A stretch of DNA of 38,173 nucleotides from NCBI GenBank assembly GCA_016872285.1, contig VGZZ01000026.1, forward strand, positions 1-38,173, read 5' to 3'. The stretch's first letter is position 1. Each line of letters starts with the position of its first letter. Positions 1 to 38,173 of the stretch are shown here, piece after piece. A program made the translations under genes and the position numbers. Below the pieces are notes generated by a model. The model searched no databases, was not told the DNA's origin, and was given only the letters and a program-made list of their open reading frames with translations. This DNA comes from SAR202 cluster bacterium. GTDB taxonomy: Bacteria > Chloroflexota > Dehalococcoidia > Lucifugimonadales > GCA-2712585.

Positions 1-660
1 TGACATATCGATCCACTGGCCTTTACCTGTGCGGCGTCGATGGTGCAGGGCGGCGAGGATGGCGAAGCAGCCGGCGACGGCGCCGACGGCGTCGCTGTGC
101 TGGATGATGGGAGTGGTGGAGGAGTCGGTGTCGGGGTAGCCGCGCATGGCGTGGTGGCCGGTGAAGCCGTCCAGGGCGCTGCCCAGGGCGGCGTAGCCCC
201 TGTAAGGGCCTTGCGTTCCCCAGCCGCTCATGTGCAGGACGATGATATCAGGCTTGATTTTGGACAGCGATGGATAGTCGATGCCCAATTTGGCGGCGAC
301 GCCGGCGCTGAAGGACTCGGAGGCGACGTCGGCGCGCTGGACGAGGCGCTGGAGGATTTCCATGCCTTTTGGTTTGGTGATGTTGAGGGTGACGCCCAGC
401 TTGTTTCGATTGACCATGTTGTGGAGGGCGGAGCGGTCCCACGGGCGGGGCTTGTCAGGGTTGTTGTCGCTGTAGCCGATGGCGAGACCTTTGAGGCGGG
501 TGAGGGAGGGACGGGGAAAGGACTCGACCTTGATTACGGTGGCGCCCAGGTCGCCAAGGAGGGAGTTGCACATGGGGCCGGCCCAGACCTCAGTGAGGTC
601 TAATGCGATGACGCCGTCCAGGGGGAGAGGGCGCTGGTTGGTTTGGGGCTTTGTACCCAT
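1..660 (-). CDS. Family III (CaiB/BaiF) CoA-transferase, 3' end cut by window edge
   Basis: The minus strand reads open from an ATG at 658-660 to the left edge, giving 220 residues of the N-terminal half of a CoA-transferase (full members are about 400 aa). Family signatures seen: VIALDLTEVWAGPMCNSLL near the start, LGDLGATVIKVE, NRNKLGVTLNITKPKG, then GYAALGSALDGFTG. Family III enzymes move CoA between acyl-CoA and a free acid through an aspartyl-CoA intermediate. Here the residue that aligns with the usual catalytic Asp (D147 in the next gene, in TDAGVFAMSG) is Gly, so this copy may be a non-catalytic or divergent partner. The neighbouring gene on the same strand is a second CoA-transferase. 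The C-terminal half and stop are not visible. Confidence 0.85.
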   Translation of the reverse strand, partial: MGTKPQTNQRPLPLDGVIALDLTEVWAGPMCNSLLGDLGATVIKVESFPRPSLTRLKGLAIGYSDNNPDKPRPWDRSALHNMVNRNKLGVTLNITKPKGMEILQRLVQRADVASESFSAGVAAKLGIDYPSLSKIKPDIIVLHMSGWGTQGPYRGYAALGSALDGFTGHHAMRGYPDTDSSTTPIIQHSDAVGAVAGCFAILAALHHRRRTGKGQWIDMS

Positions 661-712
661 ATCAACATCCGCCCATTAGAGGGGAAGAGAAGGAAAATAG
701 ACAGTATGACAG

Positions 713-805
713 GTGGCATTGATAAAGTGTCGAGTCCACAGGGTTTACCCCTCAACTCTCCACGGCGAGTCTTCGACCTGCGCCTTCTCCCACAAGGGGA
801 GAAGG
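713..805. repeat. Interspersed palindromic repeat family A, copy 1
   Basis: Starts with GGCATTGATAAAG at 715, has an AGGGTTTACCCCT segment, and ends in a hairpin with arms CCTTCTCC (783-790) and GGAGAAGG (798-805). Copies 2-4 lie at 3470, 18923 and 29428. Compared with copy 4, this copy has an extra stretch at about 761-775 that can form a small hairpin (ACTC...GAGT). Confidence 0.7.
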
Positions 806-862
806 AGTAATTTCGAGGCCAAGCGGGGCGCTGCCGTGGTAACCGAACTAGGGTTCAAACAG

Positions 863-917
863 ACCAGATTCCTCGACTGCGTACCGATGAGTACATCGGC
901 ACTTCGCTCGGAATGAC
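863..917. repeat. Short repeat AGATTCCTCGACT...CGCTCGGAATGACA with GAGTAC insert
   Basis: Outer parts AGATTCCTCGACT and TCGCTCGGAATGACA form a short intergenic repeat. Between them sits a 22-nt segment (879-900) with the hairpin CCGATG-AGTA-CATCGG (884-899), flanked by direct ACT triplets at 876-878 and 901-903. A related copy lies at 15257-15298. Confidence 0.65.
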
Positions 918-932
918 ATATTGGGTAGGTGG

Positions 933-2135
933 TCATATAACACCGTGAGCCCGGAGGCGGGCTAGGTCGCCGGTGGTGTAGCCGAGGGTGGCGTAAACCT
1001 CGGCGTTATGCTGGCCGAGGAGTGGTGCGGGACGGCGGAGGGACCAGGGTGTGCCATGCATTTTGGCGGGCGCGCCGGTGACGGGGAGACTGCCGGCTTT
1101 GGGATGTTCCGTGCGGGTGAAATAGCCACGCTCAACGAGCTGGGGGTCCTTCATCAAATCGTCCCAGTTGTTGATGGGAGCGCACATGACTCGGTATGCC
1201 TGGCAGGTCTCGAAGATCTCCTGCTTGGTGTGCTGCAGTGTCCATTCTAAGAAGATTTCTTCAAAGGCCTCGGCGTTTCGAGTGCGCTCGGCGTTGGCGG
1301 CGAATCGGGGGTCTTTATAGATGTCGGCGCGGCCCATGGCGTCGCAGAGGCGGCGGAAGTAGCGGTCGTAGCCGACGCCAAAGACCACGTAGCCGTCGGC
1401 GCAGGGGTAGGCGCCCTGGGGGATGCCGCCGGGCCATTTGCTGCGGGGCGTCTTGTTGCCGGTGTATTCGTAAAAGAGAGGCCGGTTGTCCACATTCCCC
1501 AACAGGGCCTCCAGGGCTGACACGTCCACCTGCTGGCCGATGGCCTGGACTCGCGCGGCGAAAAGTGCGCCCATGCCCGCGGCGGCGGCGGTGACAGCGA
1601 CCTGGTACCAGATGACATCGAGGGCGTAGGGTAGAGGCTCGCGGTCAGGCTGGCCGTGGGAGTACATGCGGCCACTCATGGCAAAGACGCCCGCGTCAGT
1701 GGCGATGAAGTCTTTGTAGGGACCGGTCTGGCCGAAAGGGGATATGGAGAGCATGACGAGGGCTGGGTTTAGCTTCTCCAGGTCTTTATAGCCGAGACCT
1801 AGGCTTGCCAGATGACCCGGCTTGAAACCCTCGACCAGGATATCAACGTCCTTGACCAGCCTCTTGAGAATTTCGCGACCGGCGGGTTGAGTGATATCCA
1901 GGGTTATGCCGCGTTTGTTGGCGTTGATGTGGAGGTGGAGGCCGCTGGTTTCGGGGTTGGGGAGGTCATCGGGAAAGGGGCCGGCCTTACGGGAGGAGTC
2001 GCCGTGGAAGGGAGGCTCGATTTTCAGGACATCGGCGCCGTAGTCAGCCAGGAGGCGGGCGCAGTAGCCGCCGGCGACGCCGTCGCTGAGGTCAAGGACG
2101 CGCACGTCGGAAAGGGCTTGCTGTGGGGGATTCAA
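933..2135 (-). CDS. Family III (CaiB/BaiF) CoA-transferase
   Basis: A 400-aa protein, full length for the family. Family blocks: VRVLDLSDGVAGGYCARLLADYGADVLKIEPP (residues 11-42), NANKRGITLDITQPAGREIL (71-90), DILVEGFKPGHLASLGLGY (98-116) and ATDAGVFAMSG, where D147 is in the position of the catalytic Asp that forms the aspartyl-CoA intermediate. The C-terminal CAPINNWDDLMKDPQLVERGYF segment is also typical. Expected role: CoA transfer between an acyl-CoA and an organic acid in the cytoplasm; the substrate cannot be read from sequence. The start is a TTG with a weak ribosome site, so the true start could be a few codons inside. It lies about 95 bp downstream of an acyl-CoA dehydrogenase on the same strand, so joint acyl-CoA catabolism is likely. 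Confidence 0.9.
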   Translation of the reverse strand: MNPPQQALSDVRVLDLSDGVAGGYCARLLADYGADVLKIEPPFHGDSSRKAGPFPDDLPNPETSGLHLHINANKRGITLDITQPAGREILKRLVKDVDILVEGFKPGHLASLGLGYKDLEKLNPALVMLSISPFGQTGPYKDFIATDAGVFAMSGRMYSHGQPDREPLPYALDVIWYQVAVTAAAAGMGALFAARVQAIGQQVDVSALEALLGNVDNRPLFYEYTGNKTPRSKWPGGIPQGAYPCADGYVVFGVGYDRYFRRLCDAMGRADIYKDPRFAANAERTRNAEAFEEIFLEWTLQHTKQEIFETCQAYRVMCAPINNWDDLMKDPQLVERGYFTRTEHPKAGSLPVTGAPAKMHGTPWSLRRPAPLLGQHNAEVYATLGYTTGDLARLRAHGVI

Positions 2136-2149
2136 CTGGAGCTATTCTA

Positions 2150-2180
2150 CCCTCACCCTTCGACAGGCTCAGGGTGAGGG
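2150..2180. repeat. CCTTCGACAGGCTCAGG-type palindromic repeat (family C), copy 1
   Basis: Perfect 10-bp arms CCCTCACCCT (2150-2159) and AGGGTGAGGG (2171-2180) around TCGACAGGCTC. It lies between the acyl-CoA dehydrogenase and the CoA-transferase, so it could act as an RNA hairpin inside their transcript. Related copies are at 3511 and 37995. Confidence 0.7.
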
Positions 2181-2230
2181 GATTTGTATCTTATCTTGCT
2201 ACCAAACAGGTGAGGGAAAAACATGGATAT

Positions 2231-3334
2231 TTAGAGGCCCATTTGATCGGCGACGCGGCCCAGGTGGTAGGTGGAGTTGCCCATGGAGGACTCGGCCAGC
2301 TTGTTGCGGGAGCTGTAGAGCTGCATGTCGTGTTCGACGGTGTAGGAGTAGCCAGCGAAGATGCCGTGGCCGACGAAGGTGGAGTAGCGGCTCATCTCGT
2401 TGCACTTGGCTTTGGCCAGGGACACTTCTTCGACGCAGGGACGGCCTTCCAGCATGGCCGCGGCGGCGTTGTAGACGAGGAGGCTGGCGGCGTCGATGGC
2501 GACGCGGAGGTCAGCGCACTGGTGCTGCACGGCCTGGAAGGCTCCGATGGGCCGCCCGAATTGGACCCGTGTCTTGCCGTAGTCCACCACCAATTCGAGG
2601 ATTTTTTGGGCGCGGCCCAGCATTTCGCCGCAGCCGCAGAGGGCAGCGTAGTCGAGCATTCGGCGGAAGGGCTCGATGCCACTGGCGATGACGTTGTCGG
2701 CGCTGACCTTGACGTTTTTGAAAAAGACCTGGCATCGAGGGTCGTTGGCGACGCTTTTGAGGGGCTTGACGGTGATGCCGGGGGCTTTGGACTCGACGAT
2801 GCTGAAGGTCAGGCCCTTCTCTCCTTGAGCGCCGATGATCATATAGTCCACCGACGCGCCGAAGGGAACGGTGAACTTGGAGCCGTTGGCGACGTAGCCC
2901 TTGCCGTCGTGCTTGATAGTGGTGGTAATGGGGGTGGACATGGTGATGCCAGCCTCGGCGTAAGCGACGGCGAAGACGGCCTGGCCGCTAGCCATGATTG
3001 GGAGCCATTTTTGCTTCTGGGCGTCGCTGCCGGCGTTGAGGATAAGCTGGCCGCATCGGACGGAGGAGGAGAGGATAGGGCTGGGGAGCAGGGCGCGGCC
3101 TATCTCTTCCATGAGGACGACCTGGTCGATGATAGTGCCGTCGCCGCCGCCGTACCGGGAGGGGAGGCCAAGGCCCACCCAGCCCAGGTCGGCCATTTTG
3201 CGCCAGAGGTCGGGGGAGTAGCCGCGGTCGGTTTTCTCAAGGGCGCGGACCAGGGTGGCGGGGCACTCTTTTTCCAGGAAGTCACGGGCGGAGGCGCGCA
3301 GCATGTCTTGAGCTTGGTCATGGGCTAGGTCCAA
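2231..3334 (-). CDS. Acyl-CoA dehydrogenase, probable small/beta-type subunit
   Basis: A 367-aa flavoprotein of the acyl-CoA dehydrogenase family. Visible blocks: N-terminal helical domain with DLWRKMADLGWVGLGLPSRYGGGDGT (residues 42-67), a middle beta-domain starting AVAYAEAG, and a C-terminal helical domain with the FAD-contacting GKTRVQFGRPIGAFQAVQHQCADL. The family oxidises acyl-CoA to 2-enoyl-CoA and passes electrons to ETF. The start is TTG with AAGGAG six bases upstream. The next gene upstream encodes a second, slightly larger dehydrogenase. Such pairs often form alpha2-beta2 heterotetramers (as in mycobacterial FadE28/FadE29), and the degenerate middle domain here (AEAGITMSTPIT where SEPDAGSD would be expected) fits a partner subunit. 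The pairing is inference. Confidence 0.88.
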   Translation of the reverse strand: MDLAHDQAQDMLRASARDFLEKECPATLVRALEKTDRGYSPDLWRKMADLGWVGLGLPSRYGGGDGTIIDQVVLMEEIGRALLPSPILSSSVRCGQLILNAGSDAQKQKWLPIMASGQAVFAVAYAEAGITMSTPITTTIKHDGKGYVANGSKFTVPFGASVDYMIIGAQGEKGLTFSIVESKAPGITVKPLKSVANDPRCQVFFKNVKVSADNVIASGIEPFRRMLDYAALCGCGEMLGRAQKILELVVDYGKTRVQFGRPIGAFQAVQHQCADLRVAIDAASLLVYNAAAAMLEGRPCVEEVSLAKAKCNEMSRYSTFVGHGIFAGYSYTVEHDMQLYSSRNKLAESSMGNSTYHLGRVADQMGL

Positions 3335-3469
3335 GGGTGGCTCCTTATCCAGATGATAGGGAGAGGACAGCCCTCACCCATCCCCTGACCTCCCATCTTA
3401 ATCTTCCCCCTCAAGGGGGGGAAGAGACCAGAAGGAGAGGGCCCGACCCTTCCCACGCTGGTGGGAAGC

Positions 3470-3565
3470 GGCATTGATAAAGGGTCGTAGTGCTAGGGTT
3501 TCACCCTCTCTTCCTTCGACCAGGCTCAGGACGCGTCTGTTCTCCCCCATCAAGGGGGAGAAGGT
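3470..3565. repeat. Interspersed palindromic repeat family A, copy 2, with family C repeat inside
   Basis: Begins GGCATTGATAAAG at 3470, continues with CTAGGGTTTCACCCTC, and ends in a hairpin made of TTCTCCCCC and GGGGGAGAAGG. Where copies 3 and 4 are compact, this copy carries TTCCTTCGACCAGGCTCAGG (3511-3530), a family C repeat. The whole 3335-3663 intergenic region (329 nt) consists of such hairpins; another hairpin with arms CTTCCCCCT/AGGGGGGGAAG lies at about 3402-3424. I see no gene in it. Confidence 0.7.
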
Positions 3566-3663
3566 AATATGGGTGCCGCGGCACCGCGTTGGTCGCCAGC
3601 CAACGACATGAGTGTATATGTGCAATTTAGAAGGGCTCAGGTGATTCATGGTTCCTTGGCAAA

Positions 3664-4830
3664 CTACCTTGGCAGGCCCAGGCCGCGCTGGGCGATAATG
3701 TTTCGATGGACTTCCATGGTGCCTGCGCCGTGAAGGTGAAGGGCCTCGCGGCTGAGGCCTTCGATGGCGCCTTGGAGGGGCGCCAGGTCGCAGTCGGGCG
3801 TGAGGGTGCCATAGAAACCGAGGATTTCTAATGCCGCCTGAGAAAACTTGAATCGGACGTCGGTGCCGTGGAGGAAGGCGATGGATGCCTCAGCGTTGGG
3901 GACCTGGCCTCGAGACTGCATCCAGGCGACTTTCCAGCACAACCACTTCCAGGTCTCGAAGTTCATTTTGGACTCGGCCAGCTTTTGCCGGACGATGGGA
4001 TTCTCGGATAAGGCCTTGCCGTTGTCTCGCGTGTTCTTGCAGAGCTCGACGAAGTCGTCGAAGGCGCGGCGGGTGCGGGCGTACCGCTCCAGGCCGGCGC
4101 GCTCGTAGTCCAGGGTGGTCATGGCGTAGTACCAGCCCTGGTTCTCGTCACCGATGAGGCAGGAGCGAGGCACGCGGACGTTGTCGAAAAAGGTCTGGGC
4201 GGCGAATTCGCCGTTGATGAAAGGAAGGTCTTGGAAGGTGATGCCTGAAGTTTTACAGTCCACTATGAAAAGACTGATACCCTTGTGCTTGGGGAGGTCG
4301 GGGTTGGTGCGGGCCAGGAGGTAGATGTAGTCGGCGTGGAGGTAGTAGCTGGTAAAAATCTTGGAGCCGTTGAGGATATAGTCGTCGCCGTCCTTGTCGG
4401 CCCTCATCTGGAGCCCGGCGAGGTCGGAGCCGGCGTCGGGCTCGCTAAAGCCCTGACAGTAGTCCACGTCGGTGCTGGCGATAGGGCGGAGGTACTTAAT
4501 CTTCTGTTCCTCGCTGCCGAAGCGCATAAGGGCAGGGCCGGCGAAGTTGAGGCTGGTGATGCAGACTCGCGGGACGCGATGGTAGCCGATTTGCTCATCG
4601 AAGATAGACTGCTCGACGAAGGTCTTGCCGCCACCGCCGTATTCTTCAGGCCAGCCGATGGTGGGCCAACGACGCCCGGCCATCTTCTTGTAAAGCTGCC
4701 GTCCGAACTGGTACTGCTCATTAGACCAGGTCCCGAAGACGGTCCTCGTTTCTGGCGGCACTTCCTGGTCTAGAAAATCGGACAGCTCTTGTCGGAAACG
4801 AGACTGTTCCTCAGTAAATTGAAAACGCAC
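3664..4830 (-). CDS. Acyl-CoA dehydrogenase, probable large/alpha-type subunit
   Basis: A 388-aa acyl-CoA dehydrogenase. Blocks: RRWPTIGWPEEYGGGGKTFVEQSIFDEQIGYHRVP in the N-terminal domain, the well-kept flavin/substrate loop YCQGFSEPDAGSDLAGLQMRA, then DDYILNGSKIFTSYYLHADYIYLLART, and a C-terminal helix ending GAGTMEVHRNIIAQRGLGLPR, which matches the conserved GGTxEIxRNIIAxRxLGLPR end. Role: FAD-dependent alpha,beta-dehydrogenation of an acyl-CoA. It lies upstream of the second dehydrogenase at 2231 with a repeat-filled gap between, suggesting a two-subunit enzyme. The start is GTG with a poor ribosome site. Substrate not readable; long-chain, sterol side-chain or aromatic acyl-CoA are all possible. 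Confidence 0.9.
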   Translation of the reverse strand: MRFQFTEEQSRFRQELSDFLDQEVPPETRTVFGTWSNEQYQFGRQLYKKMAGRRWPTIGWPEEYGGGGKTFVEQSIFDEQIGYHRVPRVCITSLNFAGPALMRFGSEEQKIKYLRPIASTDVDYCQGFSEPDAGSDLAGLQMRADKDGDDYILNGSKIFTSYYLHADYIYLLARTNPDLPKHKGISLFIVDCKTSGITFQDLPFINGEFAAQTFFDNVRVPRSCLIGDENQGWYYAMTTLDYERAGLERYARTRRAFDDFVELCKNTRDNGKALSENPIVRQKLAESKMNFETWKWLCWKVAWMQSRGQVPNAEASIAFLHGTDVRFKFSQAALEILGFYGTLTPDCDLAPLQGAIEGLSREALHLHGAGTMEVHRNIIAQRGLGLPR

Positions 4831-4909
4831 GGGCGGCCAGACCTGCTATTAAGAGTGATGGGATTATACAGAGGCAGGTTTGGAGGGGGCAACCCGAGGG
4901 GAAGTAAGG

Positions 4910-5596
4910 CTAGGCGCCAGCGAACCTCGCGTACTTGAAAAGGCGCTTCTGGAGGAACCGCATCGCCATCCATGTCTCCAAGGCCATTTTCCTGGGCAAG
5001 GCCAGCCTGGAGGGCTTGCGATCTTTAGGGAGGTAGCCGACCTTTTGAGTAATGGTGACCGCGTCCGGCCGGGCGCAGGAGCGTCGTGTTCCGAAGACGT
5101 AGTCGGCGATGGGGATGAACACGTTCAGGTTGGTGAAATGCTTTCGATGGTGCTGGAGGTGGTGGTCGTTGAGCCATCGATAATATGGGAGGCGCTCAAT
5201 CAATCGGCCTTGTGGCACGTGCATGCAGTAGTGGAGGTACTCATAGGAGGCCTGGTAGAAGACGCAGGCGGTGAACATACCTACAGCCGCCGACATGCCG
5301 AATTGGAAATAGAGGACGATCATAAAGGGGATGTGGACGATGGGGATGATGGGCATGGCCCACCAAGCCAGGGTCACTTCCTGGGGGTCGCGGTCGCCGA
5401 CAGCGTAGGACGTGTCGCCCTGATAAATTTTGTGGTGGACTTTGGCATGGCCTTTGAAGAAGTGGGTGACGCCCCAGGTGGGCAGGTGCATGAAGTAGCG
5501 ATGGAAGATCCATTCTAGGAAACTTCCGTATACAAGCGTGGCGGCAAAGGCCGCTATAAAAGCTATTACCAATTCACTGCCTGTGAAAGAGTTCAC
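4910..5596 (-). CDS. Membrane fatty acid hydroxylase / sterol desaturase family protein
   Basis: A 228-aa protein with the histidine boxes of the di-iron membrane hydroxylase family: HRYFMH (residues 32-37), HAKVHH (50-55), HYCMH (122-126) and HHLQHHRKH (145-153). Hydrophobic segments lie at about 9-27, 77-98 and 102-118. The family uses O2 and a di-iron centre to hydroxylate or desaturate lipids, so it implies an aerobic or microaerobic step. The GTG start at 5596 is only 2 bases from a TATAAT on the same strand (5599-5604); if that is the -10 box, translation must begin inside, for example at the TTG of codon 9. Its neighbours on the same strand are acyl-CoA enzymes, so a role in lipid or hydrophobic acid metabolism is plausible. 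Confidence 0.85.
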   Translation of the reverse strand: MNSFTGSELVIAFIAAFAATLVYGSFLEWIFHRYFMHLPTWGVTHFFKGHAKVHHKIYQGDTSYAVGDRDPQEVTLAWWAMPIIPIVHIPFMIVLYFQFGMSAAVGMFTACVFYQASYEYLHYCMHVPQGRLIERLPYYRWLNDHHLQHHRKHFTNLNVFIPIADYVFGTRRSCARPDAVTITQKVGYLPKDRKPSRLALPRKMALETWMAMRFLQKRLFKYARFAGA

Positions 5597-5688
5597 ACAT
5601 TATATGGCGCAGGCAAGCTGTTTTGCTAGGTTTTCATTACGCAAAACAGGGTCTCTTTCAAATTATAAGCTAAGTTGGTAAGTCTTGG

Positions 5689-6669
5689 TTAACGTCCTAG
5701 CAAATTGTCGAGAGCGCTGCGGACGAGATTGCCAGCCAGGGTGACCTTGTACGCGTTGTCGCGCATAGGCCGCGCGCCAGCCACTGCCAACTCGCCGACG
5801 TGCTGAGGGTCTATATCTGAAACGCGCCGTCCCGCAAGAATCTCCTCCGCCCTTCGGGCGCGATGAGGGGTGGGCGCCACGCCTCCCAGGACGATGCGAG
5901 CGTGCCTGACCGTGTCTCTATCCAGCGACGCCAAGGCGGCGACAGAAGCCATGGCGAAATCCTCCCCTTGCCTCTCCCGGGCTTTGAGATAGACGCTGCG
6001 GCTGTTGGGCATAGGCGAGGGGAGATTGACATAGGCAACGAGGTCGCCTGGGCTGAGGACGTTTTCCTGGGTCATGCGCTGCCGAGGGCCGACGAAGAAG
6101 TCCTCCAGGGACAGGGCGCGAAGGCCAGCCGTTCCGTGAATTTCAATGGACGCACCGGCAGCAATGAGGGCGGGGGCGAGGTCTGAGGGGTGGACGATGT
6201 AACAGCCCGCGCCGCCGAGGATGGCCAGGTTTTTGTTGTAGCCGTTGACGGCATAGCAGACCTTGCCGCCTTTCTTGAGGCAGCGAAAGAGAGGATGGCG
6301 ATAGTACCAGCATCGAGGGCGCTGGCAGAGGTTGCCGCCCAGGGTAGCTGTGTTTCGGATTTGGGGCGTGGCGGTGACGGAGGCGGCCTGGGCGATGAGG
6401 GGGTAGGCCTGGGCGAGGGCTGGGTTGTGGGCGATTTGGGTTAGGGTGACGGCAGCGCCTAATCGGAAGGCGCCGCTGGTATATGAAATGGTTTGTAGAG
6501 GTTTTAGAGACGCAAGAGAGATAAGGCGGTGGGGCCGGAGGAGGCCGTCCTTGAGTTCGGAGAGGAGGTCAGTGCCGCCGGCGATAGGCCGTGTATGGGC
6601 AGGATCGTCGGCCAGGAGGCGGGAGGCGTCCTTGAGGGAGCGAGGCTGTATGTACTCGAAGGGGTGCAT
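5689..6669 (-). CDS. Molybdenum hydroxylase FAD-binding (medium) subunit, CoxM/HcrB-like
   Basis: A 326-aa FAD subunit of the xanthine dehydrogenase family. The FAD site motif AGGTDLLSELKDG is at residues 30-42 and the second motif RNTATLGGNLCQ at 105-116. A Cys-rich insert follows with Cys at 115, 120, 130 and 138 (CQRPRCWYYRHPLFRC then KVC). 4-hydroxybenzoyl-CoA reductase beta subunits hold a [4Fe-4S] cluster in a comparable insert, so an extra cluster is possible here. The C-terminal CO_deh_flav_C region has LGGVAPTPHRARRAEE. The ATG overlaps the stop of the upstream HicB-like gene (TAATG), so the two are translationally coupled. Works with the Mo subunit (6891) and the 2Fe-2S subunit (9447). 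Confidence 0.9.
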   Translation of the reverse strand: MHPFEYIQPRSLKDASRLLADDPAHTRPIAGGTDLLSELKDGLLRPHRLISLASLKPLQTISYTSGAFRLGAAVTLTQIAHNPALAQAYPLIAQAASVTATPQIRNTATLGGNLCQRPRCWYYRHPLFRCLKKGGKVCYAVNGYNKNLAILGGAGCYIVHPSDLAPALIAAGASIEIHGTAGLRALSLEDFFVGPRQRMTQENVLSPGDLVAYVNLPSPMPNSRSVYLKARERQGEDFAMASVAALASLDRDTVRHARIVLGGVAPTPHRARRAEEILAGRRVSDIDPQHVGELAVAGARPMRDNAYKVTLAGNLVRSALDNLLGR

Positions 6670-6875
6670 TAGATAGGGATTTCTACATGGAAGATTTTAC
6701 CCTTAGTTGTAACCTTTGCTGGAGATGGCTCCAAGTACAGAGCAATGGCCTCTTTGATGTTCCTGAGGGCCTCTTCTTCTGTATCTCCTGCACTAGTACA
6801 CCCAGGCAACTCAGGGCAATATGCAGCGTATCCCCTCACCTTAGAGTCGTATTCAATTACAACGCGTACTTTCAT
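6669..6875 (-). CDS. HicB-like antitoxin-family protein (no HicA seen)
   Basis: A 68-aa protein: a beta strand (VRVVIEYDSKVRGYAAYCPELPGCTSAGDTEEEALRNIKEAIALYLE) typical of the HicB N-terminal RNase-H-like fold, ending in ...FHVEIPI. HicB proteins normally neutralise the HicA mRNA interferase and may carry a DNA-binding tail; this one is the short form with no tail and no hicA next to it. It sits between the molybdenum hydroxylase Mo subunit (15 bp upstream) and FAD subunit (1-bp overlap), on the same strand, so it is made from the same transcript. It could be an orphan antitoxin or a protein recruited to another job in this operon. Confidence 0.8.
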   Translation of the reverse strand: MKVRVVIEYDSKVRGYAAYCPELPGCTSAGDTEEEALRNIKEAIALYLEPSPAKVTTKGKIFHVEIPI

Positions 6876-6890
6876 GTAAGCGTCCTATTC

Positions 6891-9176
6891 TTAGACGTCT
6901 CTACCCGCCAGCGCCTTCAGCACCTTGTCTGGTGTTATAGGCACCTCGCGGAAGCGGAGGCCGGTGGCGTCGTGGAGGGCGTTGGCGACGGCGGCGGCCA
7001 CGGGGACGCTGGGCGGCTCGCCCAACGCCTTGGCGCCGAAGGGGGCCAGCGAGTCGTTGGTCTCGACGAAGATGACCTCCATAGAATCGGGGTATTCGGA
7101 AATAGTCGGGCACTTGTGCTCCAGGAAGCTGCCGTTAAGGGTGATGCCGGAGGCCTCGTCGGTGACTACTTCTTCCAGCAGCGCCAGGCCCAGCATCTGC
7201 GAAACGCCGCCCTCCACCTGGTTCAGCGCGGTGTTTCGATTTATTATTCGGCCAGAGTCGTGGGCGGCGACGTAGCGGACGACTTTTATGTGTCCCGTGG
7301 CCTCATCGACCTCCACCTGGCAGAAGTGGGCGGCGAAGGAGTTGATAATGTAGTCCTTGCTGCCGGGGACGATGGTGGCGGTGGACTCTATGGCGGCATC
7401 TGGCATTCGCCGCAGCAGGTCTTTCAACGATAGGCTTCGCGACGGCTGGGCTTTGACGAAAACTCGGCTTTTCTTGATATCCAGCTCCTCGGCGGGCGAT
7501 TCCAGGAGGGTGGAGGCGACTTCCAGCAGCTTTTGCTTAATATCATTGGCGGCTTTTTGGACGGCGAGGCCTGCCGAGAAGGTGGCGGTGGAGCCGGCGG
7601 TGATGGGCGCGTCGGGGGTGGCGTCCGAATCGCCGGCGATTAGCTCTATATCCTCGAACCAGCTGCCCAGGGCCTCGGCGGCCATCTGGGGTAGGACGGT
7701 GTGCGAACCCTCGCCCACGTCCATGACGCCGGTTATGAGTTGTATGCGGCCGTCTCGATGGACGGTGACTTTGGATGAGGTGTCGCGGCCAGGGCCGCCT
7801 CGATAGATGCACATGGCGACGCCGGCGCCACGTCTCGTGCCCTTCGGCGCGGCCTTCTTCCAAGCCTCGCGCTGCTTCCAGCCGATGGCCTTAGCGCCGC
7901 GCTTCAAGCATTCCCGCAAGCCGTGGCTGGAGAAGGGGACGCCTCCTTCGACGGGCTGCGTGTCGATGATGGCGTCGGGCGGGGACTGGCGCCGGCCGGG
8001 CTGGCCTTCAGGGCCGACGTGGTTTTTCAGCCGGAACTCCAGGGGATCAATGCCTAGCGATTCGGCCACCTGGTCCATCATGGCCTCGAGGGCGAAGTGG
8101 CCCTGGGGCGCGCCGAGGCCCCGGTAGGAGCCGCCGGTGGGTCGGTTGGTGTAGGCGAGCCAGCCCTCGAAGCGCACGTTGGGGCATCGGTAGAGGTAGA
8201 TGGAACCCTGGGCGGAGCGGCGCAGCACGCCGTTGCCCGAGGCCAGATATGCGCCCTTGTTCATCACCGTGCGGTTGGATACGGCGATAATTGTGCCGTC
8301 GCGCTTGACGCCGACCTTGATAGTAATGTCGGCGGCGTGACGGACTCGACCGGCGACAAACTCGTCGTAGCGGCTATATTCGAGGCGGACGGGCCGTTGG
8401 GCCTTGCGGGCGAGGATAGCGGCGAGGATGCTGCATCGAGACTCGTCCTTGTTCCCATAGCCCGCGCCCAGGGGTGGGCCGACGACGTGTATGCTGGCGG
8501 CGGGGATGCCCAGGGCCTGGGCCAGCATGTCGCGGTCCTGGTGGACGCCGCGGCTGGTCTTCCAGACTGTGAGGCGGCCGCCTTCCCAGGCGGCCAGGGC
8601 GGCGCGAGGTTCCAGAGGCGCCGGCGAGTGGCTGTTAAATCGAAAGGTCTCTTCAAAAATAATGTCGGCCTGCTTAAAGCCCTCCTCCACATCGCCACGG
8701 GCCACCACCATAGGCTTGCCGCTCCATAGATTGCCCTCGGGGTGAAGCTGCGGCGCGCCGGGCTTCAGGGCCTCATGGGCGTCGGTGACGAAAGGGAGGA
8801 CTTTGTACTGGACTTTGATTAAATCCAGGGTGGCCTGGGCGGCGGCCTCGTCTTCGGCGGCGACGGCGGCGATCTCGTCGCCGACCAGACGGACACGCGT
8901 GTCCAGGACTCGCAGGTCGGGTGCAATGCGGCGCTGGGATTCGGGGTCGAAGGGAGTGAGGATGGCGTGGACGCCTGGGAGGTTCAGGGCGGCGGAGGTA
9001 TCGATGGACACGATCTCGGCGTGGGGGTGGGGGCTGCGGAGGATGGCGGCGTGGAGCATGCCGGGGAGCTTGATGTCGCCGGCATAGCGGAGCTGGCCGG
9101 TGAGCTTCTCCCGCAGGCCGTGGCGAGGGACGGACTGGCCGATGAGGGAGGGGGCTGCCATGGCGGGACCTAACAT
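6891..9176 (-). CDS. Molybdenum hydroxylase large subunit (xanthine dehydrogenase / aldehyde oxidase family)
   Basis: A 761-aa molybdopterin-cytosine/guanine-type catalytic subunit. It has the a/b hammerhead domain (SVPRHGLREKLTGQLRYAGDIKLPGMLHAAILRSPHPHAEI, residues about 14-55), Mo-cofactor contacts GPPLGAGYGNKDES, GGSYRGLGAPQGHFALE and AGSTATFSAG, and near the C terminus GAKALGEPPSVPVAAAVANAL, whose Glu matches the catalytic Glu of the family. Reaction class: water-derived hydroxylation of a heterocycle, aldehyde or aromatic acyl-CoA (or the reverse reduction in HBCR-like enzymes). The order FAD-HicB-Mo is tight; the 2Fe-2S gene is 270 bp away. An alternative start is the Met six codons in (ATG at 9161). 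Confidence 0.93.
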   Translation of the reverse strand: MLGPAMAAPSLIGQSVPRHGLREKLTGQLRYAGDIKLPGMLHAAILRSPHPHAEIVSIDTSAALNLPGVHAILTPFDPESQRRIAPDLRVLDTRVRLVGDEIAAVAAEDEAAAQATLDLIKVQYKVLPFVTDAHEALKPGAPQLHPEGNLWSGKPMVVARGDVEEGFKQADIIFEETFRFNSHSPAPLEPRAALAAWEGGRLTVWKTSRGVHQDRDMLAQALGIPAASIHVVGPPLGAGYGNKDESRCSILAAILARKAQRPVRLEYSRYDEFVAGRVRHAADITIKVGVKRDGTIIAVSNRTVMNKGAYLASGNGVLRRSAQGSIYLYRCPNVRFEGWLAYTNRPTGGSYRGLGAPQGHFALEAMMDQVAESLGIDPLEFRLKNHVGPEGQPGRRQSPPDAIIDTQPVEGGVPFSSHGLRECLKRGAKAIGWKQREAWKKAAPKGTRRGAGVAMCIYRGGPGRDTSSKVTVHRDGRIQLITGVMDVGEGSHTVLPQMAAEALGSWFEDIELIAGDSDATPDAPITAGSTATFSAGLAVQKAANDIKQKLLEVASTLLESPAEELDIKKSRVFVKAQPSRSLSLKDLLRRMPDAAIESTATIVPGSKDYIINSFAAHFCQVEVDEATGHIKVVRYVAAHDSGRIINRNTALNQVEGGVSQMLGLALLEEVVTDEASGITLNGSFLEHKCPTISEYPDSMEVIFVETNDSLAPFGAKALGEPPSVPVAAAVANALHDATGLRFREVPITPDKVLKALAGRDV

Positions 9177-9232
9177 CCTTGCCTATCCTTTTCCTTCGAG
9201 TGTGTAATATGAACTACGTTTCTTGTTCTCAT

Positions 9233-9361
9233 TCGGGATACCATCCCCTGGCCCCTTCCTGCTGGAAGGGGAATGAATAAGTAGGATCACCTCATCACCC
9301 TCTAACTCCCTCTTCTCCTTTGCAATAGGAGAAGAGGGAGAACCAGATGGGTTCCCCCGCC
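9233..9361. repeat. Interspersed palindromic repeat family B, copy 1 (without insert)
   Basis: Begins TCGGGATACCATCCCCTG, then the hairpin CCCCTTCC-TGCT-GGAAGGGG (9252-9271). A second hairpin with arms CCCTCTTCTCCT and AGGAGAAGAGGG follows near 9310-9341, with the tail GAGAACCAGATGG. Copies 2 and 3 at 20139 and 22900 carry a 27-nt insert inside the first hairpin. It fills most of the 270-nt gap between the Mo and 2Fe-2S subunit genes. Confidence 0.7.
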
Positions 9362-9446
9362 CCGCCTGACCTAAAGAAGCGTGGTTTTTCATAAGCCAAG
9401 CCCTTGATTAAAGGATAAGAAAAGGGCCGTTCACGATTGAAAACAC

Positions 9447-9962
9447 TTAGGATGCTCGGCCTCCGCCGGAATGACGTACCGCAAGGGCGGCGGCCTGGAC
9501 GCCCGCGATGATCCTGCCATAAGCATTGCAGCGGCAGATGTTGCCGGCCAGGGCTTCTCGGATGGCGGGCTCGGTGGGGCTGGGGTTGCGCTGGAGGAGG
9601 GCGTAGGCGGACATCACGAAGCCGGGAGTGCAGTAGCCGCACTGGCCTGAGTCGGCCTCGAGCATCGCCTGCTGAAGGGGGTGGAGTGCGCCGTCTTGGG
9701 ACAGGGCTTCGACGGTAGTGATTTCGTGGCCTTTAGCCTGGAGGGCCAGCATCTGGCAGGCGTAGACGGGCTGGCCGTCGAGGAGGACGGTGCAGGCGCC
9801 GCACTCACCGCGGTCGCAGCCGCGTTTGGCGCCGGTAAGGTCCAGGGAGTCGCGGAGGAGGTCCAGGAGGGTCCAGTGGTGGGCGGCTTTAATTCGCCGA
9901 CGCCGGCCGTTGACCGTCAGGTTTATAGCGGAGGTGTGAGGCTGCTGTGGCGTAGAGGACAC
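9447..9962 (-). CDS. Molybdenum hydroxylase 2Fe-2S (small) subunit
   Basis: A 171-aa electron-transfer subunit. First cluster ligands C49, C54, C57 and C69 in RGCDRGECGACTVLLDGQPVYAC (plant-ferredoxin-like fold); second cluster C108, C111, C143 and C145 in SGQCGYCTPGF and GNICRCNAYG. It carries electrons between the Mo subunit and the FAD subunit encoded downstream on the same strand. The start is GTG at 9962 with no clear ribosome site; the conserved domain begins near residue 12, so the protein cannot start much later. The unusual gap between it and the Mo subunit gene contains only palindromic repeats, so one transcript is still possible. Confidence 0.93.
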   Translation of the reverse strand: MSSTPQQPHTSAINLTVNGRRRRIKAAHHWTLLDLLRDSLDLTGAKRGCDRGECGACTVLLDGQPVYACQMLALQAKGHEITTVEALSQDGALHPLQQAMLEADSGQCGYCTPGFVMSAYALLQRNPSPTEPAIREALAGNICRCNAYGRIIAGVQAAALAVRHSGGGRAS

Positions 9963-10006
9963 GGCGGAATTTTATCATCCTGCCGATACTAGAGGAATGG
10001 CCCAAA

Positions 10007-10035
10007 TTGACACGTGCTAACCGCCGACGTAGGAT
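10007..10035 (+). promoter_or_regulatory. Sigma70-type promoter candidate for NHL gene
   Basis: TTGACA at 10007-10012, 17-nt spacer, TAGGAT at 10030-10035. It lies 33 bp before the ATG at 10069, which has GAGGAGGA as its ribosome site (10057-10064). Confidence 0.5.
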
Positions 10036-10068
10036 TAGGCACAATCCGAGGTAGGCGAGGAGGACTCG

Positions 10069-11034
10069 ATGGCCGTCACCCTAGGCAGCGGAGCATTTTC
10101 ATACGAGATCGTTGAAGGCTGGCCCAAGATACCGTCGGGGATGTCCCTGGGGGACGTGGCCGGCGCGGTGGTGGACTCCAAGAACAACATCTACCTGTAC
10201 ACCCGAGGCGAAAACCCGGTGGTGGTCTTCGACCAGCAGGGCAACTACAAGACTACCTGGGGCAAGGGCGTCTTCGGCGGCACCCACGGCATCGCCATCG
10301 CGCCCGACGATTCGATCTACTGCACCGACACCCGGCAGCATGTTATCAGGAAGTTCACGCCGGAGGGCAAGCTGCTGATGACCCTTGGCGGCCCCGCCGA
10401 CCGGTTTAGCGGCGTGCCGTTTAATCGTCCTGCGCATCTGGCGATTTCGCCCAAGTCCGGCGACTTATTTGTGGCCGACGGCTACGGCAACGCGCGGGTG
10501 CATCGATTCAGCCCCGAGGGCAAGCTTATGTACTCCTGGGGGGAGCCTGGGACCCAGCCCGGGCAGTTCATCGTGCCCCACAACATCGTGGTGGACAGGG
10601 ACGAGACAGTGATTGTGGCGGACAGGGAGAACCATCGCGTACAGGTCTTCGACGCCAAGGGCAAGCTGCAAGGCATTTGGGACAACATCTGGCGGGCCGC
10701 CGGACTGGACATGGACGACCAGGGCAACATCTACGTGGCCGAGATGCCGCCGCATGTCTATATCCTCGACGCGCCGGGAGTGGGCCACGCCGTCAGCATT
10801 TATGACAAGAAGGGTAAGTTGAAGGTTCGTCTCGGTGACCGCAAGATAGGTGAGGAGTCCGGCCAATTCACCGCGCCCCACGGCATCGCCGTCGATTCCA
10901 AAGGTGACCTGTACGTCTGCGAGATGCCGCAGAACAACATGGGCGCCGAGTGGATGGACAACGCCAAGAAAAATCGAAAGCCGGGCCAGCCTAAGGACGT
11001 ACGGACTATCGTCAAGCTGGCAAAGAAGAAGTAG
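10069..11034 (+). CDS. NHL-repeat beta-propeller protein (peptidyl-hydroxyglycine lyase-like)
   Basis: A 321-aa protein of about six NHL-type blades. Repeated blade signatures: GIAIAPDDSIYCTDTRQHVIRKFTPEGKLL, HLAISPKSGDLFVADGYGNARVHRFSPEGKL, NIVVDRDETVIVADRENHRVQVFDAKGKL, GIAVDSKGDLYVCEMP. No signal peptide or membrane segment is seen, so it is probably cytoplasmic. The architecture and the GYGNARVHRF and DRENHRVQVF blades resemble proteins annotated as peptidyl-alpha-hydroxyglycine alpha-amidating lyase-like, but the enzyme function is not supported by this alone. It has its own promoter and terminator. A close paralogue is encoded at 17967-18824. Confidence 0.88.
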   Translation: MAVTLGSGAFSYEIVEGWPKIPSGMSLGDVAGAVVDSKNNIYLYTRGENPVVVFDQQGNYKTTWGKGVFGGTHGIAIAPDDSIYCTDTRQHVIRKFTPEGKLLMTLGGPADRFSGVPFNRPAHLAISPKSGDLFVADGYGNARVHRFSPEGKLMYSWGEPGTQPGQFIVPHNIVVDRDETVIVADRENHRVQVFDAKGKLQGIWDNIWRAAGLDMDDQGNIYVAEMPPHVYILDAPGVGHAVSIYDKKGKLKVRLGDRKIGEESGQFTAPHGIAVDSKGDLYVCEMPQNNMGAEWMDNAKKNRKPGQPKDVRTIVKLAKKK

Positions 11035-11039
11035 AAGAA

Positions 11040-11072
11040 GGGGCCGATTGCAGAATCGGCCCCTGAATTTTT
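11040..11072 (+). terminator. Rho-independent terminator after NHL gene
   Basis: A perfect 10-bp stem, GGGGCCGATT (11040-11049) and AATCGGCCCC (11054-11063), with loop GCAG, followed by TGAATTTTT. It lies 5 bp after the NHL stop and just before the ribosome site of the next gene, so readthrough may set aldolase expression. Confidence 0.85.
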
Positions 11073-11088
11073 AATCGGGAGGCTGCAT

Positions 11089-11862
11089 TTGAAGAAGAAC
11101 AAGATTAAGGAGATGTGGAAGCAGGGGAAGCCGGGCGTCATGGCCTGGTGCGCCACGGGCAACGCCTACGTGGCCGAGCTTATGGCTAACGCGGGCTATG
11201 ACGGCGTGGTCATCGACTGGCAGCATGGCGTCGGGGTCAGCCAGGAGAACGTGGTGTCCTGCATCCAGGCCATCGGCAACACCGACGCTGTGCCCATGGT
11301 TCGCCTGCCGAAGAACGACCCCTACTACATCTCCTACGTCCTCGATGCCGGCGCCATGGGCGTGATAGTGCCGATGGTGAACTCGAAGGACGACGCCGAG
11401 AAGGCGGGGCGGTCCTGCCGCTACGCGCCCAGGGGCATCCGCAGCATCGCCGCCGTCCGTCCGATGCTGGCCTATGGTATGGACGATTATGTTAAGAATG
11501 CCAACGACGAGGTTATCTGCCTGGTGATGGTGGAGACCAGGACGTCGCTGGAGAACGTCGAAAGCATTGCCAAGGCGCCGGAGATAGACGGGCTGTACAT
11601 TGGCCCCAGCGACCTGTCGCTGGACATGGGGGTGCCCCTCACCGGCTGGGCCAACGACGAGCGGCACGTGGCGGCGGTGAACCGCATATTCAAGGCAGCT
11701 AAGGATGCCCGGGTGGTCGCGTGCCACCACGGCGCGGGGCCGGCGGAGTCGGCCAAGTTTATCAAGATGGGGTCGATGATGTGCCAGATAGGCAGCGACA
11801 CGCGCATGTTGACCGCAAGCTGCGCCGCGTCGCTGAAGGCGTACCGAGAAGGAATAAAGTAG
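11089..11862 (+). CDS. HpcH/HpaI-type class II aldolase
   Basis: A 257-aa TIM-barrel aldolase. Catalytic and metal residues by motif: VIDWQHG with H46, MVRLP with R72, MVETRTSLENV with E149, and IGPSDLSLDMG with D175 (E and D bind the divalent metal). The family cleaves 2-keto-3-deoxy sugar acids or 4-hydroxy-2-oxo acids to pyruvate (or oxaloacetate) and an aldehyde. The start is TTG at 11089 with GGGAGG six bases upstream. It follows a terminator and leads a run of same-strand genes (small protein, BNR protein, amidase). Substrate not readable. Confidence 0.92.
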   Translation: MKKNKIKEMWKQGKPGVMAWCATGNAYVAELMANAGYDGVVIDWQHGVGVSQENVVSCIQAIGNTDAVPMVRLPKNDPYYISYVLDAGAMGVIVPMVNSKDDAEKAGRSCRYAPRGIRSIAAVRPMLAYGMDDYVKNANDEVICLVMVETRTSLENVESIAKAPEIDGLYIGPSDLSLDMGVPLTGWANDERHVAAVNRIFKAAKDARVVACHHGAGPAESAKFIKMGSMMCQIGSDTRMLTASCAASLKAYREGIK

Positions 11863-11892
11863 GCTAAGTTTTATTTTTATTGGAGTGTAACT

Positions 11893-12150
11893 ATGGCAAC
11901 CAAGGCCCAAGGCAAGACTGCATCCAAGAGCCGGAGCAACGGTCGAAATCGAACGCCTGCTCAAATAAAAGCGTATAACGATTTCATCGACAAGGTGACT
12001 TGCGACGAGATTTTCAGAGAGCTGGTAACGCAGGACCCGAAGGGCGTGCTGGCCCGCTACGACCTGGCGTCGGACGATCTCCAGGCCATCAAATCGGCGC
12101 CGGCATGGGCCTGGCTTCGGGCCTTGTGGAAAGCGCCCAAGGACTGGTAA
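11893..12150 (+). CDS. Small hypothetical protein with helical domain and Trp-rich C terminus
   Basis: An 85-aa protein with a basic, Ser/Lys-rich start (residues 1-25), a helical stretch FIDKVTCDEIFRELVTQDPKGVLARYDLASDDLQAIKS (31-68) and a short tail APAWAWLRALWKAPKDW with four Trp in 17 residues. The helical stretch, with its DPKGVLARYDL pattern, recalls the small helical domains of LigA-type dioxygenase subunits and of the Nif11/Franean1_4349-type RiPP leader families; the resemblance is weak and by eye. It sits 30 bp after the aldolase and 65 bp before the BNR gene. No RiPP-modifying enzyme is seen in the window, so a precursor-peptide role is only a possibility. Confidence 0.7.
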   Translation: MATKAQGKTASKSRSNGRNRTPAQIKAYNDFIDKVTCDEIFRELVTQDPKGVLARYDLASDDLQAIKSAPAWAWLRALWKAPKDW

Positions 12151-12215
12151 TTCGGCGAACAGCTTTTCCAAGGGCCATAGTCCTCCAGAGCTGAAGCAGT
12201 TTTGGGGAGGTGAAC

Positions 12216-13274
12216 ATGGTTGCGGACGGCAAGAAGAGATACCTTTATGTTGGACTGGGCGGCGAGGGCGAGCACATTGGGTCGGGTGGGTTGTACCGTC
12301 GGAGAGACGGCGAACGGGAATGGGAAAGCATAAATTCCGGCTTGCCCAAGAACCCCCAGGTGAGGGCGCTGGCAGCGCATCCACAGAAACCGAACATCGT
12401 GTTTGCCGGTACTCAGGAAGGTCCCTATCGCAGCGATGACTTCGGCCACCGTTGGGAGCCGCTGGAGGTGCCTGGCGGTAAGGGCGACGTCTGGTCCCTG
12501 GCTTTCCATCCAAAGAACCCGAAGGTTATCTTTGCCGGCTATGAGCCTTGCGCCATTTTCTGCTCTGAGGACGGCGGGGACAGTTGGCGCCGGATGGATA
12601 CCAGAAATGTCATATTCCCTCACATCACAACCTACATGCCGCCTTTGGGTAAGAGAGTTATCGAGATAGCTTTCGATCCTGTCCAGCCACAGGACATGTA
12701 TGCAGCCATTGAAGTCGGAGGACTCCTGGCTAGTAAAGACGGCGGGGAAAGCTGGGAGTCTATAATCGACGGGCCGTATGTGAAAAACAACACGTTGGAT
12801 TTACACGGGGTGCAGGTCAGCCCTGCCCTGCCAGGCACAGTATTCATTGTCACTCAAACAGCCATGTTTCGAAGCAGGGACCGAGGCCGGCGTTGGGAGC
12901 ATGTACGGCTGGAAGAGATGTTTCCAGGAGGCACATACTGCCGCGACCTGGCGATCTCACCCCACGATTCAAGGACTATGTACCTGGCGGCTGGGGCTGG
13001 CGGCGGCTCGGCTATGGGCGCCGCTGAAAAGGGCGCGCTATTCCAAAGTCGCGACGCAGGGGGGACGTGGAGCCAAATAGGCCCGAATGTGGCGCCGACC
13101 AGCCGCATGTTCCAGGTGGCGGTTGATCCCCTGGACTCAGACCGCATTTTTTGTTGCGCTAGGGCTGGGCAAGTTTATGAGAGCCTAGACGGCGGCAACA
13201 CCTGGGTTGAGGGCCAGGTGCCGGGAGAGATGTCTCGCAGCAGGCATGTATATGTAATGACGCGGGGTAGATAA
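12216..13274 (+). CDS. BNR/Asp-box beta-propeller protein (sialidase/VPS10-like fold)
   Basis: A 352-aa protein with at least six Asp-box motifs of the form SxDxGxxW: SDDFGHRW, SEDGGDSW, SKDGGESW, SRDRGRRW, SRDAGGTW and SLDGGNTW, spaced as in a multi-bladed propeller. Asp boxes stabilise the fold and do not by themselves show glycosidase activity; no sialidase Arg triad was identified. No signal peptide, so likely cytoplasmic. I chose ATG 12216 because the in-frame GTG at 12210 lies inside the ribosome site GGGGAGG. The next gene (amidase) starts 24 bp after its stop. Confidence 0.85.
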   Translation: MVADGKKRYLYVGLGGEGEHIGSGGLYRRRDGEREWESINSGLPKNPQVRALAAHPQKPNIVFAGTQEGPYRSDDFGHRWEPLEVPGGKGDVWSLAFHPKNPKVIFAGYEPCAIFCSEDGGDSWRRMDTRNVIFPHITTYMPPLGKRVIEIAFDPVQPQDMYAAIEVGGLLASKDGGESWESIIDGPYVKNNTLDLHGVQVSPALPGTVFIVTQTAMFRSRDRGRRWEHVRLEEMFPGGTYCRDLAISPHDSRTMYLAAGAGGGSAMGAAEKGALFQSRDAGGTWSQIGPNVAPTSRMFQVAVDPLDSDRIFCCARAGQVYESLDGGNTWVEGQVPGEMSRSRHVYVMTRGR

Positions 13275-13298
13275 GTCCAGTTAATAGAAGGGAACGTT

Positions 13299-14729
13299 AT
13301 GAACAAGTCCGAGCTGCCCTATCTTTCGGCCACCGAGCTTTCGAAGCTGATGCGCTCCAAGAAGGTGTCGCCTGTCGAAGCGGCGGAGGCTTACCTGGAG
13401 CGCATCGACAAGATAAACCCAAAAGTCCACGCCTATATAACCGTCACAGGCGATATTGCCCTCAAGCAGGCGCGGCAGGCGGAGAAAGAGATTACGAAGG
13501 GCAACTGGCGCGGCCCTATGCACGGCGTCCCTTATGCGATGAAGGACCAGATCTGGACCAAAGGTATCCGCACCACCAATGCCTCCGATGTTCTGAAAGA
13601 CTTTGTGCCAGATGACGATGCCACCGTGGTGACGAAGCTGCGGGACGCCGGCGCTGTCATGCTGGGCAAGCTGAACCTGGCGGAGTTTGCCGGCGGCGGC
13701 ATCTTCAAGTTTCCATACGGCCAGCCTCGAAACCCCTGGAACCTGGAACACATCACCGGCGGCTCCAGCACCGGCTCCGGCGCGGCCACGGCGGCGTATC
13801 TGTGCGCTACGTCCCTGGGCGAGGATACGGGCGGTTCGATACGCTCACCGGCGTCTTTCTGTGGGCTGGTGGGGCTGCGACCCACGTGGAGCCGTATAAG
13901 CCAGCACGGCCTTTTTCGCTCCGCCTGGTCTATGGACACCATCGGCCCTATATCGCGGACGGTGGAAGACTGCGCGATGACCTTGGAGGCCATCGCGGGC
14001 AACGACTCCAAGGACCCGTATAGCAGCAACCAGTCTGTGCCCGCTTACGCTAAGCAATTAAACGGAAAGATTAAGGGCACTCGAGTAGGCATCGTTAAAG
14101 AGCTTCTTTATGACGAGTCCATCGAGCCGGTGGTTAGGAAGGGAGTGCTGGGCGTCGCCAAGAAACTGAAGGAGCTGGGCTGCGAGGTGGAGGAGGTGTC
14201 GGTGCCGACGCTGGACGCGGGCCACTCTTATCTAATCCAACTGGCCTTTAACCCGGCGGAGGTGTCGTCTCTGTACCGTCATCACATATTGAACAAGCTG
14301 GACGATTTTAATTACGACGTCCAGGTGCGGCTGCTCTTAGGCGCTATATGGCCTGCCCAGTGGTACTACAAAGGGCAGCGCTTGCGCGAGCAGCTCCGCT
14401 CCCAGGTGCTGGCCGCGTTCCAAAAGTACGACGTGCTAATCGGGGCCACCGACACGTGCGTCGCGCCAAAGATTACTCCCGGGAAGATGCCCGGCAGCAA
14501 GGAAAAGATGAAAGAGTCCGTGGTGTCGCCCGTGTTCCAGACGGTAGGCTTCGCGCTGGCGAGCGTTCCCGCCATGAGCGTGCCTTGCGGGTTTACTTCA
14601 GATAAGCCGGGCGGGCTGCCGCTGTCTTTCCAGATAGGCGGACGACCCTTCGACGAAGCTGCCATGCTGAACGTGGCATACGCTTATGAACAGTCGACAG
14701 GGTGGCATAAGCGAAGGCCGCCGATTTAG
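13299..14729 (+). CDS. Amidase signature family hydrolase
   Basis: A 476-aa enzyme with the amidase-signature Ser-cisSer-Lys triad: K82 in GVPYAMKDQIW, the Ser pair 156-157 in GGSSTGSGAA, and nucleophile S180 in EDTGGSIRSPA. The family hydrolyses carboxylic amides to acid and ammonia and also includes GatA; the isolated position and absence of gatB/gatC argue for a catabolic amidase. The N-terminal helix SATELSKLMRSKKVSPVEAAEAYLERI is typical. It is the last gene of the plus-strand run that starts with the aldolase and converges with the ABM gene 16 bp later. Confidence 0.92.
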   Translation: MNKSELPYLSATELSKLMRSKKVSPVEAAEAYLERIDKINPKVHAYITVTGDIALKQARQAEKEITKGNWRGPMHGVPYAMKDQIWTKGIRTTNASDVLKDFVPDDDATVVTKLRDAGAVMLGKLNLAEFAGGGIFKFPYGQPRNPWNLEHITGGSSTGSGAATAAYLCATSLGEDTGGSIRSPASFCGLVGLRPTWSRISQHGLFRSAWSMDTIGPISRTVEDCAMTLEAIAGNDSKDPYSSNQSVPAYAKQLNGKIKGTRVGIVKELLYDESIEPVVRKGVLGVAKKLKELGCEVEEVSVPTLDAGHSYLIQLAFNPAEVSSLYRHHILNKLDDFNYDVQVRLLLGAIWPAQWYYKGQRLREQLRSQVLAAFQKYDVLIGATDTCVAPKITPGKMPGSKEKMKESVVSPVFQTVGFALASVPAMSVPCGFTSDKPGGLPLSFQIGGRPFDEAAMLNVAYAYEQSTGWHKRRPPI

Positions 14730-14745
14730 CTAGACTGCACGACGC

Positions 14746-15051
14746 TCAAGTCGTGTAAGGCTCGCCGGCGTCGTGGAAGAGCCGGACTACGGCAGGCTTT
14801 CGCAGCATGGAGGTTATTCTCTGCTCCTGCTCTCTGCGGAAAGGGGATTCCGACCAGGCGTTCCAGTAGTCCTCGGAGGCCCACACACTCAGGACCATAA
14901 ATACTTTGGGGTTATCCACGGACCTCCACGTCTCGCCGTAAATATAGCCTTTAGTCCTCACGGCTTCGGTGCGCATGGAACGCAGCATGTCCCAGACGAC
15001 TTCCTCGCTGCCTGTTTTGGCCCACCTTTCGATGAGGACTTTTGCCGTCAC
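14746..15051 (-). CDS. Antibiotic biosynthesis monooxygenase (ABM) domain protein
   Basis: A 101-aa single-domain protein with the dimeric ferredoxin-like ABM pattern: VLIERWAKTGSEEVVWDMLRSM, GYIYGETWRSVDNPKVFMVLSVWASEDYWNAWSESPFRREQEQRI. Family members include cofactor-free monooxygenases and heme-degrading enzymes; no specific function can be assigned. The start is GTG at 15051 with GGGAGGTG upstream. It is convergent with the amidase. Confidence 0.85.
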   Translation of the reverse strand: MTAKVLIERWAKTGSEEVVWDMLRSMRTEAVRTKGYIYGETWRSVDNPKVFMVLSVWASEDYWNAWSESPFRREQEQRITSMLRKPAVVRLFHDAGEPYTT

Positions 15052-15256
15052 GCATCACCTCCCAGCGGGCAATTTTTATGTTAACAAGCAAGTCCGCAGC
15101 AATAATATGACAGCGGGCGGAGGTATTACAAAGCATGGGGGCTCTTGAGGGCTGAGGACGGGCGGCGCTGGTTCCGGGGTGTTGGCAATACTCGTTAAAA
15201 ACTAGAGGTGCGGGACGTGGGTATGTAACGCCTGGCCTGGATGTGGTCTAGACAGG

Positions 15257-15298
15257 TTCCTCGACTACGTCTGAGTACAGACTCCGCTCGGAATGACA
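15257..15298. repeat. Short repeat TTCCTCGACT...CGCTCGGAATGACA with GAGTAC insert, copy 2
   Basis: Outer parts match 869-917. The insert is 14 nt (15267-15280), contains the hairpin GTCTG-AGTA-CAGAC, and is flanked by ACT at 15264-15266 and 15281-15283. Confidence 0.65.
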
Positions 15299-15361
15299 AT
15301 TCGAGTTCTTATTCATTATTAATAGTCCTCGATTAACGCGAGGCGCTGAAAGGGGCAAAAG

Positions 15362-15391
15362 AAGAAGGCCCTCTTATTAGAGGGCCTTCTT
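15362..15391 (-). terminator. Terminator hairpin after dehalogenase-like gene
   Basis: A perfect 13-bp stem (AAGAAGGCCCTCT and AGAGGGCCTTCTT) with loop TATT, 25 bp after the stop of the minus-strand gene, followed on that strand by CTTTTG. The stem ends in A/T pairs on both sides, so it may work in both directions. Confidence 0.75.
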
Positions 15392-15415
15392 TAATCGGTT
15401 TCTCTTGGCTTGGGT

Positions 15416-16714
15416 TTACGCTTCTTCGGGAGTCTTGCCTGCCATGGCGTCTTCCACGGGCGTGGTGACTATCCGATGTATCTTCTTTTTGAAGTCGCGG
15501 AGCATAAGGTCGCCGGCGGGGCCGTCGGGAACGGCGTTCTTCTTAAGCTGCTCCTTGAACTTCTCGAAGAGCACGTCCTCGGACTTGCCGTGGGGGATCT
15601 GGAAGAAGTCGCGGTCAAAGTGGGGCAGCTCGCCCGGGCCGTAGTAGCCCTTGCCTTCGATGTTGTAGCCTTCCAGCTCGTGGGTGCCCTTGCCCAGGAT
15701 CTGGCCGTTGGTCTCCACATAGTGCTTCATGACGGCTGGCATGCCGTACTTCTGGACGGGGCAGACCTTCATGCAGATGCCGCAGCCGGAGTAGCGGGCC
15801 ATAACGGGCCGGCAGTTTTCGTAGACCAGCTTGTGCTTCTGGACGCCCCTCCACCATACCTTGTCGCGCATGAGGGCTCGGCCGGGGCAGCGGTTGATGC
15901 ACACCTGGCACTGCTCGCAGAACTTATGGATGCCGTAGTCGATGGGCTGGTCGTAGGTGACAATGGCGTCGGTGGTAATGACCAGCAGGCGGGCGCGGGA
16001 GCCGAAGTGGGGGGAAAGGAGCTGGCCGTTGGCGCCAAGCTGGCCCAGGCCCGCCGAAACGAACATGGGGATGTAGGCCGCACTGTTGTCGTTGGGACTG
16101 TGGATTTGAGCGTGATAGCCCAGGCTGCGAATGTAGTCGGCCAGGAGGAGGGCTTTCTGACTCATGGCGCGGTAGGTGCCGAAGTGGGTGAACTCGGCGA
16201 AGCTGCCGGGTATGGCCTGGGTGCGCTCGTAGTCCTGCTCATAGGCTACACAGACGGCGTGTTCAAACCTGGCCCATTTCTTCTTATAGGCGAAGGTGTA
16301 GCGGCGGTCGTAGCGAGTGATGCCGACCTCGCCGAAGCCCAATTCGCGGGCCTTCAGCTTGATCTCCGCGGTTATGTCCTTGCCGGACACAGGCTCGACG
16401 GTAGGCTCGATGTCGCCGGAGGCGCGGGCGGCGTCCACCAGGGGCTTCACCATTCGCTCGTGCTCGTGGTGGGCCTCCTCCTCCTCGGGGTGGTAGACGG
16501 TCCACACCCAGTTGCGGTCGGCGGTGTGAGTGACCGCCTGGCTTTCGAGGGGATACTTGCGGGAGTAAAAATCGACGTCAATAGAGTTTTCGACGGCGCC
16601 TGGTGTCGTCGCCAGCTCCTCAGCTACCGGGATTTCAACGTCCGGGTCGCCGAGAACGCGGCCAGGCCTGCTGACCACATGGTGCACCTTTTTCCGGGTG
16701 ACCTTAGTGACCAT
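15416..16714 (-). CDS. Reductive dehalogenase-like / QueG-like corrinoid Fe-S protein, soluble form
   Basis: A 432-aa protein with a C-terminal bacterial-ferredoxin-type region: first cluster C266, C269, C272, C276 (FCEQCQVCINRCP), second cluster C311, C314, C318 (SGCGICMKVCP) with C301 as a likely remote ligand. The preceding part (residues about 112-255) has the B12-binding nitroreductase-like fold pattern shared by reductive dehalogenases and epoxyqueuosine reductase, including AGLGQLGANGQLLSPHFGSRARLLVITTD. There is no twin-arginine signal and no RdhB-like anchor gene beside it, so it is not a classical membrane respiratory RdhA. It is longer than QueG and lacks QueG's C-terminal repeats. 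Reductive removal of halogen or another corrinoid-dependent reduction is likely; substrate unknown. A good promoter lies just upstream. ATG start with GAGGAGGGG. Confidence 0.85.
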   Translation of the reverse strand: MVTKVTRKKVHHVVSRPGRVLGDPDVEIPVAEELATTPGAVENSIDVDFYSRKYPLESQAVTHTADRNWVWTVYHPEEEEAHHEHERMVKPLVDAARASGDIEPTVEPVSGKDITAEIKLKARELGFGEVGITRYDRRYTFAYKKKWARFEHAVCVAYEQDYERTQAIPGSFAEFTHFGTYRAMSQKALLLADYIRSLGYHAQIHSPNDNSAAYIPMFVSAGLGQLGANGQLLSPHFGSRARLLVITTDAIVTYDQPIDYGIHKFCEQCQVCINRCPGRALMRDKVWWRGVQKHKLVYENCRPVMARYSGCGICMKVCPVQKYGMPAVMKHYVETNGQILGKGTHELEGYNIEGKGYYGPGELPHFDRDFFQIPHGKSEDVLFEKFKEQLKKNAVPDGPAGDLMLRDFKKKIHRIVTTPVEDAMAGKTPEEA

Positions 16715-16744
16715 CGCCCCTCCTCAAGCTCCAAAATTGGCCTC

Positions 16745-16773
16745 AGAATACGCCCATGCTGCCAGGTTGTCAA
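16745..16773 (-). promoter_or_regulatory. Sigma70-type promoter for dehalogenase-like gene
   Basis: On the minus strand, TTGACA (16773-16768), 17-nt spacer, TATTCT (16750-16745). Transcription would start near 16738, giving a leader of about 24 nt before the ATG at 16714. Confidence 0.65.
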
Positions 16774-16816
16774 GAATCCATAGGACTATAAAAGGCTTAA
16801 TTGACGACTAACTTAC

Positions 16817-16872
16817 CGTCAGCGAAATAGTGTTGACAAATATAGACGGATTTCGCCGATATTCGGCTGACG
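16817..16872. repeat. Inverted repeat with right arm split by an 11-nt palindrome
   Basis: Left arm CGTCAGCGAAAT (16817-16828). Its exact complement, ATTTCGCTGACG, appears on the right as ATTTCG (16850-16855) plus CTGACG (16867-16872), with CCGATATTCGG (16856-16866) in between. The insert can itself pair CCGA with TCGG. The element lies between the promoter of the dehalogenase-like gene and the end of rmuC. Confidence 0.65.
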
Positions 16873-16874
16873 AT

Positions 16875-17930
16875 TTATGGTTCCCTATTTTCTAAGGGCG
16901 CGGCGGGAGGGAGACCTTGATTGGCTTGCGATGGGCTGGAGGCGGCCTGGAGGCTTATGAGGCTGGTCCGGACTTTGCTGAGATGCAGGGCCATATCGTC
17001 GCGGGAGTTGCTAAGGGACTTGATGGCCCTGGGCAGCCGGCCCTCCAACTCCTCTCGCACGGCTTCCAGGCTCTGCTGGCTGCATTGAAGGTAAGACTCC
17101 ATTTTCTGCAAGTCAACGCTCTGGGAGGTCTTGAGGATGGTGTGGAACACCAGCAGAAGATAAGGAAGGAACATACTGTAGCTGATAATGGCGACGTTCA
17201 TTTTGAGAGAATCGACCTGGATCTCGGCGCAGAGGTCGTAGGCCGCGTCCGGTATGGCGGCGACGCCGAAGCTCACGGTGAGGTTGGGGTCGACGTATTT
17301 TTTCACCTCGCGGGCCTTGGCGATGACGGCGCGCTGGATGTCCGACTTGAGCTTTTGCCGCTCGGCCATGTCCTGGCTGGCCACGAACTGCTCGATGAGG
17401 TTGGTGGCGGGCCATTTGCTGTCGACGGGGAGGATGTGGCCGTTGGGCAGCCGCAGGCCGAATTCGACAGCCTTGTTGCCGACGCGATAGTCCCGCACCT
17501 GCCATTCCGGCGGCAGCTTGGCGAAGACGGCATCCAGGATGTTTTCGCCGGCGCTGCCTTTGGACTGGGTGCCGGCGATGATGGACTCCAGGCGGCGGAT
17601 GGATTCAGCGGTCTGCTGCTCTTGCTGCTGGCGCGCCCTGGCGTTGGCCTGGAGCTCCGTTAGGTCCGTCTTGGCTTTGGACAACTCCTGGCGGATGGCC
17701 TCGGCGGTGCCGGAGAGGCCTTGATTGGCCTGCCGCTGGTACTGCTCCACGCCGGACAGCCGCTCCGTGAGGCCCCGCAGCTCAGTTTGAATCCATGCCA
17801 GGGACTGAGTCAACTGAAGCAGTGACGTGTTGTCAGTGGAGGGCGGTGACTGCCTGCCCCTGGACGCCACAGCGAAGGCGATGGCCCCCACGGCGATGGC
17901 CCCCAGGGCCACCATCAGGACTATTTCCAT
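16875..17930 (-). CDS. rmuC: RmuC family DNA recombination protein
   Basis: A 351-aa protein: one N-terminal membrane segment (residues 1-25), a long coiled coil (about 35-125, many Gln/Glu/Arg), then the RmuC nuclease-like core with GSAGENILDAVFAKLPPEW, VEFGLRLPNGHILPVDSKWP and YVDPNLTVSFGVAAIPDAAYDLC. In E. coli RmuC limits short-inversion rearrangements, and the core is related to PD-(D/E)XK nucleases; VDSKWP supplies the D-x-K part. The length is shorter than E. coli RmuC (about 475 aa) but usual for many phyla. ATG start with GGGAGC. Its neighbours give no functional link. Confidence 0.9.
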   Translation of the reverse strand: MEIVLMVALGAIAVGAIAFAVASRGRQSPPSTDNTSLLQLTQSLAWIQTELRGLTERLSGVEQYQRQANQGLSGTAEAIRQELSKAKTDLTELQANARARQQQEQQTAESIRRLESIIAGTQSKGSAGENILDAVFAKLPPEWQVRDYRVGNKAVEFGLRLPNGHILPVDSKWPATNLIEQFVASQDMAERQKLKSDIQRAVIAKAREVKKYVDPNLTVSFGVAAIPDAAYDLCAEIQVDSLKMNVAIISYSMFLPYLLLVFHTILKTSQSVDLQKMESYLQCSQQSLEAVREELEGRLPRAIKSLSNSRDDMALHLSKVRTSLISLQAASSPSQANQGLPPAAPLENREP

Positions 17931-17966
17931 CTGCCAGCTCCCGGCGGGCGTTATACAGGCTAGGGG

Positions 17967-18824
17967 TTAGGCTTTTCGAGCGAACTTCTGGTAACGCGCG
18001 CCCTTATTGACCTCGCCTACATATATATCACCCTTGGAGTCCAGGGCGATACCGTGGGGAGCGATGAATTTGCCGGGTTCCTGGCTCTTCTCGCCGCCCC
18101 ACTTGGCCAGCACGTCGCCGTTCCAGGTGAGGACGGTGACAAAGTCGCCCAGGTCGGGCACGTAGAGGTTGCCGCCGGTGTCCACTACTACGTCGGTGGG
18201 GCGATGGAGATTTCCCCACTCCTTTACGTAAGTGCCATGGTCATCAAAGCATTGGATTCGATTGTTTTCGCGGTCGGCTACATAGACGCGGTCCTGGTTG
18301 TCCACAAAGATGCCGTGGGGCAACCGAAAGCGGCTGGGGCTGTCGCCCTTGCTGCCCCAGGAGTATTCGTAAGCGCCGTCGGAGGTGTAGTGATGGACAC
18401 GGGCGTTGCCGTAACCGTCGGAGATATAAAGGCTGCCGGCGGAAGCGAAGGCCACGCCGGTGGGGCGGTTGAAGGGGCGGCCTTCTTCGATGGAGCCGTG
18501 CTTGCCGCGAGTGCCGATGGTCAGCAGCAGCTTGCCCTCGGGGCTGAGCTTGACGATGCAATGGGCGTCGCGGTCAGCGACCCAGATGGCCCCGTCGTCT
18601 GCGATGCGCACGCCGTGGGGGTCCTGGAGGATGCCTTCGCCCAGGCCGGTAATAAACTTTCCGTCGCGTTCGAAGACCAGGATGGGCGGCGTGCCGCGGT
18701 TGAGGATATAGACGCGGTCCTGTTTATCCACGGCCATGTGTGGGACCTGGCCCAGCGTAACGCTCTTGGGCAGCTTGCCCCAGCCCTTCACCAACTCGAA
18801 CCGCATTTTTGTGGTCGTAGCCAT
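17967..18824 (-). CDS. NHL-repeat beta-propeller protein, paralogue of the 10069 gene
   Basis: A 285-aa NHL propeller starting MATTTKMRFELVKGW. The ATG at 18824 has GGGAGG four bases upstream, so I prefer it to an in-frame codon 90 bp further out. Blades: GVRIADDGAIWVADRDAHCIVKLSPEGKL, GVAFASAGSLYISDGYGNARVHHYTSDG, GIFVDNQDRVYVADRENNRIQCFDDHG, GIALDSKGDIYVGEVN. The blade order and motifs (GYGNARVH, ADRENxR) match the protein at 10069-11034, so the two are paralogues. No export signal. Function not known; such propellers bind proteins, peptides or small ligands. Confidence 0.87.
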   Translation of the reverse strand: MATTTKMRFELVKGWGKLPKSVTLGQVPHMAVDKQDRVYILNRGTPPILVFERDGKFITGLGEGILQDPHGVRIADDGAIWVADRDAHCIVKLSPEGKLLLTIGTRGKHGSIEEGRPFNRPTGVAFASAGSLYISDGYGNARVHHYTSDGAYEYSWGSKGDSPSRFRLPHGIFVDNQDRVYVADRENNRIQCFDDHGTYVKEWGNLHRPTDVVVDTGGNLYVPDLGDFVTVLTWNGDVLAKWGGEKSQEPGKFIAPHGIALDSKGDIYVGEVNKGARYQKFARKA

Positions 18825-18922
18825 GGCCCCTCCCATCAAAAAGTAAAAGTTAGCCTTTATTATCCACCCGAAAGCAAGCGGGCGCCCCTGAATGCCAGGG
18901 AAGGCGTTGGTCATAATATCGG

Positions 18923-18980
18923 TATCGTAGCGCTAGGGTTTCACCCCTCATCCTACGCCTTCTCCCACAGGGGGAGAAGG
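18923..18980. repeat. Interspersed palindromic repeat family A, copy 3 (5' truncated)
   Basis: Lacks the GGCATTGATAAAG start but has ATCGTAGCGCTAGGGTTTC, CCTCATCCTACG and the hairpin CTTCTCCC...GGGGAGAAGG. It lies in the 265-nt gap upstream of the NHL gene at 17967; the remainder of the gap shows no gene. Confidence 0.65.
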
Positions 18981-19089
18981 GATTTTCTCGGTGGGCGTCG
19001 ATCCTTGTGTTAGCCTCAATCCTCAACCATCACTAGGCTTAACGGAGGAGAAGGGATTTTAGTGAAGGCTGACACATATCCCCGCATCC

Positions 19090-20094
19090 CTACAGGTTGA
19101 ACTGCGGGTCCGTCCAGTTCTCTTCCTTTTGATAGACCTGGATTCGCATGCGCTGATTTTCCACCACCAGCACCTGTCCCTTGTCGGTGACGGCGATGGC
19201 GGTGGGCCGGTTGAAGCGCCACTCCTGCTGGACGTTTTTCACCAGCAGCCGCGCCCGCTTGTAGTCCGGGTTGGCGTCTATGGACTGCTGCGCCCACTTG
19301 GACAGCTTCTCGGCGTCGCCGATGAAGGTGGTGAGGTGGGCGCCGGTGGAATCGAAGACTTCGACGGTGTTCTTCCACCAGTTGGCGACGTAAATATCGC
19401 CGTCCTTGTCCACGGTGACGTCAGATGGGAATTTGAGATCGCCCTTGCCTTCGCCAGGGGCGCCGATGGTGGCGAGGTGTTTGCCGTCGGCGGTGAATTT
19501 TTGGATGCGGTGGTTATGCCAGTCGGCGACGTAAACGTCGCCCTTGGCGTCGATGTCGATGCCCCAGGGCCGGTTGAACTGGCCTTCCGACTGCCCCTCG
19601 GATCCCCACGCCTGAAGGGACTTCCCCTCCTTAGTGAACTTTTGCACTCGATGGTTAAGATTCTCGGTGACGAGGAGGTTGTCGTCGGCGTCAAAGACCA
19701 GGCCGGTGGGGCCGTTTAACTGGCCTTTCTTGCTGCCATAAGTGCCCCACTTGCCCAAGAACTTGCCGCCCTTATCGAAGATGCTGATACGCTGCAACCA
19801 CTCGTCGGCGACGTAAACGTTGCCCTGCCTGTCGATGGCGCAGGCGGTGGGCCAGATGAACTGACCGTCGCCCTGGCCGTAGCTGCCAAACTCGCCGATG
19901 AACTCCTCATCGATGGTCTGGATGCTGACGCGCTGGCAGGGCATGTACTCGTCGCCGCGGCTGACCACATATATGTGGCCGTTGGGCGCCAGGGCAATGT
20001 CCATGGGGTGCCGGAACCCGGGGCCGGACGATGCGTTGCGGCCCAGGGTGTGGCTGTAGTTGAAAACTCGGCCTTTGACCATTACTGTTTGCAT
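19090..20094 (-). CDS. NHL-repeat beta-propeller protein of DUF1800-NHL module 1
   Basis: A 334-aa propeller starting MQTVMVKGRVFNYSHTLGRN. Blades include ACAIDRQGNVYVADEWLQRISIFDKGGKFLGKWG, GLVFDADDNLLVTENLNHRVQKFTKEGKSLQAWG, GIDIDAKGDVYVADWHNHRIQKFTADGKHLATIG and DVTVDKDGDIYVANWWKNTVEVFDSTG. It ends in WTDPQFNL. The protein at 21853-22857 has the same length and aligns throughout, so the two are duplicates. No signal peptide. ATG start with AGGAG seven bases upstream. A DUF1800 gene lies upstream on the same strand, separated by a family B repeat. Confidence 0.9.
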   Translation of the reverse strand: MQTVMVKGRVFNYSHTLGRNASSGPGFRHPMDIALAPNGHIYVVSRGDEYMPCQRVSIQTIDEEFIGEFGSYGQGDGQFIWPTACAIDRQGNVYVADEWLQRISIFDKGGKFLGKWGTYGSKKGQLNGPTGLVFDADDNLLVTENLNHRVQKFTKEGKSLQAWGSEGQSEGQFNRPWGIDIDAKGDVYVADWHNHRIQKFTADGKHLATIGAPGEGKGDLKFPSDVTVDKDGDIYVANWWKNTVEVFDSTGAHLTTFIGDAEKLSKWAQQSIDANPDYKRARLLVKNVQQEWRFNRPTAIAVTDKGQVLVVENQRMRIQVYQKEENWTDPQFNL

Positions 20095-20138
20095 ATTTCT
20101 ACTCCTAATGTGTCAATCCGCTTTGGGACGTCTTTCTA

Positions 20139-20229
20139 TTCGGGATACCATCCCCTGACCCCTTTCCCGACTGCATCGGGACTGAGTACAGCCTGCTGGA
20201 AGGGGAAGGGGGAGAACCAGATAGAGCCT
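20139..20229. repeat. Interspersed palindromic repeat family B, copy 2, with 27-nt insert
   Basis: Same outline as 9233-9361 (TTCGGGATACCATCCCCTGA ... GGAAGGGGAA ... GGGAGAACCAGAT), but the first hairpin is split after CCCCTT by 27 nt (20165-20191) that contain CCCGA-CTGCA-TCGGG and CTGAGTACAG. Confidence 0.75.
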
Positions 20230-20260
20230 CCACCCTCCCCCAGGGGAAGCCAGAATGCCA

Positions 20261-21679
20261 TTAGCCGAACTGGTACTCGCGGGCGGCGGCGATGAGCTGG
20301 AGGACTTCCTTGACGCGGGTGGCGAAGGCTTCCCGCTCTTTCTCGGTCTTGCCGCGCTTGATGGGGCCGCCGGCCTTGAGGTGCTGGATAAGTTCAGACC
20401 GGGTGCCTTCTTCCAATCGGACGATGCCGAGGAGGTACAGGCAGCTTTCCAATAGCTCCTCGGGCGTGAGGGTATCCTTTGTGGCTAGCCTATCGATGAT
20501 GGTCCTGACGCCGGGGAGGCTGGTGTCGCCCAGGCGGTCGGCGACGAAGTTGATGCGGCGCACCAGGGACCCGCTGTCGATCCACTCCTGGCCGGTGTGC
20601 CACCCTTCGACGCTGGGCGGGTCCAGCAGCGACTGGCCCATATACCCCGGTTCCACGGCGATGCTCATGACATCGGGTTTGGGGTTGCGGTAGTCGCCGA
20701 CCAGACGCATGGTGCTGGTAACAAGCTCGATGGGGCTTTTGACCTTGGCGTACCAGGCCTTCTCGTCTTTGAAGAAGTCCGAGTTGAAGAGGACTCTAAG
20801 GGCTTGCTTAATGTCCCAGTTGGACTCTAGGAGGGTGGAGGCGAGAATGTTGATCGCCACCGAGTCTTTCGGGGGGATATCCAGCCACGACGGCACCTGG
20901 ACTTCATCGGCGACGAAGAAGTTGTACATGTGACGCGCCACGAATCGCGCCGTGGCGGGCTGCTTGCAGATGATGTCGATAATGTCATCGCCGTTAAAGC
21001 GGCCCTTGTGGCCCAGGAAGGTCTTTTCGCCGTCGTCATGGTCCTCGGGCCGGTACTCGAACTCCCAGACAAACCGTGCGTAGGGGTTGCGGGGGAAGCT
21101 GGGGGCGATGGTCCAGCCGGTGAAGGCGCGGGAGGCCTCCTTCACATCCTTCTCGGTGTAGTTGCCCTGGCCCATGGAGAACAACTCCAACAGTTCCCTA
21201 CCCCAGTTCTCGTTAGGGGCGTCCTTGTGGTTCTGGTTGTTGTCCAGCCAGAAGATCATGGCCGGATTTTTGGAGACTTCCGTCAGCAGGGTTTTGTAAT
21301 TGCTGAGGCCGAATTTTCGGAACAGGGCCATCTGCGCCAGCATCTGAACGCAGTGGTCCAGCTTGGAGGCGCCGGTGGCGAAGACGTGGTGCCAGAAGAG
21401 CACCATCTTCTCTTCCAGAGGCCGGGGCGTGTTGATAAGCCGGTACATCCAGTGGCTCTGGCTGTTATAGGGCACGCCGCCGCCGATTTCAAAGCAAGGC
21501 TCGTGGCGGTACATGACGGCTTCGTCGATGGGCGGGATGCCGTGGGCCTCGGGATCAAGAAGCTCCTCCACGGTGGCTTCGTAGCCTTTCTTAGCTCGGG
21601 CCTCGATCTCTTCAATGGTGCCGCCGAAACCGGCGCGTCGCATTAGGTGAGCCATAAGCGCAACATTCTTGTCGGCCAT
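20261..21679 (-). CDS. DUF1800 family protein of module 1
   Basis: A 472-aa protein with the DUF1800 hallmarks: ALMAHLMRRAGFGGTIEEIEA at the start, FWHHVFATG, MIFWLDNNQNHKDAPNENWGRELLELFSMGQGNYTEKDVKEASRAFTGWTI, FLGHKGRFNGDDIIDIICKQPATARFVARHMYNFFVADE, and LLDPPSVEGWHTGQEWID. DUF1800 proteins are usually exported and paired with DUF1501; this one has no signal peptide and is paired with an NHL gene instead. Function unknown. The 23071 gene is a close duplicate of the same length. ATG start with AAAGGAG. Confidence 0.93.
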   Translation of the reverse strand: MADKNVALMAHLMRRAGFGGTIEEIEARAKKGYEATVEELLDPEAHGIPPIDEAVMYRHEPCFEIGGGVPYNSQSHWMYRLINTPRPLEEKMVLFWHHVFATGASKLDHCVQMLAQMALFRKFGLSNYKTLLTEVSKNPAMIFWLDNNQNHKDAPNENWGRELLELFSMGQGNYTEKDVKEASRAFTGWTIAPSFPRNPYARFVWEFEYRPEDHDDGEKTFLGHKGRFNGDDIIDIICKQPATARFVARHMYNFFVADEVQVPSWLDIPPKDSVAINILASTLLESNWDIKQALRVLFNSDFFKDEKAWYAKVKSPIELVTSTMRLVGDYRNPKPDVMSIAVEPGYMGQSLLDPPSVEGWHTGQEWIDSGSLVRRINFVADRLGDTSLPGVRTIIDRLATKDTLTPEELLESCLYLLGIVRLEEGTRSELIQHLKAGGPIKRGKTEKEREAFATRVKEVLQLIAAAREYQFG

Positions 21680-21852
21680 GTCTGACTCCTTTTCCTCTTC
21701 AGTTAGCTCTTACCAGCGCCGCATGTTATGTAACGGGCTGGTGAATGATGGGATTATAGGAAGGGAGATGGATGGGGTCAAGGAGACAGGCGTAAGACAG
21801 CCGCCACGTTGGCAGCAGGCTAAAGAAGGCGAAGCCAGATGCGGCCGGGAGG

Positions 21853-22857
21853 CTAGAGGTTAAACTGGATGGACGTCCAGTTGGACTCTTTCTTGTACAC
21901 CTGTATACGGCACCGCAGCGTGTCGGCGACCAGGACGTGGCCCTGGTCGTCAACTAGGACGGCCTGGGGACGATAGAAGCGGTACTCAGGCTCCAGGCTG
22001 CGGACCCGCATCCGGGCCTTCTGAATGTCCGGGCTGGCGTTGACGATGACCTGCGCCCACTTGGACAGCCGCTCCGAGTTGCCGACGAAGCTGGCGAGGG
22101 GCCCACCATAGCTGTCGAAGACCTCCAGCTTGCTGTTCCACCAATCGACTACGTAGATGTCGCCGTCCTTGTCCACGGCCACGTCGGTGGGGTGGTTGAG
22201 GAGGCCGGGGCCTTGGCCGGGGGCGCCGATGACGGCCAGGGGCTTACCCTCGGCGTCGAACTTCTGGATGCGATGGTTCTTCCAGTCGGCGACGTAAACG
22301 TCGCCCCTGGAGTCCACGGTGACGCCCCAGGGCCGATTGAACTGGCCCTGGCCGGCGCCCTGGCTGCCCCAATGGCGGAGGGGCTTGCCTTCGGCGGTGA
22401 ACACCTGGACTCGGTGGGTGTGCTCCTCGGTGACGTAGAGGTTGTCGTGGGCGTCGAAGGCCAGGCCGGAGGGGCCTTGAAGCTGGCCGGGTTTTACGCC
22501 GGGCTTGCCCCAGTGGCCCAACGACTTGCCGTCCCTGTCAAAGATGTTGATACGGTTCAGCCACTCGTCGGCCACATAGACGTTGCCGCGGCTGTCGATG
22601 GCCAGGGCGGAAGGCCACATGAACTGGCCCTTCTCCTCGCCGATGCAGCCGATGTCGGTGATGAACTCCTCGTCCATCGTTAGGACGGAGACGCGCTGGG
22701 AGTTGGTGTACTCGTCGCCGCGATTGAGGACGTAGAGGCGGCGTTCCGAGCCCAAGGCGAGGTCGATGGGGTAGCGAAAGCCGGTACCGGCCTCGCCGTT
22801 GCGGCCGATGGTGTAGTCATAGTTATAGATGCGGCCTTTGGTGATTATAGTTTGCAT
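21853..22857 (-). CDS. NHL-repeat beta-propeller protein of DUF1800-NHL module 2
   Basis: A 334-aa duplicate of the 19090 protein. It starts MQTIITKGRIYNYDYTIGRN and ends WTSIQFNL, with blades ALAIDSRGNVYVADEWLNRINIFDRDGKSLGHWG, GLAFDAHDNLYVTEEHTHRVQVFTAEGKPLRHWG, GVTVDSRGDVYVADWKNHRIQKFDAEGKPLAVIG and DVAVDKDGDIYVVDWWNSKLEVFDSYG. The length is identical to module 1 with no gaps seen in the blade segments. ATG start with AGGTG six bases upstream. No signal peptide. Confidence 0.9.
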   Translation of the reverse strand: MQTIITKGRIYNYDYTIGRNGEAGTGFRYPIDLALGSERRLYVLNRGDEYTNSQRVSVLTMDEEFITDIGCIGEEKGQFMWPSALAIDSRGNVYVADEWLNRINIFDRDGKSLGHWGKPGVKPGQLQGPSGLAFDAHDNLYVTEEHTHRVQVFTAEGKPLRHWGSQGAGQGQFNRPWGVTVDSRGDVYVADWKNHRIQKFDAEGKPLAVIGAPGQGPGLLNHPTDVAVDKDGDIYVVDWWNSKLEVFDSYGGPLASFVGNSERLSKWAQVIVNASPDIQKARMRVRSLEPEYRFYRPQAVLVDDQGHVLVADTLRCRIQVYKKESNWTSIQFNL

Positions 22858-22899
22858 TTTTTACACCTAATCTGTCATTTCACTACAGGACGTTTGTCT

Positions 22900-23037
22900 T
22901 AGCGGTACACCATCCCCTGACCCCTTTCCCGACTGCATCGGGACTGAGTACAGCCTGCTGGAAGGGGAAGAGAAAGATTGCACCAATCCCCCTCTATCTT
23001 CCCCTTTCCTCACGAGGAAAAGGGGGAGTACCAGACG
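22900..23037. repeat. Interspersed palindromic repeat family B, copy 3, with 27-nt insert
   Basis: The same 27-nt insert as copy 2 (22927-22953), followed by a second hairpin CCCCTTTCCT-CACG-AGGAAAAGGGG near 23000-23026 and the tail GGGGGAGTACCAGA. It has the same place between DUF1800 and NHL genes as copy 2, so it was probably duplicated with the module. Confidence 0.75.
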
Positions 23038-23070
23038 AGACTTCCAAACTTCTCCCTTGGGGAAATGTAA

Positions 23071-24489
23071 TTAGCCAAATTGGTACTCGCGGGTGGCAGC
23101 GATAAGCTGGAGGACTTCGCAGACGCGGCTGGCGAAGGCGCGGCGCTCGGCCTCGGTCTTGCCACGATTGGCCGGGCCGGACTGGGAGGCGTGGGAGACC
23201 AGCTCATCGAAGGTGGACTTCTCCACCTGCACGTCGCCCATAAGCTCCAGACAGCCCGCCACCAGCTCCTTGGGCGACAACTCGCCCTTAGACGACAGGC
23301 GGTCGATGATGCGGCGGACGCCGGGCAGGGCGGGGTCGCCGACGCGGTTGGCGACGAAGTTGATGCGCTGGACTAGCGCGCCGGTGTCGATCCACTCCTG
23401 GCCGGTGTGCCAGCCTTCGACGCTGGGCGGGTTCAGCAAAGCCTGGCCCTGGTTTTCGATTTCGACGCCGATGTTGGAGATGCCGGGCTGTGGCGTGGCG
23501 TGCTGGCCGACCAGCTTCAGGGAACTGACTACCAGCTCGGCGGGACTCTTGACCTTGTTATGCCACACCTTCTCGTCCTTAAAAAAGTCCGAGTTGAAGA
23601 GGACTCGCAGCGTGTGCTTGATGTCCCAGCCGGACTCCATGAGGGCTGATGCCAAGATGTTTATAGCCACCGAGTCACGGGGCGGCACGTCCAGCCACGA
23701 CGGCACCTGGACTTCATCGGCGACGAAGAAGTTATACATGTGCCGCGCGATGAACCTGGCAGTGGCCGGCTGCTTGAGGATAATGTCGATGATGTCGTCG
23801 CCGTTAAATCGGCCCTTGTGGCCCAGGAAGGTCTTTTCGCCGTCATCGTGGTCCTCGGCGTGGTACTCGAACTCCCAGGCAAATCGATTGTAGGGGGAGC
23901 GGGGCAGCTTGGCGGAGATGGTCCAGCCGGTGAAGGCGCGGGAGGCCTCTTTCACATCCTTTTCGGTGTAGTTCCCCTGTCCCATGGAGAACAGCTCCAG
24001 CAGTTCCCTACCCCAGTTCTCGTTGGGGGCGTCCTTATGGTTCTGGTTGTTGTCCAGCCAGAAGATCATGGCAGGGTCTTTGGAGACGCGTATGAGAAGG
24101 TCTCGGAAGTTGCCGAGGCCGTGCTGGCGGAACATATCGATCTGGATCTGCATCTGGTTCATACTGTCGATTTTGGCGTTGCCGGTGGCGAAAACGTGAT
24201 GCCAGAAGAGGGCAACTTTTTCTTCCAGGGGCCTGGGGCTGTTGACCATTCGATAGACCCAGTGTCCCTGGCCGACCATGGACACGCCGCCGGGGTTCTG
24301 GAAGCCAGGGTTGTGTCGATATATTAATGCCTCGTCTATGGGGTCGACGCCGTGGGCCTGGGGTTCCAGAAGCTCTTCGACGGTGTCCTCGTACCCTTTC
24401 TTAGCCCGCGCTTCAATCTCTTCGTATGCGGCGCCGAAACCGGCGCGTCGCATCAGATGGGCCATCAACGCGAGATTCTTTTCCGGCAT
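23071..24489 (-). CDS. DUF1800 family protein of module 2
   Basis: A 472-aa duplicate of the 20261 protein, with the same blocks: NLALMAHLMRRAGFGAAYEEIEA, LFWHHVFATG, WLDNNQNHKDAPNENWGREL, FLGHKGRFNGDDIIDIILKQPATARFIARHMYNFFVADEVQVPSWLD and LLNPPSVEGWHTGQEWID. Divergence is greatest at residues about 55-75 and 120-145, which may be where the two differ in partner or ligand. No signal peptide. ATG start with GAGGAGG upstream and a promoter candidate at 24566-24595. Confidence 0.93.
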   Translation of the reverse strand: MPEKNLALMAHLMRRAGFGAAYEEIEARAKKGYEDTVEELLEPQAHGVDPIDEALIYRHNPGFQNPGGVSMVGQGHWVYRMVNSPRPLEEKVALFWHHVFATGNAKIDSMNQMQIQIDMFRQHGLGNFRDLLIRVSKDPAMIFWLDNNQNHKDAPNENWGRELLELFSMGQGNYTEKDVKEASRAFTGWTISAKLPRSPYNRFAWEFEYHAEDHDDGEKTFLGHKGRFNGDDIIDIILKQPATARFIARHMYNFFVADEVQVPSWLDVPPRDSVAINILASALMESGWDIKHTLRVLFNSDFFKDEKVWHNKVKSPAELVVSSLKLVGQHATPQPGISNIGVEIENQGQALLNPPSVEGWHTGQEWIDTGALVQRINFVANRVGDPALPGVRRIIDRLSSKGELSPKELVAGCLELMGDVQVEKSTFDELVSHASQSGPANRGKTEAERRAFASRVCEVLQLIAATREYQFG

Positions 24490-24565
24490 TTAAACGCCTC
24501 CTCAAGGCGATGAGTTGATTTTTACGCACAAACTGCGCCTCGCACTAAACGGGCGCAGCGTCAAT

Positions 24566-24595
24566 AATATTCTCTTGCGGAGGAAGGGATGTCAA
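24566..24595 (-). promoter_or_regulatory. Promoter candidate for the DUF1800-NHL modules
   Basis: On the minus strand, TTGACA (24595-24590), 18-nt spacer, AATATT (24571-24566), about 77 bp before the first DUF1800 start. The -10 match is only moderate. Confidence 0.4.
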
Positions 24596-24622
24596 GGCAA
24601 AGCAAGCTATACCAATGGGCGG

Positions 24623-26521
24623 CTAAGCCTGGCACGTCATTTGCCGCCAGGCTTCGCGGGCCTCTTCAACCGAGCCCTCCTCCTCGATGGTAGTGATGTC
24701 GCCAGGCTCGCGGTTGAGCACGACTGCTTTGAGGACACGGCGCATAATCTTGCCGCTCCGCGTTTTGGGAAGCATACGGACGAAGTTGATGTCCGAGACG
24801 ACCACGACGGCGCCGAGCTCGTTGCGTATGGTCTGCAACAGCTCTTTGCGAAGTTTTTCGGTGGGCTGCTGGCCTTTCTTGAGCACTATGAAGCCGGCTG
24901 CCACCTCGCCGCGCAGATCATCCGGCTTGCCGGTGACGCCTGCTTCCGCCACCGCGGGATGCTTGAGGAAAGCGCTCTCGACCTCGATGGTGCCGATGCG
25001 ATGGGCGGCAATCTTTATGACCTCATCAGCGCGGCCTGAGAACCAGATATAGCCATCGTCATCCATCCGAGTGGCATCGCCGGTATAGTATTTTCCGGGG
25101 ACCTTGTCCCAGTAGTCCTGCTTGTACCGCTCCGGCTCTCCCCACAGCGACGGAGTCAGGCTGGGAAAGGGGTGGGTGACGACCATGATTCCAGGCTCCC
25201 CGGCCTTGACCGGCTGGCCTTCCTGGCCGACGACCTCCACTTGTATGCCGGGCAGGGGAATGCCCGCGGAGCCGGGCTTGATGGGAAGCATTCCGAGGCC
25301 GTAAGGGTTGCCAATGATAGGCCCCCCGGTCTCGGTCTGCCAGTAGTGGTCGATAACTGGGATCCGGCTGCGCAACGCCTTCTTCTGCAGCCATTCCCAG
25401 GCGGGCGGGTTCAACGCTTCGCCGGCGCAGAAGACACGTTCCAATGATGCCAGGCTATACGGTTTAGCCACATCCTCGCCATGGCCCATGAGCAATCGAA
25501 CAGCGGTGGGGGAGGTAAATACGCCTGTGATGCCAAAGCGGTCGATGGCTTTCCAGAAGAGCTCCGGCCCGGGGTAATCGAGGGCGCCCTCGTAAGCAAT
25601 CGTTGTAGCGCCGCTGAGCAGCGGGCCATATACGATGTAGCTGTGACCCACGGCCCATCCAATCTCGGAGGTAGCCCACCATACGTCCGTCGGCTTGAGT
25701 CCAAAGACCCACTTAGCCATACTGTGGATACCCACTTGATAGCCGCCGTGGGTGTGCATGGTCAGCTTGGGTTTGGAAGTTGTCCCAGACGTAGCGAGGA
25801 TATAAAGGGTCTCATTGGCTTCCAGGACCTCGTGGGCTCCTGAGTGGCCTTGGGCGCGGGTGAGGAACTCGGGCCAGTCCAGGTCACGGCCCTTAGTCAT
25901 AGGACAATCCGCAGAACCACGGCGCAAGACAATCACATGCTCAACGCTGTTCTCGACCTGGCTCAGCGCCTTATCGACGATAGTCTTCAGGGCGATGTCG
26001 CGGCCACGGCGGTAAGTCGCATCGCCGGCAAAGACAAGGCGGGAGCCGCTGGCGCGGATGCGCTCGCCCAGGGCGCCGGGCCCAAACCCCGCGAACACCA
26101 CTGAGTGGATGGCGGCGATGCGCGCGCAGGCAAGCATCAAGACAATGGACTCGGAGCAGGTGGGCATATAGATAGTGATAGGATCGCCTTTCTTAATGCC
26201 CATTCCGCGCAGCGCCGCCGCTGTTCGCTCGACCTCTCTAAGAAGCTGGGTATAGGTCAGGACTCGCTCTTGGCCCCGTTCGTTGAAGGTGATAAGGGCT
26301 GCGTGGCCTCCGCAGCCACGGTCCACGTGATAATCAAGGGCGTTATAGGAGATATTAGTCTGCCCGCCGATAAACCACTTGAAGGAGGGGTACTGCCGCT
26401 CGAAGGGCGTATCCCACTTTCGGAACCAGGGAAGCTGCTCCGCTGCTTTGGCCCAGAAAGCCACCGGGTCGCGCTTGCCATCATCGAGCCAACGCTTGAT
26501 TACTGGGTTTATAAGCTCCAT
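24623..26521 (-). CDS. Acetyl-CoA synthetase-like AMP-forming acyl-CoA synthetase
   Basis: A 632-aa ANL-superfamily ligase of acetyl/propionyl-CoA synthetase type (usual length about 620-660). It activates a short carboxylic acid with ATP to acyl-AMP and then acyl-CoA. Motifs: phosphate loop YILATSGTTSKPK (Ser where Gly is usual), WWATSEIGWAVGHSYIVYGPLLSGATTIAYEG, VIDHYWQTETGG (the second Trp of the acetate-pocket WWQTETGG is kept, the first is Tyr), YYTGDATRMDDDGYIWFSGRADEVIKIAAHRIG, and the C-terminal catalytic Lys motif PKTRSGKIMRRVLKA. The Tyr change may widen the substrate range. Divergent from the GlcG-like gene. Confidence 0.92.
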   Translation of the reverse strand: MELINPVIKRWLDDGKRDPVAFWAKAAEQLPWFRKWDTPFERQYPSFKWFIGGQTNISYNALDYHVDRGCGGHAALITFNERGQERVLTYTQLLREVERTAAALRGMGIKKGDPITIYMPTCSESIVLMLACARIAAIHSVVFAGFGPGALGERIRASGSRLVFAGDATYRRGRDIALKTIVDKALSQVENSVEHVIVLRRGSADCPMTKGRDLDWPEFLTRAQGHSGAHEVLEANETLYILATSGTTSKPKLTMHTHGGYQVGIHSMAKWVFGLKPTDVWWATSEIGWAVGHSYIVYGPLLSGATTIAYEGALDYPGPELFWKAIDRFGITGVFTSPTAVRLLMGHGEDVAKPYSLASLERVFCAGEALNPPAWEWLQKKALRSRIPVIDHYWQTETGGPIIGNPYGLGMLPIKPGSAGIPLPGIQVEVVGQEGQPVKAGEPGIMVVTHPFPSLTPSLWGEPERYKQDYWDKVPGKYYTGDATRMDDDGYIWFSGRADEVIKIAAHRIGTIEVESAFLKHPAVAEAGVTGKPDDLRGEVAAGFIVLKKGQQPTEKLRKELLQTIRNELGAVVVVSDINFVRMLPKTRSGKIMRRVLKAVVLNREPGDITTIEEEGSVEEAREAWRQMTCQA

Positions 26522-26601
26522 GGGATATCTCTCTTTATGAGTCGAGGGAGGAAAGACTCCGGGCAGCGTGGGGCGATTTTAGCATAGGTCTTTCCAACCC
26601 T

Positions 26602-26630
26602 GTTGGTTTACCGCCAACCTCTGGTATATT
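26602..26630 (+). promoter_or_regulatory. Promoter candidate with small inverted repeat, GlcG-like gene
   Basis: TTGGTT (26603-26608), 16-nt spacer, TATATT (26625-26630), 28 bp before the ATG at 26659. GTTGG and CCAAC (26602-26618) form an inverted repeat that overlaps the -35 box and could be an operator. Confidence 0.4.
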
Positions 26631-26658
26631 TGGGCCACTTGAACGGGAGGCAGACCAT

Positions 26659-27096
26659 ATGTTGACCAAATACGCCCTTAGCTCCGACCAGTGCCAGGCG
26701 GCCATCACGGCCATGCTGGCGGATTTCAAGAAGCGGAAGGACGCGCCGCCTATAGCCGCGGCCATTGTGGACGACAACGGCAACCTGCTGGCCTTCACCC
26801 GCATCGACGGCTGCCGTCCCCAACTAGGCCGCAATGCTATCAAGAAGGCTTACACCGCCGCCCTGACCGGCATGGACAGCGAGGAGTACGCCAAGTCGAT
26901 GAAGCAGCGAGGCAAGACCGTGGCCGAGTTTGGCGACCCCATGCTCTTCGACATACCCGGCGGCATCCTGGTGAAGCACCCCAAGACGGAGCAGATTATG
27001 GGCGGCATCGGCGTGGCGGGGCTGCCGGCGGGGCCGGGGGATAGCGACGTGGCGCTGGCGGGATTGAAGGCGATGGGGTTGGATGGCAAAAAGTAG
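26659..27096 (+). CDS. GlcG/HbpS family heme-binding-like protein
   Basis: A 145-aa single-domain protein of the GlcG/HbpS (DUF336) family: LSSDQCQAAITAMLADFKKR, IAAAIVDDNGNLLAFTRIDGCRP, AIKKAYTAALTG, FDIPGGILVKHP and IMGGIGVAGLPAGPGDSDVALAGLKAM. Members bind heme or small cofactors or act beside oxidoreductases in glycolate and diol use; the exact role is unknown. No signal peptide, unlike secreted HbpS. ATG start with GGGAGG. It is convergent with the PIG-L gene, 5 bp between stops. Confidence 0.9.
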   Translation: MLTKYALSSDQCQAAITAMLADFKKRKDAPPIAAAIVDDNGNLLAFTRIDGCRPQLGRNAIKKAYTAALTGMDSEEYAKSMKQRGKTVAEFGDPMLFDIPGGILVKHPKTEQIMGGIGVAGLPAGPGDSDVALAGLKAMGLDGKK

Positions 27097-27101
27097 CCGG
27101 G

Positions 27102-27821
27102 TTACACCCGCAGCTTAAAGCTCTTAAACCCCTCGGCGTACTTGATATTCTTGGGCTGGCCGGCGTCGGCGCGCCACTCTTTCATCCTTTTTTCGACCTC
27201 AGCGTCACGTCCGCCGACCTGGCTTACATGCTTCTTCAGCGCGGCAATAGCGGTATCCAGGGAGTCGCCAACGTCAAACCAGGTGTCGGAATGGTCGCCG
27301 CCGGAGACCAGGACTTCGCGAACCTTATGGGGCTGGAAGCCTTGTTTCAGTAACTCGGGGAAGGTGAGGTGGTCGCGGGCGGTGGGGAAGACGGCGGAGA
27401 GGGTGGCCTCAGCGGCGGCCAGGTGGTCGGGGTGGCCCAGGTAGTTAGTCGCGTTGAAACTGCGCAGGGGCGACTGGCAGATAAGGACGTCGGGCTTGAA
27501 GCGGCGTATCTCGCGGGCGATGTCGCGGCGTAGGTCCAGGTTGGCCACCAGCATCGCGTCCTCGTATCCTAAGAACACCACGTCTTTGACACCCAGCACG
27601 TCGCAGGCGTCCCGCTGCTCCTTCATTCGGATTTTCGCCAGCTTGTCCGGGGTCATCTTGGAGTCGCTGCTGCCCTTGCTGCCGTCGGTGCAGAGGACGT
27701 AGAACATTTCGATGCCCTGCTGGCAGAACTTGGCGACGGTGCCGGAGAACCCGAACTCGGCATCGTCAGGATGTGCCACCACCACCATGCCCCGTTTGTA
27801 ACCGTTGTAGGCGTCAGCCAT
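27102..27821 (-). CDS. PIG-L/LmbE family deacetylase
   Basis: A 239-aa zinc-dependent N-acetyl-sugar deacetylase family member. Metal site motif AHPDDAEFGFSG (H17, D19, D20) and second motif YLGHPDHLAAAEA (His about 130). TDGSKGSSDSKMTPDKLAKIRMKEQRDACDVLG is the usual helix between. The family removes acetyl groups from GlcNAc-linked molecules (phosphatidylinositol, mycothiol or bacillithiol precursors, antibiotics). It lies 25 bp after an MFS gene on the same strand, so transport and deacetylation may be linked. ATG start with GAGGAG. Confidence 0.92.
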   Translation of the reverse strand: MADAYNGYKRGMVVVAHPDDAEFGFSGTVAKFCQQGIEMFYVLCTDGSKGSSDSKMTPDKLAKIRMKEQRDACDVLGVKDVVFLGYEDAMLVANLDLRRDIAREIRRFKPDVLICQSPLRSFNATNYLGHPDHLAAAEATLSAVFPTARDHLTFPELLKQGFQPHKVREVLVSGGDHSDTWFDVGDSLDTAIAALKKHVSQVGGRDAEVEKRMKEWRADAGQPKNIKYAEGFKSFKLRV

Positions 27822-27846
27822 GGAATACTCTCCTCGATTAATTCTA

Positions 27847-29154
27847 CTAGGCCGCGGGGGCTTTGCCCTGGGCCTCCTCTAGTTGCCGCTTTTTATCAGG
27901 CTGGGGACTTTTGAGGAAAAGGAACAGGAAGAAGCCCGAGGCGGTGATGGCGGCAATGATTTTGAACCCCAGCCCGTAGCTGTAGTGGTCGGCCATGAAC
28001 CCGGCCAGGATGGGGCCGATGGTCTGGCCCACCATCATCACCACCTGGGTGAAGCCGTTGATGACGGCAAAGTTGCGCCGTCCAAAGAAGTCGCCGCGCA
28101 TGGCCGTCAGGATGGGGCCTCGAATGCCCCAGCACACGCCGTGAACAAGGACGCCCGCCAGCACCTGGGGCATGCCGCTGGCCGTGGCGAGCAGTAATAT
28201 GCCCAAGCCGTGGCCGAGCATGGCGATGGCCGAAAGGTGCTGTTTGGGGAACCTATCGCCCAGGTAGCCGCCGATGGGCTGGCCCGCCATCATGGCCGCG
28301 GTCATGACGATGACGACCTGGGCGGCGGAGGCTTGGGAGAAGTCAAGCTCAGACTCCAGGTAGGGGACAAGGTGGAGGCTGAGGGCCGACAGGGCCAGCA
28401 AAGCCAGGGAGTGGCCCAGGGAGAGGAGCCAGAAGGCGCGGGTGCGCAAGGCTTCTTTTACGGTGAAATCGTACTCGCGGTCTAGAGAAGAGGTTTTGCC
28501 ATCGGAGGTAGAGGCGCCGGGCTCGGGCGGCGCGTCGCCGTCAGGCAGGTAGCCGTGGGGCTCGGGTTCCAATCGGACGACACGGACCAGCGGCAGCAGG
28601 ATGATAACAGACACGACACCGCAGCCGATGGCCGTGGCCTCCCAGCCGAAGGCGCCGATGCTCAGGGCAACCAGGGGCGCCACGATGAGGCCGCCCAGGC
28701 CCATGCCGAACATCATCAGGCCAACGGCGCGGGAGCGTTTCTTGCGGAACCAGTTGTTTATAGCGACGCCGACGGGGTTCCAGGAGGCGAGGCTGGAGCC
28801 TATGGAGAGGACCAGGAAGGCGATGTAGAACATCGCCACAGAGCGGGTCTGGCTCATGAGGATGAACCCCCCGCCAAAGACGAGGACGCCCACCACCATG
28901 ATTTTTTGCGGGCCGTGCTTCTGCACCAGCCAGCCGCCCAGAGGGCCGAGGAATCCGCTTTCGACGCGCGAGAGGGAGTAGGCGCCGGAGATGACGGTAC
29001 GGCTCCAGCCGAACTGCTGGCGCATAGGCTCAAAGAAGAACTGGAAGCCGTGAAAGAAGGTGCCGGCGGTTAGCCCCGCCGATACCATCCCCGAGGCCAC
29101 GATCCACCAGCCGTAGAAAACGCGGCGCGTCCGCCCCGCGACCCAGGCGGCCAT
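27847..29154 (-). CDS. MFS transporter (monocarboxylate/oxalate-formate type)
   Basis: A 435-aa protein with about 12 hydrophobic segments and a central hydrophilic loop (residues about 205-232). N-terminal YGWWIVASGMVSAGLTAGTFFHGFQFFFEPMRQQFGWSRTVISGAYSL is typical of the monocarboxylate/OFA subgroup; GPLGGWLVQKHGPQKIMVVG is the MFS loop 2-3 signature. Expected to move an organic anion across the inner membrane. I chose ATG 29154 over the adjacent GTG 29157 for spacing to AGAGG. It probably forms an operon with the PIG-L gene. Confidence 0.92.
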   Translation of the reverse strand: MAAWVAGRTRRVFYGWWIVASGMVSAGLTAGTFFHGFQFFFEPMRQQFGWSRTVISGAYSLSRVESGFLGPLGGWLVQKHGPQKIMVVGVLVFGGGFILMSQTRSVAMFYIAFLVLSIGSSLASWNPVGVAINNWFRKKRSRAVGLMMFGMGLGGLIVAPLVALSIGAFGWEATAIGCGVVSVIILLPLVRVVRLEPEPHGYLPDGDAPPEPGASTSDGKTSSLDREYDFTVKEALRTRAFWLLSLGHSLALLALSALSLHLVPYLESELDFSQASAAQVVIVMTAAMMAGQPIGGYLGDRFPKQHLSAIAMLGHGLGILLLATASGMPQVLAGVLVHGVCWGIRGPILTAMRGDFFGRRNFAVINGFTQVVMMVGQTIGPILAGFMADHYSYGLGFKIIAAITASGFFLFLFLKSPQPDKKRQLEEAQGKAPAA

Positions 29155-29204
29155 CACGCCAGCCTCTTGTTGATGGCAAGCGTGCCTTCCGCACCTAAGG
29201 GCTT

Positions 29205-29233
29205 AAGAAAGCCCCGCCTGCGATGGGCGGGGC
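29205..29233 (-). terminator. Terminator-like hairpin
   Basis: Arms GCCCCGCC (29211-29218) and GGCGGGGC (29226-29233); on the minus strand it is followed by TTTCTT. It lies 420 bp beyond the VOC operon end and just upstream of the MFS gene, so it could stop transcripts coming from the VOC operon. Confidence 0.45.
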
Positions 29234-29427
29234 GTGAGTAGTCCAAGTCGAGGCTATCCGTATCCACAACTAGACTATTTTAGCCTAGACTAACTTCTGA
29301 CGGAAGGCCGTTGCAGGGACGTAGACCCCGCCTCTCTCCACCCCGACCCCCCCTCCTAGCCTCCCCCTCAAGGTAGCTGGTGCTGGTTATCCCAGTACGT
29401 TTTAGAGATGGGATAGTGATGGCAAGT

Positions 29428-29497
29428 GGCATTGATAAAGTCTCGTGGAACTAGGGTTTCACCCTCATCCTGCGCCTTCCCCCATCAAGGGGGAAGG
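29428..29497. repeat. Interspersed palindromic repeat family A, copy 4 (compact form)
   Basis: GGCATTGATAAAG at 29428, then CTAGGGTTTCACCCTCATCC, then hairpin CCTTCCCCC-ATCAA-GGGGGAAGG. It is the shortest complete copy and the reference for seeing the inserts in copies 1 and 2. Confidence 0.7.
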
Positions 29498-29654
29498 AAT
29501 TCCCTTGGAGGCTGTTAGTCCTTTCGTGCGTATCTATACTCAATTAGCACCAGACGTTCAAGGGGGGGGGGAGAGGACCTGAGGGCTGGACTGACGCCTC
29601 AATACACGCCTGGATTGTGGCATTTGCAAAAACTAGAACTGGCGTGGGCGGGGG

Positions 29655-30035
29655 CTAGTAGGTCTTAATCTCCAGCACGTGGCCGTTGGGGTCTCGAAAG
29701 TACACAGCCTTGCCCTGGCCCTTGGCGCCCATGGTCACGCCCGGCCCGCGCATGTTCTCGATGTCGAAGGGGCCATCGCCGAAAGGAATTTTGGCCTTCT
29801 TGACGCGCTGGAACGTGGCGTCGAACTCCTCCGGCGACATGGCGAAGGCATAGTGCATCGAATCGAACTCTTCATTCTCGGTGCGGAAGTCGAAGACCAG
29901 GGTGTCATTGACTCGCGCGGCGGAGAAGGGGCCCATCTGGCCTTCATATTTGAAACCCAGGATTTTGCTGTACCATCGCGCGGACTCTTCCTGGTCCTTG
30001 GCGGGAACGATAGTGTGGTCTAAAACTGTCGTCAT
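29655..30035 (-). CDS. VOC family (glyoxalase/dioxygenase fold) protein
   Basis: A 126-aa protein with two beta-alpha-beta-beta-beta units: VLDHTIVPAKDQEESARWYSKILGFKY at the start and GKAVYFRDPNGHVLEIKTY at the end. Likely metal ligands are H (TVLDH) and the final E (LEIKTY), as in the VOC fold. Family members are isomerases, dioxygenases or resistance proteins; function not readable. I chose ATG 30035 because GGGAGGGA precedes it; an in-frame ATG 18 bp earlier lies upstream of that site. Last gene of a grx-trx-VOC-VOC run. Confidence 0.87.
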   Translation of the reverse strand: MTTVLDHTIVPAKDQEESARWYSKILGFKYEGQMGPFSAARVNDTLVFDFRTENEEFDSMHYAFAMSPEEFDATFQRVKKAKIPFGDGPFDIENMRGPGVTMGAKGQGKAVYFRDPNGHVLEIKTY

Positions 30036-30056
30036 AACACTCCCTCCCATCATTAG

Positions 30057-30437
30057 CTAAACAGGCTGCATAAGCTCTAATCGTACGTTATCGGGCGCTT
30101 CCACAAAGGCGATGCGCATTCCGGTGGCCAGGGTGCGGACCGGCTCCAGCACCTTGACACGTTTCTTCTGGAGGCTCGCCATGACGCCGTCCAGGTCATC
30201 GGTCTCGATGCCGAAGTGTTCCAGGCCTAGTTTCACCGACGAGTCGCCGGCAGGAATCCCGCCGGGCGGAGGCTCGGTTATGTTGATGCGGACGCCGCCC
30301 AGGTCGGTGCGGACGGTGAGCGGGCCGTTTATCCGCACCTCCTCGACGATGCGCGCGCCAAAGTTCTCGACGTACCACTGGGCGGTCTTGCGGGCGTCTT
30401 TGGACTTGAGGTGGATATGGTTCATGCCAAATTTCAT
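30057..30437 (-). CDS. VOC family (glyoxalase/dioxygenase fold) protein
   Basis: A 126-aa VOC protein: MNHIHLKSKDARKTAQWYVENFGARIVEE, then KLGLEHFGIETDDLDGVMASLQKKRVKVLEP and RIAFVEAPDNVRLELMQPV. Likely ligands H7 or H9, H in LEHFGI and E in LELMQ. It lies 15 bp after the thioredoxin-like gene and 21 bp before the second VOC gene. The two VOC proteins differ clearly in sequence, so they are not a recent duplication. Confidence 0.88.
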   Translation of the reverse strand: MKFGMNHIHLKSKDARKTAQWYVENFGARIVEEVRINGPLTVRTDLGGVRINITEPPPGGIPAGDSSVKLGLEHFGIETDDLDGVMASLQKKRVKVLEPVRTLATGMRIAFVEAPDNVRLELMQPV

Positions 30438-30452
30438 AGTCGTCTCCCTTAG

Positions 30453-31037
30453 CTATCTAACCGATTTTTCCAGCATATCGCGTATCTCCTCCACGATGGC
30501 CTGCTGCCACATCGGCGCGCGGTCACTCATGCGGTTGCGCCGCTCAATACCGAACTCCCGCTGGTCCAGCCCCGGCTTCTCCTTCTTTATCGAGGCCTCG
30601 ATGGCGGCGATGTCCTTGTCCGCCAGGGCAGGGCGTTCGATCCAGTGGCAGATGTAGTCCATGTCCTTGGTGTAAAAGACCATGGTGGGGATGGACTCGT
30701 ATTTGCCCTGCTTGAGAAACTCGCGCATGATGTCGCTGTTCTGGTCGCGAGGGAAGACGCGCATGTCGAGGCCGGCGGCCTCGGCGACGCGGGCCAGGGC
30801 GGGGAGACCGCGCACTACGTCGGTGCACCAGTCCTCGGCCAGCACCAGGGCTTTGGCGGGGCCTCGTGGCTGCTGGGCGACGGTGCGCAGGGCCTTGGCG
30901 TCCTGGGCCTTGATTTTAATGTCCTTGTAGTAGCTGAGGATGCGCGCTTTGTTGACCTTGACGCTTGCCATGTAGGCGTCGAAGGTGTGACCCTGGGCGA
31001 ATCGCTGCGGTGTGACAACAGACGTCTTATTAGCCAA
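30453..31037 (-). CDS. Thioredoxin-fold protein with WCTD site (Thioredoxin_9-like)
   Basis: A 194-aa protein when started at TTG 31037, which has AAGGAGG six bases upstream; a longer reading frame would run into the glutaredoxin gene in another frame and is rejected. Thioredoxin-like core: AKALVLAEDWCTDVVRGLPALARVAEAAGLDMRVFPRDQNSDIMREFLKQGKYESIPTMVFYTKDM. The active-site region is WCTD with one Cys (C71), not CxxC, as in the Thioredoxin_9 family, so it may not do dithiol exchange. The cis-Pro motif SIPTMVF is kept. It follows the glutaredoxin gene, suggesting a shared redox role. Confidence 0.88.
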   Translation of the reverse strand: MANKTSVVTPQRFAQGHTFDAYMASVKVNKARILSYYKDIKIKAQDAKALRTVAQQPRGPAKALVLAEDWCTDVVRGLPALARVAEAAGLDMRVFPRDQNSDIMREFLKQGKYESIPTMVFYTKDMDYICHWIERPALADKDIAAIEASIKKEKPGLDQREFGIERRNRMSDRAPMWQQAIVEEIRDMLEKSVR

Positions 31038-31092
31038 CCGCCACCTCCTTGGAATTATGTCGCGACAGGCCGCCGGCCCGTCATCCGATGTG

Positions 31093-31329
31093 TCAACCGT
31101 GGACGCCTTTGTACTTTCCCTCTTCAATGCGGCCGTCCGGCCATCGAATGATGGGGACGGTGCTGCCGTATTGCAAGGCCTCGTCCAGCACGTCCTGGCT
31201 TTCATCGACGCGGCGCTCGTCGTACTTGACGCCGCGCTTGCCCCAGTCCTCCTTGAGGGCCTCGCAGGCGGGGCATCCTTCCAGTGTATAAACAATGGGT
31301 AATTGGGCTTTGACAGGTGTTTTTGGCAT
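31093..31329 (-). CDS. Glutaredoxin family protein
   Basis: A 78-aa glutaredoxin-fold protein: PIVYTLEGCPACEALKEDWGKRGVKYDERRVDE with active site C19-P-A-C22, and the cis-Pro region GSTVPIIRWPDG. The size matches NrdH/glutaredoxin-3 type proteins. It reduces disulfides in the cytoplasm. First gene of the run grx-trx-VOC-VOC. Confidence 0.88.
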   Translation of the reverse strand: MPKTPVKAQLPIVYTLEGCPACEALKEDWGKRGVKYDERRVDESQDVLDEALQYGSTVPIIRWPDGRIEEGKYKGVHG

Positions 31330-31460
31330 GGGTTAATGATAGCTTAAGCCATTGATCAAGTCACTCCGTTTTTACAAGCTGTTAAGGAAGTCTACACATC
31401 GTCAGTAAATTATGGCCCAGCGTATATGTTGTTGATGCTCTTAGGCTGACTGGAGGTCAA

Positions 31461-31676
31461 ATGCCTGCATTTGAGACTCTTGAAGATGCAGTGAAAAAAG
31501 CGGACAGCTTTATAGATAAATACTATGCATTCCGAAGGCTCAGAAAGGCGAAAAAGCGAGACGGGGCTTGGCTTGTGGAATTTAATATAGGAGTTGTCAA
31601 GCCTGAAATTGTAACAATTAAGATTGATGAGAAAACGGGGAAGGTAGTGGATTACATAGCGCCGGACAATGGTTAA
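31461..31676 (+). CDS. Small hypothetical protein coupled to PaREP1/HEPN-like gene
   Basis: A 71-aa protein with an N-terminal helix (FETLEDAVKKADSFIDKYYAFRRLRKAKKR) and a beta part (GAWLVEFNIGVVKPEIVTIKIDEKTGKVVDYIAP). Not recognised. Its stop overlaps the next start (TAATG at 31674-31678), so the two are translationally coupled. The codons are more A/T-rich than those of the neighbours, which hints at later acquisition. A gene pair of a small protein plus a HEPN-like protein can be a toxin-antitoxin unit, but this is inference. Confidence 0.65.
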   Translation: MPAFETLEDAVKKADSFIDKYYAFRRLRKAKKRDGAWLVEFNIGVVKPEIVTIKIDEKTGKVVDYIAPDNG

Positions 31677-32048
31677 TGGCTACAGAGGCCAGCAGAACAA
31701 TGAAAAAACATCTAACCCACTCTGACCAATATTTCGCGAATGCCTTATCTGCCCTAAGTCGCAAGGAGGCGGGGAAGGCTGGGGAGCTATTATGGGGCAG
31801 TCTTGCAGGGGCGTTTCATGCGCTGGCCGCTGCTCGCAATGTGGGCGTTAAATCTCACAGAGGCTTAAAGAACTTTGTGATTAAAACTTCCGGGGACTTG
31901 AAAGAAAGATAGATCCCTGCTAGACAGCTTCTTGCTGGCGGAAAGTCTGCATCACAACTACTACGAGGTTGAGCTCACCCCATCAGATGTGCAGATTAAT
32001 ATTACGCCAATTCGGCAGGCCATTCAAAAATTGAAAGACCTAGCCTAG
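31676..32048 (+). pseudogene. PaREP1/HEPN-like gene broken by a single-base frameshift
   Basis: Frame 1 from ATG 31676 encodes SDQYFANALSALSRKEAGKAGELLWGSLAGAFHALAAARNVGVKSHRGLKNFVIKTSGDLK and stops at 31910-31912. The +1 frame then continues with LLDSFLLAESLHHNYYEVELTPSDVQINITPIRQAIQKLKDLA to a stop at 32046-32048. Together they match the PaREP1 layout (helical pair, then a SLHxNYYE-type motif). Removing one A in the TTGAAAGAAAG stretch near 31898-31908 joins the two frames into about 123 residues. It is either a real pseudogene, a sequencing error in an A-rich run, or a frameshift site. The A/T-rich codon use is shared with the upstream gene. Confidence 0.75.
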
Positions 32049-32079
32049 AGAAATTTACATTCACGCACACGCTTAACCA

Positions 32080-32973
32080 TCACTGGCCCACCCTTCCCGG
32101 CCCCGCTTTCCCCCGCCGCCCGTATAAGAAACCCTGAATCTCATCCTGGAACTTGACCTCCGAGTCGTCCTGGGGTTCGTAGCCCAGGGCGTCCCGGGCC
32201 GAGGTCAGGGACCAGAAGGCGCGGGCGTTGTCGCTGATGCCGTAGACTACCAGCCAGGGCACGCCGTATTCGTTCTCGATACTCTCGGTCTCGACGGCCT
32301 TGATAAACAACTGCCGCAGGTCGCGAGGGCTGATGTAGGCGCCCAGGTCGCGTTTGTAGTTCAGCGAATCGCCCTTGGTGTAGTCCTTTAGCCTGATCTC
32401 GCGCGGCGCGCCGATTCTCACCTGTACGTTCTCCAGCTTGCGCCCGAATATGCCCGTGGCAAACATGAAACCCATGTGCTCGTAAGTGGCCTTGGCCCAG
32501 CCATAGAAGTTGTCGGAGAGGGGCAACATGTAGGGGTCAACGGCGTCTAATTTTTTGTGATGGATAAGCTCATGCTCGTACCAGTCGGCGGCGTGGTTGG
32601 AACTGGCGACCACCACACGTTGCACATGCTCTTCCATAGCGACGCGGTAGATGTTATAGGCCATGTGGACGTTTTCGTGTTCGGGGTAGAAGTCGTCCAC
32701 GCTCCTAGGGCGGGCCAAGGCGCCGCTGGCCCCCTGCGAATGCTTCCATCCCAGATGGATGATGGTATCGATACCTTTGAAGTAGTGCCTGTACTTGTTA
32801 AAATCGGGGTCTATGAGGTCAACCACCATGACTCCAGGAACGCGCTTGCCGCCCCGGTCGGAGGCGCGGGCATCCAGGAGGACCAGGTCGTAGCGGCGGC
32901 GGAATTCGGGCAGCAGTTGGGCTGCTATGTACCCCGCCGCGCCCGTTACCAGCACTTTTCGCTTTTTAGCCAT
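32080..32973 (-). CDS. NAD-dependent epimerase/dehydratase (extended SDR)
   Basis: A 297-aa extended short-chain dehydrogenase. Rossmann motif VLVTGAAGYIAAQLLPEF (residues 7-24), acidic end of beta-2 LLDARASD, IDTIIHLGWKHS, catalytic pair Y and K in NFYGWAKATYEHMG (YxxxK), with VVVASSNHAADW supplying the Ser. The pattern resembles uronate dehydrogenase and sugar-nucleotide epimerase relatives. I chose ATG 32973; a longer frame would overlap the upstream amidohydrolase. The gene lies 26 bp after the amidohydrolase and is probably cotranscribed. Confidence 0.9.
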   Translation of the reverse strand: MAKKRKVLVTGAAGYIAAQLLPEFRRRYDLVLLDARASDRGGKRVPGVMVVDLIDPDFNKYRHYFKGIDTIIHLGWKHSQGASGALARPRSVDDFYPEHENVHMAYNIYRVAMEEHVQRVVVASSNHAADWYEHELIHHKKLDAVDPYMLPLSDNFYGWAKATYEHMGFMFATGIFGRKLENVQVRIGAPREIRLKDYTKGDSLNYKRDLGAYISPRDLRQLFIKAVETESIENEYGVPWLVVYGISDNARAFWSLTSARDALGYEPQDDSEVKFQDEIQGFLYGRRGKAGPGRVGQ

Positions 32974-32999
32974 TACCAGCCCTCTCTGTTGAAGATCTG

Positions 33000-34226
33000 T
33001 TAGCCGGAAACTTTGACCCCGCCCTTGAACACGGCCTTCACTTTCATCAAGTCTAGGATGTTTGACGACGGGTCGCCGTCCACCACCAGCAGGTCCGCCG
33101 ACTTCCCCGCCGCCACGCTGCCGACGGTCGCGTCGATACACAGGGCCTTGGCGGCGTCGCTGGTGGCCGAGGTGATGGCCTGGAGGGGCGTCATGCCGCC
33201 AAGAGTCATGCACTCGAGCTCGTAGGCGAACTGGCCGAAGGGGTAGTGGCCCCAGCCGCAGTCCGACCCGGCGATCATCTTCACGCCGGCGTCCAACATG
33301 CGGCGGCAGTGGTCTATACGCGTCTGATGATTATTCCGGCGCTGTTCAAGCATGGCCTTTTCTTCTCTGGTCAACGCGCCTGCCTTCTCCTTCTTTTCGA
33401 GGGCCCAGATGCCGCTGCGGCTAATGTGCAAGGTCGGGTTGACCCAAACGCCCTGCTGGGCAATGCACCTGGCGACTTTGGCGTCGAAGGCGGGCTGCTT
33501 GTCGGGGCCGTCGAAGAAGGCGTGGTAAATGATGTCGTGGCCGGCTTCGAGGACGCGGCTCATGCCCATGACGCACCGGCAGTGCGCGCCGACGCGCTTG
33601 CCGTGCCGATGGCCCTCGTAGGCGATATATGACAGTTCCCTCACGCTGAAGGCAGGCTGGTAGGGGTTGCTGGTGACGGTGCTGCCGCCGGTGGCCGCCA
33701 CTTTTATAAAGTCAGCTCCTTCCTTAACCAGTCCTCGCACGGTGTGCTGCACCCCTACGCCATCGGCCTCGCCGCCCATGTACCACAGATGGCCGCCGGT
33801 GATGGTCACGGGCCTGCCACAGGCTAAGACCCGCGATCCCTCGACTTCGCCTGACGTGACACCCTGCTTCAGAGCGAAGCCGGTGCCGTTCCAGGCGCCG
33901 TTGTCGCAGAGAGTGGTGACGCCGGAGCGGAGGGCGATGGCGGCGTTGCGGGCGGAGCGGAGCAGGCGGAGGTCGTCGCCGTCGCCGATGACCTGCTCGC
34001 CGGTGCGTCCGTTACCCGGCATGTTGGTGTGGGTGTGGCAGTCGATGAGGCCGGGGAGGAGGGTGGCCTTGGGGTAATCGAGGACCGGGCCGCCGTTGGA
34101 GGCGAGGCGGGCCTGCGTCGCCACTTGTTTAACGACACCTTTTTCCACCACCACGGCCATGTTTCGTTTGACAGGGCCGCCCAGCCCGTCGATGAGCTTG
34201 CCGACCTGTAGGACAAAGCTGTCCAT
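33000..34226 (-). CDS. Metal-dependent amidohydrolase (prolidase/imidazolonepropionase-like)
   Basis: A 408-aa amidohydrolase. Metal ligands: H64 and H66 in LPGLIDCHTHTNMPG, the probable bridging Lys in ADFIKVAATGG, His in VGAHCRCV and IIYHAFFDG, Asp in KMIAGSDCGWGH. The C-terminal composite domain ends SVAAGKSADLLVVDGDPSSNILDL. Family members cleave cyclic amides or Xaa-Pro-type bonds. ATG start with AAGGAGG. First gene of a two-gene unit with the epimerase. Confidence 0.92.
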   Translation of the reverse strand: MDSFVLQVGKLIDGLGGPVKRNMAVVVEKGVVKQVATQARLASNGGPVLDYPKATLLPGLIDCHTHTNMPGNGRTGEQVIGDGDDLRLLRSARNAAIALRSGVTTLCDNGAWNGTGFALKQGVTSGEVEGSRVLACGRPVTITGGHLWYMGGEADGVGVQHTVRGLVKEGADFIKVAATGGSTVTSNPYQPAFSVRELSYIAYEGHRHGKRVGAHCRCVMGMSRVLEAGHDIIYHAFFDGPDKQPAFDAKVARCIAQQGVWVNPTLHISRSGIWALEKKEKAGALTREEKAMLEQRRNNHQTRIDHCRRMLDAGVKMIAGSDCGWGHYPFGQFAYELECMTLGGMTPLQAITSATSDAAKALCIDATVGSVAAGKSADLLVVDGDPSSNILDLMKVKAVFKGGVKVSG

Positions 34227-34348
34227 AAGGCCCTCCTTAGCCTGCAGTCAGGTAAATTGTCGAAAAGTTGGACTAATCTTAGGGCCAGAACCCTTAAGAC
34301 GCAAAGCCGAGTCCTCTATAATCGTCTTATGTCAATATCGAGGATAGA

Positions 34349-35626
34349 ATGTCAATCTTAGCGGCGGTCCTGCGGGCTTTCGGCTCGCTGGTCTTTGGCT
34401 GCCTGGTTCTGGGCGCTTTCATCGCTTATCTGGGCAGCAACGCCGTAGAGGATGTCTTCCTTCATCCGGAGGCTTACAAGGGGGCGCTGGAGGAAGAGGA
34501 TGTCTATAACCGGGTTTATGACGAGCTTCTAGTCGACGCGCAGTTCCAGGACAAGGCGCGTTCCGTCATGGGCGGATACGAGATTCCGCCCCAGGATGTG
34601 GCATCGTTAAGCCGCGAGGTGCTGCCGCCTGCCTACCTCCAGGCGCAAGTTGAGGCTGCCGCCGACGGGGTGGCGGCGTATCTGCGAAAGGATGCCAGCG
34701 ACCCGAGGGCATACATCGACCTGAACGCGCCGATGAACAACATCCGTCCAGCGGTCCAAAGATATCTCAACACACGCATCGACGGCATAACGCTCATTCC
34801 AGTCGCCACCCCAGGCGAATTATCCCAGGAGTTTATAACCCTCTTCCTCAGCCTGGAAAGGGGCGTTATACCGCAGCGGGCCCCGTCCCTGCAGGCGATA
34901 CCGGTGTCCCTCCGCCTTCAGGCCTACGATGAGGCCTTGGCGTCTTACAAGGTCCAATCCAAGCTCAACGCGCCAGTCTCCGTGGCAGCTTTAGCGTTGG
35001 AGGGCCAGAGCGCCGCCATCCGCGCGGCGATATCGGTGGGCGATGTCCGTGGGGCGCTGCGCATCGCGACTTTAGCTATCGCGACACCCGTCATCGACAC
35101 GGCGGTGCTGGAACTGCGGCAGGACCTGGACTCGGCGGGCCGGCTGGACCTGGTGGAGAAGGTTGCCGAGGCCAACGGCGAGACCCGCGCCGAACCGCTG
35201 AAGGACTCGGACCGCGCACGAGACTACCTCGACTCTTTCAATCGCGGCGCCCAGATTACCGCGTTGACCGTCATGGCCCTGGCGACGGCGCTGCTCATGG
35301 CCGTCCACCTGCCTCAATGGCGCTACTCGTTCATGTGGTCGGGCTTCGCGCTGCTGGCCGCAGGCGTGTTCGCGCTGCTGGCCGGTCTGGTGCTGAAGAC
35401 ACAAATCGCCGACCGTGAGTTGGTGGAGTGCGGCGCTCTCCCTGCCTCGGCCTGCGACATGCTGTCGGACGTTTCCAGCAACCTTATCTCCTCGGCGGGC
35501 GGCGGGATGCTGTTCCCTGCCCTCATAGTCACGGCTATAGGCGGCGCTTTCATGCTGCTGGCTGAAATACTGAAGATGAACAAGGGAGGCGCCAAGACCA
35601 GAGCCGCGGCCGGGAGAAGAAGGTAG
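34349..35626 (+). CDS. Four-TM membrane protein of unknown function
   Basis: A 425-aa protein with hydrophobic segments at about 5-28, 303-322, 330-352 and 388-412. Between the first and second lies a large, mostly helical domain (about 30-300) likely outside or at the membrane face, containing PPAYLQAQVEAAADGVAAYLR and many acidic residues. The C terminus is basic (KTRAAAGRRR), suggesting a cytoplasmic end. I do not recognise the family. ATG start with GAGGA five bases upstream. It is followed 67 bp later by the DinB-like gene on the same strand. Confidence 0.8.
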   Translation: MSILAAVLRAFGSLVFGCLVLGAFIAYLGSNAVEDVFLHPEAYKGALEEEDVYNRVYDELLVDAQFQDKARSVMGGYEIPPQDVASLSREVLPPAYLQAQVEAAADGVAAYLRKDASDPRAYIDLNAPMNNIRPAVQRYLNTRIDGITLIPVATPGELSQEFITLFLSLERGVIPQRAPSLQAIPVSLRLQAYDEALASYKVQSKLNAPVSVAALALEGQSAAIRAAISVGDVRGALRIATLAIATPVIDTAVLELRQDLDSAGRLDLVEKVAEANGETRAEPLKDSDRARDYLDSFNRGAQITALTVMALATALLMAVHLPQWRYSFMWSGFALLAAGVFALLAGLVLKTQIADRELVECGALPASACDMLSDVSSNLISSAGGGMLFPALIVTAIGGAFMLLAEILKMNKGGAKTRAAAGRRR

Positions 35627-35693
35627 CCGGCCGACTCGACAATCGCAGCCCGCGGTGATAGTCTCCCACCAACGCGACCCAGGAGCATCTGTT

Positions 35694-36371
35694 ATGTCGA
35701 CAACACGCGCGAACCCCAAGGCCCCGGCCCTGCCCTTATTCCCGCTGTTCGATTCCTACAGCGGCATGGTCAAAACCGAGATCCGCGATCTTAACGACGC
35801 CCAGCTGGACTGGACCAGCCCCAACTGGCGGTGGTCGGAGTGGAGTATCCGCGATAACGTGAGCCATGTGGCCTCGCATTTGTTTCGATGGTACATCCTG
35901 CGATGGGGCACGCAGCTTTTCCCCCAGGGCATACCCTATTTCAATGAGGTGCATTACCTCGCGGGGCTGCCGACTCGAAGGCTGGACACGGAGCGATGGG
36001 GCAGCAAGGAGCAGATTCTACAGAAGCTGGATGAAGCCATTGACATGGTCAAGGGCATACTGGCTAAAGAGACTGTTGGATCCGTGACGCAGAAGTACAT
36101 CAAGATGGGCACGCCCAGCTTCTACAGCAGGATATCGGAGCGCTATGACAAGGGCCGTCCGGAGGGTGAAAAGACGCTACGGCCAGACTCTAAGGACCCG
36201 TCTGTCTGGCACCTGACGCTGGAGGGTAACATCCATCACAGCGAGGGCGAGATGGTGACGCATCTGTATAACGCGCAGCGCCTAAAGAAGGCCCAGGGCC
36301 TGGCGGTAAAAGTGAAGCTACCGGAGATTGGCTACTGGACTTTGCCTAACTGGGACCGCAGCGAACCGTAG
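35694..36371 (+). CDS. DinB/YfiT-like superfamily protein
   Basis: A 225-aa protein with the DinB helical-bundle pattern: LFDSYSGMVKTEIRDLNDAQLDW, WSEWSIRDNVSHVASHLFRWYILR (H58, H62) and IHHSEGEMVTHLYNAQRLKKA near the C terminus (a His pair plus a further His). The superfamily holds a metal with three His and includes thiol-dependent transferases (mycothiol, bacillithiol) and proteins of unknown role. A thiol cofactor link is conceivable because a PIG-L gene is also present, but that gene is 8 kb away. I chose ATG 35694, with AGGAG eight bases upstream, over an in-frame start 39 bp earlier. Confidence 0.8.
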   Translation: MSTTRANPKAPALPLFPLFDSYSGMVKTEIRDLNDAQLDWTSPNWRWSEWSIRDNVSHVASHLFRWYILRWGTQLFPQGIPYFNEVHYLAGLPTRRLDTERWGSKEQILQKLDEAIDMVKGILAKETVGSVTQKYIKMGTPSFYSRISERYDKGRPEGEKTLRPDSKDPSVWHLTLEGNIHHSEGEMVTHLYNAQRLKKAQGLAVKVKLPEIGYWTLPNWDRSEP

Positions 36372-36446
36372 AGGGTTTTGGCTTGCTAAGACACCCGCGC
36401 CTGCTATAATTGAACAGGCCGGGCGAAAGCCTGATTTCGTCGGCAT

Positions 36447-36522
36447 GGGCGGTTAGCTCAGTGGTTAGAGCGCCTCGTTCACACCGAGGAGGTCACAGGT
36501 TCAAGTCCTGTATCGCCCACCA
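36447..36522 (+). tRNA. tRNA-Val (anticodon CAC)
   Basis: A 76-nt cloverleaf with acceptor GGGCGGT/ATCGCCC, D arm GCTC...GAGC, anticodon arm CCTCG-TTCACAC-CGAGG, T arm ACAGG-TTCAAGT-CCTGT and encoded CCA. It reads GTG only. Confidence 0.97.
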
Positions 36523-36538
36523 TTTAACAAATTGCGGC

Positions 36539-36612
36539 AGGCGGCTCGCTGTTCGAGCGCTCCGATTACATCGGAGAGGTCATTCCGATCCCCATCGGGA
36601 TGTCGCCTACCA
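36539..36612 (+). tRNA. tRNA-Val(UAC)-like gene with altered D and T arms (possible pseudo-tRNA)
   Basis: 74 nt, 16 nt after tRNA-Val(CAC). Acceptor AGGCGGC (36539-36545) pairs with GTCGCCT (36602-36608), followed by ACCA. The anticodon arm is perfect: CTCCG-ATTACAT-CGGAG with TAC at 36567-36569. The D arm is only GCTCG-CTGTT-CGAGC with no GG or AGCTCAG-like loop, and the T arm is CCGAT-CCCC-ATCGG inside ATTCC/GGGAT, with no TTCRANY loop. Standard scanners may miss or mark it as pseudo. Confidence 0.6.
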
Positions 36613-36624
36613 CAAAAATAGCGG

Positions 36625-36709
36625 GCCGAGGTGGCGGAACGGCAGACGCGCTACGTTCAGGGCGTAGTGTCCAAAAGACGTGTGGGTTCAAATCCCACCC
36701 TCGGCACCA
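36625..36709 (+). tRNA. tRNA-Leu (anticodon CAG)
   Basis: An 85-nt class II tRNA. Acceptor GCCGAGG/CCTCGGC, anticodon arm CTACG-TTCAGGG-CGTAG, long variable arm (TGTCCAAAAGACG), T loop TTCAAAT, encoded CCA. Confidence 0.97.
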
Positions 36710-36722
36710 TCAGTTAGTTCGT

Positions 36723-36799
36723 GCGCTTGTAGCTCAACTGGATAGAGCGCAGCCCTGCGAAGGCTGAGGCTGTGGGTTCAAGTCCCGCCAAGCGCACCA
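36723..36799 (+). tRNA. tRNA-Arg (anticodon GCG)
   Basis: A 77-nt cloverleaf. Acceptor GCGCTTG/CAAGCGC, anticodon arm CAGCC-CTGCGAA-GGCTG, T arm GTGGG-TTCAAGT-CCCGC, encoded CCA. Anticodon GCG instead of the usual bacterial ACG. Confidence 0.93.
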
Positions 36800-36903
36800 T
36801 TTTATTTTACGTTTTCCGCTCATTTACCATCCCCTACCCCTGGAGTATAATGGCCGCAACCTAAACCCCCCGCAGGAAAAATTGTTGCGCAGGAGGTAGT
36901 CCA

Positions 36904-37827
36904 ATGGCCAAAGCCGCCACCATGAAGAAGAACGGATCTCAAGACGCCGCCGCTACTGTCAGAGAAGCCATGGCCGCCATGGATGCTATGCAGCCCGCAA
37001 CCGGCCAAGTCAAGCCCATGACTCCGCCGCCCAATCGCAAGCTGGGACCTGAAATTGTGGAAGCCGGCCCTATCCAATTCCATATACAGCATCGCGACAA
37101 TATGCACGACCAGGGTGTGTCCGTCAGGGTGATGGGGAAGGTGGACGGCGAGGAGAAGCAGCTTCTGCGCTTCGACTGCTTTGACTGGGACCCCCACTAT
37201 CACTACGACCCCGATCATAAGAATGAGAAGCACATCATAGACAAGAGTACCGCGGGCAATCCCCTGGGGTGGACTATGTCTCAGCTTCGACACAACCTGG
37301 CGGCTATGCTGAAGCAGGCCGGCGCCGACGAGATCGCCAAGAGCATCAACATTGCCGAGACCAACAAGAAGCTGAACGAAGTCGAGGCCATCGCCCGCGA
37401 AATGTCCATTCGACGGCGCACGGTGGTGACCCACAACCGCGGCGACGTGGTCATCGAGGCTGGCAATATCCGGTTCGGCCTGGAATACCGAAACGTCAGC
37501 GTGGGGCAAGGGATGGCTATCCACGTCCTCGGCGACGTGGCGGGGCAGGAGGTGGAGCTGCTGGCCTTCGACTGCTTCAACGTCGAGGCCCATTACCACT
37601 ACGGCCCTCGGAATAAGAACATCCGCCTCTACTGGGACCGCACTATCCACCCCGACCCCCTGCGCTGGACCCTGGACCAGTTTAAGAGCGGCAAGCTCCC
37701 TGAAATGATTCGGCGCGCCGGCTACCCCGGCATCGTCGCCGAACTGGACACGGAGTTGATTAAGTACAAGCTGCCGGAGATTGAGTCCACGGCCCTGGCT
37801 ATCACCAAGCAGAAGACTTTGGCTTAG
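36904..37827 (+). CDS. Unknown protein with a tandemly duplicated HYHY-containing domain
   Basis: A 307-aa soluble protein with an Ala/Met-rich start (1-45) and two copies of a domain of about 95 residues: residues 50-145 and 184-279. Matching blocks: QFHIQHRDNMHDQGVSVRVMGKVDGEEKQLL with RFGLEYRNVSVGQGMAIHVLGDVAGQEVELL, FDCFDWDPHYHY (90-101) with FDCFNVEAHYHY (222-233), and NPLGWTMSQLRHNLAAMLKQAG with DPLRWTLDQFKSGKLPEMIRRAG. The HYHY cluster and nearby acids could bind a metal. A helical linker (146-170) separates them. Family not recognised. ATG start with AGGAGG; a strong terminator follows. Confidence 0.88.
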   Translation: MAKAATMKKNGSQDAAATVREAMAAMDAMQPATGQVKPMTPPPNRKLGPEIVEAGPIQFHIQHRDNMHDQGVSVRVMGKVDGEEKQLLRFDCFDWDPHYHYDPDHKNEKHIIDKSTAGNPLGWTMSQLRHNLAAMLKQAGADEIAKSINIAETNKKLNEVEAIAREMSIRRRTVVTHNRGDVVIEAGNIRFGLEYRNVSVGQGMAIHVLGDVAGQEVELLAFDCFNVEAHYHYGPRNKNIRLYWDRTIHPDPLRWTLDQFKSGKLPEMIRRAGYPGIVAELDTELIKYKLPEIESTALAITKQKTLA

Positions 37828-37850
37828 CCGGAAGCAAACACAGAAATGAT

Positions 37851-37880
37851 AAGGCCCCTCCAATGCATTGGAGGGGCCTT
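37851..37880 (+). terminator. Terminator hairpin after HYHY-domain gene
   Basis: A perfect 30-nt palindrome, arms AAGGCCCCTCCAAT and ATTGGAGGGGCCTT around GC, 23 bp after the stop and followed by TACTATTT. It is symmetric, so it could also end transcripts coming from the transposase side. Confidence 0.75.
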
Positions 37881-37994
37881 TACTATTTACAAAGTATGGC
37901 GGTTGCTAGTCCTCTTGGTGTTAGGTGCAGTGATAGAGGATAAAGAAGGAGTGTATCAATCAGTAGCGGGTCCAGGCCGCCGTCATAACAGATT

Positions 37995-38056
37995 CCCTTC
38001 GACCAGGCTCAGGACAGGCTTCGACTATGGGCGAGTACAGCCTTCGCTCAGCAACC
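37995..38056. repeat. Family C palindromic repeat with GAGTAC insert, next to IS110-type gene end
   Basis: CCCTTCGACCAGGCTCAGG at 37995, then ACAGGCTTCGACTA, then an extra segment holding GAGTAC (38033-38038), then TTCGCTCAGCAACC. It lies 11 bp beyond the stop of the transposase fragment. Confidence 0.65.
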
Positions 38057-38066
38057 GTCTTTAGAG

Positions 38067-38173
38067 TTAGGCATAAATCACCTTAGGAGAAAGATGCCAA
38101 GGGGTCTTATGTTTGAGCATAGCGTTGAGGATGGTAAGGAGCTTGCGCATGCAGGCCACCAGGGCCACCTTCT
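38067..38173 (-). CDS. IS110 family transposase, C-terminal end only
   Basis: The minus strand reads KVALVACMRKLLTILNAMLKHKTPWHLSPKVIYA and stops (TAA, 38069-38067); the gene enters from the right edge. The stretch VALVACMRKLLTILNAML is the conserved C-terminal end of IS110-type transposases (Transposase_20 part with the Ser nucleophile lies further upstream, out of view). IS110 elements use a DEDD/Ser recombinase guided by a bridge RNA from their non-coding end. Whether the element is intact cannot be seen. Confidence 0.8.
   Translation of the reverse strand, partial: KVALVACMRKLLTILNAMLKHKTPWHLSPKVIYA

Follow-up and report, generated by a model that had tools for sequence, protein, structure and literature searches.

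A tRNA-Val-derived element with palindromic arms, probably a pseudo-tRNA, in a tRNA cluster of a SAR202 cluster bacterium

Pseudo-tRNAs and tRNA fragments of prokaryotes are derived from tRNAs, lie at tRNA loci, are redundant with a canonical gene and have lost core motifs (PMC9897764), and the element described here has the same features. It occupies positions 36539-36612 on the forward strand of a 38,173-nt stretch of DNA (the window) from a SAR202 cluster bacterium. Unusual cores are also found in working tRNAs. For example, tRNA-Pyl of Methanosarcina barkeri has, like the element, a 5-nt D-loop without G18G19 and a T-loop without TPsiC (PMC7609411). Template switching creates RNA hairpins, as documented for rRNA and microRNA genes, and the resulting mutations resemble the element in the near-perfect short-loop stems within an RNA gene and in the two-sided stem changes (PMC8794818). 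Finally, REP elements share with it the presence of short palindromes outside protein genes (PMC3733652).

The element retains several parts of a canonical bacterial elongator tRNA. The acceptor stem (AGGCGGC/GTCGCCT; 5' strand 36539-36545, 3' strand 36602-36608) has seven pairs including one G.T wobble and is followed by the discriminator A and an encoded CCA. The anticodon arm CTCCG-ATTACAT-CGGAG (36560-36576), the core of which (TCCGATTACATCGG) is also present at other places in the genome, has a 5-bp stem and a 7-nt loop with TAC, and the variable loop (AGGTC) is normal. The coordinates, the 7-bp acceptor stem, the TAC anticodon arm and the CCA are thus as a preliminary description of this DNA had given them, and the absence of both invariant loop motifs was also borne out, since neither GG (G18G19) in the D region nor TTCRANY in the T region is present. 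For the two altered arms, the preliminary description holds in part. The palindrome GCTCG-CTGTT-CGAGC, which had been taken as the D arm, is present at 36544-36558, but it overlaps acceptor positions 6-7, so that both helices cannot form in full, and the D arm of the cloverleaf is only GCT-GTTCG-AGC (36548-36558), which at 11 nt is about 5-6 nt short. The T-region palindrome, given earlier as CCGAT-CCCC-ATCGG, does have the CCCC loop but is larger (ATTCCGAT-CCCC-ATCGGGAT, 36582-36601), with eight pairs including one T.G and 20 nt instead of the usual 17. The length of 74 nt, said to be unchanged, is correct as a number, but canonical tRNA-Val genes here have 76-77 nt with CCA, and the difference comes from the loss in the D arm and the gain in the T arm.

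Short-loop hairpins make up three arms of the element, and their summed pairs (21) exceed the maximum of 17 among the 46 canonical tRNAs of the genome. In the minimum free energy fold (-33.4 kcal/mol, z -3.25), the D palindrome is predicted to pair and the inner acceptor pairs are sacrificed. The energy per base (-0.45, against a mean of -0.42 for the 46 canonical tRNAs) lies inside their range. Within the anticodon loop, A32-T38 and T33-A37 can pair, which would extend the arm to a hairpin of 7 bp closed by TAC.

Judged by its sequence, the element is a clear relative of tRNA-Val. Its global similarity to tRNA-Val(CAC) was 54.0, the best among the 46 tRNAs, and none of 1,000 shuffles reached this score (mean 26.2, sd 4.7). 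When a covariance model (R1) was built from the element alone, the element itself scored 109 bits and canonical-length loci across the order reached at most 49 bits, and the nine best of these loci outside its own genome were all canonical tRNA-Val genes. Standard tools did not recognize it. On the locus, ARAGORN and the Rfam tRNA model reported only the three neighbouring tRNAs, and RF00005, which the preliminary description had proposed to run there, left the element unmatched at E<=10 both in a short stretch and in the whole-genome search; other Rfam families gave only chance-level matches. An assembly error may also produce such an odd sequence, but the flanking tRNAs are intact. Three further sub-threshold tRNA-like matches of 14-20.5 bits were observed in the genome (C11:4704-4772, C72:6707-6754 and C7:17976-18053), two of them near canonical tRNA-Pro and tRNA-Met genes; these are probable tRNA relics.

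The position of the element suggests how it arose. As had been described, it lies in a cluster with three ordinary tRNAs, namely tRNA-Val(CAC) (36447-36522), tRNA-Leu(CAG) (36625-36709) and tRNA-Arg(GCG) (36723-36799), all on the forward strand. The spacer after tRNA-Val(CAC) (AACAAATTGCGG, 36523-36538) is similar to that after the element (AAAAATAGCGG, 36613-36624), with a score that was reached by 15 of 20,000 shuffles. Because tRNA-Val(CAC) is also the best match, a tandem duplication of this likely parent together with its spacer is the simplest origin. When the locus was compared in relatives, as the preliminary description had suggested, the Val(CAC)-Leu(CAG)-Arg(GCG) cluster was intact and free of the element in five same-family genomes of other genera (G001, G003, G004, G005 and G006), and their Val-Leu gap was 5-18 nt, compared with 102 nt in the window. 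A search with R1 in 247 genomes of the order, in which the relatives all belong to other genera, returned no second element-like copy, although the filters used can lose weak matches. Met-Val(CAC)-Leu-Arg-Val(UAC) is the arrangement in several further members of the order, so the UAC gene normally follows Arg and does not lie at the site of the element. Elsewhere in the window, 19090-21679 and 21853-24489 form a tandem segmental duplication of two pairs of ORFs (334 aa and 472 aa) with a spacing of about 2.8 kb and 65-84% DNA identity.

The genome itself (G000; 2.61 Mb, 83 contigs, 95.6% complete, 46 canonical tRNAs) bears on whether the element is needed. The preliminary description had named the search for a second tRNA-Val(UAC) beforehand as the test for a dead copy, and a canonical gene was found at C45:5858-5934. 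The Val tRNAs of the genome are therefore CAC (in the window), GAC (C9:32763) and UAC (C45:5858), and GTA codons are presumably read by the last of these. This rules out the element as the sole UAC gene, on which the suggestion of a functional but odd tRNA had depended, and makes a decayed duplicate most likely rather than a new kind of tRNA. The alternative suggestion of a pseudo-tRNA gained support from the five same-family genomes, the search of the 247 genomes and the missing RF00005 match. We therefore consider it likely that the element is a lineage-specific pseudo-tRNA, that is, a decayed copy of tRNA-Val(CAC) and its spacer which arose in tandem and no longer decodes. A tandem duplication inside the Val-Leu-Arg cluster would have provided a spare copy, and this copy then lost the D-loop and T-loop motifs that are needed for the L-shape and decoding, probably losing decoding with them. 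Its hairpin arms became short-loop palindromes, most likely through foldback or template-switch repair, and this may have followed a period in which the tRNA fold was under selection. A promoter-like site upstream of the cluster (TTGCTA-16-TATAAT, forward strand, 36383-36410, 10/12 consensus match) suggests that the element is co-transcribed with tRNA-Val(CAC) and would be discarded during the processing of the neighbouring tRNAs. No intrinsic terminator was found on the forward strand of the locus.

The retained acceptor stem, discriminator A, UAC anticodon, AGGTC, CCA and stem pairs make past selection on the RNA, or even a present function, possible. The element could be a functional tRNA-Val(UAC), or a non-decoding tRNA-like RNA, with a compact core that has no D-loop/T-loop contact, and tRNA-Pyl and many mitochondrial tRNAs do work without the GG and TPsiC motifs (PMC7609411). 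We regard this as improbable, since a canonical tRNA-Val(UAC) is present, no copy was found in the relatives searched, the anticodon loop is predicted to be closed by pairing, and A1-T72 and A32/T38 are unseen in the functional tRNA-Val genes here. There is an equally small chance that a transcribed tRNA-like RNA is maintained because of its hairpins and CCA end and not for decoding, or that a bacterial tRNA-Val manages without D-loop/T-loop contact. A functional element would be unexpected, as a bacterial tRNA that lacks the elbow contact.

How the arms of the probable pseudo-tRNA changed can be read in part from its stems. Relative to tRNA-Val(CAC), four of the 12 pairs in the acceptor and anticodon stems have changed on both sides, whereas none has changed on one side only and none is broken. 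When eight substitutions were placed at random, all pairs survived in 45 of 200,000 trials with Val(CAC) as the parent, and in 12 and 6 with Val(GAC) and Val(UAC), respectively; the statistic depends on the assumed parent. Plain neutral decay would seldom leave all pairs intact, which weighs against the pseudo-tRNA reading. In addition, the first pair of the element is A1-T72, compared with G1-C72 in all 31 distinct canonical tRNA-Val sequences, and A32/T38 of its anticodon loop occurs in none of the 31; pairing was thus kept while other features of tRNA-Val disappeared. The palindromic arms most likely stem from foldback or template-switch repair at quasi-palindromes. Kept pairing could also result if the tRNA was once under selection, or if a non-decoding RNA was selected; the sequence alone could fit any of these courses. 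An insertion of micro-palindromes, as proposed earlier, may account for the T arm. It does not fit the D arm, which has lost sequence on balance, or the acceptor and anticodon stems, which differ from those of tRNA-Val(CAC) by two-sided substitutions. As a foldback source in the flanks, a single inverted match of 11 nt (AGCGCTCCGAT) was found within the 600 nt upstream; with this length it neither identifies a template nor proves a switch.

A second pseudo-tRNA sequence in the genome points to another possible origin. At C45:7957 (GAGCGCTCCGATGAATCGGAGAGGTCAGGGGTTCGAGACCC...; C45:7946-8015, or L178 2247-2316), lies the 3' half of a tRNA-Val pseudogene, at a distance of about 2 kb from the canonical tRNA-Val(UAC) in the downstream direction. 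It has in common with the element the palindromic anticodon arm (CTCCGATGAATCGGAG) and AGGTCA, and its T arm is normal. The two share GAGCGCTCCGAT..ATCGGAGAGGTCA (90% over 31 nt), which a simple duplication of tRNA-Val(CAC) leaves unexplained. Both could be relics of a separate, lost tRNA-Val or of the att site of an integrated element, and prokaryotes often carry tRNA fragments that integrative elements have left behind (PMC9897764). We consider this origin unlikely, although it deserves some weight: the best whole-length match is the adjacent tRNA-Val(CAC), the spacers are alike, a search of 250 genomes of the order that allowed up to three mismatches found no canonical tRNA with the anticodon arm of the element, and no integrase was seen by inspection of the nearby ORFs. 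The C45 sequence may be a second remnant of a lost tRNA-Val, or its anticodon arm may be convergent, which is thinkable because TCCGAT..ATCGG palindromes recur in the genome. Horizontal acquisition of a tRNA with this anticodon arm was also rejected, as the arm had no exact match in viral contigs and three in genome contigs, none with a tRNA gene. BLAST matches of the element in relatives were pieces of 15-33 nt, and those inspected had neither tRNA context nor a repeat in common. Matches to phage tRNA clusters covered at most 27% of the query, lay at tRNA genes where annotated, and in no case spanned the element as a unit.

The recurrence of such palindromes raises the question of insertion. 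REP-like palindromes of the TCCGAT..ATCGG kind might have been inserted into a tRNA-Val copy, since this motif is contained in both the anticodon-arm and the T-arm palindromes. TCCGATN{2,6}ATCGG had 31 forward matches in the genome, many in a longer dispersed repeat, against one for the reversed control, but this control is non-palindromic and overstates the excess, and TCCGAT ranked eighth among hexamers for inverted pairs in a 399-kb sample. Moreover, the match is confined to a core of 14-15 nt, which here is flanked by tRNA-Val sequence and not by the flanks of the dispersed repeat. Insertion is therefore very improbable. As for the repeats themselves, a dispersed REP- or MITE-like repeat with the core CAGGACGGTCCGATTGCATCGGACTCCGCGATATATGCTTAAAGGTAGCGGAGC has many copies throughout the genome (for example, L156 at 1501, L162 at 1501 and L190 at 142), and TCCGATnnATCGGA is also the core of terminator-like hairpins (C3:70463, C39:21482 and C61:7594). 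A further dispersed repeat, of 50 nt (GGCATTGATAAAG...CTAGGGTTTCACCCTC), occurs three times in the window, at 704-753, 3459-3508 and 29417-29466, with 66% and 84% identity to the reference copy.

In conclusion, a pseudo-tRNA is in itself ordinary, yet the element is a tidy example of an RNA gene copy that would have lost its function while its stems grew more palindromic, a change predicted by template-switch repair and not by simple decay. The template-switch cases in rRNA and microRNA genes were shown with ancestor sequences (PMC8794818), whereas single events in the element are putative. Unlike REP elements (PMC3733652), it is a tRNA-Val-derived unit that has no flanks in common with the dispersed repeats of the genome. 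tRNA-Pyl is a conserved, charged suppressor tRNA (PMC7609411), whereas the element is unconserved among the genomes compared, carries a CCCC tetraloop on an 8-bp T stem and has the anticodon UAC, not the CUA of tRNA-Pyl. By its redundancy and non-conservation, the element groups with the prokaryotic pseudo-tRNAs, and it is like tRNA-Pyl and mitochondrial tRNAs only in the missing elbow motifs. Most of the known pseudo-tRNAs are truncated att-site remnants (PMC9897764), in contrast to the element, which is of full length and has CCA and fully paired stems.
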